From positions 62,001-126,000 of IMG/VR virus record IMGVR_UViG_3300044846_003114: DNA of 64,000 bases; one strand, 5' to 3'. How positions within the stretch are numbered: position 1 is the stretch's first letter; each line of letters starts with the position of its first letter. The stretch comes from a virus. The position numbers and the translations under genes were made by a program. The notes beneath the pieces were generated by a model. The model was given only the letters and a program-made list of their open reading frames with translations, made no database searches and had not been told where the DNA came from. Below are positions 1 to 64,000 of this stretch, one piece after another.

Positions 1-39
1 CCTGAGGTGAATCACCCCAGTAATGTTCCGAGTCCTTGA

Positions 40-180
40 TCAGGTCCCACTGTTGGTATACCGTTCTCCCCACTTCTTGGTCATATACTCATGGTACCTA
101 TAAACCTTATTCCCGTTGTAGAGGAATATTGCAAAGTAGTAATCCCACACCCAATCTAATTCTTTTAAGAACTTTTTCAT
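40..180 (-). CDS. Small hypothetical protein, 46 aa
   Basis: I do not recognise this family. The frame runs from an ATG at 180 to a TGA at 40 and gives an aromatic-rich peptide beginning MKKFLKELDWVWDYYF and ending with GERYTNSGT. It follows the 62-aa gene on the same strand after a 38-nt gap that holds one CCCCAGTAA motif, and would be read from the same promoter near 431-461. Nothing suggests an enzyme. The density of Trp, Tyr and Phe without a long hydrophobic run argues for a small soluble protein. It is short, so it could be a chance frame. Confidence 0.5.
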   Translation of the reverse strand: MKKFLKELDWVWDYYFAIFLYNGNKVYRYHEYMTKKWGERYTNSGT

Positions 181-218
181 ATGCTGTTGTTTATTCCCCA
201 GTAAACTTGTACCACCTT

Positions 219-407
219 CTACCTCCTGAGGATGTCGGATAGAAGATTTCTGTGATTTTGGATGAGTACGGCTTGCTGTTTCTTAAGAGCCTCCTCTAAG
301 GACATTCGTCCGTGAGTAATCTTCCAATTGATTCTGTCGGTCGACTCCCATCGTTCCCAATACTTACCATTGGGTGAGAGCTGAATTCTACTGTGAATCT
401 TTTTCAT
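219..407 (-). CDS. Small hypothetical protein, 62 aa
   Basis: Unrecognised. I chose the internal ATG at 407, giving MKKIHSRIQLSPNG, because a longer frame reaching 473 would run through the promoter's -7 box at 431-438 and so could not be translated from that transcript. The central part has an aromatic KYWERWESTDRINWKI segment, and the C-terminus is a probable amphipathic helix (MSLEEALKKQQAVL). It is the first gene of a unit that continues into the 46-aa gene. The compact, charged fold suggests a small phage regulatory or inhibitory protein, but this is inference. Confidence 0.7.
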   Translation of the reverse strand: MKKIHSRIQLSPNGKYWERWESTDRINWKITHGRMSLEEALKKQQAVLIQNHRNLLSDILRR

Positions 408-430
408 CTGTTTTTTATTTGTTAATTCCG

Positions 431-461
431 CAAAGGTACGGTGTTTAAGGACTAATAACAA
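431..461 (-). promoter_or_regulatory. Bacteroidota-type promoter for the 219-407 unit
   Basis: On the minus strand, TTG is followed by 20 nt and TACCTTTG, matching the Bacteroidota TTTG / TAnnTTTG consensus. It decides the start of the downstream gene. Confidence 0.65.
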
Positions 462-465
462 GCCC

Positions 466-1032
466 TTAAACAAATTCTTCAGTTTTAATCATATTGAAGT
501 GAATGGATTTCAGGTTAAACATTAGGTAATCGATTGCGATTCCTACTATCTTTCCCTTATGTTTTGCTACTAAAAGTCGATAGGAACCATCTCCACAACC
601 TGAAGATGATACCACCCCAGTATTGTATGATCCCCACTGTTGATCTGCTGAGGTTAATCTGCACATCTTCTCATACCACTTATCTCCCTCACTATCACAC
701 GGTAACATAAAGCCCAACTCAGGAGCTGTTATCTCATCAGCAATGGTATCATTCCTGTAGGACTCCACATCGAATATCCCACATTGACCCGAGTCAACAC
801 CAATTGTTGATGATGTAACGGTCCTCCAAGCTAATTCATCCTCAACATAATCTTTATGGACAGCAACGAGTGCTGCGCATCTCATACCCCAACCACCTGT
901 GTCATCCGATTTGAATGCTGTGGAGGAGTACTCACCAGGTAATACATTTGTCAACTTATGCTGACACCAGGTAGGGACACTGTAATAAGGGTCCGATACC
1001 ATAACTTCTGATCCTAAATAAATCTTTTCCAT
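466..1032 (-). CDS. Conserved phage hypothetical protein, possibly DUF4241-like
   Basis: 188 aa. The N-terminus MEKIYLGSEVMVSDPYYSV and the later motif IGVDSGQCGIFD are typical of a hypothetical family found in many Firmicutes and Bacteroidota phages. I link it only tentatively to DUF4241, which has a similar (V)DxGxxGxFD core. The C-terminal part SSSGCGDGSYRLLVAKHKG looks like a beta-rich core. No catalytic motif is visible. It starts one base after the stop of the 107-aa gene, so the two form an operon. Function unknown; likely a soluble early host-takeover or moron protein. Confidence 0.85.
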   Translation of the reverse strand: MEKIYLGSEVMVSDPYYSVPTWCQHKLTNVLPGEYSSTAFKSDDTGGWGMRCAALVAVHKDYVEDELAWRTVTSSTIGVDSGQCGIFDVESYRNDTIADEITAPELGFMLPCDSEGDKWYEKMCRLTSADQQWGSYNTGVVSSSGCGDGSYRLLVAKHKGKIVGIAIDYLMFNLKSIHFNMIKTEEFV

Positions 1033-1033
1033 T

Positions 1034-1357
1034 TTAAATTACTTTTATTGTGTATGATTCTGTTTCGATTTGTCTGTGGAGGAATACTAACTGTTCCATT
1101 GTAAGATCGTTATAGTATAGGTCACCATAACCATCCTCTGTAATACCTCGAGTGATTAACTCACCTGTGGTACCACATATTCCTATAACAGCAACTTTGA
1201 CTTGGTAGTCATCGTCGAAGTTTTGGGTAAACCACACCGAAAACGGGCTGGTTAATTCTAATTCAAAATCATCCCCTTGATTAAGCCTAACGGTTCTGTG
1301 GACGATATCTCGGTGAATGATATCACGGAGCTTTGATAACTCTTGAGAGTAATTCAT
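1034..1357 (-). CDS. Hypothetical protein, 107 aa
   Basis: Unrecognised. It starts MNYSQELSKLRDIIHRDIVH, has an acidic beta-rich centre (FDDDYQVKVAVIGICG) and ends with a short helix (LTMEQLVFLHRQI). It is the first gene of a two-gene unit with the 188-aa protein, which begins one base after this stop. A promoter-like pair lies just upstream. No domain assignment is possible by eye. Confidence 0.8.
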   Translation of the reverse strand: MNYSQELSKLRDIIHRDIVHRTVRLNQGDDFELELTSPFSVWFTQNFDDDYQVKVAVIGICGTTGELITRGITEDGYGDLYYNDLTMEQLVFLHRQIETESYTIKVI

Positions 1358-1381
1358 ATGATTAATAGTTTAAGTGTAATA

Positions 1382-1413
1382 CGAAATTAATACTTATGTT
1401 CGAATATTCCAAA
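1382..1413 (-). promoter_or_regulatory. Weak Bacteroidota-type promoter
   Basis: TTTG, 20 nt, TAATTTCG on the minus strand: one mismatch in the -7 box. Spacing fits the other units. Confidence 0.4.
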
Positions 1414-1896
1414 TTATGCTAGAATATTTTTTAGAACTTTAACATTCTCATCAATCTCAAGGTCCATAGCCTTTAACAACTTCTCCTTTGCTAAGTCCAT
1501 AAACTCCACACTGTTACCCAGTAAATCTATGTCCGTCCCGTGCACATCTGTCTTCCCGACGATAACTCGAATGTCCTTAGTACCTTTACCCTCTCTATAG
1601 AATAGAGCTCGAGCGTAGATGTACTCACGAACCAAAGACAGTTTGATTTCATCAGCCACTGATTCCTTAGAACGGAGTTGCATAATGATTTCTTCTAACT
1701 TGGCTAACATCTCGAAGTTGGTCTTCATCATACGGATGCTGTTCTTATACTGATTACAGTACTTCACCAGCTCATCGGTGTGAGGAATACTTAAATCGAT
1801 GTCCACATTAAGGAAACGATCATACGAACTGATTCTATCTCGGGTACCCACAATCTCAGTGAATACTCCCCCTGTTAAACGATTTTCTCTACCCAT
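1414..1896 (-). CDS. Hypothetical protein, 160 aa
   Basis: Unrecognised, mostly helical. It begins MGRENRLTGGVFTEIVG and contains long amphipathic helices (MMKTNFEMLAKLEEIIMQLRSKES). It overlaps the end of the 85-aa gene by 22 nt, so it is translationally coupled in a three-gene unit driven from the promoter at 2767-2798. The coding strand carries one TTACTGGG motif inside the gene (plus-strand 1517-1524), encoding Leu-Leu-Gly. No catalytic signature is seen. Confidence 0.8.
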   Translation of the reverse strand: MGRENRLTGGVFTEIVGTRDRISSYDRFLNVDIDLSIPHTDELVKYCNQYKNSIRMMKTNFEMLAKLEEIIMQLRSKESVADEIKLSLVREYIYARALFYREGKGTKDIRVIVGKTDVHGTDIDLLGNSVEFMDLAKEKLLKAMDLEIDENVKVLKNILA

Positions 1897-2132
1897 TTTA
1901 TTTTTGTTTTTAATTTGTTTAAAATCCCAGTAAATTTGTTACCATCCCGTCTGTGGAAACTCGAATCGAATTCCATCTTGGTGTCCATAGTAATTCTTGG
2001 GGAACCAGCATTACCTTGAAAGTATTTAGTTGGTTCTACATATTGGCTTGACACCTTATACTTCTCTACCCACTCATTAAATGTAAGTGGATTTTTAAAT
2101 TTGCTCGTTGTTACTTTCAGCTTCTTCTCCAT
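1875..2132 (-). CDS. Hypothetical protein, 85 aa
   Basis: Basic protein beginning MEKKLKVTTSKFKNPLTFNEW, of unknown function. Its start lies inside the preceding Api92-like gene (38-nt overlap) and its end overlaps the 160-aa gene (22 nt). This tight packing supports it being real. One TTACTGGG copy is embedded in its coding sequence (1926-1933). The overlaps leave little freedom for both products, so a minor part could be a misread frame. Confidence 0.65.
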   Translation of the reverse strand: MEKKLKVTTSKFKNPLTFNEWVEKYKVSSQYVEPTKYFQGNAGSPRITMDTKMEFDSSFHRRDGNKFTGILNKLKTKIKWVEKIV

Positions 2133-2745
2133 AATTTTCTTTTACTTCGTTAAAAATTTCTTCTAATGTCTCAAGGTCTTCTTCCCCAGTAATAAATGGA
2201 AACCTCTCCTTCACCGACTCGAATGTTACTTCTTCATCACACTCGAACAGATAGTCAATGTCACCATCACAGCTCTCAAAGAAATTATCCTTGTCGAAAA
2301 CAAATCTACCTTCATCATATGAATAATCCTCCTCCGTTAATCCATCCTCATTATTGAAGTAGGATTTACCACAGAAGTCACAACCTGGTTCTTCATAATA
2401 TAACTCACACTCCACATTGAATAACCTACCCAAGTGTTGAATGAACTTTATTGGTGGTGACCAAGCTGTTTGGAGTGACATTGTTATTGAATCGTCACTA
2501 TACTCGACACCCGACTCATTGTATGACACATCCCACTTACAGCCCCAGTAATTAATGTTGGCGTCGTACCATCCTCCGTGTTCGTATTCATTTAACTCAA
2601 TAGCGTGGTCACGACCGACGAGAGCCATAAAAACACCAGGGGACGAATCATCCTTCTTTTCAATATCTTCAAGATGAAATTTAATTCTGTCCAAGTTTTC
2701 TTTTTCACCTTTTATAGTAAGGTGATTGTAGCACCAATTTGGCAT
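2095..2745 (-). CDS. Api92-like (DUF1281-type) phage protein
   Basis: 216 aa. MPNWCYNHLTIKG at the N-terminus, NYWGCKWDV in the middle and TAWSPPIKFIQ...YEEPGCDFCG after it are hallmarks of the Api92/DUF1281 phage and mobile-element family, which has a ferredoxin-like fold and unknown role. The C-terminal 80 residues are very acidic (DGDIDYLFECDEEVTF, EEDLETLEEIF). I moved the start to the ATG at 2745 because an upstream TTG reading would begin inside the promoter's -7 box. First gene of a three-gene unit. Confidence 0.92.
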   Translation of the reverse strand: MPNWCYNHLTIKGEKENLDRIKFHLEDIEKKDDSSPGVFMALVGRDHAIELNEYEHGGWYDANINYWGCKWDVSYNESGVEYSDDSITMSLQTAWSPPIKFIQHLGRLFNVECELYYEEPGCDFCGKSYFNNEDGLTEEDYSYDEGRFVFDKDNFFESCDGDIDYLFECDEEVTFESVKERFPFITGEEDLETLEEIFNEVKENYGEEAESNNEQI

Positions 2746-2766
2746 AGTAGTATGATTTATATTTGA

Positions 2767-2798
2767 CAAAGATATAACAGGGATACTATTATTCCAAA
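2767..2798 (-). promoter_or_regulatory. Bacteroidota-type promoter for the Api92-like unit
   Basis: Minus strand TTTG, 20 nt, TATCTTTG. The ATG used by the gene is 21 nt downstream of the -7 box. Confidence 0.75.
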
Positions 2799-2819
2799 TA
2801 ATATCCCCGTTATTTTATT

Positions 2820-3302
2820 TTACCAAGAAGCTCTGTATTCAAACTCACCAGAGTACAATCCATATTCTTTAGATTGTTCGTTTTCCTCTAACAAGTCCTC
2901 AATGATTTTGATAGTTGAGTTTACTTCTTCTTTGTAATACTCATCAACCTCATCACTACCAAAGAAGAAACCCTGTGTTGGTGGAAGAAGCTCATCAGCT
3001 TTAGTGAAATTAGAACTAACTTCTTTTAGAGTTTCCAACAACTCCTTCAATTTTTCTTCATCAACAGAAATGTCTTGACACTCATCAACCCCACCACCAC
3101 AATTATTAATAAACCATCCGTGAAGCGCATTGAACTTTCTCCAATATGCTACCTGTTCGGTAATGTAACAAATACGATTTGGTTTGATGTCGGTTCGTAA
3201 TACACCCCCTCGTTTGATTTCGATTTGGTGATGTTGTTCAGGTGGGTTGTGTTCCCAATTTTGTACATAAGTTTTTTTGTACAGATACATGTCTAATCCC
3301 AT
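2820..3302 (-). CDS. MGLDMYL-family phage hypothetical protein
   Basis: 160 aa. The exact N-terminus MGLDMYLYKKTYV, the segment EQVAYWRKFNALHGWF and LLPPTQGFFFGSDEVDEYY define a widespread phage and mobile-element family of unknown biochemical function; full length agrees with the family. It is monocistronic, with its own promoter at 3333-3364. The tail is rich in Glu and helical. In other phages these genes sit in early accessory regions, which matches this context. Confidence 0.93.
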   Translation of the reverse strand: MGLDMYLYKKTYVQNWEHNPPEQHHQIEIKRGGVLRTDIKPNRICYITEQVAYWRKFNALHGWFINNCGGGVDECQDISVDEEKLKELLETLKEVSSNFTKADELLPPTQGFFFGSDEVDEYYKEEVNSTIKIIEDLLEENEQSKEYGLYSGEFEYRASW

Positions 3303-3332
3303 GATTTTAAATTTAAGTGTGAATTAATAATA

Positions 3333-3364
3333 CAAAGATATAACTTTAATTTTATTTTACCAAA
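3333..3364 (-). promoter_or_regulatory. Bacteroidota-type promoter for the MGLDMYL gene
   Basis: Minus strand TTTG, 20 nt, TATCTTTG. The -33 element directly abuts the stop codon of the upstream gene. Confidence 0.75.
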
Positions 3365-3688
3365 TTATTTTATGAAAAGTTTACTATCAATCGTAAACAA
3401 TTCTTTGTACTCGCTTCCGTCAGCATTCTGTCCGTTTAAATTCCAAAAGGGTAATACTCTTGGATTGTATTTTAAATGTGCAGTTGTTTCAGGAATAAAA
3501 TCTTCTGTAAGGATTTCAATTCCCTCACAAAGAACATAAGCACAAACGACTTTGGTGGTTTCCCCAGTAAATATCTTCTGCGCTGCTGTCCTGTTGTTTT
3601 TCAGAACGCAATCAGTTAGTATTAACTGAACTTCAGCTGGATGAAAATATTTCACCCAGCCGTTGTTATATTCTATTTTCCATTTCAT
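3365..3688 (-). CDS. Hypothetical protein, 107 aa
   Basis: Unrecognised. The ATG at 3688 (MKWKIEYNNGWVKYFHPAEV) is preceded by a purine-rich GGAAAGGGAGAGA; an alternative longer frame would overlap the MGTRS gene extensively and has the composition of an antisense shadow. The gene lies 34 nt after the MGTRS gene in the same unit. It looks like a small beta-rich domain followed by ETTAHLKYNPRVLPFWN. One CCCCAGTAA motif lies inside it (3562-3570). Confidence 0.8.
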   Translation of the reverse strand: MKWKIEYNNGWVKYFHPAEVQLILTDCVLKNNRTAAQKIFTGETTKVVCAYVLCEGIEILTEDFIPETTAHLKYNPRVLPFWNLNGQNADGSEYKELFTIDSKLFIK

Positions 3689-3722
3689 ATAATTCTCTCC
3701 CTTTCCGAGATTGAATCTAACT

Positions 3723-4175
3723 TTATGCTTTCTCAACTTCTTCTTTTTTATATTTTTTAACAAATGCGCTTGGAGTACCACGAAACAATTCAGTTTTAGT
3801 TGTATCGTTCTCATAACAAACAAACTCAATCGAATAATCTTCTTTGACAATAATGTCATAAAGATAATCTTCCCAAGAATTTCCACGACTTGACAAAGAT
3901 TGTACATAGGTGTTTCCTGTTTCACCAGCTTTTAATTTCCAAATGAGTTGAGCCGCTAAACAACCAGCCCCGTTGAATACTAATTTCTTTTCATTAGCAC
4001 CATACCCATTAACGACTTTCCCTGTTGATAACCATTCAGCGGTTTCAAGTGGATGACCTGTTGGGTATCCGTCGTACTGACGATAGATTAAACAGATTTC
4101 ATTCTGTTTTACTTTTTTTACTTTTTTACCTGTTGAGTATTCCTCAATGATGCGGTAAGTTGAACGAGTTCCCAT
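3723..4175 (-). CDS. MGTRS-family phage hypothetical protein
   Basis: 150 aa. MGTRSTYRIIEEY, then YRQYDGYPTGHPLETAEWL and NGAGCLAAQLIWKLK, are the conserved blocks of a common phage and bacterial family of unknown function. Full length for the family. First gene of a two-gene unit; the promoter at 4208-4238 has ideal 19-nt spacing. No catalytic residues can be proposed with confidence. Confidence 0.93.
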   Translation of the reverse strand: MGTRSTYRIIEEYSTGKKVKKVKQNEICLIYRQYDGYPTGHPLETAEWLSTGKVVNGYGANEKKLVFNGAGCLAAQLIWKLKAGETGNTYVQSLSSRGNSWEDYLYDIIVKEDYSIEFVCYENDTTKTELFRGTPSAFVKKYKKEEVEKA

Positions 4176-4207
4176 AATAGATTTTTTTTGTGATTAATAT
4201 TATAGTA

Positions 4208-4238
4208 CAAAGATAATACTTTTTTATTACCCACCAAA
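4208..4238 (-). promoter_or_regulatory. Consensus Bacteroidota-type promoter
   Basis: Minus strand TTTG, 19 nt, TATCTTTG, 33 nt before the MGTRS start. The spacer upstream carries three TTACTGGG motifs. Confidence 0.8.
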
Positions 4239-4408
4239 TTTATTTTAAACTTTTTTTAAAAATATTTGCCGGCGACATGCATAATCCTAAACATTACTGG
4301 GGTGTAATACGGATCTGATCGGCGCATGATCTGCAAAACTGGCTAAACATTACTGGGATTACCCCAGTAAACTTCAGCGCTGTTGCGCGCTGCGTCGGAA
4401 GAATGTGC
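4239..4408. repeat. Spacer with three TTACTGGG motifs
   Basis: Motifs at 4294-4302 (forward), 4350-4357 (forward) and 4362-4370 (reverse). The last two form a hairpin-capable pair four bases apart. The spacer is also rich in GATC and alternating GC palindromes. No gene is seen. Confidence 0.8.
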
Positions 4409-4436
4409 AAAAAAAATCCCCACCTTTCGGTGAGGA
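4409..4436 (-). terminator. Intrinsic terminator of the Gp88-like unit
   Basis: Minus-strand stem CCTCACC-gaaa-GGTGGGG followed by eight T. Confidence 0.85.
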
Positions 4437-4442
4437 CATTTA

Positions 4443-5201
4443 TTAAAGTTCAATAACAAATTTATTCTTTGTTAACTTATTTCGAACTCGTTTATATTTG
4501 AGTCCAACGATTACATTCTTTTTATCTTTATACCTCATATCGTAAAGATCCCCGTCGATTACTTTCCTATCCCAAAATGTTTTAGGTACTTTATTAAAAA
4601 CAACCGCCACCCTTATGTTATTATTTAACATTGTATGACACTCATTTAAATTGTGACCGCTATAAGAAAAAGTTAAATCGTAGTTCTTATATTTTTTAAG
4701 TAGTTCAGTTCTTTTAGGAACCTTTGTATAATCGTAGAATTGAATGTGTTGAAAGTATTGTAAAATATTAACGGGTTTATCATTTACATGAATATAAAAT
4801 GATTCAGGTGTTATATCTGATGTGTTATTCAAACGAACCGAAAATTTATACCCCAGTTTTTTAGCTTTCAATTCTGTTGATTTAATTTCATCAAACAACC
4901 AATTGACAAAAAATTCCCTGTGTTCAAAAAACAATTTAGTTTTTGCAATTCGTGAACGATTAATTTTATCGTCCTCCATGTTCATCGTGTTCATCCCTGA
5001 TTCGTTCAAACATAACTTTGTACATTCTTTCGTTCTCATAGGACAAACCTCGTAGCCACTCATTTTTGCAGGTGCTAAGTACAAACTATATGTTAGTTCA
5101 TCGTACTTGAATGCCTTCTGATGTTTGGTCGTCATATTAACGGAACCTAAATAAGATATCCCAGTTAATCTTTTTGCTTGAGCTTTAGTAGTGTAAATCA
5201 T
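4443..5201 (-). CDS. Gene product 88 (Gp88-like) domain protein
   Basis: 252 aa. Conserved blocks of the mycobacteriophage Gp88 family are clear: YLAPAKMSGYEVCPMRTKECTKLCL (a Cys-rich cluster), SRIAKTKLFFEHREFFV, VRLNNTSDITPE, IQFYDYTK, DLTFSYSGHN and the ending KKNVIVGLKYKR. The fixed cysteines suggest metal or Fe-S binding, but no activity has been established as far as I know. Full length. It overlaps the 67-aa gene by 17 nt and forms a two-gene unit with it, ended by the terminator at 4409-4436. Confidence 0.92.
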   Translation of the reverse strand: MIYTTKAQAKRLTGISYLGSVNMTTKHQKAFKYDELTYSLYLAPAKMSGYEVCPMRTKECTKLCLNESGMNTMNMEDDKINRSRIAKTKLFFEHREFFVNWLFDEIKSTELKAKKLGYKFSVRLNNTSDITPESFYIHVNDKPVNILQYFQHIQFYDYTKVPKRTELLKKYKNYDLTFSYSGHNLNECHTMLNNNIRVAVVFNKVPKTFWDRKVIDGDLYDMRYKDKKNVIVGLKYKRVRNKLTKNKFVIEL

Positions 5202-5388
5202 TTGTTGATTTTTTAGTGTAGTGAGTAATTGTTTCTTCGTCCACCGATTCTGTTACCAAATCAAAATTGTTTTTTTTACACAATTTTTCCAATGCGGGTA
5301 GACACGCATCGTAGGTTTCTTCATCATCGAAGATTGCTACCAGTTCAGCATATTTGCCGTTATCCAATTCGAAATAAACTTTTACCAT
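5185..5388 (-). CDS. Small acidic hypothetical protein, 67 aa
   Basis: Unrecognised: MVKVYFELDNGKYAELVAIFDDEETYDACL. Small alpha-beta protein, first in the unit with the Gp88-like gene and overlapping its start by 17 nt, which suggests coupled translation and possibly partnership. The promoter is at 5411-5442. Confidence 0.8.
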   Translation of the reverse strand: MVKVYFELDNGKYAELVAIFDDEETYDACLPALEKLCKKNNFDLVTESVDEETITHYTKKSTNDLHY

Positions 5389-5410
5389 AGTGTTGTTTTT
5401 TTAGTGTACA

Positions 5411-5442
5411 CAAATATACAACTAATACTTTTATAATCCAAA
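5411..5442 (-). promoter_or_regulatory. Bacteroidota-type promoter
   Basis: TTTG, 20 nt, TATATTTG, followed by the recurrent leader GTGTACACTAAAA shared with many units of this block. Confidence 0.75.
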
Positions 5443-5611
5443 TTTATTTTTAAATATTTTTTTGAGTTAGCGCATGCGCGCAACAATGCTCATGTTTACT
5501 GGGGTAATACAACAGCAGATCACGCTGCAGATCATATCTCCAATAATTACTGGGACACCCCAGTAAACTTCAGCGCTGGTCCGGGCTGTGTTTGCGCTGA
5601 GGGTAATACAT
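5443..5611. repeat. Spacer with three TTACTGGG motifs
   Basis: Motifs at 5496-5504, 5547-5554 (forward) and 5558-5566 (reverse); the last two form an 8-bp inverted pair with a 3-nt gap. Flanked by CTGCAGATC-type palindromes. No gene. Confidence 0.8.
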
Positions 5612-5640
5612 AAAAAAAGGTGAACATTTCTGTCCACCTT
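5612..5640 (-). terminator. Intrinsic terminator
   Basis: Minus strand AAGGTGGACA-gaaa-TGTTCACCTT then seven T; ends the five-gene unit 5670-6766. Confidence 0.85.
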
Positions 5641-5669
5641 CTTATTCACTAACCACACACTAAAAACTA

Positions 5670-5984
5670 TTAATTCGATATTCTCTTTTCTGTTCTAATA
5701 CACTCAGCTTCCCACTGCTCACATAAAAGTAATACATCTCCCAACACATTCTCATTCAACTCCCAATAACTTTCTTCATAGGTGTCGATAGCGTCCGAAC
5801 TACTTGAACGAGGTTCGTACACATTTACTTCTACATAATCTTCGGTAAAATATTCCCCAAGTCCTACATAGTTACCCAATGTACCAACAAGAATACTATT
5901 CTCACCTTCTAATTCTCCAATACTAAAACATCCATTAACTTTTAAGATGTCCGTAATACGATTAATGATTTCTGAATTTTCCAT
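5670..5984 (-). CDS. Hypothetical protein, 104 aa
   Basis: Unrecognised acidic protein, MENSEIINRITDILKVNGCF..., with a beta-rich centre and a helical end (LLLCEQWEAECIRTEKR). Last of five tightly packed genes (5670-6766); the stop of the preceding gene is one base away. Probably a small early accessory protein. Confidence 0.8.
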   Translation of the reverse strand: MENSEIINRITDILKVNGCFSIGELEGENSILVGTLGNYVGLGEYFTEDYVEVNVYEPRSSSSDAIDTYEESYWELNENVLGDVLLLCEQWEAECIRTEKRISN

Positions 5985-5985
5985 T

Positions 5986-6258
5986 TTAAATTGATTTAGT
6001 GTTATCCCAAATTATATTACCATTCTCGTCATACAACTCCTCCGTAGGTTCTCCACCATTTTCTTCGGGTATTAAACCTTCAAGAGTTTCGTCAATATGT
6101 TCCCACGGCAATTCCGTGTTATCACCTCTCTCACGAAAAGCAATTGCTAACTTATGAGCCTCTTCCAATGTTTCAGCTTCAATTTCAAATTCGGTACGAT
6201 ACCATGTCGTTACCTTTGTGTCTAAATGAAAGTTAAATGTCGTTTGGGTCTGTGCCAT
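5986..6258 (-). CDS. Hypothetical protein, 90 aa
   Basis: MAQTQTTFNFHLDTKVTTWYRTEFEIEAETLEEAHKLA. The phrase FEIEAETLEEAxKLA is typical of small phage proteins that resemble the DpnD/PcfM-like beta-alpha-beta unit, and ELYDENGNIIWDN is a frequent ending in such proteins. I make no functional claim. It sits in the five-gene unit and overlaps the small membrane protein gene by 26 nt. Confidence 0.8.
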   Translation of the reverse strand: MAQTQTTFNFHLDTKVTTWYRTEFEIEAETLEEAHKLAIAFRERGDNTELPWEHIDETLEGLIPEENGGEPTEELYDENGNIIWDNTKSI

Positions 6259-6364
6259 TTTCTATTGATTTTTTAATTGATAAAATAAGTAATACAATCA
6301 TTATCAGGAAGGTTACTATAACCCCAAATCCCAATGATAAATAATATAAAATATTCATTTCCAT
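6233..6364 (-). CDS. Small single-pass membrane protein, 43 aa
   Basis: The frame from ATG 6364 reads MEMNILYYLSLGFGVIVTFL and continues through a hydrophobic helix to a charged tail (SIKKSIENGTDPNDI). It starts 5 nt after the stop of the YYTSK gene and overlaps the next gene, as expected in this packed operon. One N-terminal transmembrane helix (residues about 5-30). Role unknown; such small phage membrane peptides may affect host envelope proteins or lysis timing. An alternative in-frame ATG lies two codons in. Confidence 0.6.
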   Translation of the reverse strand: MEMNILYYLSLGFGVIVTFLIMIVLLILSIKKSIENGTDPNDI

Positions 6365-6369
6365 AAATT

Positions 6370-6567
6370 TTAAATTTCACGAATATACATATAATCTTCC
6401 AAATCTTCCAAAGGTATTCTTCCATTATTTGAACTATAATACCCTTGAACTTTATATCGTTCCTTCCATTTGTCAAAAGCCTCAAATGCTTTTTCCTTTG
6501 AAGTGTAGTAAGGTCTATCGAATTCAATCGTAAACCCGTCGGGGGATAAAACTTCGTACCTTGTCAT
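6370..6567 (-). CDS. YYTSKEKAFEAF-type phage hypothetical protein
   Basis: 65 aa. PYYTSKEKAFEAFDKWKERYKVQGYYSS... followed by GRIPLEDLEDYM matches a short family that recurs in Bacteroidota and other phages. Function unknown. Second gene of the five-gene unit, one base after the DUF1737-like gene. A +1-frame alternative over the same bases lacks a good start and is a shadow. Confidence 0.85.
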   Translation of the reverse strand: MTRYEVLSPDGFTIEFDRPYYTSKEKAFEAFDKWKERYKVQGYYSSNNGRIPLEDLEDYMYIREI

Positions 6568-6568
6568 A

Positions 6569-6766
6569 TTAATCTTGTTTAATTAAAGTTTGAGAATACT
6601 CTTGTGTAATAAGTGTGTCCATGTGTTGTGAACCACTATAACGATTTACTTCTCGTTGGGTTACAACTTGATGAGAACCGACGGGAATAAACCCTTCGTT
6701 AATGTACTTGTTTACTTTTTCGGTCAATCCTTCGGGGGATGAACTTGTTAATACTTTGTACTCCAT
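6569..6766 (-). CDS. DUF1737-like small protein
   Basis: 65 aa. MEYKVLTSSSPEGLTEKVNKYINEGFIPVGSHQVV fits the DUF1737 pattern (YKVV...L..xVNxxIxEGWxPxGGxxV). The family is small, widespread in phages and of unknown function. First gene of its unit; the promoter at 6787-6817 has ideal spacing. Confidence 0.9.
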   Translation of the reverse strand: MEYKVLTSSSPEGLTEKVNKYINEGFIPVGSHQVVTQREVNRYSGSQHMDTLITQEYSQTLIKQD

Positions 6767-6786
6767 ATCTTTTTGTTTTAGTGTAT

Positions 6787-6817
6787 GACAAAGATATAAC
6801 TTTTATTTCATTATACA
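6787..6817 (-). promoter_or_regulatory. Consensus Bacteroidota-type promoter
   Basis: TTTG, 19 nt, TATCTTTG on the minus strand, 21 nt before the DUF1737-like start. Confidence 0.8.
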
Positions 6818-7040
6818 AATTTATTTTTAAGAATTTTTTACTGCGCACATTTAAGACTTTTTACTGTGCACATTTAAGAATTTTTTCCTGCACTATCATT
6901 CCTAAACATTACTGGGTTGAATTGTTAACCAGCGCAAATTTCCTGATCAGCGCGCGCAAAACTGGCTAATGATTACTGGGGTAATACAACATAACCCAGT
7001 AAACTTATGGGATGATCAGGGACGAGAAATCTGTGGACAT
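6818..7040. repeat. Spacer with TTACTGGG motifs and a tandem GCACATTTAAG repeat
   Basis: Motifs at 6909-6916, 6973-6981 (forward) and 6995-7002 (reverse). Near its left end, GCACATTTAAGA-TTTTT occurs twice in tandem (6842-6890). This segment has a near-identical inverted copy at 16752-16785. No gene. Confidence 0.8.
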
Positions 7041-7070
7041 AAAAAAAGGTGAGACTTTCGTCCCACCCTT
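7041..7070 (-). terminator. Intrinsic terminator
   Basis: Minus strand GGTGGGAC-gaaa-GTCTCACC followed by seven T; ends the 7089-7511 gene. Confidence 0.85.
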
Positions 7071-7088
7071 TAATTCGGTGTGTGTTTT

Positions 7089-7511
7089 CTATTTAGAATA
7101 GAAATCATCCATTCGTTGAAGTACCCTATCCAAGTTACAACCACTTTCAGTTTCCCCATTCCAATAGAAGTGATTCATTCTAATTACCTCTAACGAATTT
7201 CCAAGTTCCTTACTATGTACGAACTCATTATAACCACCCGAGTAATGTAACCCGTCATTGTCAATTCGTAAATTGTTACGATACTCGATAGTAACATCTT
7301 TACCATTGAAGTTTTTAGTGAACTTAACTCCTTTGATTTTATCTCCTTGAAGTCCACCACTTTTACCTTTACGAACCCAACCAAAATCTTTAATGTAGTC
7401 AGTCAAACCATCTACGATTTTAGTTGATACAATTTCCGAGAAAGTTTCTCTTTCTTCTTTTTGTTTTTTCAAGAACTCCTTATAGGTTCCGATGTTTTGT
7501 AACATACTCAT
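7089..7511 (-). CDS. Hypothetical protein, 140 aa
   Basis: Unrecognised. Starts MSMLQNIGTYKEFLKKQKEERE at 7511; a GTG-initiated longer reading would start at the promoter and is rejected. After a helical N-terminus there is a beta-rich part with FNGKDVTIEYRNNL and GLHYSGGYNEFVHS. Monocistronic, with its own promoter and terminator. Likely soluble. Confidence 0.8.
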   Translation of the reverse strand: MSMLQNIGTYKEFLKKQKEERETFSEIVSTKIVDGLTDYIKDFGWVRKGKSGGLQGDKIKGVKFTKNFNGKDVTIEYRNNLRIDNDGLHYSGGYNEFVHSKELGNSLEVIRMNHFYWNGETESGCNLDRVLQRMDDFYSK

Positions 7512-7533
7512 ATCATTTATATTTTTAGTGAAC

Positions 7534-7566
7534 ACAAATATACATCATAAAACTTTATTATCCAAA
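7534..7566 (-). promoter_or_regulatory. Bacteroidota-type promoter
   Basis: TTTG, 21 nt, TATATTTG, followed by GTGTTCACTAAAA. The -33 spacing is one base longer than elsewhere. Confidence 0.65.
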
Positions 7567-7874
7567 TATTATTTTACTTTTTTTTAAGAATTTTTTTTCA
7601 CCTGTGATCACAGGGGGAACATTACTGGGGTAATACAAATAACCCAGTAAACTTATCACTCTGTCGGAACATGTGGTACTTCGGGTACTTGTGGTACATC
7701 TTTTGAGGAACTTGTGGTACTTCGGGTACAAGAGGAACATTGGCGCTGTGCGCAGGTGAACATTACTGGGACACCCCAGTAAACTTGATCACCGGTGCTG
7801 TGCAGATACAGTGCACAGGTAATACATCCCAGTAAAGTTCCGACCCGGTCCACAGTGTGACGGGGTCATCAAAC
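7567..7874. repeat. Spacer with five TTACTGGG motifs
   Basis: Motifs at 7622-7630 (+), 7643-7650 (-), 7763-7770 (+), 7774-7782 (-) and 7828-7835 (-). A local direct repeat, TGTGGTACTTCGGGTAC-like, occurs at about 7669-7730. Short frames here cross the repeats and are not credible genes. Confidence 0.8.
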
Positions 7875-7905
7875 AAAAAACCCCCGAACTAAAAGTCCGA
7901 GGGTT
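7875..7905 (-). terminator. Intrinsic terminator (recurring sequence)
   Basis: Minus strand AACCCTCGGACTTTTAGTTC then GGGGGTT and six T. The same sequence recurs at 11946-11977 and, diverged, at 15886-15919. Confidence 0.88.
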
Positions 7906-7930
7906 TAACAAATAATCTTTAACCTATGTC

Positions 7931-8791
7931 TTACACCAAATGTACAAGTTCCTTGAAGATTTGTCTCTCACGATTTCCGTAAGTTCCGAACATCTTATTT
8001 TCAGAATTGTCACCCTTACCCATACTATGAGTTGTGTATTTTGTTACACCACTAAATAAACCCCAAATGTTATCACCCTTTTCTTGAATTTCACCATTAA
8101 GGTCAACATAGAATCTACTTAATTTATTTTGTGTCACGGTAGATAATGAATCAACATCCTTAATATCAACATTCTTTTCGATATTGAATAACGATTTGAT
8201 TACTCTATCCTTGATAATATCATCGAAACGAGTTTCACTCATTTTAACGATAGAACCGAACACATTCTTTTCTTCTTGTACTACACCCTCAATTTGTCGA
8301 CAGATATCTTCTATCTTTAATTCCATATTCTTTGTATGACGTACCTTTGAATCTAAATCTTTGTACACACCGAAGAATGTGTTTTGACAACTGATAGTTT
8401 TCGAACTAGGACCGAACGATAATGAAGTCGAACCATCGAAAGAATTAATCCCAGTAACATAACCCTCGATTCTATCCGTCCCCAAAGTTAAGTCATTAGA
8501 TTTTAACTGAACGAATACTTTTCGTCCACCACCGAACAAACCACCCCTATGAACATCAAGTCCAGTTTGTTGGGACACTTTGAACAATAGTTCCATCATT
8601 TGGTCATTCTGATATGGTACATAACCATTAGAGTGAATACCCAAGATTGTACTATCATCCTCACGAACGATACCAATTTTATCAGGGATAATAATTCCTG
8701 ACGAAGTTTGAAGTCCTTCGGTACGGACTTTCCAATTTAAACCAGTTCTATCCAAGAACTGACTAACCCGATTGTTTTCTACGATTTCCAT
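7931..8791 (-). CDS. DUF932 family phage/plasmid protein
   Basis: 286 aa. The family pattern is visible: N-terminal FLDRTGLNWKVRTEGLQ, then ILGIHSNGYVPYQNDQMMELL (the DUF932 G.V...Y.P.QN motif), GGGRKVFVQLK, SFDGSTSLSFGPSSKTISCQNTF and a helical C-terminus ending RERQIFKELV. The family is common on phages and plasmids and is thought to be a DNA-metabolism or anti-defence accessory, without a proven activity that I can cite. Monocistronic, with its own promoter and terminator. One TTACTGGG copy occurs in the coding sequence near 8449. Confidence 0.93.
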   Translation of the reverse strand: MEIVENNRVSQFLDRTGLNWKVRTEGLQTSSGIIIPDKIGIVREDDSTILGIHSNGYVPYQNDQMMELLFKVSQQTGLDVHRGGLFGGGRKVFVQLKSNDLTLGTDRIEGYVTGINSFDGSTSLSFGPSSKTISCQNTFFGVYKDLDSKVRHTKNMELKIEDICRQIEGVVQEEKNVFGSIVKMSETRFDDIIKDRVIKSLFNIEKNVDIKDVDSLSTVTQNKLSRFYVDLNGEIQEKGDNIWGLFSGVTKYTTHSMGKGDNSENKMFGTYGNRERQIFKELVHLV

Positions 8792-8829
8792 CTGTTTAAT
8801 TTTTTATGGTTTAATAAATGATTGTATGA

Positions 8830-8861
8830 CAAAGATAAATTAATCTGGAGTATAATCCAAA
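8830..8861 (-). promoter_or_regulatory. Bacteroidota-type promoter of the DUF932 gene
   Basis: TTTG, 20 nt, TATCTTTG on the minus strand. Confidence 0.75.
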
Positions 8862-9016
8862 TTTATTTTTAAAAAAAACTAATTAATTTTTTTGGTGAGG
8901 ATCCACCTGTGATCAGAGCTCCCAATATTACTGGGGAATCGAATACGTTTACAGATATATACGGATACACCCCAGTAATTTTATGGGATGATCAGGGACG
9001 GGAAATCTGTGGACAT
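8862..9016. repeat. Spacer with two opposed TTACTGGG motifs
   Basis: 8928-8936 (+) and 8970-8978 (-). The stretch before the terminator (GATCAGGGACGGGAAATCTG) is nearly identical to 7014-7033. Confidence 0.78.
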
Positions 9017-9043
9017 AAAAAACCCCCACATTTCTGTGAGGGT
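9017..9043 (-). terminator. Intrinsic terminator
   Basis: Minus strand AACCCTCACAGAAATGTGGGGGTT followed by T residues; ends the 89-aa gene. Confidence 0.8.
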
Positions 9044-9059
9044 TAAAATCTAAAAAATT

Positions 9060-9329
9060 TTATTCTTTGGTTTCAAACTCCAAACCACTATAAAGAAATT
9101 CGGTAATATGATTAAGGAACTTCACATACAATTCGTTATCAAATTGAATACCACTACCACTATTTTGGACAATCCTAACGAAAGACATTTTTTTATCAAT
9201 CGGTAGGTTATCCATTATCCTTTCGGTAAAATCACTACCAACCCACTCATAATTAATTTCACTATCAACGTGTCCTTCAACAACTGAATAGATAGTTTTC
9301 TTTACAATTTCAATTTCTTCTTGTGTCAT
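9060..9329 (-). CDS. Hypothetical protein, 89 aa
   Basis: Unrecognised acidic helical protein, MTQEEIEIVKKTIYSVVEGHV. Monocistronic between its own promoter and terminator. It contains DKKMSFVRIVQNSGSG and ends YSGLEFETKE. No domain recognised. Confidence 0.8.
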   Translation of the reverse strand: MTQEEIEIVKKTIYSVVEGHVDSEINYEWVGSDFTERIMDNLPIDKKMSFVRIVQNSGSGIQFDNELYVKFLNHITEFLYSGLEFETKE

Positions 9330-9351
9330 ACATTTTATTTTTTAGTGTCTA

Positions 9352-9383
9352 CAAATATACAACAATAATTGTTATACACCAAA
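9352..9383 (-). promoter_or_regulatory. Bacteroidota-type promoter
   Basis: TTTG, 20 nt, TATATTTG, then the GTAGACACTAAAA leader. Confidence 0.75.
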
Positions 9384-9528
9384 TTTATTTTTTAAATCTG
9401 ACCCTGGTATCCAAATACATTACTGGGTAATACAAGAACACCGGTTCAGGGACCTGCCGAGAATTAATACTGGGTAAACACCCCAGTAAACTTACCGGAC
9501 GATCAGGTCGAGAAAAATTCTTGGACAT
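9384..9528. repeat. Spacer duplicated at 9990-10086
   Basis: About 95 bp (9398-9492) beginning TCTGACCCTGGTA is nearly identical to 9990-10086. Holds TTACTGGG at 9420-9427, TACTGGG at 9468-9474 and CCCCAGTAA at 9481-9489. Confidence 0.85.
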
Positions 9529-9556
9529 AAAAAAAACCCCCGACAGAATCGGAGGT
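9529..9556 (-). terminator. Intrinsic terminator
   Basis: Minus strand ACCTCCGATTCTGTCGGGGGT with eight T. Confidence 0.85.
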
Positions 9557-9578
9557 CTTATTAAAGTAGGTGGTTTTA

Positions 9579-9899
9579 TTACACCAACAAATCTTGTACT
9601 GAATGTTCGGAAGTTTTTTCATCCCACACATCATCATTCCAATCCTCACCGACTTGGGTACAAGTCTTGTAGAAAATTTCAACAACACCATTCTCGATGG
9701 TGACAACTCCTTCGGTTCTCTCGTTGATAGGAATCAAATCCTTTTCAACAAGGAATAGAAGTACGAGTTCGTACTCCAAAAATTGGTCGGTGTTCTCCGA
9801 CTCAATGTATTCAACTTGACCTTGGAAGTCCAAGGAGAACTCAAACTCCACATTGGAATTTAGAGTTTTTTCGATTTGGGAAGTGAACAAAGTGTCCAT
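9579..9899 (-). CDS. Hypothetical acidic protein, 106 aa
   Basis: Unrecognised. MDTLFTSQIEKTLNSNVEFEFSL, very acidic, ending with EDWNDDVWDEKTSEHSVQDLLV. Strong net negative charge and small size are typical of phage inhibitors or DNA mimics, but that is inference only. Monocistronic with its own promoter (9931-9960) and terminator. Confidence 0.8.
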   Translation of the reverse strand: MDTLFTSQIEKTLNSNVEFEFSLDFQGQVEYIESENTDQFLEYELVLLFLVEKDLIPINERTEGVVTIENGVVEIFYKTCTQVGEDWNDDVWDEKTSEHSVQDLLV

Positions 9900-9930
9900 A
9901 GTGTGTAGGTCTATTGGTTAGTAGACAATA

Positions 9931-9960
9931 CAAATATAAAAAAGAAATTCCGTTTTACAA
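9931..9960 (-). promoter_or_regulatory. Bacteroidota-type promoter
   Basis: TTG, 19 nt, TATATTTG on the minus strand. Confidence 0.7.
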
Positions 9961-10179
9961 TACATTTATGAAAAATTATTTTACTTTTTTTCTGACCCTG
10001 GTAATCCAAATACATTACTGGGTAATACAAGAATTCCAGTTCGGGGACCTACTGGAAATTAATACTGGGTAAACACCCCAGTAAAGTAATACAACGATCA
10101 GCTCAGGACCTGACTTACGGGTAAAGGTAAATTCCCCAGTAAAGTAATACGTCGAACCGGTCGAGGACCTGATACGAAC
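9961..10179. repeat. Spacer with four motif copies, duplicate of 9398-9492
   Basis: TTACTGGG 10015-10022, TACTGGG 10063-10069, CCCCAGTAA 10076-10084 and 10134-10142. The second half (AGTAATAC...TCGAGGACCTGA) repeats the first half's unit CAGGACCTGA, giving a two-step internal repeat. No gene in the 336-nt gap. Confidence 0.85.
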
Positions 10180-10210
10180 AAAAAAAAAGGATAGTCTTTC
10201 GACTACCCTT
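10180..10210 (-). terminator. Intrinsic terminator
   Basis: Minus strand AAGGGTAGTC-gaaa-GACTATCCTT with nine T. Confidence 0.88.
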
Positions 10211-10235
10211 CTTCACCTTTCCAACCTATGTATTT

Positions 10236-10799
10236 CTACACAACTACTCCTTCTAAATGTTGTAATACGGACTTCCCTTCCACCCAACAATCGTCCTCAC
10301 TATAATAACTTCCACAACATTCAACTAATGTTTTGTGTTCGTGACCTTTATCACAAGTTTCAATTTCGTAAACTTTGTATTGGTAAACTTCACCCGTTAA
10401 GTATTCATCATAAATTCTAACTTCACTATTCATAATCAAACTTAAATTTTCTACACCCCTTTCAAAATCCTTACCACACATTTTGTTTAATTGTTTTTCA
10501 CTAATGAAAATCCAACCAACTTGACCACTATCCCATTGACAACTGAACGGACTTGTACTAATAGTAATTCCACTATGGTCGTACATATACAAAGGTTTAA
10601 TCAAAAGGACTTTATGGTCACTTACAATTTGTTCCCTCAATTCATCCCAATTATCAAAGTCACTTGACTTGTAGTCTGTTTTGTCACCAATATCATATCT
10701 TTTGTGAAAACATACAATAGTAGTAATGTTATCCCAATCGGTTCGTGGATTCATCGGGTCGTTATCGTGTTCGACAACCAATTCAAATTTTCTTTTCAT
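10236..10799 (-). CDS. Conserved phage hypothetical protein (YDHSGITIST family)
   Basis: 187 aa. The blocks EHDNDPMNPRTDWDNITTIVCFHKRYDIGD, PLYMYDHSGITISTSPFSCQWDSGQVGW and EVRIYDEYLTGEVYQYKV belong to a strongly conserved phage family found across Firmicutes, actinobacterial and Bacteroidota phages. The product is unassigned. Full length. Monocistronic. The conserved His, Ser and Asp residues in the central block hint at an enzymatic site, but nothing definite can be said. Confidence 0.92.
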   Translation of the reverse strand: MKRKFELVVEHDNDPMNPRTDWDNITTIVCFHKRYDIGDKTDYKSSDFDNWDELREQIVSDHKVLLIKPLYMYDHSGITISTSPFSCQWDSGQVGWIFISEKQLNKMCGKDFERGVENLSLIMNSEVRIYDEYLTGEVYQYKVYEIETCDKGHEHKTLVECCGSYYSEDDCWVEGKSVLQHLEGVVV

Positions 10800-10821
10800 T
10801 GTGTTTATTTTTTAGTGTACA

Positions 10822-10853
10822 CAAATATACTACTATTATTATTATACACCAAA
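10822..10853 (-). promoter_or_regulatory. Bacteroidota-type promoter
   Basis: TTTG, 20 nt, TATATTTG with the GTGTACACTAAAA leader. Confidence 0.75.
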
Positions 10854-11007
10854 TTTATTTTTTAAATCTGATGGAAAAGTTTTTTTTATTACTGGGATGT
10901 ATGACAAGGATACCCCAGTAATTTTTTGAGTCCGTCTTCCTGATGAGGTTCATCTTGTAATACCCAGTAATTAAAACACAATTTCTCCGAACCAAAATTT
11001 CTTGGAC
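10854..11007. repeat. Spacer with three TTACTGGG motifs
   Basis: 10889-10896 (+), 10913-10921 (-), 10963-10970 (-). Confidence 0.78.
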
Positions 11008-11036
11008 AAAAAAAATCCACCCCTTTCGGAGTGGAC
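11008..11036 (-). terminator. Intrinsic terminator
   Basis: Minus strand GTCCACTCC-gaaa-GGGGTGGA with eight T. Confidence 0.87.
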
Positions 11037-11060
11037 TTCGGTTAGTAGGGGAACTAACCT

Positions 11061-11591
11061 TTAAATGAACTCGTAAATGTTTCCGTTGTATGACACTTCT
11101 TTAACATTATCCAAACTTACCGATAAGGTTTGTACCTTTCTTTCACTCGGTTGATTTTTGTAATTGTTTGACTTCACTAACCAACTATCAAACAAAGTTT
11201 GGTCAATAGGGTTTCCCTCAAACTCAAATTCAACTTTTGGTTTCACTTCCATAAACCACTCGTATTGAAGATAATACTTTTTTGTATTTTCGTTGTAAAG
11301 GATAACATTGTTGATATGGTTACCAACTTTATTTTCACTTACTTGAAAATTACCTTCACCACCACCCTTAATTTCATTACCCTTTACTCGTTGTTCGTAC
11401 TCACCACCGATTAAAACTCTAACCGATTTTTTCTTCACAACTTTTCCATAATACTTGTTCAAACCTTCCCTACCACCTTTGTTCATTTTAGGGATAGTGT
11501 GTGTAACTAAATTCATAAATGTAGGATTTTTAACCTCGTTCATCATTTTGATAAACTCACCTTGTAGGATTTTGAAACGATTTTTTTTCAT
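11061..11591 (-). CDS. Conserved phage hypothetical protein, 176 aa
   Basis: MKKNRFKILQGEFIKMMNEV..., then TIPKMNKGGREGLNKYYGKVVKKKSVRVLIGGEYEQRV. The HTIPKMNK...NxYYGKV block is familiar from small phage proteins of unknown role. Basic N-terminal half, beta-rich C-terminal half. Monocistronic, ended by the terminator at 11008-11036. I see no clean TAnnTTTG box upstream, unlike its neighbours. Confidence 0.82.
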   Translation of the reverse strand: MKKNRFKILQGEFIKMMNEVKNPTFMNLVTHTIPKMNKGGREGLNKYYGKVVKKKSVRVLIGGEYEQRVKGNEIKGGGEGNFQVSENKVGNHINNVILYNENTKKYYLQYEWFMEVKPKVEFEFEGNPIDQTLFDSWLVKSNNYKNQPSERKVQTLSVSLDNVKEVSYNGNIYEFI

Positions 11592-11639
11592 AACATTATT
11601 TTGTTTATTTTTTCAATACTCTAAATTACGAATTTTATC

Positions 11640-11945
11640 CAATATAAAAAAATATATTTAATACTTTTTTATCCACATTCTTAATTTTTTTTTGTGGACA
11701 AATTGTGGATAACTTTTTCCCCGTGATCCAGAAAATAAATTACTGGGGAAACGAAGAAAAAAAAATTACAAGGTTGTAAGAAATAAAATACTGGGGTATA
11801 AAGAAAAAATCTGTTGATCTACCTGTTCGATATTACTGGGATGTACCCCAGGAAACTTTTCCTGGACGATCAGATCCAATGGTCGTTGTAATGTAATACC
11901 CAGTAATTTTTTCCTGGAGACTCAGGTTCTACTTCTTCTTCCAAA
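11640..11945. repeat. Spacer with four to five TTACTGGG-type motifs
   Basis: TTACTGGGG 11740-11748, TACTGGGG 11789-11796, TTACTGGG 11833-11840, degenerate CCCCAGGAA 11846-11854, CCCAGTAA 11899-11906. Also TTACAAGGTTGTAA near 11765, whose inverse recurs near 16470. No gene in this gap of about 400 nt. Confidence 0.8.
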
Positions 11946-11977
11946 CAAAAAACCCCCGAACTAAAAGTCCGAGGGTT
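11946..11977 (-). terminator. Intrinsic terminator (copy of 7875-7905)
   Basis: Same sequence as the terminator of the DUF932 gene; ends the DUF4314-like unit. Confidence 0.88.
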
Positions 11978-11999
11978 TAACAAATAAATCGTGTCGAGT

Positions 12000-12212
12000 C
12001 TAATACATTATTTCAAACTTATCTTCTTCGGGAATTACGGATAAACTTCTTCCGTTATCCCAATTCACACCATAATAACCCATATCATCAACGAATACAA
12101 TCGTACCCATTGTGTTAGGTTGAATAGGGTTTGTCTTTGGGTCGTCATCCATTAGAATCAATCTAATTCTTTTACCAACTAATTCTTTTCTGATTTTGAA
12201 TAGTTCAAACAT
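12000..12212 (-). CDS. DUF4314-like small protein
   Basis: 70 aa. TMGTIVFVDDMGYYGVNWDNGRSLSVIPEEDKFEI matches the DUF4314 pattern (GTVxxVDDxGxxxVxWDNGxxLxxxPGxDxF), an SH3-like small domain common on phages and integrative elements. Function unknown. Second gene of a two-gene unit, 11 nt after the 66-aa gene. Confidence 0.9.
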   Translation of the reverse strand: MFELFKIRKELVGKRIRLILMDDDPKTNPIQPNTMGTIVFVDDMGYYGVNWDNGRSLSVIPEEDKFEIMY

Positions 12213-12223
12213 TGTTAAAGATT

Positions 12224-12424
12224 TTATTCGTTAGAAAATAACATTTCCATTAAACCAATAACGACGGGATGAATGTCTTTATTGTTTGAATCTCCCCATT
12301 GTTTAACTTCCCCATTTCCTTGAATGTGAAAATTTGTTTTTGAACCATCGGTCAGTTTGAACCAACCCTTGACTTCATTGTCCCCAATGAATTTCATTTT
12401 TTGTGTTGTGATTTGTGTAGTCAT
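12224..12424 (-). CDS. Hypothetical protein, 66 aa
   Basis: Unrecognised. MTTQITTQKMKFIGDNEVKG... I use the ATG at 12424; the longer reading would cross the promoter. Contains GWFKLTDGSKTNFHIQGNGEVKQWGDS, a beta-hairpin-rich small fold. First gene of the unit with the DUF4314-like gene. Confidence 0.78.
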   Translation of the reverse strand: MTTQITTQKMKFIGDNEVKGWFKLTDGSKTNFHIQGNGEVKQWGDSNNKDIHPVVIGLMEMLFSNE

Positions 12425-12445
12425 TTTGTTTAGATGTTTAGTACC

Positions 12446-12476
12446 CAAATATACAACTATTATTTTTATATACAAA
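12446..12476 (-). promoter_or_regulatory. Bacteroidota-type promoter
   Basis: TTTG, 19 nt, TATATTTG. Confidence 0.78.
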
Positions 12477-12792
12477 CATTATTTGTTAAAATTTTGTGAA
12501 AGAATTTTTCCCGTGTTGTTACATGTAATTGATTACTGGGGGTAATACGAAGATGTGGTTTTCCCATCTCACGGTGTTCACATTTACTGGGTGTTCACGG
12601 TCCGTGAACAAGTGTCATACGTGAACATAGAATATCCCAGTAATTTATTAGCATGTGCATGTGCCGCTACGGCGCCTGGTGTTGCGCTGTCTGGCGCTTG
12701 AATTCCGTGAAAAATACTTATTTCAAATGAAAAACGCTTATTATCCATAATATATTGTGAAATACGATTATCATTGGTAATACGCACAAAAA
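12477..12792. repeat. Spacer with three motif copies and palindromes
   Basis: TTACTGGG at 12533-12540 and 12584-12591, CCCAGTAA 12636-12643. Between them lies a GTGTTCAC / GTGAACA inverted-repeat set (12573-12625). From 12645 to 12790 I see no convincing gene; a frame through it crosses the terminator. Confidence 0.75.
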
Positions 12793-12822
12793 GAAAAACC
12801 CCCACCATTTCTGATGAGGGTT
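12793..12822 (-). terminator. Intrinsic terminator (recurring sequence)
   Basis: Minus strand AACCCTCATCAGAAATGGTG then GGGGTT and T residues; a near-identical copy sits at 16895-16926. Confidence 0.85.
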
Positions 12823-12856
12823 CACTTACTAACCACACTATTAAACAAAACTATTA

Positions 12857-13003
12857 TCACATATCGTACGCAAAAGTAGGGATAAAAAACCAAAACATAA
12901 AATAAAATGTTAAACCAATTAGTATTGCCCCTAAAATAGCATCCCAAAATTCCCTTCGGTCGTTTTTATATGTCCACACAAAGGTTTCTATAAATTCTTT
13001 CAT
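12857..13003 (-). CDS. Small membrane protein, 48 aa
   Basis: Starts MKEFIETFVWTYKNDRREFW at 13003, directly after the stop of the preceding gene, and ends in one strong transmembrane helix (ILIGLTFYFMFWFFIPTF). Longer upstream readings overlap the neighbour in another frame. Single-pass, C-terminal anchor; role unknown. Confidence 0.7.
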   Translation of the reverse strand: MKEFIETFVWTYKNDRREFWDAILGAILIGLTFYFMFWFFIPTFAYDM

Positions 13004-13004
13004 C

Positions 13005-13364
13005 TTAATAAGAGTTTTGGTTATAGGTATCATACGTGTTATAATTTCTTCCACGATTATTTTCTCGATAGTCATTACGAGAAATACGTTGAGGATATCT
13101 CGGTCTTGGTACAAAGGAGTTTTCCATTTGTTCATCAATCGGTTGAACATTCCAATCTAAATCCATTTGTTTAGAATTTGCCCAATGAATGTTATAAATT
13201 GTTTCAAGTCGTTCAGTTACAATGATATAACTATTCTCGTTGAAGTGAACTTTGGTTACAGGCTCGCCCGTATTCTTGTCAATGATTTCATACATTGAGT
13301 GCACATTTTGTGGATTCATTACCACTGGTCGTTTTGAATTTGAATTTGTCAGTTTAATTAACAT
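13005..13364 (-). CDS. FlbD-like small domain with Arg/Asn/Tyr-rich tail
   Basis: 119 aa from the ATG at 13364. The first 60 residues (MLIKLTNSNSKRPVVMNPQNV..., then VHFNENSYIIVTERLETIYNI) have the pattern of the small FlbD-like beta domain seen in many phages (I-K-L-T...VNPxxI...V.ES..E). The last 45 residues are low-complexity (RYPQRISRNDYRENNRGRNY), probably disordered and possibly nucleic-acid binding. First gene of a unit with the 48-aa membrane protein. Confidence 0.75.
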   Translation of the reverse strand: MLIKLTNSNSKRPVVMNPQNVHSMYEIIDKNTGEPVTKVHFNENSYIIVTERLETIYNIHWANSKQMDLDWNVQPIDEQMENSFVPRPRYPQRISRNDYRENNRGRNYNTYDTYNQNSY

Positions 13365-13409
13365 AACATTTACATTTAAGGTGAATAATATAATTCCTTT
13401 TTGTTGATA

Positions 13410-13441
13410 CAAAGATATAACAATAATATTAAACCACCAAA
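13410..13441 (-). promoter_or_regulatory. Bacteroidota-type promoter
   Basis: TTTG, 20 nt, TATCTTTG. Confidence 0.75.
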
Positions 13442-13601
13442 TTTATTTAAAGAAATTTATCTAATGGTTCCGACGGGAACAATGTATTACTGGGGAAATG
13501 AAGATGATGTAAAATCTGTGGTTCCTCCTGAAATCATTTACTGGGTAATACACCCCAGTAATAAATCCGAATCGACGAGGAGGACAAAAAATCTTGAGCA
13601 T
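13442..13601. repeat. Spacer with three TTACTGGG motifs
   Basis: 13487-13495, 13538-13545 (+) and 13553-13561 (-). The 21 nt from 13487 are identical to those from 14430 and 15658. Confidence 0.82.
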
Positions 13602-13629
13602 AAAAAAACCCTCGTAGAAACGAAGGTCT
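13602..13629 (-). terminator. Intrinsic terminator
   Basis: Minus strand ACCTTCGTTTCTACGAGGGT with seven T. Confidence 0.85.
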
Positions 13630-13645
13630 TTATTTAAAATCTTTA

Positions 13646-14314
13646 CTACTTTATCCGTCTTACAACGACCAAGACCATTGCCGCCCCTTTCTTAGCTCCG
13701 TCATTGTTGTCGAGATACTCGAAAATGTTCTCAATGTCATACTTGTAACCACCCTCACGATTAATAAAAGTTTTGATAACCCTCATAGTTTTACCATTGT
13801 CTTGCCCTTTGGGTATTTGATAAGAGTTCAGCTTATCGATAGTATTACAAAAAAGTGTCGACGGCCCTGGTGTGATTCGTTTGTTGAATGTTAAGGACAA
13901 AGTACCACCCACCTCGATAATATCATTTCTAAATGTATGTCGAAGCTCTTCGTGGAATGTGCCAATTTGACCACAATAGTCTAGTATCAAATGGCTATAC
14001 TCCCCTTTGTTAGCATTAAATATAATATCCGCAATTGAGCCAAAGTAAAGCGATGGAGTTTTCCCAACGAAATACTTCGCCTTTTGTTTCTTGATATTGC
14101 GTTTTAGCCTGTCGAAGGTTAGTTCATCTCGTTCGCACATAACATAGCGATACTTTCGAGAAACATCCTGGTAGATTGTTTTCTCAATTTCAAAATGTTC
14201 AGCGGGCAAAGATAGAATTTTGTAGTTCTTCGTTTCCGAGTTGTGGATTGCTTCGACCATTATATTTCTGGCCGTACTCTTGTTCGTTCCTTTGTGATTG
14301 GTGAAGGTGTTCAT
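13646..14314 (-). CDS. Putative SAM-dependent methyltransferase-like protein
   Basis: 222 aa. The layout suggests a class I Rossmann methyltransferase: ILSLPAEHFEIEKTIYQ, an acidic strand end YVMCERDELTFDRLK (cofactor ribose-binding position), YSHLILDYCGQIGTF at motif IV and GGTLSLTFNKR as the late strand. The glycine-rich loop is not canonical, so the assignment is tentative. The N-terminus HKGTNKSTARN is basic. Monocistronic. It could modify phage or host nucleic acid. Confidence 0.75.
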   Translation of the reverse strand: MNTFTNHKGTNKSTARNIMVEAIHNSETKNYKILSLPAEHFEIEKTIYQDVSRKYRYVMCERDELTFDRLKRNIKKQKAKYFVGKTPSLYFGSIADIIFNANKGEYSHLILDYCGQIGTFHEELRHTFRNDIIEVGGTLSLTFNKRITPGPSTLFCNTIDKLNSYQIPKGQDNGKTMRVIKTFINREGGYKYDIENIFEYLDNNDGAKKGAAMVLVVVRRIK

Positions 14315-14343
14315 ATCATAACATTAAAAGATTAAAGAATACA

Positions 14344-14374
14344 CAAATATAATACTTTTTCCATTATACACAAA
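14344..14374 (-). promoter_or_regulatory. Bacteroidota-type promoter
   Basis: TTTG, 19 nt, TATATTTG; this promoter and the following 90 bp resemble 15571-15680. Confidence 0.78.
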
Positions 14375-14598
14375 ATAAAAATGTTAATCTTTTCTAAAAA
14401 TTTATTTATCGGTCTGACGGGAAAGTTTATTACTGGGGAAATGAAGATGAAGATTTTCTGTAAGAGTAAAAAATCATTTACTGGGACACTCCACCCAGTA
14501 ATTTAATACTGATGATCATCGGAGATTTCTTCAGACTTCACGGAGCATATCCCAGTAAAATATCCGGATGGGAAGATGATGTAGAAATTCTTGGACAT
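14375..14598. repeat. Spacer with four motif copies, paralogous to 15602-15700
   Basis: TTACTGGGG 14430-14438, TTACTGGG 14478-14485, CCCAGTAA 14494-14501 and 14551-14558. The stretch 14371-14450 is a near-copy of 15598-15680. No gene. Confidence 0.85.
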
Positions 14599-14627
14599 AA
14601 AAAAAGGGATATCATTTCTGATACCCC
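14599..14627 (-). terminator. Intrinsic terminator
   Basis: Minus strand GGGGTATCA-gaaa-TGATATCCC with seven T. Confidence 0.87.
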
Positions 14628-14650
14628 AATTTTCACTAACACCACAAATA

Positions 14651-14911
14651 CTAATCTTTATAAATGATTTTATTTGTAATGTCTTTTATAATCTCTCGTA
14701 TTGTATTACCCCTAACCCCAACTTCAACCATACAACCATAAATGTTGGTTATTATTGTGTAAACGTGTTTAAAGTCACGATACACTTCACGATTACCCCA
14801 ACCATTACCTTTCTTAATTGTTAATCTCGTGGATTCCCAACCTTTCTTATTGTTAACGTAAATTGTTATGTTGAAATTAGTATCGTAATACGTCTTTCTA
14901 TATGTTTCCAT
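14651..14911 (-). CDS. Hypothetical protein, 86 aa
   Basis: Unrecognised basic protein METYRKTYYDTNFNITIYV..., with two beta-hairpin-like halves and a helical end (TIREIIKDITNKIIYKD). Starts one base after the AT-hook protein's stop, so it is co-transcribed with it. Confidence 0.78.
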   Translation of the reverse strand: METYRKTYYDTNFNITIYVNNKKGWESTRLTIKKGNGWGNREVYRDFKHVYTIITNIYGCMVEVGVRGNTIREIIKDITNKIIYKD

Positions 14912-14912
14912 A

Positions 14913-15548
14913 TTACTTAGTTAAGATACCCAACTTATGTAGGTCGTTGTAATTAAATGTGTTATTCAACTTCTTACCGAATATGTTTTCGTAAATGATT
15001 TCCATATTAACCTTATTCAACTTCGGTTTCTTAATTCCATACTTCTCACAAAGTTTAACAAAGTTTCGTGTATCACAAACGATTTCAACATTCCTACTTT
15101 CTTCGGTATTAAACCATTGATTACCCGACTTGGTACCAACCCCACTCACACCAATAGTACAGAATTTAAATCCACCACAATCTCCCCACCAATTATCTTT
15201 CATATCCATTTCATACACTTTGGTAATTAGAACAAAGATATTCTCATTGTTCCAATGTTTTCTAACCACGATTTGACCTTCAACGAATTTTTTAGTGTCC
15301 TTCTTAACAATCTTTTTAGTTAATCTTTCCACTTCTTCCTCGTAGATTCTTCTCCTCATCATATAATCACTATACATACTATCCTTGATTTTATCCACTC
15401 TACTAACGAAAGAGGTTTCACTTTGATAATACTTGTTCTCCAATTCTTTGATTTTTTCTTTTGTCATCAAGATTTCATTTTCGAAATTTCTTAATGTTGT
15501 CGTTTCGTCTTTACGAGGTCGACCAACCTTTCTTTTTAATGTTTCCAT
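14913..15548 (-). CDS. AT-hook and coiled-coil protein, 211 aa
   Basis: The N-terminus METLKRKVGRPRKDETTTL contains a classic AT-hook core (KRKVGRPRK), a minor-groove binder of AT-rich DNA. It is followed by about 60 residues of heptad-rich helix (ENEILMTKEKIKELENKYY...EEEVERLTKKI) and a globular part with WWGDCGGFKFC. This suggests a DNA-binding protein that oligomerises. In an AT-rich phage it might act on the spacers of this block. First gene of a two-gene unit. Confidence 0.82.
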   Translation of the reverse strand: METLKRKVGRPRKDETTTLRNFENEILMTKEKIKELENKYYQSETSFVSRVDKIKDSMYSDYMMRRRIYEEEVERLTKKIVKKDTKKFVEGQIVVRKHWNNENIFVLITKVYEMDMKDNWWGDCGGFKFCTIGVSGVGTKSGNQWFNTEESRNVEIVCDTRNFVKLCEKYGIKKPKLNKVNMEIIYENIFGKKLNNTFNYNDLHKLGILTK

Positions 15549-15570
15549 TTGTTTATGTGTTTAGTGTCCA

Positions 15571-15601
15571 CAAATATAAAACTAATTCCATTATATACAA
15601 A
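15571..15601 (-). promoter_or_regulatory. Bacteroidota-type promoter
   Basis: TTTG, 19 nt, TATATTTG with GTGGACACTAAA leader. Confidence 0.78.
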
Positions 15602-15885
15602 ATAAAAATGTTAATCTTTTCTAAAAATTTATTAACCGGTAAACGGGGGATAATGTATTACTGGGGAAATGAAGATGAAGAATTCCTCAAGAGGTGAAAT
15701 GGATATTACTGGGATGTATTACCCAGTAATTGATTTCCGTTGGACGGGGTTCCAAAATGGTCTATCATACATGTAATACCCAGTAATGTAATACCGACGA
15801 TCGTTATAAATTTCTTCAGAGTTCTGTGTTGAATATCCCAGTAAATTATCTTACCTGTCACGGTGTGTCGGAGATTCCTCCTCAA
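15602..15885. repeat. Spacer with five TTACTGGG motifs
   Basis: 15658-15666 and 15706-15713 (+); 15722-15729, 15779-15786 and 15837-15844 (-). The three reverse copies are spaced 57-58 bp apart. Paralogous to 14375-14560. No gene. Confidence 0.85.
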
Positions 15886-15919
15886 ACAAAAATCCCCCGA
15901 AGAAAAACTCCGAGGGATT
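15886..15919 (-). terminator. Intrinsic terminator
   Basis: Minus strand AATCCCTCGGAG-tttttc-TTCGGGGGATT, related to 7875-7905. Confidence 0.85.
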
Positions 15920-15941
15920 CAACAAGAATGGAAAAACAAAT

Positions 15942-16280
15942 CTAACTTTCAATCAACCTATCAATAACATCAACTAATTCATCAAACATAATGTCGTGGT
16001 CAATTGTTTCAACAACAACCATCATATCGTTCACTAATCGGACTTCATAATAATCTAAACCATTTAATGTAATCAATACGAATTGTTTCCACTTCGCACC
16101 CGTTACTTTCAATAGAATACCTTTAACATAACCATCCTCCGTTAAACCTATACGGATAAGTTTTGTTACACCCCAACACATAAAAGGAATACCCCCTTGT
16201 GTTTTGTACAATACATACATAGTGTCACTGGGGTTAAACTCTCGTACCCCCAAACTGGAAAGTTTTTGTTCCGTTGTCAT
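15942..16280 (-). CDS. Conserved phage hypothetical protein, 112 aa
   Basis: MTTEQKLSSLGVREFNPSDTMYVLYKTQGGIPFMCWGVTKL... A small beta-rich protein (WKQFVLITLNGLDYYEVRLV) with a helical end FDELVDVIDRLIES. The MCWG block occurs in other phage hypotheticals, but I cannot name the family. Monocistronic. Confidence 0.8.
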   Translation of the reverse strand: MTTEQKLSSLGVREFNPSDTMYVLYKTQGGIPFMCWGVTKLIRIGLTEDGYVKGILLKVTGAKWKQFVLITLNGLDYYEVRLVNDMMVVVETIDHDIMFDELVDVIDRLIES

Positions 16281-16302
16281 ATCATTTTGTTTTTAGTGTA
16301 TA

Positions 16303-16334
16303 CAAATATAACGCTATTACCGGATTATTCCAAA
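16303..16334 (-). promoter_or_regulatory. Bacteroidota-type promoter
   Basis: TTTG, 20 nt, TATATTTG with GTATACACTAAAA leader. Confidence 0.75.
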
Positions 16335-16894
16335 CTTTTTCTGTTAAATTTTTGTGAAGGTGAGGTTCACCAGAAATATATTCCTGGGGTACACCCCAGT
16401 AAGGTTTTTTGAAAAAACAAGAAAATTTTTTTTATATTGTTTTTTTAACCCAGTAAACTTTTTCGTAATGTTACAACCTTGTAATTTTAAAAAAAAGTGA
16501 AAAAAAATTTGGAGTGTACTAGAAATAGTAAAAAATCGGAGAAAAGTGAAATAACATTACTGGGTTGTAGGGAAGGATATTTTTTTTTTAGAATATAAAG
16601 ATAAAAATTTTTTTTGTTGTTTACAAACTTTTTTTATTACTGGGTTAACTTTTTATGATCCCCGGACGATCATCCAAAATAAATTACTGGGGTGTGCAGT
16701 TGAGTCGTACACCCGGATGTCGTGGAAAACATTCCTGGGGTAATAATTCTAAAATGTGCGCAGTAAAAAGTCTTAAATGTGCGCAGTACCCCAGTAAACA
16801 AAAACAACGATCAGGGAAAAAATCAGGTTTCCTTCCAAAATAACCCAGTAAGGTTTCTTGTAATGTTACAGTGTGAGGATGATGAGTGGGAGAA
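16335..16894. repeat. Longest spacer: seven TTACTGGG motifs, gene-free
   Basis: Motifs at 16394-16402 (-), 16449-16456 (-), 16557-16564 (+), 16637-16644 (+), 16684-16692 (+), 16789-16797 (-), 16843-16850 (-), plus degenerate CCTGGGG near 16382 and 16734. It holds long A and T runs, a TTACAACCTTGTAA-type element near 16470 that inverts the one near 11765, and 16752-16785 as an inverted near-copy of 6842-6875. I see no gene in these 560 bases. Size and repeat content make it the best candidate here for a replication or regulatory centre. Confidence 0.8.
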
Positions 16895-16926
16895 ATAAAA
16901 AACCCCCACCATTTCTGATGAGGGTT
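16895..16926 (-). terminator. Intrinsic terminator (copy of 12793-12822)
   Basis: Minus strand AACCCTCATCAGAAATGGTG then GGGGTT and T run. Confidence 0.86.
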
Positions 16927-16950
16927 TGGGGGAGGGGGAACACTAATCTT

Positions 16951-17070
16951 TTATCTCCACAAGTTCACTTTACCAACAACACAATGAGGTGTCTTCGGTC
17001 TGTGATGACGATTCACAACACAAGATGAGAACAATACGATGACCATAATTAAACTGAATACTTTTTTCAT
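16951..17070 (-). CDS. Tiny lipoprotein, 39 aa
   Basis: Starts MKKVFSLIMVIVLFSSCVV at 17070. It is a complete type II signal peptide: two lysines, a hydrophobic core and the lipobox FSSC, with Cys17 the lipidated residue. The mature peptide is only 23 residues with RHHRPKTPHC. The start lies 5 nt after the stop of the 67-aa membrane protein, so they share a transcript. A phage-encoded tiny lipoprotein in the host envelope fits superinfection exclusion (such as phage T5 Llp), by analogy only. Confidence 0.78.
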   Translation of the reverse strand: MKKVFSLIMVIVLFSSCVVNRHHRPKTPHCVVGKVNLWR

Positions 17071-17075
17071 TTACT

Positions 17076-17279
17076 TTATTTTAATTCTTGTTCGGGTAAA
17101 CTGATGATTAATAACAACACACCAAATAGGAATACGATAGTCCATAGACCACCTATCCAATTTAAACTACTACCAAATTGAATACTTCCGTCTGTAAACA
17201 AACCGAGGAATAGGAGTAGGGAACATACCGATATCAATGTCATCCCGACATTGAACATTCTGTTGTAGGTTTTTTTCAT
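17076..17279 (-). CDS. Two-helix membrane protein, 67 aa
   Basis: ATG at 17279 (MKKTYNRMFNVGMTLISVC...). Two predicted transmembrane helices: about residues 10-30 (MTLISVCSLLLFLGLF) and 40-60 (IGGLWTIVFLFGVLLLIISL), short basic N-terminus. The size and topology also fit a holin-type protein, but its place beside the tiny lipoprotein in the early block rather than near the endolysin argues for an envelope-directed exclusion or inhibitor role. Confidence 0.72.
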   Translation of the reverse strand: MKKTYNRMFNVGMTLISVCSLLLFLGLFTDGSIQFGSSLNWIGGLWTIVFLFGVLLLIISLPEQELK

Positions 17280-17298
17280 ATCATTTGTTTTTAGAACA

Positions 17299-17330
17299 CA
17301 AAGATATAAAACTATTTCCATTATACCAAA
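17299..17330 (-). promoter_or_regulatory. Bacteroidota-type promoter, last of the minus block
   Basis: TTTG, 20 nt, TATCTTTG on the minus strand. Confidence 0.75.
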
Positions 17331-17576
17331 TACTAATGTTAATGTTTTCCTAATAGATGTGGGACCTCAGGATACACAGGGGGGTTATTACTGGGTAGAC
17401 CTCCCTATACCCATAGGTGGGGGGTCCCCCCTCCCCGTATCCCCCCTTAATTAGGGGTTTTTGGGGGGGTCTAAACAGGGGGTCAATGCCGTAACAGAAA
17501 TTTTTCTGGAAAAAAAGTCAAAAAATGGACTTTACCTCCTAAAGTAGAAATAAAATTTTCCAGATTTTTTTTAAGA
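17331..17576. other. G/C-run palindromic junction between gene blocks
   Basis: One TTACTGGG at 17388-17395, then alternating runs: GGGGGG-T-CCCCCC at 17419-17431, a CCCC-ttaatta-GGGG hairpin near 17443-17457 followed by T5 and G7, and another G5 run near 17478. In an AT-rich genome this is the most GC-skewed local sequence of the window. It lies where the strand changes from the minus early block to the tagged-protein block. Could be a bidirectional terminator, origin or G-quadruplex site. Confidence 0.6.
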
Positions 17577-17584
17577 TATTTATA
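17577..17584 (+). promoter_or_regulatory. TATTTATA late-promoter candidate
   Basis: TATTTATA followed by exactly 4 nt and the ATG at 17589; see the finding on this motif. Confidence 0.55.
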
Positions 17585-17588
17585 TCAT

Positions 17589-18227
17589 ATGAAACTATTA
17601 GACACTATATACGAATCCGTTCTATTAGAATACTCACATAAACTCATTGACCAATTGGTAGATAGGTTTAGTGAGGAGGGTGTAGATCCCGAAGAAGCGA
17701 GGGAGTATATCAATTTGTTTCATAGGTTTTCTCAAGGACTCGATCCTGACAAAAGGGATATCACCAAGTATTCGTGGGACGAACTATATAGAACCGTTAA
17801 TGATAAGAAAGACAATAGAAGAATTAAGGCGGGGAAAATCGGGGACAAGAACATAGATAAAGATGATGTTGTTTATGGTAAGGATGGTGTGATGATATAC
17901 AGAGGGGACAGTAAGGAGAAATGTATTAGATATGGTAATGGTTACAATTTATGTATATCTTCAAGAGGAGATGATAACAAATATGATGAATATACTCATG
18001 TAACTAAAAATTACTATTTTATATTCAACAATAACTTAGATAAGGATGATCCGTTACATTTAGTTGTTATACAGAGACTTTTATATCCTTTAACACGTGA
18101 TTCAAGTCCGTATGTATTATGGGATGCCGAAAACAGGTTGATGTTTCCTGTAGACAAATTACCAAGTTTCAATACAATCGAATTGATACTACCTTGGTTA
18201 GAAGGACTTGAACATATCTTCGTATAG
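17589..18227 (+). CDS. Tagged virion-cargo candidate, 212 aa
   Basis: N-terminus MKLLDTIYESVLLEY carries the short tag with an IYE site at residues 7-9. The body has no named family that I recognise. It contains WDELYRTVNDKK, a central MIYRGDSKEKCIRYGNGYNLCISSRG, and YYFIFNNNLDKDDPLHLVVIQ. The order (xYxGxS, CIxxG, CISxRG, FxFxxDD, HxxxIQ) is repeated loosely in the 588-aa minus-strand protein at 31369-33135, so the two probably share a fold. Preceded by TATTTATA. Predicted internal virion protein. Confidence 0.85.
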   Translation: MKLLDTIYESVLLEYSHKLIDQLVDRFSEEGVDPEEAREYINLFHRFSQGLDPDKRDITKYSWDELYRTVNDKKDNRRIKAGKIGDKNIDKDDVVYGKDGVMIYRGDSKEKCIRYGNGYNLCISSRGDDNKYDEYTHVTKNYYFIFNNNLDKDDPLHLVVIQRLLYPLTRDSSPYVLWDAENRLMFPVDKLPSFNTIELILPWLEGLEHIFV

Positions 18228-18338
18228 TAAAATTAGAACTATATTTCTAATTCCTATACATTCGGGGGGTAAAAACCTATAATTGGAAATATATTTCTAA
18301 AAGTGAAATAAAAATTTTCCAGAAATTTTCAGGGAATT
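18228..18338. other. Convergent intergenic region
   Basis: AT-rich spacer with the direct repeat TATATTTCTAA (near 18240 and 18290) and AAAATTTTCCAGA, which also occurs upstream of 17589. No clear terminator hairpin. Confidence 0.4.
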
Positions 18339-18845
18339 CTAATAATCGAACAATACCATATTGTTTTCTTCATCAATACCAAGGTTACTTAGGTGGAAAT
18401 CTAATAACACCAAACCTCCCAACTTTAACATATTGAACTCTTGGATAATCCCAAGTATATTACCATATAAAACATCGTTGTCTTTAACTTCTTCTGATAA
18501 GTCATTTTTCTGATTAACTATATGAGCCATGATGTTACTCGAATGTTTTTTAACAATATTCGCCACATCCATAAATTCAGGTACATCTGTGATAAGTTTA
18601 TACTTGTGTTTTACTATAATGTATCTATCCTCATCAAATACGTTCTTCCCCGTCTTTTTCATGGAATATATCTTGGGGAAGTGTTTCAGGTTACCCTTGA
18701 ATTTTAAAATTCTCTTTGATACTAATATTTCGGTGTCATCCTCGGTTAGTTTGTATATCTTACCGTTCTTTTCATATACCGACCCCCAATTACCTTTTCC
18801 TATTTTCTCGTAGTGGGATTCCTTTATTATGTCTATTAGTTTCAT
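18339..18845 (-). CDS. Kinase-like protein with capsid-targeting-like tag
   Basis: 168 aa. The tag MKLIDIIKESHYEK (IKE at 7-9) is followed directly by a protein-kinase-like fold: glycine loop IGKGNWGSVYE (15-25), candidate ATP lysine in KIYKL (Lys32), catalytic-loop variant LLDFHLSNLGI (Asp149, Asn154) and a metal-binding DFG variant LFDY (Asp167) at the very C-terminus. The C-lobe is reduced, as in phage and toxin kinases such as HipA-like or Fam20-like minimal forms. Predicted to be packaged and to phosphorylate, or AMPylate, a host target on entry. The element TATTTATA lies 4 nt before its ATG. Confidence 0.85.
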   Translation of the reverse strand: MKLIDIIKESHYEKIGKGNWGSVYEKNGKIYKLTEDDTEILVSKRILKFKGNLKHFPKIYSMKKTGKNVFDEDRYIIVKHKYKLITDVPEFMDVANIVKKHSSNIMAHIVNQKNDLSEEVKDNDVLYGNILGIIQEFNMLKLGGLVLLDFHLSNLGIDEENNMVLFDY

Positions 18846-18849
18846 GATT

Positions 18850-18857
18850 TATAAATA
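18850..18857 (-). promoter_or_regulatory. TATTTATA late-promoter candidate
   Basis: Minus strand TATTTATA, 4 nt, ATG of the kinase-like gene. Confidence 0.55.
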
Positions 18858-18949
18858 TTAATGGTAAATTTTTTAGAATATGAGTACACAATATTCGTAA
18901 AATAAACTACATTTTAAAAAAACATGGACATAGATGTCCGAAATACATT

Positions 18950-20365
18950 ATGAAAATCAACGAACTTTACGAAACAGTAATTAATTATCAAACACAGAAC
19001 AGGGTATTCTTTCAGAATGCCGAGAATTGGGACATTAGAAGATTGGGTGAAATGTATAAAGAAGGTGAACTAATCTTGCAGGATTGGTTTCAACGAGACT
19101 ATTGTTGGAACAAACCTCAGATATGTTCATTAATGCACACCTTGCTACACACCCCAACTTTATTACCCGAGATTGTACTCATTAGAATCGGAGACAAGTA
19201 CCATGTGGCTGACGGTCACCAAAGACTTCGTAGTATTTTATTGGAAGTTTTAACCAATCCCGATTTCAAGTACTTTTCAAAAGAACTTACCGAATCAACC
19301 AAGTACTTTAACGTGGGACCTAAGAATATGGAACTATGGAAGGAGTTTAGTAGGGAGATTGAAAGAAAAACTATTACAGTTAAAGTTATCATCAATAATA
19401 ACTTGGATGAAAATGAATTACGTAACCTCAGTTCTTATGTCTTTAAGAAATGGAATAATGGTACCGCTTTGAGCCCTGCCGAGAAGAGAGGAGCATTTCC
19501 ATCCGATTTAAACATCAATATCGTTCAAAGACTTAAGAATACCATTCCATTGGAAAAACAAATATCTCTATTGGTTTCAAGAACGTCAAGTAAGAATAAG
19601 TTTAATGAGTTGGTGGAAAAGGTTTTCTTTCACTTCATGAATCCAAACGCATTACATGACCCAAATGATGATGGGTATAGTATCATACATTCCTATTCCG
19701 AAGATGAATATAGTGGTAAATTTAAAACCTTCTATAAGTTGTTTAACGTTATGACGGATACGGTTTATAACTATACCAACTTCAATGGACATTTTGGACC
19801 AGGTGCTTGTTGTATGAGAGATGTTCTTACCTTTGTAAATGATTTATATCTTAAGAATGAAATTAAATCCTTTGATGAGTACAGTTGGTACCTTACATCT
19901 GTTCTTGATACTCTACATACAACTTATTACAATAACAAACGATTTGACGATTACCATGGAGGTAACTACGAAATAATTGATATGGAAATCAATAACACTT
20001 GGTTTAAAGGTTTCTTCTGTCATTTCGGTAAAGGTCAAGATCATAAATTCGAAAATCGTAGAACATTCCTATATGACAATAGAGAGTTGTTTGGCAAACT
20101 TATTGAGTATGATCACCAAAGATTGTTTACACAGGTACAGAAACAAATAAAATATATTGAACAAAATAGAGTCTGTGTTGGATTCGATGGTGGCGGTTGC
20201 AGATACCACGGGACCGAACCTTTGTCATATGGTGAAATGGAAGGTGACCATATCGTTGAACATACCAATGGAGGAAAAACGGTTATCGAAAACCTTCAAA
20301 TGTTATGTATGGAATGCCATTCCGAAAAAACAAAACAATTCAATACAAAAGAAATTATTGAATAA
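18950..20365 (+). CDS. DUF262-HNH endonuclease (GmrSD-like) with tag
   Basis: 471 aa. N-terminus MKINELYETVINYQ has a tag-like LYE site. Residues about 30-330 are a DUF262 (ParB/Srx-like) domain: LILQDWFQRDYCWNKPQ and the DGHQR motif at 88-92 (family DGQQR, nucleotide hydrolysis). The C-terminus is an HNH nuclease, with Cys at GFDGGGCRYHG, EGDHIVEHTNGG and ENLQMLCMECHSEKT. This matches GmrSD/BrxU-type, nucleotide-dependent modification-specific nucleases. If packaged, it could attack host or rival-phage DNA; a homing role is the alternative. Not preceded by TATTTATA at close range. Confidence 0.9.
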   Translation: MKINELYETVINYQTQNRVFFQNAENWDIRRLGEMYKEGELILQDWFQRDYCWNKPQICSLMHTLLHTPTLLPEIVLIRIGDKYHVADGHQRLRSILLEVLTNPDFKYFSKELTESTKYFNVGPKNMELWKEFSREIERKTITVKVIINNNLDENELRNLSSYVFKKWNNGTALSPAEKRGAFPSDLNINIVQRLKNTIPLEKQISLLVSRTSSKNKFNELVEKVFFHFMNPNALHDPNDDGYSIIHSYSEDEYSGKFKTFYKLFNVMTDTVYNYTNFNGHFGPGACCMRDVLTFVNDLYLKNEIKSFDEYSWYLTSVLDTLHTTYYNNKRFDDYHGGNYEIIDMEINNTWFKGFFCHFGKGQDHKFENRRTFLYDNRELFGKLIEYDHQRLFTQVQKQIKYIEQNRVCVGFDGGGCRYHGTEPLSYGEMEGDHIVEHTNGGKTVIENLQMLCMECHSEKTKQFNTKEIIE

Positions 20366-20373
20366 AATATACT

Positions 20374-20381
20374 TATCTTTG
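20374..20381 (+). promoter_or_regulatory. TATCTTTG -7 box before the 40-aa basic gene
   Basis: A consensus Bacteroidota -7 element 15 nt before the ATG at 20397; no -33 TTG at the usual spacing. Confidence 0.4.
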
Positions 20382-20396
20382 TAAAAACTTTATACT

Positions 20397-20519
20397 ATGT
20401 CAAAATCAAGTACAGTACGTCCACACAACTTCCAAAGAGTTGTTAAGACCAAGAATGGTCCAGTTGTAAAGAATTGTATCCGTAAGGGTCACACCAGAAC
20501 AACAAAGAAAAGAGCTTAG
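20397..20519 (+). CDS. Small basic protein, 40 aa
   Basis: MSKSSTVRPHNFQRVVKTKN... ending CIRKGHTRTTKKRA. About 30% Lys plus Arg and no hydrophobic core, so probably a nucleic-acid-binding peptide. It stands alone between the DUF262-HNH gene and a terminator at 20630. A second 40-aa basic protein is at 23995-24117. Both could be DNA-condensing virion peptides or ribosome-directed peptides; family unknown. Confidence 0.72.
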   Translation: MSKSSTVRPHNFQRVVKTKNGPVVKNCIRKGHTRTTKKRA

Positions 20520-20629
20520 ATTTTTTCAAAATTTTAGATATTTATTCTAGTATACTAGCTTCTAGAGTACTAGAACTAGATAAAAGCAACTAGAATTAAT
20601 ACTAGCATATACTGGGCACAAAATTGAAA
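20520..20629. other. CTAG-rich palindromic stretch
   Basis: Between about 20543 and 20604 CTAG occurs seven times, including TACTAG/CTAGTA inverted pairs (TCTAGTATACTAG). A TATTTATT element lies just before it. No gene. A terminator follows. Confidence 0.6.
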
Positions 20630-20655
20630 CCTTCTCAACCCGAGAGGGTTTTTTG
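20630..20655 (+). terminator. Intrinsic terminator
   Basis: CCTTCTC-aac-CCGAGAGG followed by TTTTTT; ends the 20397-20519 unit. Confidence 0.8.
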
Positions 20656-20658
20656 TTG

Positions 20659-20666
20659 TATTTATA
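20659..20666 (+). promoter_or_regulatory. TATTTATA late-promoter candidate
   Basis: Four nt before the ATG at 20671, and directly after a terminator, so it must carry the start signal for the lipase unit. Confidence 0.6.
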
Positions 20667-20670
20667 TATT

Positions 20671-21402
20671 ATGAATAAAGACGAAGTAATCTATAACGTA
20701 CAATTATGTGACGTTGTATATAAAGACCAAAAAGACATAGACTTCAACAGTCTTGGACTAAAATCCGTTAAATGGATTGATGATAAGAAATCAGATACCC
20801 AAGCATTTGTTGCTATGAAGGGGAAGTCACTCTATGTGGTCTTCAGAGGTACTTCATCCAAGAAGGATGCTCAAAACGATGTATCCATTGACAAAGTACC
20901 ATTCATCCTTGATGGTGATAAAGTACATATTGGTTTCAAATCTTCTTGGGATGCTGTGAAGGACATTGTCCTTAAGAGTATTGATAAGATGAGTGGGTAT
21001 AATAAGATTGTTGTATGTGGTCATAGTCTTGGAGCGGCAGTTGCTACCTTATGTGCTTATAACCTTTCACACGTATTTGAAGATACCGTTATTGAATGTT
21101 GTACCATAGGAAGTCCAAGAGTCGGTAATAAGACCTTTAAGAACAACTACGACGCTCGTAAGATTAAAACCCTTAGAATCGTCCATAATCACGACCTGGT
21201 GACACGTTCTCCGAACATCGGGTACTATCACGTGAATTATATGTTACGAATCGACGACGAGGGTAATATTAAGAAGTATATGATTGATTGGGAACGTGCA
21301 TGGAATTATATTAAATCCGTATTCACAGGAAAGACAATTAAGGATCATATGACTGCCAGTTATATTAGTTCTTTGAATAAATGGCATGCCAAACAACCAT
21401 AA
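20671..21402 (+). CDS. Class 3 lipase (alpha/beta hydrolase)
   Basis: 243 aa. Lipase class 3 signatures: VVFRGTSS, nucleophile elbow CGHSLGAA (Ser119), GSPRVGN, then NHDLVTRSP (Asp175) and KDHMTASY (His226) completing the Ser-Asp-His triad. No signal peptide, so it acts in the cytoplasm or is carried by the virion. The N-terminus lacks the tag. The start at 20671 fits TATTTATA-N4-ATG and excludes the longer reading. It is followed closely by the tagged 120-aa gene. Possible role: hydrolysing membrane lipids during entry or lysis. Confidence 0.92.
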   Translation: MNKDEVIYNVQLCDVVYKDQKDIDFNSLGLKSVKWIDDKKSDTQAFVAMKGKSLYVVFRGTSSKKDAQNDVSIDKVPFILDGDKVHIGFKSSWDAVKDIVLKSIDKMSGYNKIVVCGHSLGAAVATLCAYNLSHVFEDTVIECCTIGSPRVGNKTFKNNYDARKIKTLRIVHNHDLVTRSPNIGYYHVNYMLRIDDEGNIKKYMIDWERAWNYIKSVFTGKTIKDHMTASYISSLNKWHAKQP

Positions 21403-21403
21403 T

Positions 21404-21766
21404 ATGAAAGTTATCATATCAGAGTCCCAATTAAGGACCATTATTGAACAACAAACCTCCAACCTTACCGTTCCCGAGCAAACCCTGTTAGGGTTCTTAA
21501 ATCGGTTCCTAAGAGGGGAAGAAGGGGAGTTTCAGAATACCCCTATAGATCAGCTTAGAAAGACGATGTTGTTTAATGGTAAGACAATATACCCGATGGC
21601 ACAAAAACTCCTTGAGAAGAAGAATACGGGTCGTAAAACATACGATGACAAGACCTTTAACTCCCTGTTTATGTCTATGGATAAGAACATAACAAAGGAA
21701 CAACGATATGAGTTCTTTAATGAAGGTGGAACCATCACAAATATAAAGTACAGTTCACAGTTTTAA
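21404..21766 (+). CDS. Tagged (long-form) hypothetical protein, 120 aa
   Basis: MKVIISESQLRTIIEQQTSN shows the long-form tag: I-x-E-S-Q-L-x-x-I-I-E, with a candidate IIE cleavage site at 13-16. The remainder is basic and helical (RKTMLFNGKTIYPMAQKLLEKK, then KNITKEQRYEFF). Family not recognised. The ATG is 1 nt after the lipase stop (TAATATG junction) and the stop overlaps the FeoA-like start. Confidence 0.82.
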   Translation: MKVIISESQLRTIIEQQTSNLTVPEQTLLGFLNRFLRGEEGEFQNTPIDQLRKTMLFNGKTIYPMAQKLLEKKNTGRKTYDDKTFNSLFMSMDKNITKEQRYEFFNEGGTITNIKYSSQF

Positions 21767-21999
21767 TGAAACATTATCAGATATCGAGTGTAATCGAGAA
21801 TAACCCCTGTGATGATTGCAAACCTTGCTTAAGATTGAGATTAATGGATATGGGGTTTATCCCCGGACAAAAGATTGATGTGGAAAACACTAAGTTTGGT
21901 TTATACTTGGTTCATTTAAAATCCTTTAATGGTAACCACGAACAGACATTCGCTTTGAGGAAAGATGAGTTTGAACGTCTGTGTGTTATTCCCCTATAA
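21766..21999 (+). CDS. FeoA-like SH3 domain protein
   Basis: 77 aa. LRLRLMDMGFIPGQKIDVENTKFG...TFALRKDEFERLCV follows the FeoA pattern (RLxxLGFxPGxxVxV...ALRxxEAxxIxV). In bacteria FeoA is a small SH3-like partner of the ferrous-iron transporter FeoB and also occurs at the end of DtxR-type regulators. A cysteine pair (CDDCKPC) precedes the domain. The start overlaps the previous stop (TAATG). Unusual in a phage; it could interfere with host iron uptake or simply be an adapter domain. Confidence 0.82.
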   Translation: MKHYQISSVIENNPCDDCKPCLRLRLMDMGFIPGQKIDVENTKFGLYLVHLKSFNGNHEQTFALRKDEFERLCVIPL

Positions 22000-22002
22000 T
22001 AA

Positions 22003-22010
22003 TATTTATA
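22003..22010 (+). promoter_or_regulatory. TATTTATA late-promoter candidate
   Basis: Five nt before the ATG at 22016. Confidence 0.5.
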
Positions 22011-22015
22011 TAGAT

Positions 22016-22636
22016 ATGAAACTATCATTATACACCATTGCAGAACAAATGAATGATTTGGCCTTCGATAGAAGATACGGAACGGCGGATGCTGCAGAAA
22101 AATCTAATAAGGCGAATCGTGAATTAATTAATGCAATTGGTGGACCACATAGGGTTCTAGAAATTATGTCGATTGCAAGTATATTCATTCCAGTGGTTGG
22201 TCCATTGGTATCCATGGGATTGGGATTTATAGATTCTGCCGTTTATCTAAAAGAAGGTAAGAAGAAGGAAGCTGCGGTTGCTACAATCTTGGCCATATTA
22301 CCGAAGGTTACCGAGGTGGTTGCTGCAATTCCTGCTGTAAAACAATTGGGACAAAAAGGTATGCAGGCTCTTGCAAATAAACTTGCTTCTAATATGGAAC
22401 TCGGTATGCTTGAAAAACGTGCCCTTGAGGATATCGTTAGGAAAAAATCCATGGTGTATAAAGCCGTTCAGGATTATACAAAGAAAGTGGTTTATGATGG
22501 TTCACAGAAACTTGCAACTCTTCCTCCTGCTCAGCAGGTTATATTAAAGACTGTGGCCGATGCGGGTATTGGACAATTAAAGACCACGGTTAGAAGTAGT
22601 GCGGTTAGTGGTGTTGCAAATACAATGGTAAAATAA
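22016..22636 (+). CDS. Tagged membrane-active internal protein, 206 aa
   Basis: Start chosen at 22016 (MKLSLYTIAEQMNDLAFD), which gives the tag with an IAE site at 8-10 and fits the TATTTATA spacing. Residues about 45-75 (IASIFIPVVGPLVSMGLGFIDSAVYL) and 80-105 (AAVATILAILPKVTEVVAAI) are strongly hydrophobic. The GxGFIDSxxYLKEGKKKEA pattern resembles the 52761 protein (GFLWGIMTMYDGYLL). Such helices suit a pore or channel formed in the host membrane during DNA entry. Confidence 0.82.
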   Translation: MKLSLYTIAEQMNDLAFDRRYGTADAAEKSNKANRELINAIGGPHRVLEIMSIASIFIPVVGPLVSMGLGFIDSAVYLKEGKKKEAAVATILAILPKVTEVVAAIPAVKQLGQKGMQALANKLASNMELGMLEKRALEDIVRKKSMVYKAVQDYTKKVVYDGSQKLATLPPAQQVILKTVADAGIGQLKTTVRSSAVSGVANTMVK

Positions 22637-22730
22637 ACCTCGTATATCCCCGTTCACAGTTCTCGTACTCCGGTACCCCCGTTCGCAATTTGTGTCTCTC
22701 TATTTTTTGTGTCCCTTACTTATTTTGGGA
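22637..22730. other. Intergenic, CCCGTTC direct repeat
   Basis: CCCCGTTCACAGTTCTCGTA then CCCCCGTTCGCAATTTGTG; otherwise nothing recognisable. Confidence 0.4.
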
Positions 22731-22738
22731 TATTTATA
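22731..22738 (+). promoter_or_regulatory. TATTTATA late-promoter candidate
   Basis: Seven nt before the ATG at 22746. Confidence 0.45.
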
Positions 22739-22745
22739 TGTGTAT

Positions 22746-23993
22746 ATGAAATTAATTGATATTATATTTGAGAGTGTTTTAACTGAACGTATGTTATGGA
22801 CTCCAGAAACTAAAAAACAAAGTCTAATAAATAACCCCGAATTAGGTAATTTGGATTTTACTAATGCTGAAGTTGTTTATAATCCCGTAATTCAAAAATG
22901 GATGGTTAGAGGTTTTTCATGTAAAAAACATCCAGAATGGACCAAGGAAGATTTTACAAAAACCATTGCGGTTGAAAAAAGGACAAGTGGATGTAGAATT
23001 TGTGGTTTGGAATCAATTAGTAAAAAAAGATTTGAACAGAAGAAATATACTAAAGAATTATTAAGAGATATTGCGTCGAAATACGAAACAAAAAAGAAAT
23101 TTGAAAAGGGGAACCAACCCGCATATCAAGCGGCGATATCATTTGGTCCTTGTTATGATAAAACAACGGGTGAAGAGGTACCTTGTAAGTATTTTAATAA
23201 AGATAAAAATTTTACAGTATATCGACCAAATACTAAAAATACATTTGGGTTTATTGACGATATATGTTCTCATATGAAATTTGGTGGTTATTACGGGGAA
23301 AAATTTATTTACTCATATACATTCTTTGATGATAAAAATGATATTGTTGGAATTTATGTTGGGTTAACAAATGACGAGGAAAGAAGAAAACAACAACATT
23401 TATTACCTAAAGAAAATGAGGCGGAGTCTGCCGTTGGTAAGTTCATTAAAGAAAATCCAAATTTTAGATATAAGTATAAAAAATTAACTAATATGGTTAA
23501 TTTTGATTTGGCAAAAAAATTAGAATCTTACTACGAAGAAAAATATAAGAGTAAAGGATATAGAATTTTAAACATTGCTAGAACTGGTGGAGGGGGTAAA
23601 ACATTTATTCCAAATGAATATTATATAGAAAAAGCACAAAAATGGGTTAAAGAAAAATTAGTTAAAGGAGAGGTTCCATATGTGGGTGACTATAATTTAT
23701 ACGACCATACCAATTATAAATCAATTAGGGCTAAAAAATTAATGGACTTAGCCTTTAAAGGAATGGAATATAGAGACAGGAAAAAATATTCTGATCAAGA
23801 CATTATCAATGTTGCAATGTCTTGTGGTTCGTATTCTGAATTTATAAAAAAATATAAAAGTACCTTTGCTCAACAAGCAAATAGAAGATTTATGTTAGAC
23901 GATATTAAACAAATGTTTAAAGACGGACTTAATAAAATAGAAAAAATAAACGGATCCAAACTATCGTTTAAAAATATATTAAAACAACTATAA
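22746..23993 (+). CDS. Tagged GIY-YIG endonuclease
   Basis: 415 aa. Tag MKLIDIIFESVLTER (IFE 7-9). Residues 60-90 hold a small zinc-like knuckle (SCKKHPEWT...SGCRICG). A GIY-YIG nuclease core follows at about 188-290: FIYSYTFF, GIYVGLTNDEERRKQQHLL (GIY-YIG variant with Arg213 and His218), a later Glu-rich helix ENEAESAVG and N-x-x-x-x-GGGG. The C-terminal 120 residues are basic and probably bind DNA. GIY-YIG enzymes in phages usually home; the tag instead suggests packaging and delivery to cut host DNA. Confidence 0.88.
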   Translation: MKLIDIIFESVLTERMLWTPETKKQSLINNPELGNLDFTNAEVVYNPVIQKWMVRGFSCKKHPEWTKEDFTKTIAVEKRTSGCRICGLESISKKRFEQKKYTKELLRDIASKYETKKKFEKGNQPAYQAAISFGPCYDKTTGEEVPCKYFNKDKNFTVYRPNTKNTFGFIDDICSHMKFGGYYGEKFIYSYTFFDDKNDIVGIYVGLTNDEERRKQQHLLPKENEAESAVGKFIKENPNFRYKYKKLTNMVNFDLAKKLESYYEEKYKSKGYRILNIARTGGGGKTFIPNEYYIEKAQKWVKEKLVKGEVPYVGDYNLYDHTNYKSIRAKKLMDLAFKGMEYRDRKKYSDQDIINVAMSCGSYSEFIKKYKSTFAQQANRRFMLDDIKQMFKDGLNKIEKINGSKLSFKNILKQL

Positions 23994-23994
23994 T

Positions 23995-24117
23995 ATGGGA
24001 ACAGCTCCAAAAAAAACACGTGCAATGAGAAGTGTACGTTCAGGAAGAAAGAAAATGGAAATCTATAAAAAGAATCAAGAAATTCTTAAGAAGTATTTGA
24101 AATTGGCTAAAGGGTAA
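23995..24117 (+). CDS. Small basic protein, 40 aa
   Basis: MGTAPKKTRAMRSVRSGRKK..., ending EILKKYLKLAKG. Almost half the residues are Lys or Arg. It starts in the TAATATG junction after the GIY-YIG gene and its TAA overlaps the next ATG. The size equals that of the 20397-20519 protein though the sequences differ. Probably binds DNA or RNA; possibly a head-packaged histone-like peptide. Confidence 0.75.
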   Translation: MGTAPKKTRAMRSVRSGRKKMEIYKKNQEILKKYLKLAKG

Positions 24118-24755
24118 TGAAATTTGAAAACATTATTATTGAAATGATTCAACATGATGTTGATGAGATTGCAACGAAAGAAAAAGAACTCGTTGGTAAA
24201 GGAGCATTTCATAATGTGTACCCATCAAATAAAAATCCAAATATAGTTTATAAGATTGGGTTTGATGAAGATGTTAATGGTTGGGTGGATTTATTTAAAA
24301 GCCGTCCCGATATTTTTCCAAAGGTATATGGTGCCGGTCACGTTGACATCAAATTGAAAAAACAAGTAACCAACTTCTCTTGGAGAACTGGTGAGTTTAA
24401 ACCAATTACATATAACCCCGGTGACACTGTTAAAGTAAAGTACGTTGCGGTTGAGAGGTTGAATACCGAGAAAGCAAAACAACATTGGAATTCATTGGCT
24501 AATGTTATCTCAACAATGTCAGGTAAATCATTACAAACATATCTTACAAGTTTGGGGATGGATGAGGAAATGGAGGAAGAATTTTTATCTCTCGGTGAAA
24601 AACTAAAAGAAACGGGTAATGAATTCATTTACAAAATCTTTGTTGAGTTATATAATCTTGTTCATTCTGTATACGAATTGAAACCAACTGCAGATGTTCA
24701 CGTCGGTAACTATGGGTATGATAAGGATGGTAATCTAAAATGCTTGGATATTTAA
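24117..24755 (+). CDS. Second tagged kinase-like protein, 212 aa
   Basis: Tag MKFENIIIEMIQHD (IIE 7-9). Kinase-like elements: LVGKGAFHNVY (Gly loop about 25-35), VYKIG with Lys46, VKYVAVERLN at the hinge, and a C-terminal catalytic segment TADVHVGNYGYDKDGNLKCLDI (Asp193, Asn198, Asp211), again ending at the DFG-like position. The same order and the same abrupt end as in the 18339-18845 product make them diverged paralogues. Predicted injected kinase or pseudokinase. Start overlaps the upstream stop (TAATG). Confidence 0.85.
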   Translation: MKFENIIIEMIQHDVDEIATKEKELVGKGAFHNVYPSNKNPNIVYKIGFDEDVNGWVDLFKSRPDIFPKVYGAGHVDIKLKKQVTNFSWRTGEFKPITYNPGDTVKVKYVAVERLNTEKAKQHWNSLANVISTMSGKSLQTYLTSLGMDEEMEEEFLSLGEKLKETGNEFIYKIFVELYNLVHSVYELKPTADVHVGNYGYDKDGNLKCLDI

Positions 24756-24759
24756 TATT

Positions 24760-25917
24760 ATGAAATTACTCGATTCTTTATTTGAGGCGGTTGTTGATAT
24801 TAGTGAAATAACTAAAATGACTCGAGATGAATTTATTGAAAGGGCCAAAAAAGTTCATGGTGACAAATATAATTACACTAAAGTAAATTATATTAATACT
24901 GAGACACCTGTCGAAATTATTTGTAATAAAAAAGATAAAGACGGTAATGAACACGGGCCATGGAGAACATTACCAACAAAACATATGAAGTCTGTTGGAG
25001 GTTCAATATGCCCAAAATGCAACGCCGAACGTTTGAGAGAACTATACTCATCAACAACCGATGAATTTATTGAAAGGGCCAAAAAAGTTCACGGAAACAA
25101 ATACGATTATAGTAAAGTAAACTACGTTAATGTTTATGAACCGGTAACCATTATTTGTCATAAAAAAGACGAAAATGATGTTGAGCACGGTTCTTTTAGT
25201 CAAACACCAAAAAGTCATTACGGAGGTAGTGGTTGTCCAAAATGTGGTGTGGAAAAAATGAGACAACAATATTCATTGACAACCGATGAGTTTATTGATA
25301 GGGCGAAAAAAGTTCACGGAGACAAATACGATTATAGTGAAACTAAATATGTAAATGCACTTACGCCAGTTTTAGTAATTTGTCACGAAAAAAATAAAGA
25401 CGGTGATGAACACGGCCCGTTTTTACAATTACCGAGAAATCACACTAGAGGTAGTGGTTGTCCCATATGTGCTAGTTCTAAAGGGGAGAGTGTAATAAAG
25501 GAACTTTTGGACAAACAAGGAATAAAATATATTCAAGAATACCAAAATAAATATTGTACCTCTTTTAAAAATAGAACGAAAAAATGTACATTATTAGAAT
25601 TTGACTTTTATTTATCTGAGATGAATGTCTTAATTGAATTTGATGGTGTGTACCATTTTAAAAAATATCATTCAAACACAAATGATGATTTTATGTCAAG
25701 TGTGTTAAATGATAGAGAAAAAAATAGTTTTACAAAATTGAAAGGGATAAAATTAATTCGTATTTCTTATTTAGATAATGATAATATTGTTGATGAGGTT
25801 ATTAATGGACTTAAAAGTAAAGAACAACTTTATTTAAGTACAAATTACCCGAGGGGTAAGGGGTGGGACAATGATAATTTTCAACCAACAACTAAGTTTA
25901 TTAAAAAATACACATAA
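24760..25917 (+). CDS. Tagged nuclease: three DUF723-type zinc repeats plus PD-(D/E)XK domain
   Basis: 385 aa. Tag MKLLDSLFEAVVD (LFE 7-9). Three tandem repeats (about 21-93, 99-168, 174-240), each DEFIxRAKKVHGxKYDYSxxxYVN...IICxK...HG...GxxCPxC, are DUF723-like treble-clef DNA-binding units. Residues 244-360 look like a Vsr/DUF559-type nuclease: LLEFDFYLSEMNVLIEFDGVYHFK (Asp282, Glu293) and IKLIRISY. Such fusions occur in homing nucleases of giant viruses and phages. With the tag, delivery into the host with the genome is likely. Confidence 0.9.
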   Translation: MKLLDSLFEAVVDISEITKMTRDEFIERAKKVHGDKYNYTKVNYINTETPVEIICNKKDKDGNEHGPWRTLPTKHMKSVGGSICPKCNAERLRELYSSTTDEFIERAKKVHGNKYDYSKVNYVNVYEPVTIICHKKDENDVEHGSFSQTPKSHYGGSGCPKCGVEKMRQQYSLTTDEFIDRAKKVHGDKYDYSETKYVNALTPVLVICHEKNKDGDEHGPFLQLPRNHTRGSGCPICASSKGESVIKELLDKQGIKYIQEYQNKYCTSFKNRTKKCTLLEFDFYLSEMNVLIEFDGVYHFKKYHSNTNDDFMSSVLNDREKNSFTKLKGIKLIRISYLDNDNIVDEVINGLKSKEQLYLSTNYPRGKGWDNDNFQPTTKFIKKYT

Positions 25918-25920
25918 AAC

Positions 25921-26232
25921 ATGAAATTAACAGACATACTAACGGAATCGAAGTCATTCGATGAGTTCGCAGAAAAAAGAATGGGTGGGGCATCTAAGAT
26001 TGCAAATAATGCAAAAGAGAAGGGAGGACCATCAATGTTGACATATCACCATTTTAAGGTGAAACTTCCTTATTATAAGAAAGCATCTGAAGGTAAATTT
26101 GATATGGAAGAATCGAAGAAAGAGTTTATTAAAACATTAAAAAGTATATCTTTAGAAATGAACCAAACCGAATTTCAAACAGAGGTTGGTCGTTTAGAGG
26201 TACTTGGTGAACTTATAATAAAACATAAATAA
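25921..26232 (+). CDS. Tagged hypothetical protein, 103 aa
   Basis: MKLTDILTESKSFDEFAEKR: tag with LTE at 7-9. The body is basic and helical (GPSMLTYHHFKVKLPYYKKASEGKFDMEE...). Family not recognised. Stop overlaps the next start (TAATG), indicating co-expression with the 170-aa tagged protein. Confidence 0.82.
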   Translation: MKLTDILTESKSFDEFAEKRMGGASKIANNAKEKGGPSMLTYHHFKVKLPYYKKASEGKFDMEESKKEFIKTLKSISLEMNQTEFQTEVGRLEVLGELIIKHK

Positions 26233-26744
26233 TGAAATTATTAGACATTTTAAAAGAACAAGGATGGTCAAACCCTGAAAAGGCGGCATCTGGACCACAA
26301 AAGTGTGGGATTACAAAAGGTAATGACGGGTCAAGTAATAGAGAAATGAGACAACAGGATAGAGAGCTTGCGGCAAGTAATAGAGCCGAATCCAAAGCAA
26401 ATTCCGCAGAACTTAAGAAGACTTTTGATATGAGATACAGTAGAGATAATGAACCTTTAGATAAAGCAACCAGAAATCAAATCTTTGGTGAATACAAACA
26501 GTTTAACCAAGGTTTATTAGATGGAGGTTCATATTCTCCCGAACAAAAATTTGCAGTCTTATATAAGGTTTATGATTGGGTTAAGAACGTACCGAGTATA
26601 TCATACACCAAAAAATTATCAGTTAAATTTAACAATCCAAATATAAAATCAATCTCTCTTGAACAACTTGCGGGTTATGCAAATCAAATGGGATGGGACA
26701 ATTTTATAAATTGGTATAATGCAGGTGGACCTGTCATTAAGTAA
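26232..26744 (+). CDS. Tagged hypothetical protein, 170 aa
   Basis: MKLLDILKEQGWSNPEKAAS: tag with LKE at 7-9 followed by Gln, the residue most often seen after the site in this set. Then a low-complexity helical region (REMRQQDRELAASNRAESKAN) and a globular C-terminal half (FAVLYKVYDWVKNVPSIS...GWDNFINWYNAGG). No family recognised. Confidence 0.82.
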   Translation: MKLLDILKEQGWSNPEKAASGPQKCGITKGNDGSSNREMRQQDRELAASNRAESKANSAELKKTFDMRYSRDNEPLDKATRNQIFGEYKQFNQGLLDGGSYSPEQKFAVLYKVYDWVKNVPSISYTKKLSVKFNNPNIKSISLEQLAGYANQMGWDNFINWYNAGGPVIK

Positions 26745-26747
26745 GAT

Positions 26748-26799
26748 ACCTCCGGTTTGAAGACCGGACTTAGGGCCGGGACTAGTTACTAATCCCGTT
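26748..26799 (+). ncRNA. Structured segment before terminator (two hairpins)
   Basis: CTCCGGTTT-gaa-GACCGGA and CGGGACTAG-ttact-AATCCCG are consecutive hairpins between the stop at 26744 and the terminator. They may be a 3' UTR structure stabilising the tagged-gene mRNA, or a short processed RNA. Confidence 0.4.
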
Positions 26800-26832
26800 G
26801 GGACAAGAATTCGCTACTCTTGTCCCTTTTTT
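26800..26832 (+). terminator. Intrinsic terminator
   Basis: GGGACAAGA-attcgctac-TCTTGTCCC then TTTTTT. Confidence 0.88.
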
Positions 26833-26857
26833 ATTTAAATTATTTAACAAATCTGTA

Positions 26858-26865
26858 TATTTATA
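26858..26865 (+). promoter_or_regulatory. TATTTATA late-promoter candidate
   Basis: Sixteen nt before the ATG at 26882, just after a terminator. Confidence 0.5.
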
Positions 26866-26881
26866 AGGATACAATATCAAA

Positions 26882-27238
26882 ATGGGAAAAAAAATCAAAA
26901 TTACAGAAGAGCAATTAAAGAAAATAATTGCGTCTAAACAAGTTAACGAACAATTTGGGTGGGGTGGTGAAGAAAAGGATGTGGCTAGTGAAACAGAAAG
27001 AATGATTAATAGTTTTGTTAGTCAATATAAGGATTTGGTTGCAGGTTCGGACTTCGATAATGAAGAATCTTTATTAAATGCTTGTGATGTATTAAAATCT
27101 AAATTATGTGGTAATAATGAACCGGTAGATTATACAATGGGTAGTGATGATGAAAATATGTTACCGAATCCACCATCTGAAATTGAAATGAACGAATCGG
27201 TAATCAAAATAAAATCGGAATTTAATAGATTTTTATAA
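26882..27238 (+). CDS. Tagged (long-form) hypothetical protein, 118 aa
   Basis: MGKKIKITEEQLKKIIASKQ then VNEQFGWGG: long-form tag with I-T-E-E-Q-L-x-x-I-I and a VNE|Q site near residue 23. The rest is acidic and helical with two Cys (NACDVLKSKLCGNN). No family recognised. Ends with its own terminator at 27246. Confidence 0.82.
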   Translation: MGKKIKITEEQLKKIIASKQVNEQFGWGGEEKDVASETERMINSFVSQYKDLVAGSDFDNEESLLNACDVLKSKLCGNNEPVDYTMGSDDENMLPNPPSEIEMNESVIKIKSEFNRFL

Positions 27239-27245
27239 TATTAAA

Positions 27246-27269
27246 AACCCTCACAATGAGGGTTTTTTT
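27246..27269 (+). terminator. Intrinsic terminator
   Basis: AACCCTCA-caa-TGAGGGTTTTTTT. Confidence 0.85.
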
Positions 27270-27488
27270 ATGCCCATGGAGAAACAAAAATGTAATTTTA
27301 TTGGTTGTTGTAGAGACGCAGAATATAAAGAAACATATAAAGTTCTTGATAGTAATTTAGGTCTATACTCGTTCACAACCAATTTATGTACAAAACACTT
27401 TTGGGAGATTCATAACTTCAAGGAAAAGGTTATTGGCGACTTTTCAGTGTTCTTTAAGGAGAATCCAGATAAATCCTATCACGTATAG
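27270..27488 (+). CDS. Cys-rich small protein, 72 aa
   Basis: MPMEKQKCNFIGCCRDAEYK...TNLCTKHFWEIHNF. Four Cys and two His (C-x4-CC, then C-x2-H) suggest a zinc site. No tag. The ATG lies immediately after a terminator, so its transcription start is unclear; some read-through is likely. Function unknown. Confidence 0.7.
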   Translation: MPMEKQKCNFIGCCRDAEYKETYKVLDSNLGLYSFTTNLCTKHFWEIHNFKEKVIGDFSVFFKENPDKSYHV

Positions 27489-27496
27489 TATTTATA
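27489..27496 (+). promoter_or_regulatory. TATTTATA late-promoter candidate
   Basis: Four nt before the ATG at 27501. Confidence 0.6.
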
Positions 27497-27500
27497 CTAT

Positions 27501-28109
27501 ATGAAAATAGTATTAACTGAAAATCAATACAAATCTATTATTCTTGAAGAAACGAATGGTATTGATTCATTTATTGATGAGTTATTAACCGCTTACCCAA
27601 GATTGGAGTCTCATATTGATTTAGTTAAGAAATTCATAGAAGAATCAAATTGTCAAAATATTGAATTTGGTACCTTTAAGTTACCGGCTGCAGGTATATC
27701 ATTACACAACAAAGTTGTTATAAATAAGAAGGTATTAAAATACACATTAGAAAATACCTTATTTGTTATTTTCCACGAAGTCGCTCACCAATACCAATAC
27801 AAGAAATATGGTTCAGGTATGATGCATAGATTTTATGTTGGGGAAGTTGATATGGATGAGGCGGTTAGATTTTTAAAATATACGGAAAATGTTGCGGATC
27901 AATTTGGGTTGAGAAAGTGTAGGGAATTTGTTAAATTAGGTTTACTAACCAAAGAATATGTTCCTGAAATGGGGGGATATGACAATTATAGTGATATGAT
28001 GTTTGTAAACTATCTTAATATGCTTAGAGATAAAATAAAAGAAAGTGGTGAAACGGACGATGAAAAAATAAGTGAGTCTCTTTATAACTGGGCAATTGTA
28101 AAATTATAA
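27501..28109 (+). CDS. Tagged zinc metallopeptidase-like protein
   Basis: 202 aa. Long-form tag MKIVLTENQYKSIILEETNG (ILE near 14-16). Then a minimal metalloprotease: LFVIFHEVAHQYQYKK (HExxH at 92-96) with a third-ligand candidate in TENVADQFG (Glu129) 33 residues on, as in gluzincins of the ImmA/SprT-like type. A phage-delivered protease could cleave a host repressor or defence protein. Starts with TATTTATA-N4-ATG. Confidence 0.88.
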   Translation: MKIVLTENQYKSIILEETNGIDSFIDELLTAYPRLESHIDLVKKFIEESNCQNIEFGTFKLPAAGISLHNKVVINKKVLKYTLENTLFVIFHEVAHQYQYKKYGSGMMHRFYVGEVDMDEAVRFLKYTENVADQFGLRKCREFVKLGLLTKEYVPEMGGYDNYSDMMFVNYLNMLRDKIKESGETDDEKISESLYNWAIVKL

Positions 28110-28110
28110 T

Positions 28111-28569
28111 ATGAAAATAGTATTAACAGAATCACAATTAAAGTATATTATTGAATCTGAAAAAAACGGAGTCATACATTGTGATGGTTGCGGGTGGGAG
28201 TGGAAAAAATCGGATGGTGGTAAAGACCCCTATACTTGTCACAAATGTGGTCATGTTAACAAAGAAGAAGATATTGATGAGAGGAGTAGAAGTTTTGCAT
28301 TTACAAGAAAAAAAAGATTATTTAGTGAACCTGAAAGAATGTCTAATCCGTTGAGGTATAAAGAAGTGGATAGACTAAAAGAAGATGATGAAGGGGAAAG
28401 AAAAGATGTTTATAGTTCTTTAACCGACAAACAAATAAAAAGTATTGACGACTTAAACAAGGATGCAAAATTCTTGAAGTGTAAAGCGTGTAGGAAATTA
28501 TACACCCAAACCACATATAAAAAGAAAAAATCGTTACCCATTTGTCCTTGGTGTGGGAAACATAATTAA
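28111..28569 (+). CDS. Tagged double zinc-ribbon protein
   Basis: 152 aa. Tag MKIVLTESQLKYIIESEKNG is nearly identical to that of the upstream gene. First ribbon CDGCGWEWKKSDGGKDPYTC (Cys24, 27, 43, 46), a motif found in many virion-associated proteins of large phages; second ribbon CKACRKLYTQ...ICPWCG (Cys124, 127, 145, 148). A basic linker lies between them. It could bind DNA or RNA polymerase. Junction TAATATG with the metallopeptidase gene. Confidence 0.87.
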   Translation: MKIVLTESQLKYIIESEKNGVIHCDGCGWEWKKSDGGKDPYTCHKCGHVNKEEDIDERSRSFAFTRKKRLFSEPERMSNPLRYKEVDRLKEDDEGERKDVYSSLTDKQIKSIDDLNKDAKFLKCKACRKLYTQTTYKKKKSLPICPWCGKHN

Positions 28570-28580
28570 TAGCGATTAGA

Positions 28581-28588
28581 TATTTATT
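28581..28588 (+). promoter_or_regulatory. TATTTATT late-promoter-like element
   Basis: One mismatch to TATTTATA, 14 nt before the ATG at 28603. Confidence 0.35.
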
Positions 28589-28602
28589 TAAAAACCAGAT
28601 TA

Positions 28603-29829
28603 ATGAAACGAATTATTTTTACAGAAAGCCAAATGAAAATGGTTTTGAATGACATTATAAATGAACAAGTTGGCTTTGAAAGACAAGATAATGTCAATAC
28701 TATTGTATCAACAAAAGACCCTAAACACTCCAAATTTTTTGCAACCAAGGATTTGGGTTATATGGTAAAAAGGGCTGGTTTAAGATGGAATCAAAACACC
28801 AAAAGTATTGTGCCTGATGAAGAAATGGATAGGGAATTTGCTGAAAATGTTGCAAATATGAAATCTATGATGGATGGAACATCTGCACAGGTTTTTGATA
28901 GTATGTTAACTAAAAATCCAAACTTTTATTATTATTGTGTATTTCTTTTTATTAATGGTCAGTTTGGAACTCAAACTAAAAATAAAAAAATTGTTGTTGA
29001 TAATCAAACAACAATAAAGCAAGAGATGGTTAGTCCGGGTCAAGAGGGTAAGGAGATTGAAATTCCAAACGTCGAGCAGGGATATGAAATGGTTACTCCT
29101 CCGTCGGTTGAACAACCGATGCAATTTCAATTTAATGAGGCAATAATGACCCCTCAATTTATTCAATACATTAATGAAACTATTTTTGGTGGTATTGATC
29201 AAGCTATTAGTAATATGACCGCTCAATTAGAAAAAGATGGTAGACAAGCTGTAGACGTTTACATAAACAAATTACAAATTACCTCATCTAGTTCAACAAT
29301 ACCGAACGGACAAAGTAAACAAACGTTTCCAGGAAAAGTTCCAACATTTAAAGAATTATCAGATGCCAGAGCAAAAGTAGTATACGATTATTTGGTGGAT
29401 GGGTTAACCAAAAGAAAGGCACAATTCAATCAACAGGGTATCGTAATTAATAGTAATGGTACGAATGCAGGTAAAATGATAACTGTTAAGAGCGGAAATA
29501 AAATGATTGAGCTTGATGGGACAGGTACAAGTGGGGATGCGTATGTTGGTCAGGATAAACAAGAATTGGTTAAAAATCAAAGAGTTGACATGTCATTTGC
29601 ATTTGCAGTTAGAGGTACTAATCCCCCAAAAACAGGAAAGGTTACAATCGATTCAATTCCACCACAATTTGCACCCGTAGAAGTTACCGATTTTATAATT
29701 AGATTTACCGCCACCGGTAGAAATATACTTAAGTTAAGACCTAACATTAATCTTAGAATTACATTACCGAGAATATCGTTAAGGGGTTTATTTGGAAGAG
29801 GAACAAGTATGCCGTGTCCTAAACTCTAA
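28603..29829 (+). CDS. Tagged internal protein, 408 aa, possible OmpA-like segment
   Basis: MKRIIFTESQMKMVLNDIIN then EQVGFE: long-form tag with INE|Q at about 19-22. Residues about 270-370 (FKELSDARAKVVYDYLVDGL... KNQRVDMSFAFAVRG) have the order of an OmpA-like peptidoglycan-binding domain (xLSxxRAxxVxxYL...NRRVxI); I hold this as tentative. The C-terminal 60 residues are basic (TGRNILKLRPNINLRITLPR). Ends in a 4-nt convergent overlap with the CAP-domain gene. Confidence 0.82.
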   Translation: MKRIIFTESQMKMVLNDIINEQVGFERQDNVNTIVSTKDPKHSKFFATKDLGYMVKRAGLRWNQNTKSIVPDEEMDREFAENVANMKSMMDGTSAQVFDSMLTKNPNFYYYCVFLFINGQFGTQTKNKKIVVDNQTTIKQEMVSPGQEGKEIEIPNVEQGYEMVTPPSVEQPMQFQFNEAIMTPQFIQYINETIFGGIDQAISNMTAQLEKDGRQAVDVYINKLQITSSSSTIPNGQSKQTFPGKVPTFKELSDARAKVVYDYLVDGLTKRKAQFNQQGIVINSNGTNAGKMITVKSGNKMIELDGTGTSGDAYVGQDKQELVKNQRVDMSFAFAVRGTNPPKTGKVTIDSIPPQFAPVEVTDFIIRFTATGRNILKLRPNINLRITLPRISLRGLFGRGTSMPCPKL

Positions 29830-30389
29830 TTTAAAGCAACAAAACAAAAATACAAGGTTTTACTTTCACTATAACGATGTGATAAGTAAAACCTTTTTAT
29901 ATTAGGATTAAGAAGTAATTCGTTATGACTTTTTGAATATTTCCATTTTAAAAAGCAATACTTGGCAATGTTATAATTTGACACAACCCCTGTTGCCATT
30001 TCATTTTTTACATAATTTAATTCTTTAAGTTCTATTTCAATTGTGTCTCCTTTTTCATTTATTATTTTTTTAAAATGTTGATAGTTAGGTTTGTCTGTTT
30101 GAGTTGGGGTTTTAAATACAACAATATTTTCATAAGCCTCAGTATACTTTAATCCTCTATTAAACACCTTTTCAAAAAATCCCTTGTGACTATAATCTAA
30201 AATTATATCGTTACAACGTTCATCGGAAAAATCTTTTATTGACTCATCTAATAAAATCCTATGAAGACCATTAGTTGTTCGATATTCATTAATAATCTCT
30301 TCAAAATGTAATATAATAGATTTTTCATTATATACAGGAGTTGAGAACCCAAATATTGGTAGGGATAATAGGATTAAAATTTTCTTCAT
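29826..30389 (-). CDS. Secreted CAP/SCP-domain protein
   Basis: 187 aa from the ATG at 30389: signal peptide MKKILILLSLPIFGFSTPVY, then a CAP (SCP/PR-1-like) fold: FEEIINEYRTTNGLHRILLDESI, DYSHKGFF, YENIVVF, and the closing YSKSHNELLLNPNIKRFYLSHRY. Conserved His and Glu positions of the CAP cavity are present. The ending ALN is unusual for a type IX secretion signal, so export is probably to the periplasm. Phage-encoded CAP proteins are rare; likely an envelope moron. Confidence 0.85.
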   Translation of the reverse strand: MKKILILLSLPIFGFSTPVYNEKSIILHFEEIINEYRTTNGLHRILLDESIKDFSDERCNDIILDYSHKGFFEKVFNRGLKYTEAYENIVVFKTPTQTDKPNYQHFKKIINEKGDTIEIELKELNYVKNEMATGVVSNYNIAKYCFLKWKYSKSHNELLLNPNIKRFYLSHRYSESKTLYFCFVALN

Positions 30390-30496
30390 AAACCGAATTT
30401 TCACAAAAATATAGAATATTTCCGAATCTACTAAATTTCTTTATATCTATTGTTTGGATATTTATTGATAAATAAACATTTAATCAAATACAAATT

Positions 30497-31339
30497 ATGT
30501 TACTAAAATTAGGATCTGAAGGAGAAGACGTAAAAAAACTCCAAATTAAATTGGGTGTAGACCCAATAGGTAAGTTTGGGCCAAAGACTGAGGCCGCAGT
30601 TAAATCTTGGCAATCTGCTAATGGGTTAACTGCCGACGGTATTGTTGGTGATGGTACTTGGGGTAAATTATTTGCTGAGGGTACAGTATCTGCACCTACG
30701 GTAATTACTGAACCAGCACCTGTTGCTAGTGTAGGGGGATTAAAATTAGAAAAATTAAAGGGACATATTCCCGATTCGGTTATTAAAATGATACCCGATA
30801 CTGCGGCTAAATTTCAAATTAACACACCATTAAGACTTGCACATTTCTTGGCTCAATGTGGTCACGAATCAGGAGGATTTAGAGCAACAAAAGAAAATTT
30901 AAATTATTCAGCTAAAGGATTAGTTGGTACTTTTAAAAAGTACTTCCCTACTGAGGCAGCTGCGAAACCATACGAAAGACAACCTGCTAAGATTGCAAAT
31001 AAAGTTTATGGAAATAGAATGGGTAATGGTCCTGAATCATCAGGTGAAGGTGCAAAATTCTGTGGACGTGGTTATATCCAATTAACTGGTAAAGAAAACT
31101 ACACCGCATTTGGTAAATCAATCAATGAAGACATTTTATCAAATCCTGATAAAGTCGCTTCGGATTATGCGTTATTATCAGCAGCTTGGTTCTTCTCAAA
31201 GAACGGTCTACATAAAATGGCAGATGGTGGAGCAACCGATGCTGTTGTTACTTCAATCACAAAAAGAGTAAATGGTGGAACTATCGGATTAGCAGATAGG
31301 ATAAAACACTTTAAAGAATATTATTCGTTATTATCATAA
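30497..31339 (+). CDS. Endolysin: peptidoglycan-binding domain plus GH19 lysozyme
   Basis: 280 aa. Residues 1-60 (GSEGEDVKKLQIKLGVDPIG... DGIVGDGTWGKLF) are a PG_binding_1 domain; after a Pro/Ala/Val linker comes a GH19 chitinase-like muramidase with catalytic Glu in CGHESGGF (Glu124), ENLNYSAKGL, KVYGNRMGNG, and GRGYIQLTGKENY. It degrades the host cell wall at lysis. No signal peptide, so it depends on a holin or on damage to the membrane. TATTTATT lies about 30 nt upstream of the start. Ends in a bidirectional terminator. Confidence 0.96.
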   Translation: MLLKLGSEGEDVKKLQIKLGVDPIGKFGPKTEAAVKSWQSANGLTADGIVGDGTWGKLFAEGTVSAPTVITEPAPVASVGGLKLEKLKGHIPDSVIKMIPDTAAKFQINTPLRLAHFLAQCGHESGGFRATKENLNYSAKGLVGTFKKYFPTEAAAKPYERQPAKIANKVYGNRMGNGPESSGEGAKFCGRGYIQLTGKENYTAFGKSINEDILSNPDKVASDYALLSAAWFFSKNGLHKMADGGATDAVVTSITKRVNGGTIGLADRIKHFKEYYSLLS

Positions 31340-31347
31340 ATAAAAAA

Positions 31348-31370
31348 GGGACATTAAGTCCCTTTTTTTT
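31348..31370. terminator. Bidirectional intrinsic terminator
   Basis: AAAAAAGGGAC-attaa-GTCCCTTTTTTTT: T-runs on both strands, serving the convergent endolysin and 588-aa genes. Confidence 0.9.
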
Positions 31371-33135
31371 ATAACTCTTCTTCACCATCCTGTTGAGGTT
31401 CTTGTGGTACCTCAGGATTAGGTTGTTGTACTTTTTCTTTTTTCTTCTTAGGGGGTAAACCGTGTTGAATATCACCATATTTTCCACCCTCATAACCAAC
31501 CATAGTCGGTACTCTTTTTCCTTCGATTACAGTTAATCTATGAGACAAATCTTCTTCCCACATTTGTTTACTAATTAAATAACCTAACGCTTCACCACCG
31601 TCAGATAATGTTGGGTTATCGATTATTACGTAGAAAGCATCTCCATTATCTGCAGAATAAGATTTAACGGCATATCTTTTACCTTGCTCATCTTCAGTTC
31701 TCATCATTTTTTCTTCAGAGAATCTGTCATTATATTCTATTTTAGTTGTACCATCCATTACCCATTCAAATGAACTGATATGATAGATACCAAATAAATG
31801 AGAAGACTTGCTTTGATAAATTCTATAATTGTCGTCTTTTTGTCCTTTTCTAACAAGAATATAATCTTTTTGCATAAAATCATTAACGAGGTATTCAATA
31901 CCAGGTTTTCCGATTTGTTTTAATTTTCTATCTAGTTTTTCACGATATGGAAAATCGGGAGGACTTGTTTTTAATATTGCAGTTAATAACTTACTATTTG
32001 AAATTCTTGATGTTGCATCGTGTAATTGCATCATCGTAATGTAAGTTGTTTTTAATTCAGGAGTCATTGCATTCCAAGAATCAACTTCTTTAATTTTACC
32101 TCCGATACTAATGTACTCTGTCATTCTTTGTGGCGTCTGTGCTGAGAATTCATTTGGATCACCAGGAGTTTCATTAATCATATCCGTAACTTTTGCGGAT
32201 TCTAATTCATCTTGAGATAATGCTCTCCATTCAAATTTTTCCCTTTCTCCATCCAATTGAGGCCAAGTACTAACAATAAAATCCCAACTTTTGGTTTCGT
32301 CTCCGTCATTAAACATTGAACTTACAGTATAAGAACCATAGTTGTTTATTTGGATTGCTGCCATATGAAATCTTGCTTCATTGACATCATCACTTAAATA
32401 ATTTCTGTTATCATCAATAAGGAAATAGAATGTTTTCTTATCACTTCTTCTATAATATCCATACTGATTGGTACCGTTACCGTAAAGATAATTTCCTTCA
32501 TCGTCAGTAATTCTAACATCTCCCCTCCATGTAACACACCAAGGTGAGTTTATTCTACCGTTTCTTCTAAATTTAATATACTGGTCTCTATGTAAAGATT
32601 GATAGTAATAACCCATTCTTTTTGCATGAGTCTCACTTAATACTTTATATACCCTTACACCACCTTTATTTATAATACAATTCTCATCACTAAACCACAT
32701 TGGTTTTGATGCCTCAATTTTTGCTACGTTTGGTTGGTTACCATCAGATGCAAATATTGCATCAAGTTTAGCCTTTTCATCCTCAGCATCATTTTCCTTT
32801 TCTTCACCACCCAATTCAAATTTACCAAATTCAACTAAAAAAGAAACGAGGTCTTTAAATGTAAAAACTTGTATTTGTTTTAAGTCATTTAATTCGTATT
32901 TCTTCTTATCAGGAAACCTACCGTCGTGTCTTTTTAAAAATCTTAAGACACCTGAATTCTCAATAGAAATTTGATTTTTAATGTTGGTGTGTCTATTAAA
33001 GACTTTTTCTCCTTGCTCGTCTGTTAACTCGGGAACCTCAGTTCTCCATTTAGTCATTAGTTCGTTGAAAAAGGTTTTTTGATTTGCTTTTATCTCCTCA
33101 AAAACCATATCAAATATTAAATCATTAATCTTCAT
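31369..33135 (-). CDS. Tagged large internal protein, 588 aa
   Basis: Starts MKINDLIFDMVFEEIKANQK, a tag-like N-terminus with VFE at 11-13. Residues about 140-290 (VRVYKVLSETHAKRMG, SPWCVTWRGDVRI, YYRRSDKKTFYFLIDDNRNYLSDD, FHMAAIQI) share a motif order with the 17589-18227 protein, implying a common domain. The C-terminus is a Pro/Gln/Glu/Lys-rich tail (KKKKEKVQQPNPEVPQEPQQ). No named family recognised. Preceded by two tandem TATTTATA elements. Confidence 0.85.
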   Translation of the reverse strand: MKINDLIFDMVFEEIKANQKTFFNELMTKWRTEVPELTDEQGEKVFNRHTNIKNQISIENSGVLRFLKRHDGRFPDKKKYELNDLKQIQVFTFKDLVSFLVEFGKFELGGEEKENDAEDEKAKLDAIFASDGNQPNVAKIEASKPMWFSDENCIINKGGVRVYKVLSETHAKRMGYYYQSLHRDQYIKFRRNGRINSPWCVTWRGDVRITDDEGNYLYGNGTNQYGYYRRSDKKTFYFLIDDNRNYLSDDVNEARFHMAAIQINNYGSYTVSSMFNDGDETKSWDFIVSTWPQLDGEREKFEWRALSQDELESAKVTDMINETPGDPNEFSAQTPQRMTEYISIGGKIKEVDSWNAMTPELKTTYITMMQLHDATSRISNSKLLTAILKTSPPDFPYREKLDRKLKQIGKPGIEYLVNDFMQKDYILVRKGQKDDNYRIYQSKSSHLFGIYHISSFEWVMDGTTKIEYNDRFSEEKMMRTEDEQGKRYAVKSYSADNGDAFYVIIDNPTLSDGGEALGYLISKQMWEEDLSHRLTVIEGKRVPTMVGYEGGKYGDIQHGLPPKKKKEKVQQPNPEVPQEPQQDGEEEL

Positions 33136-33139
33136 AGTA

Positions 33140-33158
33140 TATAAATATCCTATAAATA
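33140..33158 (-). promoter_or_regulatory. Tandem TATTTATA late-promoter candidates
   Basis: Minus strand TATTTATA at 33158-33151 and 33147-33140; the second is 4 nt before the ATG at 33135. Confidence 0.6.
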
Positions 33159-33186
33159 TCTTTTTTTAGTGTTAAAATCAAGACTT

Positions 33187-33528
33187 TTATTGGGTTAATT
33201 GTGATTCCGATTTAATATATGTTTGTTTTAAGTTATCCAATTCATCTAAAATAGACTTACACATCTTTTCAATCATTAAGATTTTCATGAAATTATCCGC
33301 ATTAGATTTATCAAACTCAGAATTGTAGTTATTTAAAAGAACCATTTTCATGAGATTGTCGTTCTCTGATTTTAACGTTCTTTCCTTTTTTCTTTGGAAA
33401 TACTTCTTAGAATTTTCACGGGTACACTCAATACAGTAATTGCTATGACCGTCCAAAACTAATTTGTTTTTGTAAAAATTGTCAATTGTTTTGGTTGTTT
33501 TACAACCTGAACATTTCTTTTCGTTCAT
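33187..33528 (-). CDS. Zinc-finger (treble-clef) protein, 113 aa
   Basis: MNEKKCSGCKTTKTIDNFYKNKLVLDGHSNYCIECTRENSKKY: two CxxC pairs in the layout of the recombination-endonuclease-VII-type zinc finger seen in many phage small proteins. The rest is a helical, partly coiled C-terminus (IEKMCKSILDELDNLKQTYIKSE). Without the nuclease half, it is probably a DNA-binding accessory. Driven by a host-type promoter, unlike the tagged neighbours. Confidence 0.82.
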   Translation of the reverse strand: MNEKKCSGCKTTKTIDNFYKNKLVLDGHSNYCIECTRENSKKYFQRKKERTLKSENDNLMKMVLLNNYNSEFDKSNADNFMKILMIEKMCKSILDELDNLKQTYIKSESQLTQ

Positions 33529-33568
33529 CTTTTTATTGGTTTATTTATGATGCAAAAGTATGTATATT

Positions 33569-33600
33569 AAAAAAGATTACCAAATATTCTAAAAAAATAT
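33569..33600 (-). promoter_or_regulatory. Bacteroidota-type promoter
   Basis: Minus strand TTTG, about 20 nt, TACTTTTG upstream of the zinc-finger gene. Confidence 0.65.
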
Positions 33601-33625
33601 TTGTGTATAACTAAAATTACGTTAT

Positions 33626-34195
33626 ATGGGGGAACCAATACTTAAAATAGGTTACTATTCAATTTATCAAATAAAGACCACCAGAGGGGTGAAATATAAA
33701 GTTGATAGTGGTAAGACCATATACATCGAAAGGTTCAAAAAATACATCGTAAACCCCTATAGAGACACCAAGGAGTTTACTTCACTTGAGAAGGCTAAAG
33801 AATATGTTGGTCTTAAATTAGTAAAAAGAGGACAAGACAAAAAGAAAAAACTAGCAAAATTACCAAAATCATTATATCTCGTACTAATAAAAGAGGAATC
33901 CACAGGTAAAACATTTGTTAAGGTTGGGATAACCTCTAAACGTTTTATTATGAGGAGGTTTAGTAAAGCGTACGGTTATGAAGGTTATGTAGTTGAGTCG
34001 ATACTAAGAAGGGTTGATACACCTAACGCTGAACATTTGGAAAGTGAGATTAAAGAAAAACTAAATAAAAAAAGGTCTGTAAAAAAATACAGACCAATTT
34101 TAGAATCTTTTTCAGGTTATTCTGAATGTTTTAATTATGATGGGTTAGACGAAATTGTTAAAATTTTCGATGAATTAGTTTCCAGAGGGTCTTAG
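33626..34195 (+). CDS. GIY-YIG-like nuclease (T5orf172/MUG113-type)
   Basis: 189 aa. Residues 80-150 (SLYLVLIKEESTGKTFVKVGITSKRFIMRRFSKAY) fit the divergent GIY-YIG core of the T5orf172 type: LYLV..., VKVGIT-x(5)-RR, then EHLESEIKEKL and ESFSGYSECF with the catalytic Glu and the closing aromatic motif. The N-terminal 75 residues are basic. No tag. Probably a free-standing homing nuclease. Its end overlaps the LysM gene by 21 nt (convergent). Confidence 0.82.
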   Translation: MGEPILKIGYYSIYQIKTTRGVKYKVDSGKTIYIERFKKYIVNPYRDTKEFTSLEKAKEYVGLKLVKRGQDKKKKLAKLPKSLYLVLIKEESTGKTFVKVGITSKRFIMRRFSKAYGYEGYVVESILRRVDTPNAEHLESEIKEKLNKKRSVKKYRPILESFSGYSECFNYDGLDEIVKIFDELVSRGS

Positions 34196-34540
34196 ACTAT
34201 AAGCGATAATCATACCCGGTTGTAATCCTTTAGGGTTACCTTTTAATAAATCATTATCGTGTAATATATTGTAATCTGAGTTAGCCCCTAATTTTTGAAC
34301 TAATCCACTTATTGTATCACCTGCTTTAACAACATATAACTTGTTAGTTTTGTCTTGGTCTAACATTTTAATCATCCCAGATGAAAATGCAAATCTACCA
34401 TTTGGGTATTTTTTCATTTGTTGTGAAATTGGGGGATTACCGTACACTGCGTTAAAACTAGCATCTGGACTCATTTGTTCACTTAATTGTGAATCTATAA
34501 TTTTTTTTAATTGACCTTCTGTGAATATATATTTTTTCAT
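34175..34540 (-). CDS. Tagged LysM protein
   Basis: 121 aa. Long-form tag MKKYIFTEGQLKKIIDSQLS then EQMSPDAS (LSE|Q at 19-22). The C-terminal 55 residues are a LysM domain: YVVKAGDTISGLVQKLG...LLKGNPKGLQPGMIIAY, which binds peptidoglycan. A head-packaged or virion-borne LysM protein could help cross the wall at entry. One base separates it from the upstream coiled-coil membrane gene. Confidence 0.9.
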   Translation of the reverse strand: MKKYIFTEGQLKKIIDSQLSEQMSPDASFNAVYGNPPISQQMKKYPNGRFAFSSGMIKMLDQDKTNKLYVVKAGDTISGLVQKLGANSDYNILHDNDLLKGNPKGLQPGMIIAYSLRPSGN

Positions 34541-34541
34541 A

Positions 34542-34847
34542 TTATTTTGTTCTTGGGGTTCTTGTTGTTTTATGTAATGTTTCGTTTTCTTTGGTTAGAT
34601 ACTCAACTTTAACACTTAATGCCGCAACTTCTCTAGTCAACGTTAAAACCATTGTACGTAATTCGTCTTTCTCCTTCGATGCGGATTCTAATAATCCCTC
34701 TAATTTAGAAATTCTATCTTTACAATCGTGGCGAATGAAATCTTCATCTCTTTCTTTGTGTAACGCTCGCCTTTCGTAATATCTCCAAGCTCCTGTACCA
34801 CCTAAAACTGTCACCGCAGTTATTAAAACTGAATAAATGTTTTCCAT
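34542..34847 (-). CDS. Membrane-anchored coiled-coil protein, 101 aa (spanin- or holin-like)
   Basis: MENIYSVLITAVTVLGGTGA... One N-terminal transmembrane helix, a basic RRALHKERDEDF segment, then a long coiled coil (ISKLEGLLESASKEKDELRTMVLTLTREVAALSVKVEYL). This is the layout of small phage inner-membrane spanins (Rz-like) and of some T4-type hypothetical membrane proteins. It lies 3 kb from the endolysin, on the opposite strand. The start at 34847 fits TATTTATA-N5-ATG. Confidence 0.8.
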   Translation of the reverse strand: MENIYSVLITAVTVLGGTGAWRYYERRALHKERDEDFIRHDCKDRISKLEGLLESASKEKDELRTMVLTLTREVAALSVKVEYLTKENETLHKTTRTPRTK

Positions 34848-34852
34848 ATTGT

Positions 34853-34860
34853 TATAAATA
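34853..34860 (-). promoter_or_regulatory. TATTTATA late-promoter candidate
   Basis: Minus strand, 5 nt before the ATG at 34847. Confidence 0.55.
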
Positions 34861-35081
34861 GTGTAATACAAAATAAAAATTTAAACTTTTTTAATATAAC
34901 TTATCTATTATCCCAAATTAATTTTTTAATGACAAATAGTCATGTGAAATTTAACCATTTTGGGTGACAAGTTCTTATTTATTTGTGTATGGAAAAAAAT
35001 AATATAATCGATTCCAAACTTTCTTATATGGTTATTTTTCCGTATATTTTACAAAACAATAAATTCTTAAACAAAAAACGA

Positions 35082-38000
35082 ATGAAAAAAACAATTCTAA
35101 GTTTACTACTTTTATTAGTAGTAGGGGTTTCTGGGTTTGCTCAAGTAACAACCTCGACGATTTCCGGTATCGTAAAAACCGAAAAGGGTGAGACATTACC
35201 AGGTGCCACCGTTCAAGTAGTACACGTACCAACAGGAACAAAGTACGGAGCAAGTACAAATTTATCTGGTAAATATGTGGTTCCTGCAGTGAGAGTAGGT
35301 GGACCGTACAAAGTAATAGTATCATTTGTTGGTTTTAATCAAAACGAACAATCAGATGTTAATACTTCTCTTGGTGTTACAACAAACGTAGATGTTGTGT
35401 TAGTTGAGACTAGCACATCATTAAAAGAAGTTGTGGTAACAGGTGGAGGTAGAAATAGTACTTTCTCAAAAGAAAGAACTGGAGCATCACAACAATTCAG
35501 TAGACGAGAATTACAGTCAATTCCAATTACAGGTGCAAGAACAATCAATGGTATTACTAAGTACAATCCATTCGGTGATGGTTCTTCATTTGGGGCTCAG
35601 GATTCTCGATTGAACAATTTTACAATAGATGGTTCTCAATTCAACAACAATTTTGGTTTAGGTTCATCAGCACAAGCAGGTGGTAGAACAGGGGCTTCCG
35701 CCATATCGTTAGACGCGATTGAGCAATTGCAAGTGAACGTTGCACCATTTGACATTCGTCAAAGTGGATTCGTTGGTGCAGGTATTAATGCCGTAACAAG
35801 AAGTGGTTCGAATGAAATTGAAGGTTCGGTATACCAAACACAAAGAGATAATAGTTCTCGTTATGTTGGTGACAATGCAAGAGGTACAACTGTAACCGCA
35901 TCTAAATTTGATGAGAAGGTACAAGGGTTCCGATTAGGAGCACCAATCATTAAGAACAAATTGTTCATCTTTGGTAACTATGAATCAATTGATAGAACCG
36001 AACCAGGTACAACTTGGATTTCAACAGGTTCTCCATTGACGGGTTCACAAGTTAGTAGACCAACTTTCCAACAATTGACCGACCTTTCTAAATTTATGAA
36101 AGACAAGTTTAATTATGAAACAGGTCCGTTTGAGGGATATTCTAACACTAACACTTCCAATAAATTCTTGGTACGTTTAGATTGGAATATTAATGATAAA
36201 AATAAATTAACAACTCGTTATGTGTTCCATAATTCAGAAGCCCAAATTGGAATTTCAAATTCACAATCTGCGGGTTTTGGTAATAGAACCCAAAACATCA
36301 ACGCAATGTCTTTCCAAAATAGTGGATATACTATTCAGGATAACACACGTTCATTAGTAATGGAATTAAACTCAAAATTCTCAAACACTTTACATAATAA
36401 CTTAATTGTTTCATATGATAAACAAATTGAGAATAGAGGTTACATGTCTCAAATGTTCCCAACGATTGATATTAAAGAAGGTTCAACAACATTAACATCT
36501 GTTGGTTTCGATCCTTTCACTCCTGGTAACAAATTAGATTATAATACATTTAACATTACAAACAACTTAACAAAGTATATGGATAAACATACTTTAGTGG
36601 GTGGTTTCAACTTTCAAATGTATCAATCAAATAACTTATTCTTTCCAGCTTCTAATGGTGTTTACATCTTTAATAGTTTGGCAGATTTCTACAAAGCGAC
36701 AAATGAAAGTTTAGCAAATGGAGGTAAACCATCTGCGTTTGTACCTGCTCGTTTCCAATTCCGTTACTCGGCATTACCGGGAGCAATCGAACCAATGCAA
36801 ACTCTTAAATCCAATAGATTGGACTTGTATTTACAAGACGAATATAACGCAACTAAAGATTTAGTTTTAACATTTGGTGTTAGAGCAAATATTATTGGAT
36901 TTGACAATACCGCTTTGGAAAACCCAACAATCACCGCAATGACATTTGCAAATGGTGAGAAGTTTAATACGGGTACAATGCCAAAAACACAAGTCCTATT
37001 TGAACCTCGTTTAGGTTTCAATTGGGATGTTAAGGGTGAAAAGAAAACACAAGTACGTGGTGGAACAGGTGTATTCACAGGTCGTCCCCCATATGTATTC
37101 TTATCTAACCAAATTGGTAACAATGGTGTATTAACAGGATTTATTGATGTTAGTGGAGCGGCTGCGGCTCAATACGGATTCACTGCTGACCCTAACAAAT
37201 ATTTCATTCCTTCAACTCCAACATTACCTTCAACATTTGACTTAGCATTAACAGACCCTAACTACAAATTCCCACAAGTTTGGAAAACTAATTTGGCTGT
37301 TGACCAAAAATTACCATTCTTAGGATTAGTTGGTAGTGTTGAATATTTGTATAATAAAACAATCAATGCTGTTCATTATTATGAGGCTAATTTACAAAAT
37401 CCAGTGGGAACATTGGGTGGTGTAGATAACAGACCTCGTTTTGGTGGTACCGATGCAACCGTTAGAGTAAACAATAGTGTTTCGAGAGCTGCAGTCCTTA
37501 CAACTAAAGACGGTGCATATCACGAATCATTAACATTGAAATTAGAAAAACCAGTTCAAAAAGGATTTTGGGGTTCAGTTGCTTGGACAACGGCAAACTC
37601 AAAAGATTTTATGAGTGCAGGTTCAATTGCAAGTGGTTCTTGGCAATCAGCATTATCAGTTAATGGTAATAACGATTTAGGTTTATCATTTGCAGATGCG
37701 TTTGTTAAAAATAGATTTGTTGGTTTATTAGGATATAGAATTGAATACGGTAAAGGTTTAGGTGGAGCAACTACATTTACTTTAGGTTATGTGGGACAAC
37801 AATCTAATCCATTCTCATACATCGCAGCGGGTGACTTAAACGGTGATAGAGTAAACAACAACGATTTAATCTTCGTACCTAACAAAGGTTCAGATATCAA
37901 ATTTGCAAGTTTAACTGCTGGAGGTAAAACATTTACTGAAGCGGAACAACAATCAGCGTTCGACGCATTTATTGAACAAGATGAATACTTGTCAACTCGT

Positions 38001-38366
38001 AGAGGTCAATACGCAGAAAGAAATGGTGGATTATTACCATATCTACATAGACTTGATTTCTCAGTTGCACAAGATGTGTTTGTTAAAATCGGAGGTAAAA
38101 GAAACTCATTCCAAATTAGAATGGATATTCTTAACTTTACAAATATGTTGAATAATAATTGGGGAGTTTCTCAAAGAGCAACTGCACCTCAATTGTTAAA
38201 CTTTGTAAGCAGAGATGCTGTTACAAATGTTCCGACATATAGATTAGCAACTCAAAGATTGACAGATGGCTCTACTATTTTAGCTAGAGATTCTTATCAA
38301 TACAATTCATCAGTATTTGATGTATGGAGTGCTCAATTAGGTATCCGATATATCTTCGGTAGATAA
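35082..38366 (+). CDS. TonB-dependent receptor, Oar-like, full length
   Basis: 1,094 aa. Start at 35082 gives the signal peptide MKKTILSLLLLLVVGVSGFA-Q. Domains in order: carboxypeptidase-regulatory-like beta sandwich (about 22-110: TISGIVKTEKGETLPGATVQV, SGKYVVPAVRVGG), plug with the TonB-box region KEVVVTGGGR, and plug motifs NNFTIDGSQFNN and INAVTRSGSNEIEG, then a 22-strand-type barrel ending AQLGIRYIFGR. This is a Bacteroidota outer-membrane receptor of the Oar type. It is intact and flanked by phage-type genes. It may replace or mask a host receptor used by phages. A contig-join artefact is the main alternative. Confidence 0.93.
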   Translation: MKKTILSLLLLLVVGVSGFAQVTTSTISGIVKTEKGETLPGATVQVVHVPTGTKYGASTNLSGKYVVPAVRVGGPYKVIVSFVGFNQNEQSDVNTSLGVTTNVDVVLVETSTSLKEVVVTGGGRNSTFSKERTGASQQFSRRELQSIPITGARTINGITKYNPFGDGSSFGAQDSRLNNFTIDGSQFNNNFGLGSSAQAGGRTGASAISLDAIEQLQVNVAPFDIRQSGFVGAGINAVTRSGSNEIEGSVYQTQRDNSSRYVGDNARGTTVTASKFDEKVQGFRLGAPIIKNKLFIFGNYESIDRTEPGTTWISTGSPLTGSQVSRPTFQQLTDLSKFMKDKFNYETGPFEGYSNTNTSNKFLVRLDWNINDKNKLTTRYVFHNSEAQIGISNSQSAGFGNRTQNINAMSFQNSGYTIQDNTRSLVMELNSKFSNTLHNNLIVSYDKQIENRGYMSQMFPTIDIKEGSTTLTSVGFDPFTPGNKLDYNTFNITNNLTKYMDKHTLVGGFNFQMYQSNNLFFPASNGVYIFNSLADFYKATNESLANGGKPSAFVPARFQFRYSALPGAIEPMQTLKSNRLDLYLQDEYNATKDLVLTFGVRANIIGFDNTALENPTITAMTFANGEKFNTGTMPKTQVLFEPRLGFNWDVKGEKKTQVRGGTGVFTGRPPYVFLSNQIGNNGVLTGFIDVSGAAAAQYGFTADPNKYFIPSTPTLPSTFDLALTDPNYKFPQVWKTNLAVDQKLPFLGLVGSVEYLYNKTINAVHYYEANLQNPVGTLGGVDNRPRFGGTDATVRVNNSVSRAAVLTTKDGAYHESLTLKLEKPVQKGFWGSVAWTTANSKDFMSAGSIASGSWQSALSVNGNNDLGLSFADAFVKNRFVGLLGYRIEYGKGLGGATTFTLGYVGQQSNPFSYIAAGDLNGDRVNNNDLIFVPNKGSDIKFASLTAGGKTFTEAEQQSAFDAFIEQDEYLSTRRGQYAERNGGLLPYLHRLDFSVAQDVFVKIGGKRNSFQIRMDILNFTNMLNNNWGVSQRATAPQLLNFVSRDAVTNVPTYRLATQRLTDGSTILARDSYQYNSSVFDVWSAQLGIRYIFGR

Positions 38367-38386
38367 TTAAAATTATGAAAAAGAAC

Positions 38387-38417
38387 GGGGAGATGTTTTT
38401 ACATTCTCCCCTTTTTT
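38387..38417 (+). terminator. Intrinsic terminator of the TonB receptor gene
   Basis: GGGGAGATGT-ttt-ACATTCTCCCC then TTTTTT. Confidence 0.9.
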
Positions 38418-38435
38418 ATGTATATTATGTGAGAT

Positions 38436-38987
38436 ATGAGCAAGATAATTAATTTTTTTGGTGGTCCGGGTATCGGTAAATCCACACAAGCATCTGGTTT
38501 ATTTACCGAGATGAAAAAACGCCACATGAGTGTTGAATATACATATGAGTTCCCAAAAGAGGTGGCTTGGGAAGGTAATATATCCCAATTAAGGGATCAG
38601 TTCTTTATAACTGCGAATCAACATAGAAACATTAGTCGTCTTTATGGTAAGGTTGATTATATAATTGTTGATTCACCGATTATTCTTGGTTGTTTTTATG
38701 AACAAAGATATGGTGATGGTTATCCAGCATCATTTTATGGGATGACAGGTTTAGGTGACTTTATATGGAAGTTGTTTAAACAATATGAAAATATAAACAT
38801 AATCTTAAAGAGAAATAATGAAACATATGACCCTAACGGTAGGATACAAGATTTACGAGAGGCTGAAGAAATTGATAAAGATATTAAACTCACATTGGAC
38901 ATTAATAATATACCTTATAGTGAATTTTCTGTTCATAATGACACTCCTTTGGAGATTTACAACTATTTAATAGAAAACAATTTATGA
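38436..38987 (+). CDS. AAA_28-type P-loop ATPase/kinase
   Basis: 183 aa. Walker A GGPGIGKST (9-17), YIIVDSPIILG as Walker B region, and RNNETYDPNGRIQDLREAEEID in the lid/substrate region, as in AAA_28 NadR-like nucleotide or nicotinamide-riboside kinases common in large phages. It may serve nucleotide or NAD salvage (NAD depletion is a frequent anti-phage defence), but substrate cannot be read from sequence. The stop overlaps the NUC1 gene start (ATGA). Confidence 0.87.
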   Translation: MSKIINFFGGPGIGKSTQASGLFTEMKKRHMSVEYTYEFPKEVAWEGNISQLRDQFFITANQHRNISRLYGKVDYIIVDSPIILGCFYEQRYGDGYPASFYGMTGLGDFIWKLFKQYENINIILKRNNETYDPNGRIQDLREAEEIDKDIKLTLDINNIPYSEFSVHNDTPLEIYNYLIENNL

Positions 38988-39586
38988 AAAAAGGTTTATT
39001 ATTAATCGTCTTTATTTTATTCAGTGTATCATTATTCGCACAAGATACCATAAGAGTTAAAAATCAAGTATTTGAGGTACTTTACTCCCAAAAATTAGAA
39101 TCACCTCTTTGGTTAAAATATCGTTCAATTAATAGACCAACAAATGTTAATAGAGGGTCTATGGACTTTTATACCGAAAAAAACATTAAAACTTCAGACG
39201 CTGAGGATTATAAGGCGAACATATATGATAAGGGTCATTTAGCTCCTGCAGCTTCTTTTTCTGATAATATGGAAAACCTTAAGCAAACATTTTCATATTT
39301 GAACTGTATGATGCAAGACCAGTATCAAAATAGAGGTGAGTGGAGATTGTTGGAAGAACAAGAAAGAAAATGGGACGATGTTGAACCATTAACTGTAATC
39401 ATTAAAGTATTTTTTGAAAATACACCCAAAAGAGTACCAACAAATGCAGCAATTCCATCACACATGCAAAAACACATATATTTTGAAAAACAAAAAAAGT
39501 GGAAATGCTTTGTTTTTTTAAATGAAAAGCCCAAATTTAAATGGGATGAACTTGAGATGGTGTGTCCACCGAGTGATCACAAGTAA
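38984..39586 (+). CDS. Secreted DNA/RNA non-specific endonuclease (NUC1 type)
   Basis: 200 aa. Signal peptide MKKGLLLIVFILFSVSLFA-Q, then the beta-beta-alpha-metal nuclease: YDKGHLAPAASFSDN (DRGH-type motif, catalytic His85) and MMQDQYQNRGEWRLLEE with metal-binding Asn116 and Glu124. Exported to periplasm or outside, where it could destroy incoming DNA of competing phages or scavenge nucleotides. Translationally coupled to the AAA_28 gene. Confidence 0.92.
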   Translation: MKKGLLLIVFILFSVSLFAQDTIRVKNQVFEVLYSQKLESPLWLKYRSINRPTNVNRGSMDFYTEKNIKTSDAEDYKANIYDKGHLAPAASFSDNMENLKQTFSYLNCMMQDQYQNRGEWRLLEEQERKWDDVEPLTVIIKVFFENTPKRVPTNAAIPSHMQKHIYFEKQKKWKCFVFLNEKPKFKWDELEMVCPPSDHK

Positions 39587-39589
39587 ATT

Positions 39590-39790
39590 ATGTTAAACAA
39601 AGAATTAGTAAACTATCAAGATAAACTTTATTGGGTTTATAGAAGAATTAAACATTCCCAAGTAAAGGAAGGTTCCATTAATGATTTAAAGGAATTTTGG
39701 TATTGTGATATGGTAGTTAGAAATAGAAATCAACAAGACGATACTCTTTTATTTTTAAGAGAAATTGAGGAGGCTAAAATAGTTTCTTAA
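39590..39790 (+). CDS. Hypothetical protein, 66 aa
   Basis: Unrecognised small helical protein (MLNKELVNYQDKLYWVYRRIK...). Three nt after the NUC1 stop, so in the same unit. Its 3' end overlaps the convergent SprT-like gene by 17 nt. Confidence 0.75.
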   Translation: MLNKELVNYQDKLYWVYRRIKHSQVKEGSINDLKEFWYCDMVVRNRNQQDDTLLFLREIEEAKIVS

Positions 39791-40166
39791 TTTCTTTTAA
39801 ACATATTTTGGTGTATTTGTCCTCATTACGTTTAGCTTGTCTTTCCATCGGATTGTGGGAATAATATCTTGATAATTCATATTCCCTATATTTTCTACGA
39901 ACTTGCAAATAATGCGTGTACTCATGAATTACGGTCGCAACTAAATCGTATATTGTGTTATTATTAGGTAGATAGATTATAATTTCATTTCGATAAAAAC
40001 AATAGTTACCAAAAATTTCAAAATTATCCATTTTACGTTTTCTTTCACTAAATCTAAATAATAATTTACGTTTTTTTCTATCACACAGACCAAAATACCA
40101 TTCACACCACTTTAAGGCGGCAGTGGCATAACGTTTTTTGGTTTCTATGTCAATAGTTCTACCCAT
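39774..40166 (-). CDS. SprT-like zinc metallopeptidase
   Basis: 130 aa. VIHEYTHYLQVRRKY (HExxH at 81-85) followed by SHNPMERQAKRNEDKY with Glu108 as likely third ligand: the minimal phage SprT-like arrangement. The N-terminal half is basic (ERKRKMDNFEIFGN). No tag. Overlaps the 119-aa gene by 8 nt, forming a two-gene unit. Confidence 0.87.
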   Translation of the reverse strand: MGRTIDIETKKRYATAALKWCEWYFGLCDRKKRKLLFRFSERKRKMDNFEIFGNYCFYRNEIIIYLPNNNTIYDLVATVIHEYTHYLQVRRKYREYELSRYYSHNPMERQAKRNEDKYTKICLKEIKKLF

Positions 40167-40518
40167 TGTTAGTTTTATCTGTTTTTATAGTCCTTGTAGT
40201 CTTTTTAGGTGGTTTAACGAAATCGTTAATTGCATCGAAGTTGTTTGAGATGTCTTTCAAAACCGCAGCAAATTCGTAATTTTCATTTTCCTCATGTTTT
40301 TTTAATAAAACGGTAAGAAAACTTTTTAACTCCATGTCGGTTAGTTGGGCTCTGGATTTAACCGAACTCTTCATTAACTTAAAAACCATATAAAGTACTG
40401 ACATTTTTTTCTCTTGTGGTAACGAGAAGTAATTCTCAATGGTAACATTAGATAAAATGTTAATACTTACAGTTTCCAAAAATTGTATAAAAGATGGATG
40501 ATTTACGTTTACTTTCAT
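40159..40518 (-). CDS. Hypothetical helical protein, 119 aa
   Basis: Unrecognised. MKVNVNHPSFIQFLETVSIN..., all-helical, with a basic C-terminal tail (VKPPKKTTRTIKTDKTNNG). First gene of the unit with the SprT-like protein. A diverged TATTTATT lies about 20 nt upstream. Confidence 0.78.
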   Translation of the reverse strand: MKVNVNHPSFIQFLETVSINILSNVTIENYFSLPQEKKMSVLYMVFKLMKSSVKSRAQLTDMELKSFLTVLLKKHEENENYEFAAVLKDISNNFDAINDFVKPPKKTTRTIKTDKTNNG

Positions 40519-40564
40519 TATTATTTCGTTTTAAATAAATAGTGGGTGGATTGTTATAATAAAT

Positions 40565-40597
40565 AAAAAAAGGGATAAAATTTTAGTTTTACCCCCT
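40565..40597 (-). terminator. Intrinsic terminator
   Basis: Minus strand GGGGGTAAAACT-aaaa-TTTTATCCC then seven T. Confidence 0.85.
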
Positions 40598-40618
40598 TAT
40601 TTGAAATAATCTAAAAAT

Positions 40619-40978
40619 CTATTTTGCCCATTTTCCTCTGATTACAATTTGAGCGATTATGTTATATACAGATAAATCTTGATATGTGTCTTCGATGGCT
40701 TCACCTACCGTATCTGGTTTACCTAATAACACCAATTGCTTCAATCTCTGAATCTTATCGTTCATTCTGAACCAAAGACCTGTCTGAGACAATTTAATCT
40801 CTTCAGGGGTCTCTAAACGGGTTCCTACGGAGATATTATCGGGTCCGTAGTTTAATTGCTTTCTGCAAAAGATTTCATACTGTTCCTTTAGGATTTTTTT
40901 GAATTCTGCAGTAGTTTCTGGGTACTTTTCCTCACATAATTTGATGGGGGATAGTTGTGGAGTGGTATCTTCTGACAT
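40619..40978 (-). CDS. Nucleotide modification associated domain 1 (DUF1599) protein
   Basis: 119 aa. LNYGPDNISVG...GLWFRMNDKIQRLKQLVLLG...EAIEDTYQDLSVYNIIAQIVIRGKW matches the DUF1599 domain (YG...LxxRxxDKxxRLxxL...ExxxDTxxDLxxYxxi). The family is linked by genome context to modified-base pathways in phages. It is the only hint here of DNA modification; no accompanying hypermodification enzyme is in this window. Confidence 0.9.
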   Translation of the reverse strand: MSEDTTPQLSPIKLCEEKYPETTAEFKKILKEQYEIFCRKQLNYGPDNISVGTRLETPEEIKLSQTGLWFRMNDKIQRLKQLVLLGKPDTVGEAIEDTYQDLSVYNIIAQIVIRGKWAK

Positions 40979-41026
40979 ATTTTTGTGTTTTTTATTAATA
41001 TAATGAATTTTATTTGTAATACAAAA

Positions 41027-41034
41027 TATTTATA
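41027..41034 (+). promoter_or_regulatory. TATTTATA late-promoter candidate
   Basis: Fifteen nt before the ATG at 41050. Confidence 0.45.
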
Positions 41035-41049
41035 TAAAAAACACATATC

Positions 41050-41298
41050 ATGGCATCAGACGCATATAAAGAAATGCAAGCATCGAAAGATAAACCAGGT
41101 TCAAGTCAACCAAAACATAAGCAATTGATAAAAATGCTAACATTTAGGGTTGTTCCTGCATATTATAAGGAAATTGAGAAGGTTGCAAACAACCAAGAGG
41201 TAACCGTATCTAAATTAATTAGAAATTACATTAAAGAAGGTATGAAAAGAGACGGTGAATTAACAGATAGAGAAGAAAAAACCTTCGGTTTAGAATAA
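41050..41298 (+). CDS. Ribbon-helix-helix-like protein, 82 aa
   Basis: MASDAYKEMQASKDKPGSSQ... LTFRVVPAYYKEIEKVANNQEVTVSKLIRNYIKEGMKR: a beta strand followed by two helices with the order of Arc/MetJ-type DNA-binding proteins. Disordered, basic N-terminus. Likely a phage transcription regulator. Three nt before the tagged 109-aa gene. Confidence 0.82.
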   Translation: MASDAYKEMQASKDKPGSSQPKHKQLIKMLTFRVVPAYYKEIEKVANNQEVTVSKLIRNYIKEGMKRDGELTDREEKTFGLE

Positions 41299-41301
41299 TT
41301 T

Positions 41302-41631
41302 ATGGAAAAGAACATTATAACCGAAAATTTGATTAGAGAGGCTGTTGATAAGGTCTTATTTGAGCAAATGTCAAAAGTATCAAGACAGGATTTTAGTAGA
41401 GTACAGTTTAAAATAGAGGAATTACAAAATTCTTTAGGTGAAACGGTAAAAGAACTGAGGAAATTGGAAGATTCCATACCATCAGGACTGAAAAGCACGT
41501 CAAACGCTAGAATTTCGGGAATAACCGTGAGTTTAAATAACGCCCAAAAACTATTAACTCAACTTAAAGATAAGGTTAGACAATATAAGAAGTCCATTTA
41601 CACACAATCTTTAGACGAGAAGAAAAAATAG
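41302..41631 (+). CDS. Tag-like N-terminus plus coiled coil, 109 aa
   Basis: MEKNIITENLIREAVDKVLF then EQMSKV: a variant of the long-form tag (I-T-E-N-x-I-x-E-A-V) ending with LFE|Q near residue 21. The rest is a coiled coil (VQFKIEELQNSLGETVKELRKLEDS) with a basic C-terminus. Predicted internal head protein. Convergent with the 118-aa gene, 2 nt apart. Confidence 0.8.
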   Translation: MEKNIITENLIREAVDKVLFEQMSKVSRQDFSRVQFKIEELQNSLGETVKELRKLEDSIPSGLKSTSNARISGITVSLNNAQKLLTQLKDKVRQYKKSIYTQSLDEKKK

Positions 41632-41633
41632 AA

Positions 41634-41990
41634 CTATTTTAACTTTTCATCACTTTTTAGGACTTTTTTACCCTTTTCAGTTAGGAAAAACATTTCTTCG
41701 GTGTTATCATCTTCGTATGAATTTACCAATCCTTTTGTTTTAAGTTCATTTAGGATTGTACCCGCAACAATTTCACGTAAAAGAGTTTCGAACTCATCTT
41801 CATCAAATATTTCATCTTCAGTAAGGTCAGTATCTCCATTTATGAATTTTTCGGTTAATTTGTTAGATATGTGATTTTTAGCGAAATCGGTAACCTCAAT
41901 TTCATAATCCAAAAAGAAGTCAGTTTCCACTAAGGTTTCAATTATCTCTTTTGTTCTTTCAATAACAATTGGTTGGTATATTTTTGACAT
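41634..41990 (-). CDS. Hypothetical winged-helix-like acidic protein, 118 aa
   Basis: MSKIYQPIVIERTKEIIETL... acidic centre (DGDTDLTEDEIFDEDEFETL) and a C-terminal part TILNELKTKGLVNSYEDDNTEEMFFLTEKGKKVL resembling the helix-wing of small wHTH proteins. No named family. Monocistronic. Confidence 0.75.
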   Translation of the reverse strand: MSKIYQPIVIERTKEIIETLVETDFFLDYEIEVTDFAKNHISNKLTEKFINGDTDLTEDEIFDEDEFETLLREIVAGTILNELKTKGLVNSYEDDNTEEMFFLTEKGKKVLKSDEKLK

Positions 41991-42100
41991 GATAAAAATT
42001 TTGATTTTTATTAAAATATATGCAAAAAATACCGATAAAAAAAATTATTTGGTTGAAAGTATCCACATTTTTTTATATATTATTGTATAATTAAAATATA

Positions 42101-43351
42101 ATGGGTAACAACAAAATTTTTATTCAAATTGCATCATATCGAGATCCGCAATTAATACCAACAATAAAAGACTGTATAAAAAATGCAAAAAAGCCTGAAA
42201 ATTTGGTTTTTTCAATTGCATGGCAAAGGTCAAAAGAAGATACATGGGATAACTTAGATGAATTTTTAAATGACAAGAGATTTAAAATAATCGATATTAA
42301 CTACGAAGATTCTAAAGGTGCTTGTTGGGCAAGAAATCAATTACAACAACAGTATAATGGTGAGGAGTATACAATTCAATTAGATTCACATCATAGATTT
42401 GCGGAAAATTGGGATGATGATTGTATAAAAATGATTAAACAACTACAAAAGAAGGGACATAAGAAACCTTTATTAACTGGTTATGTTTCATCATTTGATC
42501 CTGATAATGATCCAGCAGGTAGAATTCAAGCGCCGTGGAAAATGAACTTTGATAGATTTATTCCTGAAGGTGCTGTGTTCTTCTTACCAGCAACAATAGA
42601 CGATTATCAACAAAGAACCGAACCAGTACCCGCTAGATTTTATTCTGCACATTTTTGTTTTACTTTAGGTTCCTTTGTTACAGAAGTACCGCATGACCCT
42701 GAATATTATTTCCATGGAGAAGAAATTTCTATTGCGGTGAGAGCATATACATGGGGTTATGATTTGTTTCATCCACATAAAACAGTTGTTTGGCACGAAT
42801 ATACTCGTAAAGGTAGAACTAAACAATGGGATGATGATAAACAATGGGTTAGTAAAAATGTACATTGTCATAAAAGAAATAGAAAACTATTCGAAATGGA
42901 TGGTGAAGTGAAAGATATTGATTTTGGAATTTATGACTTTGGTAAAGAAAGAACTTTGGAGGATTATGAAAGATATGCTGGCATCTCATTTAAAAAGAGA
43001 GCGGTACAAAAATATACAGTTGATAATAATTTAGCACCTAACCCTCCTTTATATGGTGATGAATTTAATAGTTCATTCTTATCAATTTTTAAACATTGTA
43101 TAGATGTTACATTTGATAGAGTACCTGAAAATGATTATGATTTTTGGGTAGTTGCTTTTCATGATGAAAAAGACGAAACTCTTTTTAGAAAAGATGCTGA
43201 TAGGGATGAAATAAACAGATTAAAAAATGATCCTGATGGGTACTGTAAAATTTGGAGAGAATTTACGGTTGAAACAAAACCAAAATATTGGATTGTTTGG
43301 CCACATAGTGAATCTAAAGGTTGGATGGAAAGAATAAAAGGAGATTTATAA
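42101..43351 (+). CDS. GlcNAc-transferase-like glycosyltransferase (PF11397 type)
   Basis: 416 aa. IFIQIASYRDPQLIPTIKDCI, GACWARNQLQQQYNGEEYTIQLDSHHRF (DxH in place of DxD) and FYSAHFCFTLGSF...YYFHGEEISIAVRAYTWGYDLFHP match the UDP-GlcNAc (GT60-like) family, with a GT-A fold. Leads a nine-gene cluster (42.1-50.3 kb) of sugar enzymes. Likely modifies phage virion proteins or host surface glycans. Confidence 0.9.
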   Translation: MGNNKIFIQIASYRDPQLIPTIKDCIKNAKKPENLVFSIAWQRSKEDTWDNLDEFLNDKRFKIIDINYEDSKGACWARNQLQQQYNGEEYTIQLDSHHRFAENWDDDCIKMIKQLQKKGHKKPLLTGYVSSFDPDNDPAGRIQAPWKMNFDRFIPEGAVFFLPATIDDYQQRTEPVPARFYSAHFCFTLGSFVTEVPHDPEYYFHGEEISIAVRAYTWGYDLFHPHKTVVWHEYTRKGRTKQWDDDKQWVSKNVHCHKRNRKLFEMDGEVKDIDFGIYDFGKERTLEDYERYAGISFKKRAVQKYTVDNNLAPNPPLYGDEFNSSFLSIFKHCIDVTFDRVPENDYDFWVVAFHDEKDETLFRKDADRDEINRLKNDPDGYCKIWREFTVETKPKYWIVWPHSESKGWMERIKGDL

Positions 43352-43743
43352 TGAAATTAGAACTCGTAAAAAACGAACCGAAATATTATGAATTTATACG
43401 TTTGATGAGACTACATCCGGATAACATATTTGGATTTATAAATCAAACCGATATTAGTGAAAGTGAACAAATTAGTTATATGAACAAGTATGGTGAATTT
43501 TTCAATATTTGTTTATGTGACGATAATCCCGCTGGATTTATTGGGGTTATAGATAATGATATTAGAATTGCAACAAACCCTACTTTTAAAAATAAAGGTA
43601 TTGGAAAATTTATGGTAAATGAGATTATGAAAGTATACCCAAATGCCGTTGCAAAAATAAAAGTCGATAATCCATTAAGTAAAAAACTTTTTAAATCTTG
43701 TGGATTTGAGACTGATTATATAATAATGAAAAAATGTCAATAA
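43351..43743 (+). CDS. GNAT-family acetyltransferase
   Basis: 130 aa from the ATG at 43351 (overlapping the preceding TAA). ISYMNKYGEFFNICLCDDNPAGFIGVI, then NPTFKNKGIGKFMVNEIM (acetyl-CoA pyrophosphate loop xxGxG) and NPLSKKLFKSCGFETDYI are typical of GNAT. May acetylate the amino-sugar produced with the neighbouring aminotransferase-like protein. Confidence 0.9.
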   Translation: MKLELVKNEPKYYEFIRLMRLHPDNIFGFINQTDISESEQISYMNKYGEFFNICLCDDNPAGFIGVIDNDIRIATNPTFKNKGIGKFMVNEIMKVYPNAVAKIKVDNPLSKKLFKSCGFETDYIIMKKCQ

Positions 43744-44378
43744 GAAGACCAAAAAATAATCCGTTTAAAATTGTCCAAATGTTTGAGGAGGAGGTTGCAG
43801 ATTATACTGGATCAAAATATGCAATTTCGGTTGATAGTTGTACAAATGCAATATTTTTAGTTTGTAAATACTTGAATGTTAGTGATGTAATTATACCATC
43901 AAAAACATATTTATCAGTTCCACAATCAATCATACATGCTGGAGGTAACGTAATATTCGACAGAACAAACGAAACCAATGATTGGAAAGGAATCTATCAA
44001 TTAAAACCGTATCCAATTTATGATTCCGCAAAAAGATTTACATCTAATATGTACATTTCAAATACATTCATGTGTCTATCTTTTCATATAAAAAAACATT
44101 TAAAAATATCAAAAGGTGGAATGATTTTAACAGATAGTGAAGAGTCGGTAAAATGGTTCAAAAAAGCAAGATACGAGGGAAGGAGTGAAAAATTATATCA
44201 TCAAGATGATATTGATATGTTAGGATGGAATATGTACATGACTCCTCAGCAAGCATCTCATGGATTATCATTGATGCAAAATATACCCACACATAATGAT
44301 GACTTAGGTGAAAACGATGGTTATAGAGATTTAACCGAATTCACCGTTTTTAAAAATCATAAAACAATAGATGAATAG
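43734..44378 (+). CDS. Short DegT/DnrJ/EryC1 aminotransferase-like protein
   Basis: 214 aa against about 370 for the family. Keeps EEEVADYTGSKYAISVDSCTNAIFL, VIIPSKTYLSVPQSI and the PLP-lysine segment CLSFHIKKHLKISKGGMILT (6-residue spacing S-x4-K conserved), but lacks the C-terminal domain. It may be a natural minimal sugar aminotransferase or one that has lost function. Overlaps the GNAT gene by 10 nt and the next gene by 8 nt. Confidence 0.85.
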   Translation: MSIRRPKNNPFKIVQMFEEEVADYTGSKYAISVDSCTNAIFLVCKYLNVSDVIIPSKTYLSVPQSIIHAGGNVIFDRTNETNDWKGIYQLKPYPIYDSAKRFTSNMYISNTFMCLSFHIKKHLKISKGGMILTDSEESVKWFKKARYEGRSEKLYHQDDIDMLGWNMYMTPQQASHGLSLMQNIPTHNDDLGENDGYRDLTEFTVFKNHKTIDE

Positions 44379-45132
44379 AATATGCTTTGTTTTGGATACC
44401 CATTACCCAAACTACACAAAAAGATTAAAAACAACATCATTAAAAAACTATTTTGATTGTGGTCTTAATGAAAAGGGGGTTGGTTTTATTATAACCACAA
44501 ACAGACCCGATGATTTTGAAGAATACAGGGAGAAGGGAGTTCTTGTTTATGATATAAACAAAATAAGAGATGATGTGTCACTTAAATATGAGATTTTACC
44601 CGATAACCCACTTGGTATTTACCCTTCTGGGTTTCCTTGGAATTTAGAAAGGTTTGGATTAAAAATAGCGGGAGAGTTAGGATATAATATTGTTATTAAT
44701 TTAGATTCCGATGTTGTGTTTAATACATTAGAAGATGGAAAAGATTTTGTTAATTTTATAAATAAAATATATGAAAAAAATACGGTTGTTACAAACCAAG
44801 CAATTTTTAAATATGAAAAAAACTCATTAAATGAAATTTTTCATTTACATGAAAAATATAAAGAACATTTTAATGTTAGTTTTGAAGATAGTGAATTGGA
44901 TAGTTTAGATGGTCCTGTAATTATTTATATGGGAGAGTCTTCTGATGATATAATTAGATATTCAAACACTTGGAATATGTTAACAAATTTTGGTTATAAA
45001 AAGGAATTTGGATTTGGATATGAAGGGATTGTATGTGGTAATTGGTCTTTTTCTATCCCGATGTCTGGTTTTGAATTAAAATGGAAAAGTTTACCATTAA
45101 CACCACACCATAATTACGGAGATAGATATTAG
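44371..45132 (+). CDS. GT-A-like glycosyltransferase, 253 aa
   Basis: MNRICFVLDTHYPNYTKRLK... with the nucleotide-sugar metal motif INLDSDVVFNTL (DxD, residues about 109-120) after GYNIV. The family is not recognised by name. Starts inside the aminotransferase-like gene. Part of the sugar cluster. Confidence 0.8.
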   Translation: MNRICFVLDTHYPNYTKRLKTTSLKNYFDCGLNEKGVGFIITTNRPDDFEEYREKGVLVYDINKIRDDVSLKYEILPDNPLGIYPSGFPWNLERFGLKIAGELGYNIVINLDSDVVFNTLEDGKDFVNFINKIYEKNTVVTNQAIFKYEKNSLNEIFHLHEKYKEHFNVSFEDSELDSLDGPVIIYMGESSDDIIRYSNTWNMLTNFGYKKEFGFGYEGIVCGNWSFSIPMSGFELKWKSLPLTPHHNYGDRY

Positions 45133-45133
45133 T

Positions 45134-46654
45134 ATGATTACAATTTCAAACATAAAAATTGCAGATAGGGGATATTATATAAATTTAGATGGTTCCACAG
45201 ATAGAAAGGTAAATGTTGAATCACAAATAGAAAAATTTAACATTGTTGGTTTGGAAAGGTTTTCGGCATTAACGGACCCCGCTAGATTTTTATCATGTAC
45301 AAAATCACATTTACAAATTTTTAAAGAATCTGAAGAAGAAACATTATTAATTTTAGAAGATGATTTTCAATTATATGATAAATGTAAAATCAACAATCAA
45401 GAATATGATTTTATCCAAACGTTATCGAACGTAATGGAAGAATTAAAAAATATAGAATGGGACGTTGTTTTATTTGGGTGTAACCCAAAAACATACTTAA
45501 TTCCTGTAACAAATCTATTATCTAAAAATTTTAAAAGTACGGGTTCTTGGGGATATATTATTAAAAAGAAAGCGTATAAACATATTTCAGAAAATTCAAA
45601 TTATTTTAAAGACTACTTAGCGATTGACGATTGGTTATGTCATATAAGTAATCTAAATTTTAATGTCTATACAACAACCCCAAAATTAATATCTCACGGA
45701 ATTGGTTTTGAATCGACTATGATGCCGTCAGGAAAAGTTAATTATGATGCGTGGATTGAGGGTAACTATGAATATTATTTATATAAAGATATTAAATCGG
45801 AAAACTTTGTGAATGATTTTAAATTTGAAAGGGAAAACACCGTTATAATAACAGGACACTTCGTTAACAATTTTCTTTTTTATTTAAGATATCTTTTACA
45901 TAGCATACCTAAAGAAATTGAAAGGTGTAAATTTTTAATTATTTATGATACAAATCACGATACAGTTGAATATTCAAACGTAAGATTATTAGAGGATTAT
46001 TTTAAAAATAGAAATAAACCAATAAATTACGAAATATTATATTCAAAGGGTGGTCTTATTGATAGTGTAAGAATTATGTTAGAAAAAATTAAAACAAAAT
46101 ATTTTATTTTCTTAGAACATGATTGGATTTTTTTAAAGACTGAATCGATAAACTTCAAAGGTTTATTGGATACGTTTAACAAATACCCATTTGTTCATGC
46201 GGTTTGGTTTAATAAAGATGATAACCAATTAAAGGGGTTTGAAATTGCTGGAGATGTTGACGGTAAAGAAACACCATATGGAAAGGAACACAGAATAGAA
46301 GATTTTGAATTAACAACAACTGTTAGATGGTCAAATAATCCGTCTATGTTAAGGGTTTCGAAATATAAAGAATGGTATGAAAAATATATTTACAATACGG
46401 GTATTGGGATAAATCATCAAGGACAATACAATGTAGAAGACTCAATGATAAGAGAATATCGAAATTTAATATCAATTAGTAAATTTAACGACATTAGAGA
46501 TGAATGGGGAACCTATCTTTACGGTGCTGTTGGTACAGGTCCTTATATGGGACATACCGACGGGTCTAGAAGATATCAAACATCGATAAGAACAATGTCT
46601 GAGGACACCGCAGATGATTACGTGTTGAATCACCCATTACCTGAAAATGATTAA
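45134..46654 (+). CDS. Two-domain glycosyltransferase (GT25 N-terminus)
   Basis: 506 aa. N-terminal half is GT25-like (LOS transferase): GYYINLDGSTDRKVNVESQI, FSALTDPARFLSCTKSHLQI, LLILEDDFQLY (metal-binding EDD) and GSWGYIIKKKAYKHI. The C-terminal half (TVIITGHFVNNFLFYLRYLL, KYFIFLEHDWIFL) looks like a second GT-A domain with an EHD metal site. One base after the previous stop. Probably elongates a glycan chain. Confidence 0.87.
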   Translation: MITISNIKIADRGYYINLDGSTDRKVNVESQIEKFNIVGLERFSALTDPARFLSCTKSHLQIFKESEEETLLILEDDFQLYDKCKINNQEYDFIQTLSNVMEELKNIEWDVVLFGCNPKTYLIPVTNLLSKNFKSTGSWGYIIKKKAYKHISENSNYFKDYLAIDDWLCHISNLNFNVYTTTPKLISHGIGFESTMMPSGKVNYDAWIEGNYEYYLYKDIKSENFVNDFKFERENTVIITGHFVNNFLFYLRYLLHSIPKEIERCKFLIIYDTNHDTVEYSNVRLLEDYFKNRNKPINYEILYSKGGLIDSVRIMLEKIKTKYFIFLEHDWIFLKTESINFKGLLDTFNKYPFVHAVWFNKDDNQLKGFEIAGDVDGKETPYGKEHRIEDFELTTTVRWSNNPSMLRVSKYKEWYEKYIYNTGIGINHQGQYNVEDSMIREYRNLISISKFNDIRDEWGTYLYGAVGTGPYMGHTDGSRRYQTSIRTMSEDTADDYVLNHPLPEND

Positions 46655-46655
46655 T

Positions 46656-47216
46656 ATGAAAACATTAGAAAAAATATATAACCACCATTGTCAAACTTAT
46701 TCTGACATACAAGAACATTTACCAACAATAAAAAAATATACCGAAGAGTGTGACCATATCATAGAAATGGGAGTAAGATACGTTGTATCAACATATGCCT
46801 TTATGATGGGAAAACCTAAAAGAATGATATCTTATGATATATTACCAGTTGAGAATTTTGATATTGATAGGAATGATTTAAAAAAATTGGCATTAGATAA
46901 CGATATTGATTTTGATTTTATAGTTGCTGACACCACTAAAATAGAAATAGAAGAAACAGATTTACTTTTTATTGATACTTGGCATGTTTATCAACAATTA
47001 ATTGTTGAATTAACAAAGCATGGTAATAAATCTAGAAAATACATAATAATGCACGATACAACTAAATTTGGTGAAATGGGGGAATGTGGCGAAGGTGATG
47101 GTCTAATGAGGGCAATTAATGAATTTTTAAATGACAATAATCATTGGTACGTTCATGAAAAATTTGAAAATAATAATGGATTAACCATATTAAAAAGAAA
47201 AAATGAAACAAATTAA
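46656..47216 (+). CDS. Class I methyltransferase-like protein, 186 aa
   Basis: I use the ATG at 46656 (MKTLEKIYNHHCQTYSDI...) because it gives the TAATATG junction common in this genome; an in-frame ATG lies three codons upstream. IIEMGVRYVVSTYAFM, ISYDILPVEN, DLLFIDTWHVYQQLIVEL and KYIIMHDTTKFGEMGE follow cephalosporin-hydroxylase/macrocin-type SAM methyltransferases. Likely O-methylates a sugar in the cluster's product. Confidence 0.85.
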   Translation: MKTLEKIYNHHCQTYSDIQEHLPTIKKYTEECDHIIEMGVRYVVSTYAFMMGKPKRMISYDILPVENFDIDRNDLKKLALDNDIDFDFIVADTTKIEIEETDLLFIDTWHVYQQLIVELTKHGNKSRKYIIMHDTTKFGEMGECGEGDGLMRAINEFLNDNNHWYVHEKFENNNGLTILKRKNETN

Positions 47217-47970
47217 TTTTATAATCACCGTTTATGATAAGGAAGAGTATTGGCCTTACTTAAAAAATATATTGGATGGGTATGAAAAAATAAAAAGTAA
47301 TTACGTTGTTTGTTATAGTGGTAATAAAGATGATTTTCAATGTGATTTTAGAATGAAAAACTTAGTAAATGGTGGAAGAGGAGAAAATCATCATCCACAT
47401 TCATCTCCTCACGTTGATATGGATTATTTACTAACGTTAAAAGGATATGATTTATTAAAATCAAATAATATTCATAATTGGATAAAACTTTCGGTGGATA
47501 GTTGGTTACTTGATGAAGATAAAATTATACAAATAATAGATTTTTTAGAAAATGAGCATTGTGTGTACGGTGGGAATATATGGTATAGTCATATAAATTA
47601 CGCAACAGACATATTTTTTGCCAATACTAATGAAATTAACATATTTGAAGATTTAAAAACAAATGGAATTAAATTTTTGGATTGGTTATATGATAAAAAA
47701 ATACCAACGGGTCTTGAGAATTTAATGAGGTATATGGTTATTCCATACAATCATGCAATAATTGTGGATAGAGAACCTTTAGATGCAGACTCAACGAGAT
47801 GGATGTGTCCTAAACTTGGTTGGTGTATGTCACATTGTTTAGAGACCAATTTAAACTTTTTAAATAATCATATGACAGATGGAAAGGCTGTTAATATGAA
47901 TAAAATAAACGGAAATAACACTCCATATACGTTTGAGGGTTATTTAAAAGATTCTGGACAAAAATATTAA
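47203..47970 (+). CDS. Putative glycosyltransferase, 255 aa
   Basis: MKQINFIITVYDKEEYWPYL... opens with a GT-A-like IxxVYD strand. LVNGGRGENHHPHSSPHVDMDYLL and NWIKLSVDSWLLDEDKI (DSW in the DxD position) follow. Divergent from named families. Overlaps the methyltransferase gene by 14 nt. Confidence 0.75.
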   Translation: MKQINFIITVYDKEEYWPYLKNILDGYEKIKSNYVVCYSGNKDDFQCDFRMKNLVNGGRGENHHPHSSPHVDMDYLLTLKGYDLLKSNNIHNWIKLSVDSWLLDEDKIIQIIDFLENEHCVYGGNIWYSHINYATDIFFANTNEINIFEDLKTNGIKFLDWLYDKKIPTGLENLMRYMVIPYNHAIIVDREPLDADSTRWMCPKLGWCMSHCLETNLNFLNNHMTDGKAVNMNKINGNNTPYTFEGYLKDSGQKY

Positions 47971-47971
47971 T

Positions 47972-50311
47972 ATGATTAATAAAATAATATCGTTTAATAA
48001 TATTAAAATTGATTCGTCAATTATTAACGATGATCAAATAAAAAATTTAGTTTTTTATTTATTGGACTCCATTGATAATAATATTGAAGGGGACGTTGTT
48101 GAGTTTGGGTGTTATGTTGGTGAGTCAAGCAAATATCTAACAAAAACGTTATTAGAAACAAATTCAAGTAAAAAACTTTTTGTTTACGATTCTTTTGAGG
48201 GGTTACCTCCATTATCTAAGTGGGAGGAAAATACAGGATGGAGAGCCGGAACTTTAAAAAGTACAGAAGAAATATTAATTTCAAATTTTGAACAAAACAA
48301 TCTACCAACACCGATAATTCATAAGGATTGGTTTAAAGATGTTCCTGAAAATAAAATACCTGAGAAAATATCCTTTGCATTTTTAGACGGGGATTTTTAC
48401 GATTCAATTTATGATAGTTTAAATAAAGTTTTTGATAGAGTTACTGATGGTGGTTATATATGTTTTCACGATTATCAAAGAAACGATTTACCTGGTGTTC
48501 GTGCGGCAATAGAAGATGTTTTTAAAGAAAGGGGTGTTGATTATACCGTAGAAGAAGTTTGTGAACAATTGGGGGTTTATAGAAAAAATGGTATGATTAA
48601 AAATAGAATACCTAAGAGACCTAACAGTGAGGTTAATTATGGTGGGACAACGATTGTAACAGGTATCTGGGACATTAAAAGAGAAGAACTTACCGAAGGG
48701 TGGAGTAGAAAATTTGACCATTATTTAAATCATCTTTCTAATTTAATGAAGACAGATGATAACATGATAATTTATATTGAGGAAAAGTATAGGTCATTTG
48801 TTGAGGATTGTAGAGCCAAAGAAAACACATTAATAATTGTTAGAGAGTTGGAATGGTTTAAGAAGAATGAATTTTTTGACAAAATTCAAAAAATAAGAAA
48901 TGATTCTAATTGGTCCAACACTTCTGGTTGGTTACCTGAAAGTACACAAGCAAAATTGGAAATGTATAATCCAATTGTTATGTCGAAGGTATTTCTTTTA
49001 AATGACGCATCAATAATGGATCCGTTTAATTCATCACATTTAGTTTGGGTGGATGGTGCAATTACAAATACTGTACATGAAGGATACTTTTGGAAAGATG
49101 GGGTAATTAAGAACGTTTCTAAATTTTTTAATAAATTCTCATTTGTTTGTTTTCCTTATGACGGAAAAGTTGAAATACATGGATTTAAGTATAATGAAAT
49201 GTGTACCTATTCTGAGGATGAGGTAAATAAAGTAGCTAGAGGAGGTATATTTGGTGGACCAAAACATTTAATAAGTAAAATCAACGAAATATATTATTCA
49301 TTATTAAATGATACCCTATCTAACGGTTTAATGGGTACAGAAGAAAGTATATTCACAATCATCACATACAAATATCCAGAATTGGTTCAGTATTTTGAAA
49401 TTGAACAAAATGGATTATTGGGTTTATTTTTTGAAAATTTAAAGAATGGTAATTTAACCCCAAGACAAGAAAAAAGTGAAACGATAAAAATAAATTCTCA
49501 TAGTAAAGAAAATGTTGCACTTTATGTAATGACGTATAATTCACCAAATCAATTTGAGAAATTATGTATGTCGTTTGAAATGTATGATAGAAATTTTTTA
49601 GATAGACCTAAGAAATTTTTATTAAATAATTCAATAGATTCGGATACAGATTTAACATATACAAATCTTTGTGAAAAATACGGATTCACTGAAATTAAAA
49701 AAGGTAATTTAGGTATTTGTGGTGGTAGACAATTTATATCAGAACATGCTGATGAGAATAGTTTTGATTATCATATGTTTTTTGAAGATGATATGTTTTT
49801 TTATTTGGGTGATGATGAGTTTTGTAGAAATGGATTTAGAAGAAAAATAAAGGACTTCTATAATGTCATGTTAGATATCATATGGAATGAAAACTTTGAT
49901 TTTTTAAAATGGAATTTTAGTGAGTTCTTTGGTGATAATACAAGACAATGGTCTTGGCATAATGTGCCTGGTGATACAAGAGCTCGGTTATTCCCTGAAA
50001 AACCTGTTAAAATAAATAATGATCACAACTACGCTCCCTATTTAAATTTTAAAAACATTAAGTCATATAAATCGGTACCGTACGCATCGGGAGAGATATA
50101 TTATTGTAATTGGCCACAAATAGTCTCAAAAGAAGGAAATAGAAAAATGTTTATAGATACAAAGTTTGCCAATCCATTTGAACAAACGTGGATGTCTTTT
50201 ATATATCAAGAAACATTAGAGGGTAAGATTAAACCAGGAATATTATTAGCAACACCAACAGAACACGATAGGTTCGAATTTTATCCAAGGGAGGATAGGA
50301 GAGAAAATTAA
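47972..50311 (+). CDS. Three-domain fusion: TylF-like methyltransferase, HtrL/YibB-like, GT2-like
   Basis: 779 aa. Residues 1-210: TylF/macrocin O-methyltransferase (GDVVEFGCYVGESSKYL, VYDSFEGLPPLS, ISFAFLDGDFYDSIYDSL, CFHDYQRNDLPGV). Residues 220-490: HtrL/YibB-like (TTIVTGIWDIKRE, SNTSGWLPESTQAKLEMYNPIVMSK, HLVWVDGAI). Residues 510-779: GT-A transferase (NVALYVMTYNSPNQFEKLCMS, MFFEDDMFF). The combination suggests one polypeptide that extends and caps a glycan. Last gene of the cluster, ended by a hairpin at 50310-50336. Confidence 0.88.
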   Translation: MINKIISFNNIKIDSSIINDDQIKNLVFYLLDSIDNNIEGDVVEFGCYVGESSKYLTKTLLETNSSKKLFVYDSFEGLPPLSKWEENTGWRAGTLKSTEEILISNFEQNNLPTPIIHKDWFKDVPENKIPEKISFAFLDGDFYDSIYDSLNKVFDRVTDGGYICFHDYQRNDLPGVRAAIEDVFKERGVDYTVEEVCEQLGVYRKNGMIKNRIPKRPNSEVNYGGTTIVTGIWDIKREELTEGWSRKFDHYLNHLSNLMKTDDNMIIYIEEKYRSFVEDCRAKENTLIIVRELEWFKKNEFFDKIQKIRNDSNWSNTSGWLPESTQAKLEMYNPIVMSKVFLLNDASIMDPFNSSHLVWVDGAITNTVHEGYFWKDGVIKNVSKFFNKFSFVCFPYDGKVEIHGFKYNEMCTYSEDEVNKVARGGIFGGPKHLISKINEIYYSLLNDTLSNGLMGTEESIFTIITYKYPELVQYFEIEQNGLLGLFFENLKNGNLTPRQEKSETIKINSHSKENVALYVMTYNSPNQFEKLCMSFEMYDRNFLDRPKKFLLNNSIDSDTDLTYTNLCEKYGFTEIKKGNLGICGGRQFISEHADENSFDYHMFFEDDMFFYLGDDEFCRNGFRRKIKDFYNVMLDIIWNENFDFLKWNFSEFFGDNTRQWSWHNVPGDTRARLFPEKPVKINNDHNYAPYLNFKNIKSYKSVPYASGEIYYCNWPQIVSKEGNRKMFIDTKFANPFEQTWMSFIYQETLEGKIKPGILLATPTEHDRFEFYPREDRREN

Positions 50312-50336
50312 AAAAACCTCTTATTTGGAGGTTTTC
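50310..50336. terminator. Bidirectional terminator
   Basis: AAAAAACCTC-ttatt-TGGAGGTTTTC: strong T-run on the minus strand, weaker on plus; the stop of the 47-aa minus gene lies in its loop. Confidence 0.75.
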
Positions 50337-50464
50337 TTCTTTTCTTCAGGTTTTTGTAAACCTTTCTTTATCTCACCTTTTTTTTCACCATCTTTCTTCA
50401 TTGCGGTTTTGTGTTGTTCAGAGATTTTCTTTTTCTCCTCTTCAGACATTCCAAATACTCCCAT
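50321..50464 (-). CDS. Small Lys/Glu-rich protein, 47 aa
   Basis: MGVFGMSEEEKKKISEQHKT..., ending PEEKKKTSK. About one third lysine; helical, highly charged and probably disordered. It starts in a TAATATG junction after the 96-aa gene and its stop lies in the terminator loop, so it is a compact end of operon. Role unknown, perhaps a head-internal or assembly peptide. Confidence 0.72.
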   Translation of the reverse strand: MGVFGMSEEEKKKISEQHKTAMKKDGEKKGEIKKGLQKPEEKKKTSK

Positions 50465-50465
50465 A

Positions 50466-50756
50466 TTATATTGTATTATTTTTTATTATTTCGGTCGAAT
50501 CGTCTTTTTTATTTTTAAGTTTTTCACATTTTTCATATTCTTCTCTTTCCTCAAAAACTAATATTAACGAATCTATTATTTCTATGTACAATTCCAAATC
50601 ATTATCATATGATAATATCGTACATGTATTATTATAATCATTTAATATGTCATTGTCAAGAGAAGTGATGAAATCATAAATCATGGTCAATTCCCCCTCA
50701 TCATAATTCCCAACATTTAAAACTCTCGTTGCCTGTAATAAAAAATTAAAATTCAT
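50466..50756 (-). CDS. Hypothetical protein with UVR-like helical hairpin, 96 aa
   Basis: MNFNFLLQATRVLNVGNYDE..., ending LVFEEREEYEKCEKLKNKKDD, a helix pair resembling the UvrB/UvrC UVR interaction motif (EEREEYExCxxLKxKK). Function unknown. TATTTATA lies 2 nt before its ATG. Confidence 0.78.
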   Translation of the reverse strand: MNFNFLLQATRVLNVGNYDEGELTMIYDFITSLDNDILNDYNNTCTILSYDNDLELYIEIIDSLILVFEEREEYEKCEKLKNKKDDSTEIIKNNTI

Positions 50757-50758
50757 AC

Positions 50759-50766
50759 TATAAATA
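50759..50766 (-). promoter_or_regulatory. TATTTATA late-promoter candidate
   Basis: Minus strand, 2 nt before the ATG at 50756. Confidence 0.45.
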
Positions 50767-50770
50767 CATT

Positions 50771-51097
50771 CTACTGTTTATCTCTTATTAGTTTATCTAA
50801 GATTCTGAAACATTCTAAAAATCCATCATATTCTACCTCACTTCTAGTTGTTTTAGAATCTTGTGTTGGACCAAAAACTATACCATTAGCCAACGATATT
50901 GAAAACACCCATTGATGTGGGTTATACATTTCAATAGTCAAATATACACCTTCTTTATCAAAAAAATAATAAAGTTTTTTTGTGTCATAAAACTCTAAAG
51001 TTGATAAACTTAGAACCCCAACATTAGGAAACATTACATTTGTAAATTTCTTAAATGAGGAAGGATACAAATATTCAATACTATACCAATCTATCAT
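50771..51097 (-). CDS. Hypothetical protein, 108 aa
   Basis: Start moved to ATG 51097 (MIDWYSIEYLYPSSFKKFTNVMFP...), as the longer reading runs into the AT-rich divergent promoter region. Beta-rich: LYYFFDKEGVYLTIEMYNPHQWVFSISLANG, closing with FLECFRILDKLI. Seen in other large phages to my recollection, without function. Confidence 0.75.
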   Translation of the reverse strand: MIDWYSIEYLYPSSFKKFTNVMFPNVGVLSLSTLEFYDTKKLYYFFDKEGVYLTIEMYNPHQWVFSISLANGIVFGPTQDSKTTRSEVEYDGFLECFRILDKLIRDKQ

Positions 51098-51183
51098 ATT
51101 ATTAATTATAATGCATTTATGGTACTTTGTATATTGTATTTTTTGTTTTTTCAATAAAATCAATATAATTATGATTGTTTACG

Positions 51184-51423
51184 ATGATTATACATGAATT
51201 CTATTACAACGATGACAACAGGACGTTGTACGTTGAATTTTCAACCGATGATGACAGCGATAATTTTTATCGAGTTCTAAATCTTGGATTTGAGGATGTT
51301 GAATATTATTCTCCTGAAATAATAGTTGAGGAGGATATGGAAGATATTGATGAGGATTTTGTGAAAGAATTAATCGTTCAATATGGTAAGGAGAATGATT
51401 TACCAGAAGAAAAAACTTTGTGA
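51184..51423 (+). CDS. Acidic hypothetical protein, 79 aa
   Basis: MIIHEFYYNDDNRTLYVEFS..., followed by a highly acidic helix (IIVEEDMEDIDEDFVKELIVQYG). The ATG at 51184 is used; an upstream TTG would add three residues. Divergent from the 108-aa gene. Function unknown. Confidence 0.75.
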   Translation: MIIHEFYYNDDNRTLYVEFSTDDDSDNFYRVLNLGFEDVEYYSPEIIVEEDMEDIDEDFVKELIVQYGKENDLPEEKTL

Positions 51424-51431
51424 TATTTATA
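51424..51431 (+). promoter_or_regulatory. TATTTATA late-promoter candidate
   Basis: Overlaps the end of the previous gene; 4 nt before the ATG at 51436. Confidence 0.6.
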
Positions 51432-51435
51432 AGAT

Positions 51436-51804
51436 ATGGGATTTTTAAACGATGATAAGAAGGAAAAGTTAACTGCGTTCGTAAAGTTCGTAAAAGACCA
51501 ATTGGAACTTAAAACAGTTCCCATTATCTCGATTAAGGGTAATAGAGACGGTTTGAAAACAACCGCGAATTATGATTATACTAAGGAAAATAAGATAATC
51601 AAAGTTTATGGTAAAAACAGAGCTTTGGTTGACATTATGAGAAGTGTTGCTCACGAAATGGTCCACCACAAACAATTTGAGGATGGTCGTTTAGAACAAA
51701 GACCACCCGATATTGGGGGTGAGATTGAAGATGAGGCCAATGCGAAGGCCGGCCAATATATTAAATTATTTGCAAAGGAAGACCCAACCATCTACGAAGA
51801 TTAA
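51436..51804 (+). CDS. Zinc metallopeptidase-like protein, 122 aa
   Basis: LVDIMRSVAHEMVHHKQFEDG (HExxH at 73-77) with GGEIEDEANAKAGQY supplying a third-ligand Glu about 21 residues later: a minimal gluzincin as in several large phages. The N-terminal half forms a small beta sheet (IKVYGKNRALVD). No tag despite the TATTTATA start. May be structural or virion-borne. Confidence 0.87.
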   Translation: MGFLNDDKKEKLTAFVKFVKDQLELKTVPIISIKGNRDGLKTTANYDYTKENKIIKVYGKNRALVDIMRSVAHEMVHHKQFEDGRLEQRPPDIGGEIEDEANAKAGQYIKLFAKEDPTIYED

Positions 51805-52398
51805 TTAATTTCGTTTAAAAATTAATGTAACAAATACCGTAACAGCCTTTTCTCTAGCCCCATTCTTTAAATAAATGTCGGTACTTATATTCGGACTGGT
51901 TAATTCCATAACTCTAGAATAACCTGCACCAAATTTATCTGTTATAAACGTATAATTGGTGGTCAAACCGTTATTTCCATTTGAAATAACCATAGATGTG
52001 TATATGTTATTATAATTTATGTTCGGTAAATATGGTTTTGGAAAACGGGCATCGATTCCAATATCACTTATATTATCAATCTCTAATGGAAAATAAAAAG
52101 CACCTGTGGGACCATTAAAATCCCAAGTTGTGACATTTTTAATAAATCTCCTATCTATCGACGTTTGTTGGTAATTTTGTTTCATTAAAACATTCCCTGA
52201 CACAAAAGATTGAATACCAAAATTATTAATACATATTGTATCATTTTCAATAATTTCAATAGGGCTTATAGACTGTACTCTGGTTATTTTGTAACCATGA
52301 AAGTACCATTTTCCCGCGACCGATGGGGCACTTGGTAATTCATACTTTTCACACCCAAAAAGGGTAAAAACTACTAAAAACGATATTATTTTCTTCAT
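51805..52398 (-). CDS. Lipoprotein, 197 aa
   Basis: MKKIISFLVVFTLFGCEKYE: type II signal peptide with lipobox LFGC (Cys16). Mature part is beta-rich (GKWYFHGYKITRVQ..., TTWDFNGPTGAFYFPLEID, REKAVTVFVTLIFKRN), similar in layout to Bacteroidota lipocalin-like lipoproteins. Probably anchored in the periplasm or at the surface. It adds to the set of phage-encoded envelope proteins. Ends one base after the convergent metallopeptidase gene. Confidence 0.85.
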   Translation of the reverse strand: MKKIISFLVVFTLFGCEKYELPSAPSVAGKWYFHGYKITRVQSISPIEIIENDTICINNFGIQSFVSGNVLMKQNYQQTSIDRRFIKNVTTWDFNGPTGAFYFPLEIDNISDIGIDARFPKPYLPNINYNNIYTSMVISNGNNGLTTNYTFITDKFGAGYSRVMELTSPNISTDIYLKNGAREKAVTVFVTLIFKRN

Positions 52399-52467
52399 GT
52401 CTTTATATTTTAAGCAAAAATAGGTATTTTTTGGTATATCACAATCAATTTCAAAGATTTTTTTAGG

Positions 52468-52475
52468 TATTTATA
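52468..52475 (+). promoter_or_regulatory. TATTTATA late-promoter candidate
   Basis: Four nt before the ATG at 52480. Confidence 0.6.
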
Positions 52476-52479
52476 AGTT

Positions 52480-52737
52480 ATGAGAATGGTAATAAACGAA
52501 AAACAATTAAAATTGATACTTTCTACTGAAAATCAAGAACTTGATGAACAAGGTGATGTTGCTAGTGAGCCATCTCCAGGTACGTCAGGTACTCAAGCTG
52601 GAGGTCAAGGATACCCTGAGGTTGGGAAATGGGAAAGTGGTATAGAGAGAGGTCCCGCCAATCAAATTGGGGTCACGAAGTGGGCGGATGTTGTTGGAGC
52701 TAATTTAAAAAGGGGTAAGGCTAATCCATTAAAATAA
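52480..52737 (+). CDS. Tagged (long-form) small protein, 85 aa
   Basis: MRMVINEKQLKLILSTENQE then LDEQGDVAS: long-form tag with N-E-K-Q-L-x-L-I-L and an LDE|Q site near 20-23. After a Gly/Ser/Thr/Pro linker comes KWESGIERGPANQIGVTKWADVV..., a basic C-terminal segment of unknown role. Predicted head-internal protein, first of four consecutive members. Confidence 0.83.
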   Translation: MRMVINEKQLKLILSTENQELDEQGDVASEPSPGTSGTQAGGQGYPEVGKWESGIERGPANQIGVTKWADVVGANLKRGKANPLK

Positions 52738-52748
52738 GAAATTAGAGA

Positions 52749-52756
52749 TATTTATA
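52749..52756 (+). promoter_or_regulatory. TATTTATA late-promoter candidate
   Basis: Four nt before the ATG at 52761. Confidence 0.6.
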
Positions 52757-52760
52757 TACT

Positions 52761-53852
52761 ATGAATGATTTAAAATTATCGATTGATGGTCTTTATTTGT
52801 TAGGGGAAGAAAAAATTTATTTCACAAATGAAGGTAAATCTTACGATTTGGACGAAATATCATTTAATCAATGGGTTGATATTTTTAAAGAAAACACAAT
52901 TTTTGCAATTAAAAATAACCTAGTGGAAATTAAAAAACTTTATTCTTTTCAAAGAAGAATGGTTTACCAATTATCCGAAGGTCTTTCGAATGAAAATAAA
53001 TCTACAATACTTTTTGAATACGAAAATAAGTTTAGTAATAACTTACTTGTTGAAGATGTTTTAATTTTAGAGGGTTTATTTGGTGATTCTTGGAATTGGA
53101 TTAAGGGTAAATTTTCAGAGTTAGGTGGTTGGGCAGTAACTTTAGGTAAGAATTTAGCAACGTGTGCTGCGGGAGGAGGATGTTCACCATTTTTTGAACA
53201 ATTTAGAGAATTATTATTTAATCCCGCTTCAGTCGGTGTTCAAGTTTTTATTACTACCGCTTTTCCTGGATTAGGTAATGTAGGAATGGGATTCTTATGG
53301 GGTATTATGACAATGTATGATGGGTACCTATTAGCAACAGACTATCAGAATTTTAGTTGGTTGAATTTAATTGTAGATATTATGGGAGTGGCTTTTGCCG
53401 GTATGGGGGCGAGTGCTGCTAGAGCAACACTTGGCGGTTCTAAGGGGGTTGCCGCAATGGCCGGAAAATCATTAGATGACGTTATGGTATCATTAAATAA
53501 AAACCCAAAAATGGCTTCCATTTTAAAAAGTTTAGGAAACGGTCTAAAATCATTATCAACAAAACTAAAACCAATTGGTGATTTTATGATGAATAAAATG
53601 GGATTAAAATGGATTGGTAGAGCATTTAAAGCAATTGAAGATGCGGTAACAAAATTAGTCTCTAAGTTATTACCAAATGCAAATCCAAAATATGCAGTTG
53701 CCAGTGGTAAAGGTGTAAGAGCGGGAGCTGAGATGGGTGCAATTGATAAAGTTGCTCACAGTATTGGTTCAGGTGGGGCTGCGGAAATGGAAAAATCAGT
53801 TATAGACGCAAATAAAAAAATAAAACCAAATTATAGTGGTGTTCAATGGTAA
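52761..53852 (+). CDS. Membrane-active internal virion protein candidate, 363 aa
   Basis: No short tag, but an N-terminal region of about 105 residues ends with LLVEDVLILEGLFGDSW, an ILE|G site in the same style, possibly a long propeptide. Hydrophobic segments at about 150-180 (VFITTAFPGLGNVGMGFLW) and 200-225 (LNLIVDIMGVAFAGMGASAA) resemble those of the 22016 protein. The basic C-terminal half has amphipathic helices. Suited to making a membrane channel at infection. Confidence 0.82.
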   Translation: MNDLKLSIDGLYLLGEEKIYFTNEGKSYDLDEISFNQWVDIFKENTIFAIKNNLVEIKKLYSFQRRMVYQLSEGLSNENKSTILFEYENKFSNNLLVEDVLILEGLFGDSWNWIKGKFSELGGWAVTLGKNLATCAAGGGCSPFFEQFRELLFNPASVGVQVFITTAFPGLGNVGMGFLWGIMTMYDGYLLATDYQNFSWLNLIVDIMGVAFAGMGASAARATLGGSKGVAAMAGKSLDDVMVSLNKNPKMASILKSLGNGLKSLSTKLKPIGDFMMNKMGLKWIGRAFKAIEDAVTKLVSKLLPNANPKYAVASGKGVRAGAEMGAIDKVAHSIGSGGAAEMEKSVIDANKKIKPNYSGVQW

Positions 53853-53866
53853 AATAAAATAAAAAC

Positions 53867-55771
53867 ATGAAAGAAGATTTAGTAAACAAAATGAAATTAA
53901 TGATGTCTTATGATATGACTAAAACATTAATTGAAAATAAAGAAATTAATAATTTACTTGAGGATGAAGATGAGGATATTAATGAACAAGGAAGTGCCGC
54001 CGCAACATTAAAGAATCTTGGTAAGGGTAGTAAAACGGCTAAAGCGGTTGCTCAAGATATTGTTGCAACAATGAATAAAGGTGGTAAAGCGGGTGAATCT
54101 ATATACATAATTGATGCAACTGGTAGTGCAAAGGCTATAACAAAAGGTGATGAATTATTAGGGGCTCTTAAAGCTGGAACAATCGATGCCGCTAATTTGG
54201 CTAGAGTCAACAAAGGAATATTAAAAAGTAGTGCAGTTACAGATGTTAATTTAATAAGAAACATTGCATCTGATGTTGTTATTGAAGCTAACTTTATAAA
54301 AGCATATGGTGATGAATTTGTGAAAAGTGAGGAGGGAGTAAGAAATTTATTATTTAAAAATGGTTACACAAAACAATCAATTGATGAAATAGTAGCAAAA
54401 ATGAAATCAATTCCAAATTATGGTAAAGACGTTGCAGCATTAGAAAAAGCGGTGGTAAAGGGTAAAGGACAAATAAAAAAATTAAAAAGTAAAAATAAAG
54501 ATCTTCAAAAGATTATAGATAACCCCCCAACAACCGTAGAGGCGGCAAAAGGACAATTACAACCAACAATTAGTAATAACATAACAGTCGGTAATATTTC
54601 CCAAGGTGCTGCTGCGGGTACACATGCAGAAGCACAAGCGATTAGGGAAATTGCACCTGAAGTTAAGGTGATAGCTCAAGAGTCTAAAGCTATTGTTGAA
54701 ACAATGAAACCTTCTAAATGGCAAAAATTCAAAAATATTGCGAGTAGGTTAAAAATGAAATACCTTATCGCTTTGGGAATTGCAGGTGTGGGTGGTTGGT
54801 ATCTTTGGAAATTTTTTAAAGATGGTACAACAAAACCTGGTGATATGTTATTTGGTAAATGTTTAGATGATGTTATTGATGATACCGGAACAACAATTAG
54901 AAATACAACGGGTGGAGATCCAGTAGTACAAGTTACAAAAACAGGAAATTCTGACTATGATAGTAAAGGTGGTTTATGGTTCTACAATAATGGTAGAGTA
55001 TTCATAAAAGACCAATCAAAAAGAGGTAGATGGTCTTGTAAAGGTACACAAACAGTAGTTGCAGAACAAGACGGTAATCCAAATACAGGTATTGGTAACA
55101 TTAATATTGCTTGGGATGGTGAAGCTGCACCTGTCGATAATGGTGGAGGTTCTGGAAGTGGAGGTTCTGGAAGTTCAAATCCAAACTATCAAGATTGTTC
55201 AACAAAAGATTTTCCATTTGAATTTGGATGTATCGCACCAAAAATTGCGGAAATACAAAAATGTTTAGGTATAACACCACAAAAAGGTTATTTTGGTCCT
55301 AAAACTAAAAAAGGTTTAGAGGATTTACAATATAATTTATCTGGTGGTATTACCAAAGAAACATATGATAAGATTATTTCAGCTTGTAATCCAGTAACGG
55401 GATCTACAACAGGTACAACCACGGGTTCTACAACAGGTTCTACAGCTTCGGTAACAGGTACAACTACGGGTTCTACAACTGGTAACACAACAACGACAAC
55501 AGCACCTATAACACCTCCAGCAGTACCTGATGAACCTGTGTTCGATAGAAATAGATTACAAGAATTATTAGCAAGTAAAAATTTAGTCAAGAAACGTAAA
55601 GGTGTTATTGTTAAATGGATAGGTCCTGAATTAGAAGGTAACGACTACTACATCTTAGACAAATATTTGATAGATAAGGGTTACATTCAAAAGAGACAAA
55701 GAGAAACTGGTGACAGAGATGATGAAGATGTAACGATGAAATATAAGTGGAAATTACAAGGAGAAGAATAA
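53867..55771 (+). CDS. Internal virion protein candidate with peptidoglycan-binding domain, 634 aa
   Basis: N-terminal propeptide-like part (MKEDLVNKMKLMMSYDMTKT... LLEDEDEDINEQGSAA) ends with INE|Q at about 39-42, as in the long-form tags. Then a helical body, a single transmembrane helix (YLIALGIAGVGGWYLWKFF, about 300-320), a beta domain (GLWFYNNGRVFIKDQ), a PG_binding_1-like domain (IAPKIAEIQKCLGITPQ, GYFGPKTKKGLEDL) and a Gly/Ser/Thr repeat linker (TTGSTTGTTTGS). Architecture fits a protein ejected into the envelope to bridge membrane and wall. Confidence 0.85.
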   Translation: MKEDLVNKMKLMMSYDMTKTLIENKEINNLLEDEDEDINEQGSAAATLKNLGKGSKTAKAVAQDIVATMNKGGKAGESIYIIDATGSAKAITKGDELLGALKAGTIDAANLARVNKGILKSSAVTDVNLIRNIASDVVIEANFIKAYGDEFVKSEEGVRNLLFKNGYTKQSIDEIVAKMKSIPNYGKDVAALEKAVVKGKGQIKKLKSKNKDLQKIIDNPPTTVEAAKGQLQPTISNNITVGNISQGAAAGTHAEAQAIREIAPEVKVIAQESKAIVETMKPSKWQKFKNIASRLKMKYLIALGIAGVGGWYLWKFFKDGTTKPGDMLFGKCLDDVIDDTGTTIRNTTGGDPVVQVTKTGNSDYDSKGGLWFYNNGRVFIKDQSKRGRWSCKGTQTVVAEQDGNPNTGIGNINIAWDGEAAPVDNGGGSGSGGSGSSNPNYQDCSTKDFPFEFGCIAPKIAEIQKCLGITPQKGYFGPKTKKGLEDLQYNLSGGITKETYDKIISACNPVTGSTTGTTTGSTTGSTASVTGTTTGSTTGNTTTTTAPITPPAVPDEPVFDRNRLQELLASKNLVKKRKGVIVKWIGPELEGNDYYILDKYLIDKGYIQKRQRETGDRDDEDVTMKYKWKLQGEE

Positions 55772-55772
55772 T

Positions 55773-56417
55773 ATGAAAGACATTAAAAAAATTGTAAGAG
55801 AAAACCTCTCAAAGAAGCATTCTATAAACGAATCCTTTGAGAGGATTTTCCTTAATGAAAATGACGAGGATAAATTTGGTTTAACCATACAATATTTGGG
55901 TAAATTGATTGATGAGGGATATGACAATGAACAAATAGAAAATGTAGTAAATGAACAATTTGATTGGTTAAAAAAATTATTTACTCCGGATAAACAAAAC
56001 CCAAAAGATACTTCTACAAGAAGTGGTATTTTAGATAAAGTAGGTGGTGGAGCTATTTCACAATTTAAAGAATATGCAATAACAACATTATTAAACTTAA
56101 TAGGGTTTAAAGGTCCATTAGTGAGTGCGATGGCAACCGCAATGAGTGAAATGACATTAAGTGATTTAATAGCTGTCTTTAGAGATAAACAAAGTTGTTC
56201 ATATCACGGTAGTACCGTTGCTGATGCATTATCCGAATCATTAGTGGTGTATATTATTTCATCAAGTACTGAAGAAGATTCAATGGCCGCAAATTTCTTA
56301 AGAAATACTGTATTTGAATATATAAAATCAAGTCAGTTTGGTGAGATGTTGGCTAATGCTGTTTGTAATGTTGCATACAAAACAAAATCAACAATTATAT
56401 CAAACATTAACCAATAA
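55773..56417 (+). CDS. Internal virion protein candidate, 214 aa
   Basis: MKDIKKIVRENLSKKHSINE, then SFERIFLNEN and VVNEQFDWLKKLF: three (I/L/V)NE sites, the last followed by Gln as in the long-form tags. Hydrophobic helices at about 105-130 (ITTLLNLIGFKGPLVSAMATAM) and 160-175. Follows the 634-aa gene after a TAATATG junction. Probably a member of the same ejected complex. Confidence 0.8.
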   Translation: MKDIKKIVRENLSKKHSINESFERIFLNENDEDKFGLTIQYLGKLIDEGYDNEQIENVVNEQFDWLKKLFTPDKQNPKDTSTRSGILDKVGGGAISQFKEYAITTLLNLIGFKGPLVSAMATAMSEMTLSDLIAVFRDKQSCSYHGSTVADALSESLVVYIISSSTEEDSMAANFLRNTVFEYIKSSQFGEMLANAVCNVAYKTKSTIISNINQ

Positions 56418-56422
56418 TAAGA

Positions 56423-56527
56423 TATTTATAAGTAGAGTTTAATCGGTTTGGTCGCCATTAAACAATAACTTATCTAAACGAAAAGGAGGTGTTTCAAATC
56501 TCGACAAAGGGTCTTCGGACCTTTTGT
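56423..56527 (+). ncRNA. Candidate late small RNA
   Basis: TATTTATA (56423-56430) is followed by no start codon but by about 95 nt ending in a perfect 10-bp stem, ACAAAGGGTC-ttcg-GACCTTTTGT (56504-56527). Inside lies AAAGGAGGTG (56482-56491), the exact complement of the 16S rRNA 3' end, in a genome where such sites are otherwise not used. It may act on ribosomes, or be an ordinary 3' UTR of the preceding gene. Confidence 0.4.
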
Positions 56528-56546
56528 TCGTTTATATAGGTACCAA

Positions 56547-56573
56547 ATAAAAAACCCATCCGAAGATGGGTTT
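56547..56573 (-). terminator. tmRNA terminator
   Basis: Minus strand AAACCCATC-ttcg-GATGGGTTTTTTATT directly after the tmRNA CCA end. Confidence 0.88.
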
Positions 56574-56574
56574 A

Positions 56575-56984
56575 TGGTGGAGGTGACGGGACTCGAACCC
56601 GTGTCTTTCCTGTTCAACAATAAATGACTACACGTTTATTCTGTTAGTTCACAACAGACAAATATTTGGTTCCTATTTTGACATCGTTACCAACAACTGT
56701 GTCGAGTTCACTTTTGTTACGGTAGCCCTCTGAACGAGACCGTTTGTTTCTTTTTGGGTAGAAACCACACCTTGAGTACTTCTGTTCCTAGGTTATATGT
56801 ACGTCGACCCGATTGTAGTTTCGCCTTAGGCTACTGCTACGTTAGAAGTTGCAAGAATACCTGCTACTTCCATGTTGTTGTAAACGTTGCCGTCTAAAAT
56901 TTTCCACCGTAGATTTAAGTCATAGATGAAGTCTGACTACGTGCCACTTACCCCTGATACCTGAAATCAATGCCAGGCACCCCC
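56575..56984 (-). ncRNA. ssrA: tmRNA (transfer-messenger RNA)
   Basis: About 410 nt. The 5' end GGGGGUGCC...GAUUUCAGG pairs with the 3' acceptor CACCUCC-A-CCA, and GGUUCGAGUCCC is the T arm, so the alanine tRNA-like domain is complete with encoded CCA. The tag frame (56891 to 56826) starts at a GGC resume codon preceded by UAGAC: G-N-V-Y-N-N-M-E-V-A, then GILATSNVAVA and UAA, 21 residues, longer than usual and ending in a degradable AVA. It would rescue stalled ribosomes during infection. A host-type promoter is at 57004-57035. Confidence 0.93.
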
Positions 56985-57003
56985 ATATTTTAAAGAACTT
57001 ATA

Positions 57004-57035
57004 CAAATGTAGATGAAAAAGGGTTAAAAAACAAA
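57004..57035 (-). promoter_or_regulatory. Bacteroidota-type promoter of the tmRNA
   Basis: TTTG, 20 nt, TACATTTG on the minus strand, 20 nt upstream of the mature 5' end. Confidence 0.75.
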
Positions 57036-57068
57036 TTTTAACCCTTAAATTCCTATATGTGTAATTAT

Positions 57069-57371
57069 TTATTTCTTAGCAGATGGTTTTCTTCCTTTAC
57101 GAGCTTGGTTCCCCTTAGTCGCGGTTACAACATCCTTAGATTGTTTAACAACTTTTTTTGCTGCTTCAACAACATCTTTAGATTCCTCAACCACTCTTTT
57201 TGCTCTTTCTTTAACTACTTTAGCAACTTCCTTAACTTCCGCTAATTTTTCTTCAACTGCGTCAGGAATGTTATTACCATCCTTGTCTTCTATTTTACCT
57301 GTTTTCATTAGGAAAAATACTACAGCTCCAGCCACAACCAAAGCCAATAAAATTAAAAGTACTGTCATCAT
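57069..57371 (-). CDS. Membrane-anchored helical protein with DxDGNN loop, 100 aa
   Basis: MMTVLLILLALVVAGAVVFF: N-terminal transmembrane helix; then KIEDKDGNNIPDAVEEK, a dockerin/EF-hand-like calcium loop frequent in Bacteroidota proteins, followed by a long Lys/Val/Ala helix and a basic tail (QARKGRKPSAKK). Probably an inner-membrane protein with a cytoplasmic tail. TATTTATA lies 16 nt upstream. Confidence 0.82.
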   Translation of the reverse strand: MMTVLLILLALVVAGAVVFFLMKTGKIEDKDGNNIPDAVEEKLAEVKEVAKVVKERAKRVVEESKDVVEAAKKVVKQSKDVVTATKGNQARKGRKPSAKK

Positions 57372-57387
57372 AATTGTTTGTTTTATA

Positions 57388-57395
57388 TATAAATA
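57388..57395 (-). promoter_or_regulatory. TATTTATA late-promoter candidate
   Basis: Minus strand, 16 nt before the ATG at 57371. Confidence 0.45.
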
Positions 57396-57413
57396 TCCGT
57401 TATTGTACTAAAA

Positions 57414-58097
57414 TCAGTTAACCCTTAAAGGGAAGTGTTTCTCATATAATGCCTCAAAAAACAACTTATTTTTTTCCCATTGTTTATTGGTCATACCAAT
57501 GGATTTGTGTGTTACCATTATTTTAGTAGTAACCCCAACTTTAATCCCATCTAAATGGTTGTCAACACAAAATGGTAAATCATAAAAATGAAACCCTGTA
57601 AATTCTTCATTAAACTTATGTTTAATTCTACCTTTATGAACCATAATGAACAATCCATCGACAATTACCACTTCTTTTGGTTTGTCACCAAATGATTGTT
57701 TTGAATAGTGATTTACATGTCTTTTACCTTCATGTTCATGACCCACAACACCATACATAGATTCCCTATCTTGCCACCACATTCCACTAATTAAGTTATC
57801 AGTTCCTGCTAATCCTAAAATTCCATATTCAGGATTTTCTTCAAATAATCTAACAACTTTTGGTGTAATGTTGGAGGTTTCTAAAATAAGATCATCATGC
57901 ATAAACACAACAATATCATGTTCAGAATCTTGTAATCCTATGTTATATATTTTGGGTAGAGAGTCCACACCATCATTCTCATAAATTAATATTTGAGTTT
58001 TAGGGTGTGAAAACATTTTCTCAACGTGTTTTAAATACGTATCATCTATTTTTCGTGTTGAAATGACAACACTAATTGGTCCATTATATTTCGACAT
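57414..58097 (-). CDS. GT2-like glycosyltransferase (PF13712 type), 227 aa
   Basis: Start at 58097 (MSKYNGPISVVISTRKID...). LIYENDGVDSLPKIYNIGLQDSEHDIVVFMHDDLIL (HDD metal motif), YGILGLAGTDNLISG.MWW and DGLFIMVHKGRI match the glycosyltransferase-like family PF13712. Overlaps the end of the phosphoesterase gene by 14 nt. May cooperate with the 42-50 kb cluster. Confidence 0.88.
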   Translation of the reverse strand: MSKYNGPISVVISTRKIDDTYLKHVEKMFSHPKTQILIYENDGVDSLPKIYNIGLQDSEHDIVVFMHDDLILETSNITPKVVRLFEENPEYGILGLAGTDNLISGMWWQDRESMYGVVGHEHEGKRHVNHYSKQSFGDKPKEVVIVDGLFIMVHKGRIKHKFNEEFTGFHFYDLPFCVDNHLDGIKVGVTTKIMVTHKSIGMTNKQWEKNKLFFEALYEKHFPLRVN

Positions 58098-58833
58098 GAG
58101 TTGCAATTATTTCACCATAAACTTCTTGTAAGTCTATGATTATTGGTTTATTTATTGGTTCGTATTTTGAGTTACAAGTTGATGCATTTACGAATAATGT
58201 TTTATTACCGAGCTCGACACCATAACCTTCGTGAATATGACCAAATACACTTACTAATGGATTTATTTCTTCTATTCTATTTCGTAACAACTCACAACCT
58301 ACGTTTGTATTTGGTTGTCGCCAATTATTAACTAAATCTCCGAATCCATTTGGTGGTCCGTGAGTAATTAATACATCTGTATCAGTTGGAATGTTATTCC
58401 ATTTTTCTAACAACTCCTCACCCATTCTTGGTAAGTTAAACGCCCAATCATAAAACCATGGTTGCCAAGGACTACCATAAAATTTAATGGGTCTTGAAAA
58501 TTTATCACTTTCAATTGTTATAAAACTATCCTCTAAATAAGTTACATCAGATTGAGATAAATTTTCGGGTGACATTAGATTATGTAACCAATCATAATCA
58601 CCTTTATGGTGAGGTTGATTAACTCTTTCAAAACAATGGTCATGATTACCTGATATGAATATTTTTTCATCGAATCCTTTAATGTTTTGAAACCAATGAA
58701 TAAATTCGGTAACATCCCTTTCTCCACCTCGATTAGAAATATCACCTGCATGTATTAGCACATCACCAGATGGTATTTCGTGGGACATACCTCCATGTAA
58801 ACTATGTGTGTCAGATATACAAACGATTCTCAT
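58084..58833 (-). CDS. Calcineurin-like metallophosphoesterase
   Basis: 249 aa. All metal motifs are present: CISDTHSLHGG (DxH), LIHAGDISNRGG (GDxx), FISGNHDHCF (GNHD), LITHGPPNGFGD and VFGHIHEGYG (GHxH). Cytoplasmic. Such phage enzymes can act on cyclic nucleotides, including defence signalling molecules, or on phosphate esters; the substrate is not readable. In an operon with the GT2-like gene. Confidence 0.92.
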   Translation of the reverse strand: MRIVCISDTHSLHGGMSHEIPSGDVLIHAGDISNRGGERDVTEFIHWFQNIKGFDEKIFISGNHDHCFERVNQPHHKGDYDWLHNLMSPENLSQSDVTYLEDSFITIESDKFSRPIKFYGSPWQPWFYDWAFNLPRMGEELLEKWNNIPTDTDVLITHGPPNGFGDLVNNWRQPNTNVGCELLRNRIEEINPLVSVFGHIHEGYGVELGNKTLFVNASTCNSKYEPINKPIIIDLQEVYGEIIATHVEI

Positions 58834-58866
58834 AATATCAAATATAAGTAAAATTTATTATAATGC

Positions 58867-58894
58867 AAAAAAAAAGTCAGAATAAATCTGACTA
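58867..58894 (-). terminator. Terminator of the large structured RNA
   Basis: Minus strand GTCAGATTTATTCTGAC then nine T. Confidence 0.88.
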
Positions 58895-59800
58895 ATCTTT
58901 TTGGGCCGAACGGTTTTAAAACGTTCCAATTCCACCACTTTGTTTTACTAAACAAAGAAAAAAAAAACACTGAGAATACATGTTTTAACAATTGACTTAG
59001 GGACATTATTTGATTCTTCCCTTTTCCACTACCTTTTGAGTAGTACCAATCAGCGGCGGTCAATTAGATTAACCAATCCTTAAGTCGTTATATACTCTTT
59101 TAATACTCATTACTCATCAAAGATGCCTCCCTGATTCAACCTTGCGGGTTTAGAGAACTTTTTTAAAAATCACATTGGGCTTGAGACCCTTTGTGGCCGT
59201 GAACCCCTCACGACTATGTAGCCACCTGTCTACAACGACTGACGAACACTTTTTCTTGTTATGTTTAAGTTGTTAAACCGTAATTAACAAAATTTAGTTT
59301 CCGAATTTGGGAAAGTAGTGGTTCGTCGACCAGCCAAGCCACCTTTTGAGCGACTCGATACTAAACTACTCTCTGTAACATCCCTGCTACCATATTTTTG
59401 GACCCCTTCAAAACTAAACTCTTGGTAGAGTTTAATAAAGGATGATAACGACACCACTCGTACTTCACCATACCTTTCGGTTTTAAGATTCCCATCATAT
59501 TGAATCACGCAATTGTAAAGTTGGATAACGATACTTCTCACAATAACTCTATGGATTATTCTTATTGGTGTTCCCACCTCAACCAAACAACTCGGATTGC
59601 TTGGTCATCAAACCACTTTCCCTAAAGTGTTACCCTCAGTACTTAAGGTTCAACGATACTCCACTTGCCTACTCGAGTTCCATTTCTGAAACCGCAACTT
59701 ACCCCAACCAAGGGTTTGTCACTTTATCCCACTTTCATGGTTTATTTTGTTGACCATAGGCGGCCAATATTTTTAAATCAAAGAACTATTTTTTTGTTTC
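58867..59800 (-). ncRNA. Large structured RNA, about 0.93 kb (GOLLD/ROOL-like candidate)
   Basis: No credible coding frame, but a consensus promoter (59806-59836) and an intrinsic terminator (58867-58894) define one transcript. Many local hairpins are visible on the minus strand: CCAAGCAA-tccgag-TTGTTTGG, GGTG-ggaa-CACC, AAACTC-taccaa-GAGTTT, GTGA-gggg-TTCAC, GAACG-ttttaaaac-CGTTC. Size, richness in structure, and location between tmRNA and tRNA genes in a phage are those of the GOLLD and ROOL ornate large RNAs. I cannot confirm the family without a covariance model. Confidence 0.72.
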
Positions 59801-59805
59801 TTTTA

Positions 59806-59836
59806 CAAAGATAAGAAAACTTTTTTAAAAAACAAA
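59806..59836 (-). promoter_or_regulatory. Consensus Bacteroidota-type promoter of the large RNA
   Basis: Minus strand TTTG, 19 nt exactly, TATCTTTG. Confidence 0.85.
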
Positions 59837-59844
59837 ATATTTTT

Positions 59845-60078
59845 TTAATTATTTTCTACTTTATTTTTTTTCAAGGTTTTTTTAGAAGATACTTTCTCAG
59901 TTGTCTTCTTTGTCTTGTACTCAGGATTTTTATAAAGTTTATATTCGGTCTTTGGTGCGAATGACCAATAACCACCCTTAACTCTTAAATCCGCTTCGTT
60001 GTCATCTACTCTCAGTACCTCACCAATTTCATGACCCTTACTTGCTTTAATTAATTTAATACATTTCATATTTTCCAT
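59845..60078 (-). CDS. Small basic protein, 77 aa
   Basis: ATG at 60078 (MENMKCIKLIKASKGHEIGE...). First half is an SH3-like beta domain (GEVLRVDDNEADLRVKGGYWSFAPKTEY); the second half is a Lys/Thr-rich tail (KTKKTTEKVSSKKTLKKNK). Probably binds RNA or DNA. It lies immediately upstream of the large RNA promoter and could be a partner, which is speculation. Confidence 0.75.
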   Translation of the reverse strand: MENMKCIKLIKASKGHEIGEVLRVDDNEADLRVKGGYWSFAPKTEYKLYKNPEYKTKKTTEKVSSKKTLKKNKVENN

Positions 60079-60119
60079 GTTTATAATAAAATATAAGAAA
60101 TAAAAATGACAAAACAAAA

Positions 60120-60904
60120 TCAGATTAAAGTTTTTCTAAAAAGTTTATAATCAATTTCTTTTTTATCATAACCAAAAAAACCACATTCATTTTCAGTTAA
60201 ATAACAAACTTTATTATAATCATAAAAACTAACTTTTTTAATATAATCAACATTCATATGGTGATAAGTTATTTCATATATGTTTTTAAAATATTGGTAA
60301 AATGTTGAGAATAAAAAACTTACATCGCTTGGATAATCCTCTAAAAAATTAAATTTATTTGTAATAAAATCTATTTTGTCTAATTTATTATAAAATTTGA
60401 TTTCTTTATTCTTTATAGATTATTTTGTATGGATTTATCAATATCCTCAATTTTAAATATTTTATAGTTTGGACCTAATTTTGAATCATATAATAATTTT
60501 AAATTGGTTTGACTATTAATTATTTCTTCTTTATATATTTTATTATTACGTAATATTTGTGAGCTTTGTGGAATATAGTGGAAATCATCACACCCCTTTA
60601 AAAAAATATCATATTTGTTAATGTAACTTTCGATATCATATATGTTAGTTTTTTTTATGTGTTTTATAATATCATCTTCCTCGTGTTTTAATATATTTTC
60701 TATCCAAAAATAAGATGAAAAAAATCTATCAATTGGGTTTCTTACAAAAATATAAACATTATTTAAAATTTTATTGGGATCATCTTCCAATTCTATTTCA
60801 ATATTCAAATGTTTAAATAAATGAATAAATGTAGTATATAATAAAGTATGCCCACTTTTAAATGGGATTATTATTGATAGGTCTTTTTCTTTTATGTTTA
60901 ACAT
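60120..60904 (-). pseudogene. Frameshifted sulfotransferase
   Basis: From ATG 60904 (MLNIKEKDLSIIIPFKSGHT...): a Sulfotransfer_2-like N-terminus with the PAPS 5' phosphosulfate loop (PFKSGHTLLY), FVRNPIDRFFSSYFW (3' phosphate site) and FKIEDIDKSI. The frame stops at 60413, but another frame runs open from 60419 to a TGA at 60120 and encodes a typical sulfotransferase C-terminus (YNKLDKIDF ... ENECGFFGYDKKEI). One base missing in AATAATCT near 60420 would restore a single 260-aa protein. Either a pseudogene, a sequencing error, or a programmed shift. Confidence 0.72.
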
Positions 60905-60916
60905 TTCATATAATTG

Positions 60917-61067
60917 CTGTAGTGGATGGGTTCGAACCACCAAGATGAGATTCGGTAAGTAACATATCGCCGGCCGGCTGGTGGTCTACCCCCTCATATT
61001 ACTTACCTATTTCTTTGTCATCGCCCCCGAGACAGGAGGGTACGTTTGCCAATTTCGTCACACTACA
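60917..61067 (-). tRNA. Aberrant 151-nt tRNA-like gene
   Basis: Perfect 7-bp acceptor (TGTAGTG/CACTACA), D arm ACG-aaattggcaaa-CGT and T arm GGTGG-TTCGAAC-CCATC are all good. One reading of the anticodon arm is CCCTC-CTGTCTC-GGGGG (anticodon GTC, Asp, with an atypical 37). About 70 extra nt lie before the T arm, including GGTAAGTAA...TTACTTACC and a GCCGGCCGGC palindrome. It may be an intron, a giant variable arm, or a decaying tRNA. Its 3' end touches the sulfotransferase start. Confidence 0.55.
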
Positions 61068-61260
61068 AAATAACACCCTTTTATCAGCCGAAGCCTCACA
61101 TAACCTTAGTGTGGAACCACCGGTAGGTGTCATGAATGATTACCATTGAGAATGTAGATTTTCACTAACTCGATTTAGCGGTCTCTTTGATAATTTTTTG
61201 ATGGATGAAAAACATCTATTTTTCTTGTGGATTTCCATCGGAATCCCATAACTTAAAAGT
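61068..61260. other. Gene-free stretch between tRNAs
   Basis: Contains hairpins such as CACACTAAGG-tta-TGTG and GGC-ttcg-GCC-type loops on the minus strand, but no recognisable tRNA or coding frame. May be spacer transcript of the tRNA operon. Confidence 0.4.
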
Positions 61261-61333
61261 GGACCAGATAGGAATCGAACCTATTACCTTCACATTATGA
61301 GTGTGCCGCTCTAACCGAGTGAGCTACAAGTCC
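61261..61333 (-). tRNA. tRNA with CAT anticodon (Met or Ile2)
   Basis: Acceptor GGACTTG...CTGGTCC (one mismatch), D arm GCTC/GAGC, anticodon loop CTCATAA (CAT at plus 61297-61299), T arm ATAGG-TTCGATT-CCTAT. No encoded CCA. Confidence 0.92.
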
Positions 61334-61343
61334 AAAATTCACG

Positions 61344-61417
61344 TGATCCCGTTTGGATTCGAACCAAAGACCCACATCTTAGAAGGATGTTGCTCTATCC
61401 AACTGAGCTACGGAACC
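61344..61417 (-). tRNA. tRNA-Arg (TCT)
   Basis: Acceptor GGTTCCG/CGGGATC, D arm GCTC-agttggata-GAGC, anticodon arm ACATC-CTTCTAA-GATGT, T loop TTCGAAT. Reads AGA/AGG, codons used heavily in these AT-rich genes. Confidence 0.94.
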
Positions 61418-61538
61418 AAAGTAATGTAATGTCTGTACGGTTTGTATCTAATCAGCACCTTTGTACATGCTTCAAAAGTTTCCATTTCATACGTAGCGTC
61501 CGTTCCGTCACTCATTTCTGAGTCATTACACTAAAATT
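61418..61538. other. Spacer with hairpin, no gene
   Basis: Includes minus-strand ACTCA-gaa-ATGAGT and a GACGGAACGGACG direct repeat. Not recognised as tRNA. Confidence 0.35.
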
Positions 61539-61973
61539 TTATTTAATGTTTTTTGCACGATATGTATCTGTTTGTGAATGACAATTTGGACATAACATTC
61601 TCAAGTTTTCTAACTTATGATTTGTTCGATTTCCATCAATATGGTCTAATTCCATATTTATTTTTTTACCATTCCATTCTTCAATGTCACATACTGAACA
61701 TTTATTTTCAATTATTTTTTCTTTTAATAATCTGTTTTTTAATTTGAATGTTTGAAAATGAGGGTGTTTACCATCCAATATTTCCTGTAAATCAATTTTA
61801 GGTGGGACAATTTTATTTATTCCTTTCCCCGATTGATTTGTGTTGTAACAATCAAATTTAATTGCATACTTTTTAAAAGTATTAAAATGTAATTCTAATT
61901 TAACTGCGGCATCTGCCATAGAATTAGAATTTTGACACATTTCTCTAAAATGTTTTTCATCTATTTGTTTCAT
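61539..61973 (-). CDS. HNH endonuclease with N-terminal HTH
   Basis: 144 aa. N-terminal MADAAVKLELHFNTFKKYAIKFDC is a helix-turn-helix; the C-terminus is HNH: NKCSVCDIEEWNGKKINMELDHIDGNRTNHKLENLRMLCPNCHSQTDTY (two CxxC, catalytic His of LDHIDGN). It sits among tRNA genes, a classic site for homing nucleases. Confidence 0.93.
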   Translation of the reverse strand: MKQIDEKHFREMCQNSNSMADAAVKLELHFNTFKKYAIKFDCYNTNQSGKGINKIVPPKIDLQEILDGKHPHFQTFKLKNRLLKEKIIENKCSVCDIEEWNGKKINMELDHIDGNRTNHKLENLRMLCPNCHSQTDTYRAKNIK

Positions 61974-62026
61974 ATTAATAAATATCAGACAAATATGAAA
62001 AACACTCCGAAGTGTCTATTTTTTTG

Positions 62027-62111
62027 TACTTCCGACCAGAATCGAACTGGTACGAACTTTCAGTTCATAGCATTTTAAGTGCTACGTGTCTACCAATTCC
62101 ACCACGGAAGC
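62027..62111 (-). tRNA. tRNA-Leu (TAA)
   Basis: Class II: acceptor GCTTCCG/CGGAAGT, D arm GTG-gaattggtaga-CAC, anticodon arm TAGCA-CTTAAAA-TGCTA, long variable arm GAACTGAAAGTTC, T loop TTCGATT. Confidence 0.94.
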
Positions 62112-62171
62112 ATTTTGTTTTTCCAATACATCAAAGAACCATAATTCAAATATAATAAAAAAAAATGATAT

Positions 62172-62211
62172 AAAAAAACCCCGAACAATTTTTTTAGTTT
62201 GTTCAGGGTTC
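62172..62211 (-). terminator. Intrinsic terminator
   Basis: Minus strand AACCCTGAACAAAC-taaaaaaa-TTGTTCGGGGTT then seven T; ends the barrel-protein unit. Confidence 0.88.
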
Positions 62212-62229
62212 TAACTTAACTAAAAATTT

Positions 62230-62679
62230 TTATTTTACTTTATATGATAACCCAAGTCCTAATGTAAAATCACTACCAACTAAATTACCAATTGTCCATA
62301 AATTTATAACAGTACTTGGTCTTAGTGGATTATACATTATAAGAAAATTTGGTTTGTTACCATTAAGTGTCGGTTGTAATCCAAATCCAACAATGGCCTT
62401 GTCTTCTTTTACTTGTCTAAGAACACCGAACTTCATATTATCAGATAGATTTCCTGTGTTGGTATTGACACCAGGAGGAATTGATATACCTCCATTTGGG
62501 GTTTTCAATTCACCGTATGGAAGACCTGCATAAAATCCCCAACCTTTTTTCATAAAACCACCCGTTATATAACCATCTGATGGACCACCTTTTCGAGTGG
62601 CGGTTATAAACCACTCTTGTCCATTTGCTACGACTTCTACTCCCAAAAGTAACGTTAGCACTAAAAAAATTTTTTTCAT
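62230..62679 (-). CDS. Secreted outer-membrane-like beta protein, 149 aa
   Basis: ATG at 62679 gives the signal peptide MKKIFLVLTLLLGVEVVANG, with mature start near QEW. The mature part has alternating beta strands (EWFITATRKGG, GWGFYAGLPYG, KAIVGFGLQPTL, VGSDFTLGLGLSYKVK) ending in an aromatic/charged strand typical of small barrels. ATGA overlap with the upstream gene. Likely an envelope protein of the phage moron type. Confidence 0.82.
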   Translation of the reverse strand: MKKIFLVLTLLLGVEVVANGQEWFITATRKGGPSDGYITGGFMKKGWGFYAGLPYGELKTPNGGISIPPGVNTNTGNLSDNMKFGVLRQVKEDKAIVGFGLQPTLNGNKPNFLIMYNPLRPSTVINLWTIGNLVGSDFTLGLGLSYKVK

Positions 62680-62978
62680 TTTTTTGATTTGGACAAGGAG
62701 TCTTCCGTTGCCCATTTTTCTTTTAACTTTGCTACCTTCTCAATCTTTACAATTTTACCATTTAATTTGGTAATCTCGTCCGCGATTTCTTTGGTTTTGA
62801 CGGCCCTGCTAGCGAAATTCTCATCTGTTACTTCAACCCATTCAATCTTCCTTTCAAGAGATTTAATCTCTTTTTTTATTTGATTGACTGACTTTCTTTC
62901 GTCTGAAAGACTTGGGTCGATAGATGATGTTAATGTATTAAAAAATAACATTAACGATAGTGTGATTTTATCTATCAT
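62676..62978 (-). CDS. Signal-anchored coiled-coil protein, 100 aa
   Basis: MIDKITLSLMLFFNTLTSSI: hydrophobic N-terminus (signal or anchor) followed by a coiled coil (QIKKEIKSLERKIEWVEV ... ADEITKLNGKIVKIEKVAKLK) and a basic end. Exported or membrane-anchored, co-expressed with the barrel-like protein. TATTTATA lies 4 nt before its start. Confidence 0.8.
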   Translation of the reverse strand: MIDKITLSLMLFFNTLTSSIDPSLSDERKSVNQIKKEIKSLERKIEWVEVTDENFASRAVKTKEIADEITKLNGKIVKIEKVAKLKEKWATEDSLSKSKK

Positions 62979-62982
62979 ATAT

Positions 62983-62990
62983 TATAAATA
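62983..62990 (-). promoter_or_regulatory. TATTTATA late-promoter candidate
   Basis: Minus strand, exactly 4 nt before the ATG at 62978. Confidence 0.6.
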
Positions 62991-63056
62991 TTAATAATAT
63001 GATAAATATACAGAATAAAATATTGGAAATCAATATCTTAATATAAAAAAATATTG

Positions 63057-63128
63057 TACCCCCGACGGGATTCGAACCCGTATTACATCCGTGAAAGGGA
63101 TGTGACCTAACCCTTAGTCGACAGGGGC
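63057..63128 (-). tRNA. tRNA-Glu (TTC)
   Basis: Acceptor GCCCCTG/CGGGGGT, anticodon arm CATCC-CTTTCAC-GGATG, T arm ACGGG-TTCGAAT-CCCGT. Confidence 0.93.
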
Positions 63129-63224
63129 AAATAGGAACTAACATTGCTATCAGGGTTTAAATGGTTCACAGATAAATCTGGAATCACCACCTACTGGTTT
63201 TACAGTATCTTAGTTAATTCTTTG

Positions 63225-63310
63225 CGGAAGGAGTAGGATTCGAACCCACGGTACCTTTCAGTACTTCGGTTTTCAAGACCGACGCGATAGACCAACTCTG
63301 CCATCCTTCC
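63225..63310 (-). tRNA. tRNA-Ser (TGA)
   Basis: Class II: acceptor GGAAGGA/TCCTTCC, anticodon arm TCGGT-CTTGAAA-ACCGA, variable arm GTACTGAAAGGTAC, discriminator G as expected for Ser. Confidence 0.94.
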
Positions 63311-63318
63311 AATATTTG

Positions 63319-63392
63319 CGGACTGTACGGGACTCGAACCCGTGAACTCCACCGTGACAGGGTGGCATGATAACCAACTTCACCAACAATCC
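63319..63392 (-). tRNA. tRNA-Asp (GTC)
   Basis: Acceptor GGATTGT/ACAGTCC, discriminator G, anticodon arm CCACC-CTGTCAC-GGTGG, T arm ACGGG-TTCGAGT-CCCGT. Confidence 0.93.
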
Positions 63393-63400
63393 AATATTCT

Positions 63401-63781
63401 TTAATACTTTACGTAATCTTTTACCTCCCTAATTTCTGAATTAGTAACCATATTAATTTCATTCTTCAACCTAAACCTTTCGTCGTTTGTAAAATATACT
63501 TTTCTAGCTAATTCAATAAAATCATCATTGAATTTTTTTTCTTTTTCCATAACTCTTAAATTATCTTCAATATCCCACAAGTTTGTGTTGACTAAAATTA
63601 GTTTATCATAAATTAATTCTACTTCAGGGTTATTAAAATAACTCAAAGAAAAGTTATATAGTAATTCAAATTCTTTATTGATTAAAATTAACTTTTCCTC
63701 ATCAAGTACTTTTGTTTTTTTAACTTGAAGAATTGAAAGTTTATCAATCATTTCTCCAATACTAACAGGAATCGATATCAT
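63401..63781 (-). CDS. DUF6165 family protein
   Basis: 126 aa. SIPVSIGEMIDKLSILQVKK, LVNTNLWDIEDNLRVMEKEKKFNDDFIELARKVYFTNDERFRLKNEIN, SEIREVKDYVKY follow the DUF6165 pattern throughout; full length. The family often neighbours glycan or glycosyltransferase genes; function not established. Lies within the tRNA cluster. Confidence 0.9.
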   Translation of the reverse strand: MISIPVSIGEMIDKLSILQVKKTKVLDEEKLILINKEFELLYNFSLSYFNNPEVELIYDKLILVNTNLWDIEDNLRVMEKEKKFNDDFIELARKVYFTNDERFRLKNEINMVTNSEIREVKDYVKY

Positions 63782-63825
63782 ACTTATTTTGTTATTATAA
63801 GATTTTTCTTAGTTGTCACTTGTTG

Positions 63826-63898
63826 AGCCCAAAGTCAGACTCGAACTGACGACCTGCTGATTACAAATCAGCTGCTCTACCAACTGAGCTATTCGGGC
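63826..63898 (-). tRNA. tRNA-Thr (TGT)
   Basis: Acceptor GCCCGAA/TTTGGGC, D arm GCTC-agttggta-GAGC, anticodon arm GCTGA-TTTGTAA-TCAGC, T arm GTCAG-TTCGAGT-CTGAC. Confidence 0.94.
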
Positions 63899-63910
63899 TT
63901 GTTTCTTTCA

Positions 63911-63941
63911 CAAAGATAATAAATATATATGAATATACAAA
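63911..63941 (-). promoter_or_regulatory. Consensus Bacteroidota-type promoter of the tRNA operon
   Basis: TTTG, 19 nt, TATCTTTG on the minus strand, 13 nt before tRNA-Thr. Confidence 0.8.
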
Positions 63942-63963
63942 ATTATTTGTAAAAATATTTTAG

Positions 63964-64000
63964 TTGCGGGGCCGGTAGTCGAAACCGGAAAAAGACACAG
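63964..64000 (-). tRNA. Partial tRNA (3' part) at window edge
   Basis: T arm CCGGT-TTCGACT-ACCGG and acceptor strand CCCCGCA with discriminator A. The anticodon lies beyond the window, so identity is unknown. Confidence 0.8.

What the first reader, a model, noticed from the sequence alone, without database searches (positions are those of the whole stretch)
58867..59836. Promoter-to-terminator 0.93-kb structured RNA between tmRNA and tRNAs
A perfect host promoter and a strong terminator bracket a gene-free region full of hairpins. Ornate large RNAs GOLLD and ROOL occur in phages and often next to tRNA genes; this could be one of them in a Bacteroidota phage, or a new class. A small basic SH3-like protein gene lies just upstream.
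Basis: partly seen in the sequence, partly recalled or inferred. Interest (0 to 1): 0.78.

Follow-up and report, generated by a model that had tools for sequence, protein, structure and literature searches.

The report
GOLLD cage RNA in Bacteroidota phage
The gene-free stretch encodes GOLLD, a known giant phage RNA of unknown job that builds hollow RNA cages; in this group of freshwater Bacteroidota phages it starts with a signal resembling the host's ribosomal-RNA antitermination tag and nearly always sits beside the phage's own ribosome-rescue RNA (tmRNA), which gives its function a testable lead.

Summary
The full Rfam model matches at 58967-59373 with 308 bits (cut-off 150). The transcript runs from a Bacteroidota promoter (59806-59836) to a terminator (58867-58893) and includes the ~400-nt 5' domain that the Rfam model omits. 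In 31 full-length relatives, 133 of 200 predicted pairs change on both sides. A pseudoknot-like helix, not described in the main text I could read, joins the 5' domain to the start of the linker (124/124 cells paired, six sequence states). So this is a new member of a known family.

Three context features look new: (1) all 31 distinct leaders carry GTTCTTT[G/A]A soon after the promoter (0.07 expected), matching boxA-like motifs in some Bacteroidota 16S rRNA leaders and also preceding the phage's tmRNA and tRNA-Leu; (2) 28 of 29 GOLLD-bearing phage records carry a tmRNA, always 0.1-3.8 kb 3' of GOLLD, against 7 of 23 GOLLD-lacking comparison records; a roseophage shows the same pairing; (3) GOLLD occurs in phages up to 336 kb, and in two ~640-kb huge-phage records.

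Cage assembly is inferred from conserved contacts. The function, perhaps translation support, remains a hypothesis.

The parts
59806..59836 (-). Bacteroidota-type promoter TTTG-N19-TATCTTTG (start site about 59800, inferred)
   Evidence: a TAnnTTTG box lies 437-620 nt upstream of the 3' domain in 45 of 47 related loci
59778..59786 (-). boxA-like leader motif GTTCTTTGA, 19 nt after the -10 box
   Evidence: 31/31 distinct leaders against 0.07 in shuffles
59374..59767 (-). GOLLD 5' (cap) domain, not part of the Rfam model
   Evidence: alignment A1 and fold; CM R1 match 59502-59666
58967..59373 (-). GOLLD conserved 3' (ring) domain, RF02032 positions 1-416
   Evidence: 308 bits, E 3e-87; alignment
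59592..59595 (-). K1 5' side: hairpin loop CCGA of the 5' domain
   Evidence: pairs with 59301-59304 in 31/31 sequences, six sequence states
59301..59304 (-). K1 3' side: UCGG at the start of the linker
   Evidence: coordinates
59255..59300 (-). variable A/U-rich linker (disordered, inside the cage, in the env-38 structure)
   Evidence: alignment A1 columns 844-901; PMC12286853
59322..59327 (-). K3 5' side: joining-region GACGAA
   Evidence: covaries with 59241-59246
59241..59246 (-). K3 3' side: UUCGUC
59138..59150 (-). hairpin assigned to L21a, loop CGCAA with a self-complementary GC (half-shell kissing loop B8)
   Evidence: GC in most, AU in L177, CG in L168; assignment by analogy to PMC12286853
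58938..58957 (-). clade-specific 3' extension hairpin
   Evidence: stem kept through sequence changes in 13 relatives
58867..58893 (-). intrinsic terminator (7-bp stem, T9)
56575..56984 (-). phage tmRNA, 1983 nt downstream of the GOLLD 3' end
   Evidence: ARAGORN, RF00023 82.7 bits; linkage
56990..56998 (-). boxA-like GTTCTTTAA ahead of the tmRNA, behind promoter 57004-57035
   Evidence: same motif 14-15 nt ahead of 20 of 28 tmRNAs of GOLLD-bearing phages
62131..62139 (-). boxA-like GTTCTTTGA ahead of tRNA-Leu
58084..58833 (-). metallophosphoesterase gene directly downstream of GOLLD, conserved neighbour in this clade
   Evidence: PF00149

Best explanation
The locus is a GOLLD RNA gene of a large Bacteroidota-infecting phage. 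Shown by sequence: a host-consensus promoter, a leader with a boxA-like motif, a conserved 5' domain, the GOLLD 3' domain, and a terminator. Inferred: host RNA polymerase transcribes it; boxA recruits NusB/S10-type antitermination factors so that the long untranslated RNA is finished and protected from Rho; the RNA folds into two domains tied by helix K1 and assembles, like env-38 GOLLD, into a closed cage through conserved kissing loops. Hypothesis (about 0.35): the cage serves phage translation, for example by holding, protecting or delivering phage tRNAs, the phage tmRNA or ribosome-bound RNAs, because it is kept in a stable-RNA block with tRNA genes and the tmRNA.
For: RF02032 308 bits over the full model. 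Covariation over both domains: 133/200 pairs two-sided, covariation score 0.576 against 0.234 shuffled and at most 0.13 slid. K1: 124/124 cells paired, slid 20-57%, also present in two ~640-kb phages. Long-range pairs at positions compatible with known GOLLD contacts. Promoter in 45/47 loci and boxA-like motif in 31/31 leaders against 0.07 expected; the same motif ahead of phage tmRNA and tRNA-Leu but at none of the other 29 full-consensus promoters of the record; GTTCTTTGA/GTTCTTTAA/GTTCATTGA 131-163 nt ahead of 16S rRNA in four Bacteroidota genomes. tmRNA in 28/29 GOLLD-bearing records, always 3' of GOLLD, 123-3811 nt, in both orientations, against 7/23 GOLLD-lacking records. tRNA or tmRNA within about 10-85 nt 3' of GOLLD in several phages. 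Ribosomes reported in GOLLD pull-downs (PMC12286853).
Against: No expression, assembly or Nus-binding data. boxA-like motif not found in the 16S leaders of Flagellimonas, Emticicia and Lacihabitans loci with the pattern used. tmRNA linkage is not universal: Acinetobacter, Mycobacterium, Streptococcus and both ~640-kb phages lack a canonical tmRNA. The records are related and partly redundant (effective number about 23 at 90% identity), and the GOLLD-lacking comparison set is not matched by phylogeny. Clustering of stable-RNA genes could explain the linkage without shared function.
Confidence: 0.85

Rival explanations
1. GOLLD is genuine but its nearness to the tmRNA and tRNAs only reflects a stable-RNA gene island kept together by modular exchange or shared descent; the RNA's job is unrelated to translation (for example capsid, packaging or host takeover).
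For: Stable RNAs of large phages often cluster; several GOLLD phages lack tmRNA; the linked records share ancestry.
Against: The tmRNA is always on the 3' side, 28/28, although strand and gap differ, and the pairing recurs in a roseophage with a different tmRNA type.
Confidence: 0.45
2. GTTCTTTGA is not an antitermination boxA but a structural element of GOLLD or an initiation-region element of phage stable-RNA promoters.
For: In tmRNA leaders the motif sits at a fixed 14-15 nt from the mature end; not all host 16S leaders show it; Nus binding is untested.
Against: In GOLLD leaders its distance to the promoter (18-137 nt) and to the first stem varies while the sequence does not; it is shared by three different RNA units; it matches host 16S leader motifs.
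Confidence: 0.25
3. The RNA folds as GOLLD but does not form a 14-mer cage in the cell (monomer, other stoichiometry, or protein-bound).
For: Only env-38 has been solved as a 14-mer; nothing was measured here.
Against: Loops assigned to intermolecular bridges keep complementarity or self-complementarity through changes, and the 5' domain is of matching size, about 427 nt from the predicted start against 420.
Confidence: 0.12
4. The region is an unstructured or protein-coding spacer and the hairpins are chance.
For: Short ORFs exist in the region.
Against: Rfam match at 308 bits, covariation, ORFs broken in most relatives.
Confidence: 0.01

Closest known systems
GOLLD RNA, Rfam RF02032; env-38 14-mer nanocage (PMC12286853)
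   Same: Full 3' domain model match; about 420-nt 5' domain; variable linker; covarying long-range contacts compatible with the described B7 and B8 bridges and the J24/26-L27 contact; phage-borne, near tRNAs.
   Different: Bacteroidota host promoter and boxA-like leader; tmRNA neighbour; clade-specific 3' hairpin module instead of a direct 3' tRNA; helix K1 between 5' domain and linker start is not described in the main text I could read.
ROOL RNA
   Same: Large phage RNA near tRNA genes that forms a hollow RNA cage (8-mer).
   Different: No ROOL match here even at E<=1; unrelated sequence and fold according to PMC12286853.
GOLLD of the ~640-kb uncultured phages LR745206.1 and LR756502.1
   Same: Same 5' domain type (CM R1 139 and 123 bits), same K1 helix; LR745206.1 also has GTTCTTTGA upstream.
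   Different: No canonical tmRNA in those records.
rRNA boxA / Nus antitermination signal (reviewed in PMC10250234)
   Same: Same short sequence class, placed in the leader of a long untranslated RNA; matching motif in some Bacteroidota 16S leaders.
   Different: No boxB or boxC searched for or shown; factor binding untested; here in phage RNAs.

Membership tests
GOLLD (RF02032) | Covariance-model score above the curated cut-off over the full model | tested here: met
   308 bits against 150, positions 1-416
GOLLD (RF02032) | Conserved 3' domain preceded by a less conserved, structured 5' domain of about 420 nt | tested here: met
   5' domain of about 400-430 nt with 22 covarying helices across both domains' 5' half
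GOLLD (RF02032) | Base pairs supported by covariation in homologues | tested here: met
   133/200 pairs with two-sided change, controls far lower
GOLLD (RF02032) | Phage or prophage location, often near tRNA genes | tested here: met
   virus record, tRNA array 61259-63898
GOLLD (RF02032) | Intermolecular bridges B7 and B8 conserved | tested here: inconclusive
   Loops at matching positions covary or keep self-complementarity, but helix numbering was assigned by analogy, without the env-38 sequence
GOLLD (RF02032) | Assembly into a closed 14-mer cage | not testable with these tools
   needs biochemistry or cryo-EM
ROOL | Match to the Rfam model | tested here: not met
   no match at gathering or at E<=1
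boxA antitermination signal | boxA-class sequence in the transcript leader | tested here: met
   GTTCTTT[GA]A in 31/31 distinct leaders against 0.07 expected
boxA antitermination signal | Same motif in host rRNA leaders | tested here: inconclusive
   exact or one mismatch in 4 of 8 Bacteroidota 16S leaders inspected
boxA antitermination signal | NusB/S10 binding and resistance to termination | not testable with these tools
   needs biochemistry

The most novel reading that the evidence does not exclude
In these phages GOLLD cages belong to a translation-support module: made under rRNA-style boxA antitermination, genetically tied to a phage tmRNA and tRNAs, and working on or with tmRNA, tRNA or ribosomes during infection.
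Probability: 0.25. Interest if true: 0.85.

Novelty: new member of a known kind. Interest (0 to 1): 0.55.

Why it matters
GOLLD is one of the largest structured RNA classes and its function is unknown. This work gives it a host group (freshwater Bacteroidota phages, including jumbo phages), a full-length 5' domain with strong covariation, a new long-range helix to test in cage assembly, a candidate mode of transcription (rRNA-type boxA), and a near-constant genetic partner (tmRNA). Each turns an open question about these RNAs into a concrete experiment.

Tried and rejected
ROOL and every other Rfam family at E<=1: nothing credible besides GOLLD. Protein coding: ORFs not conserved. SH3 assignment of the upstream ORF: no Pfam match. 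Close relatives in sequenced phages: none beyond a 70% match to LR745206.1. GOLLD in prokaryote genomes: no hit with the DNA pattern and none in 148 Bacteroidota genomes, but that second search found nothing anywhere, so it does not prove absence; a 400-genome attempt failed. Idea that the phage tmRNA leader with boxA was copied from host ssrA: the motif sits close to the start in only 1 of 16 host leaders. Universal tmRNA linkage: rejected. The 5' domain model did not find the Acinetobacter, Mycobacterium, Streptococcus or roseophage 5' regions. Phage taxonomy: PHROGs matches to ten large proteins gave tail fibre, thymidylate synthase and polymerase exonuclease but no terminase or capsid. The Weinberg 2009 and 2017 papers were not held, so I could not check whether K1 or the tmRNA neighbourhood was noted there.

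Full report
What is there. The window is bases 62001-126000 of a 131,212-base linear virus record. On its minus strand, a Bacteroidota promoter TTTG-N19-TATCTTTG (59806-59836; 9 such sites in the window against 1.0 expected) is followed by a gene-free stretch ending in a 7-bp terminator hairpin with T9 (58867-58893). Rfam GOLLD (RF02032) matches 58967-59373 over its full length with 308 bits, E 3e-87, cut-off 150; at E<=1 only two weak, sub-threshold matches remain beside it.

The 5' domain. The Rfam model covers only the 3' domain. I searched IMG/VR with a pattern from the conserved 3' domain (57 loci) and with the neighbouring metallophosphoesterase (75 loci); 44 of 47 and 17 of 48 records carried GOLLD above cut-off. 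In 45 of 47 of these loci a TAnnTTTG promoter box lies 437-620 nt upstream of the 3' domain, and the sequence between is conserved at 66% identity or more in 38 distinct sequences. Neither the promoter nor the 5' domain was used to select the loci.

Covariation. In 31 full-length sequences (alignment A1), RNAalifold gives 200 pairs; 98.0% of cells pair, 133 pairs change on both sides, and the covariation score is 0.576 against 0.234 shuffled and at most 0.13 when slid. Structure and control come from the same alignment, which favours the structure on cells paired, but the two-sided changes in 133 pairs are not explained by that.

Long-range contacts. A covariation scan shows pairs outside the nested structure. 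K1 joins a 5'-domain hairpin loop (59592-59595, CCGA) to the linker start (59301-59304, UCGG): 124 of 124 cells paired, all four pairs changed on both sides, six states (CCGA:UCGG, GCAG:CUGC, ACCG:CGGU, GCGG:CCGC, GUGG:CCAC, GUAG:CUAC); slid versions reach 20-57%. It was found by scanning the same alignment, but it also holds in two ~640-kb phages outside it. K3 joins 59322-59327 to 59241-59246. Single covarying pairs lie where the paper places L20-J13/15 (B7) and J24/26-L27 contacts, and the loop I assign to L21a keeps a self-complementary dinucleotide as GC, AU or CG. These assignments are by analogy, since I did not have the env-38 sequence. K1 is not described in the main text of PMC12286853 that I read; its supplement and the original 2009 paper were not available, so I do not claim that it is unreported.

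boxA-like leader. GTTCTTT[G/A]A follows the -10 box in all 31 distinct leaders, against 0.07 in dinucleotide shuffles, at 18-137 nt. In the window's phage it also lies ahead of the tmRNA and tRNA-Leu, but of 31 full-consensus promoters only those of GOLLD and tmRNA have it within 60 nt. The same or a one-mismatch motif lies 131-163 nt ahead of 16S rRNA in four of eight Bacteroidota leaders inspected. In E. coli boxA is the key element for forming the rRNA antitermination complex (PMC10250234). Reading it as boxA is an inference.

tmRNA linkage. Of 29 GOLLD-bearing phage records, 28 have a tmRNA above cut-off, always 3' of GOLLD at 123-3811 nt, 16 on the opposite strand and 12 on the same. Of 23 GOLLD-lacking records with a related metallophosphoesterase, 7 have one. 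The records are related and some near-identical, and the comparison set is not matched for phylogeny, so this is a strong pattern rather than a corrected statistic. In the roseophage DSS3_MAL1 an alphaproteobacterial permuted tmRNA begins 58-84 nt after the GOLLD 3' end. Five other GOLLD phages of different hosts lack a canonical tmRNA, so the pairing is not general. No paper in the library containing both words describes it in the passages I read, and the structural paper does not mention tmRNA.

How it probably works. The host polymerase transcribes a long untranslated RNA; boxA may keep it from terminating early; the RNA folds into two domains tied by K1 and assembles into a cage. The steps after transcription rest on the published env-38 structure plus conserved contacts. 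For the function I favour, at about 0.35, a role in phage translation, from the linkage to tRNA and tmRNA genes and the ribosome pull-down cited in PMC12286853; about 0.45 goes to a linkage without functional meaning.

Verdict. A confirmed, well-supported new member of GOLLD. The novelty lies in its context and in evidence that can guide experiments, not in a new RNA class.

Noticed in passing
window 56575-56984 (-) and L287, L291, L300, L309: ARAGORN predicts unusually long tag peptides of 20-22 aa ending in VAVA or VAA for the phage tmRNAs (e.g. GNVYNNMEVAGILATSNVAVA), against 8-10 aa ending in ALAA, AMAA or QLAA in most Bacteroidota host tmRNAs checked. Could change the fate of tagged proteins.
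   Followed up: partly
window 34983-38366 (+): Phage-borne 1127-aa outer-membrane TonB-type beta-barrel protein (OMP_b-brl_4, CarboxypepD_reg), about 70% identical to Sediminibacterium-type genomes: probably a recent host gene.
   Followed up: partly
window 17589, 18950, 22692, 24117, 24760, 27501, 28603, 31369, 55773: Many unrelated proteins start with similar short N-termini (MKLLDxxFExV or MKxIxxTExQ type), resembling a shared targeting or head-maturation tag.
   Followed up: no
L145, L155, L159, L163, L316, L317, L320: A tRNA gene starts about 10-20 nt after the GOLLD 3' end, so RNase P cleavage could define the mature GOLLD 3' end there; the window's clade has a hairpin module instead.
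   Followed up: partly
LR745206.1 (634,780 bp) and LR756502.1 (642,428 bp): Unannotated GOLLD RNAs of 287 and 275 bits in two of the largest phage records.
   Followed up: partly
window 38984-39586 (+): DNA/RNA non-specific endonuclease (PF01223) encoded near the outer-membrane protein gene.
   Followed up: no
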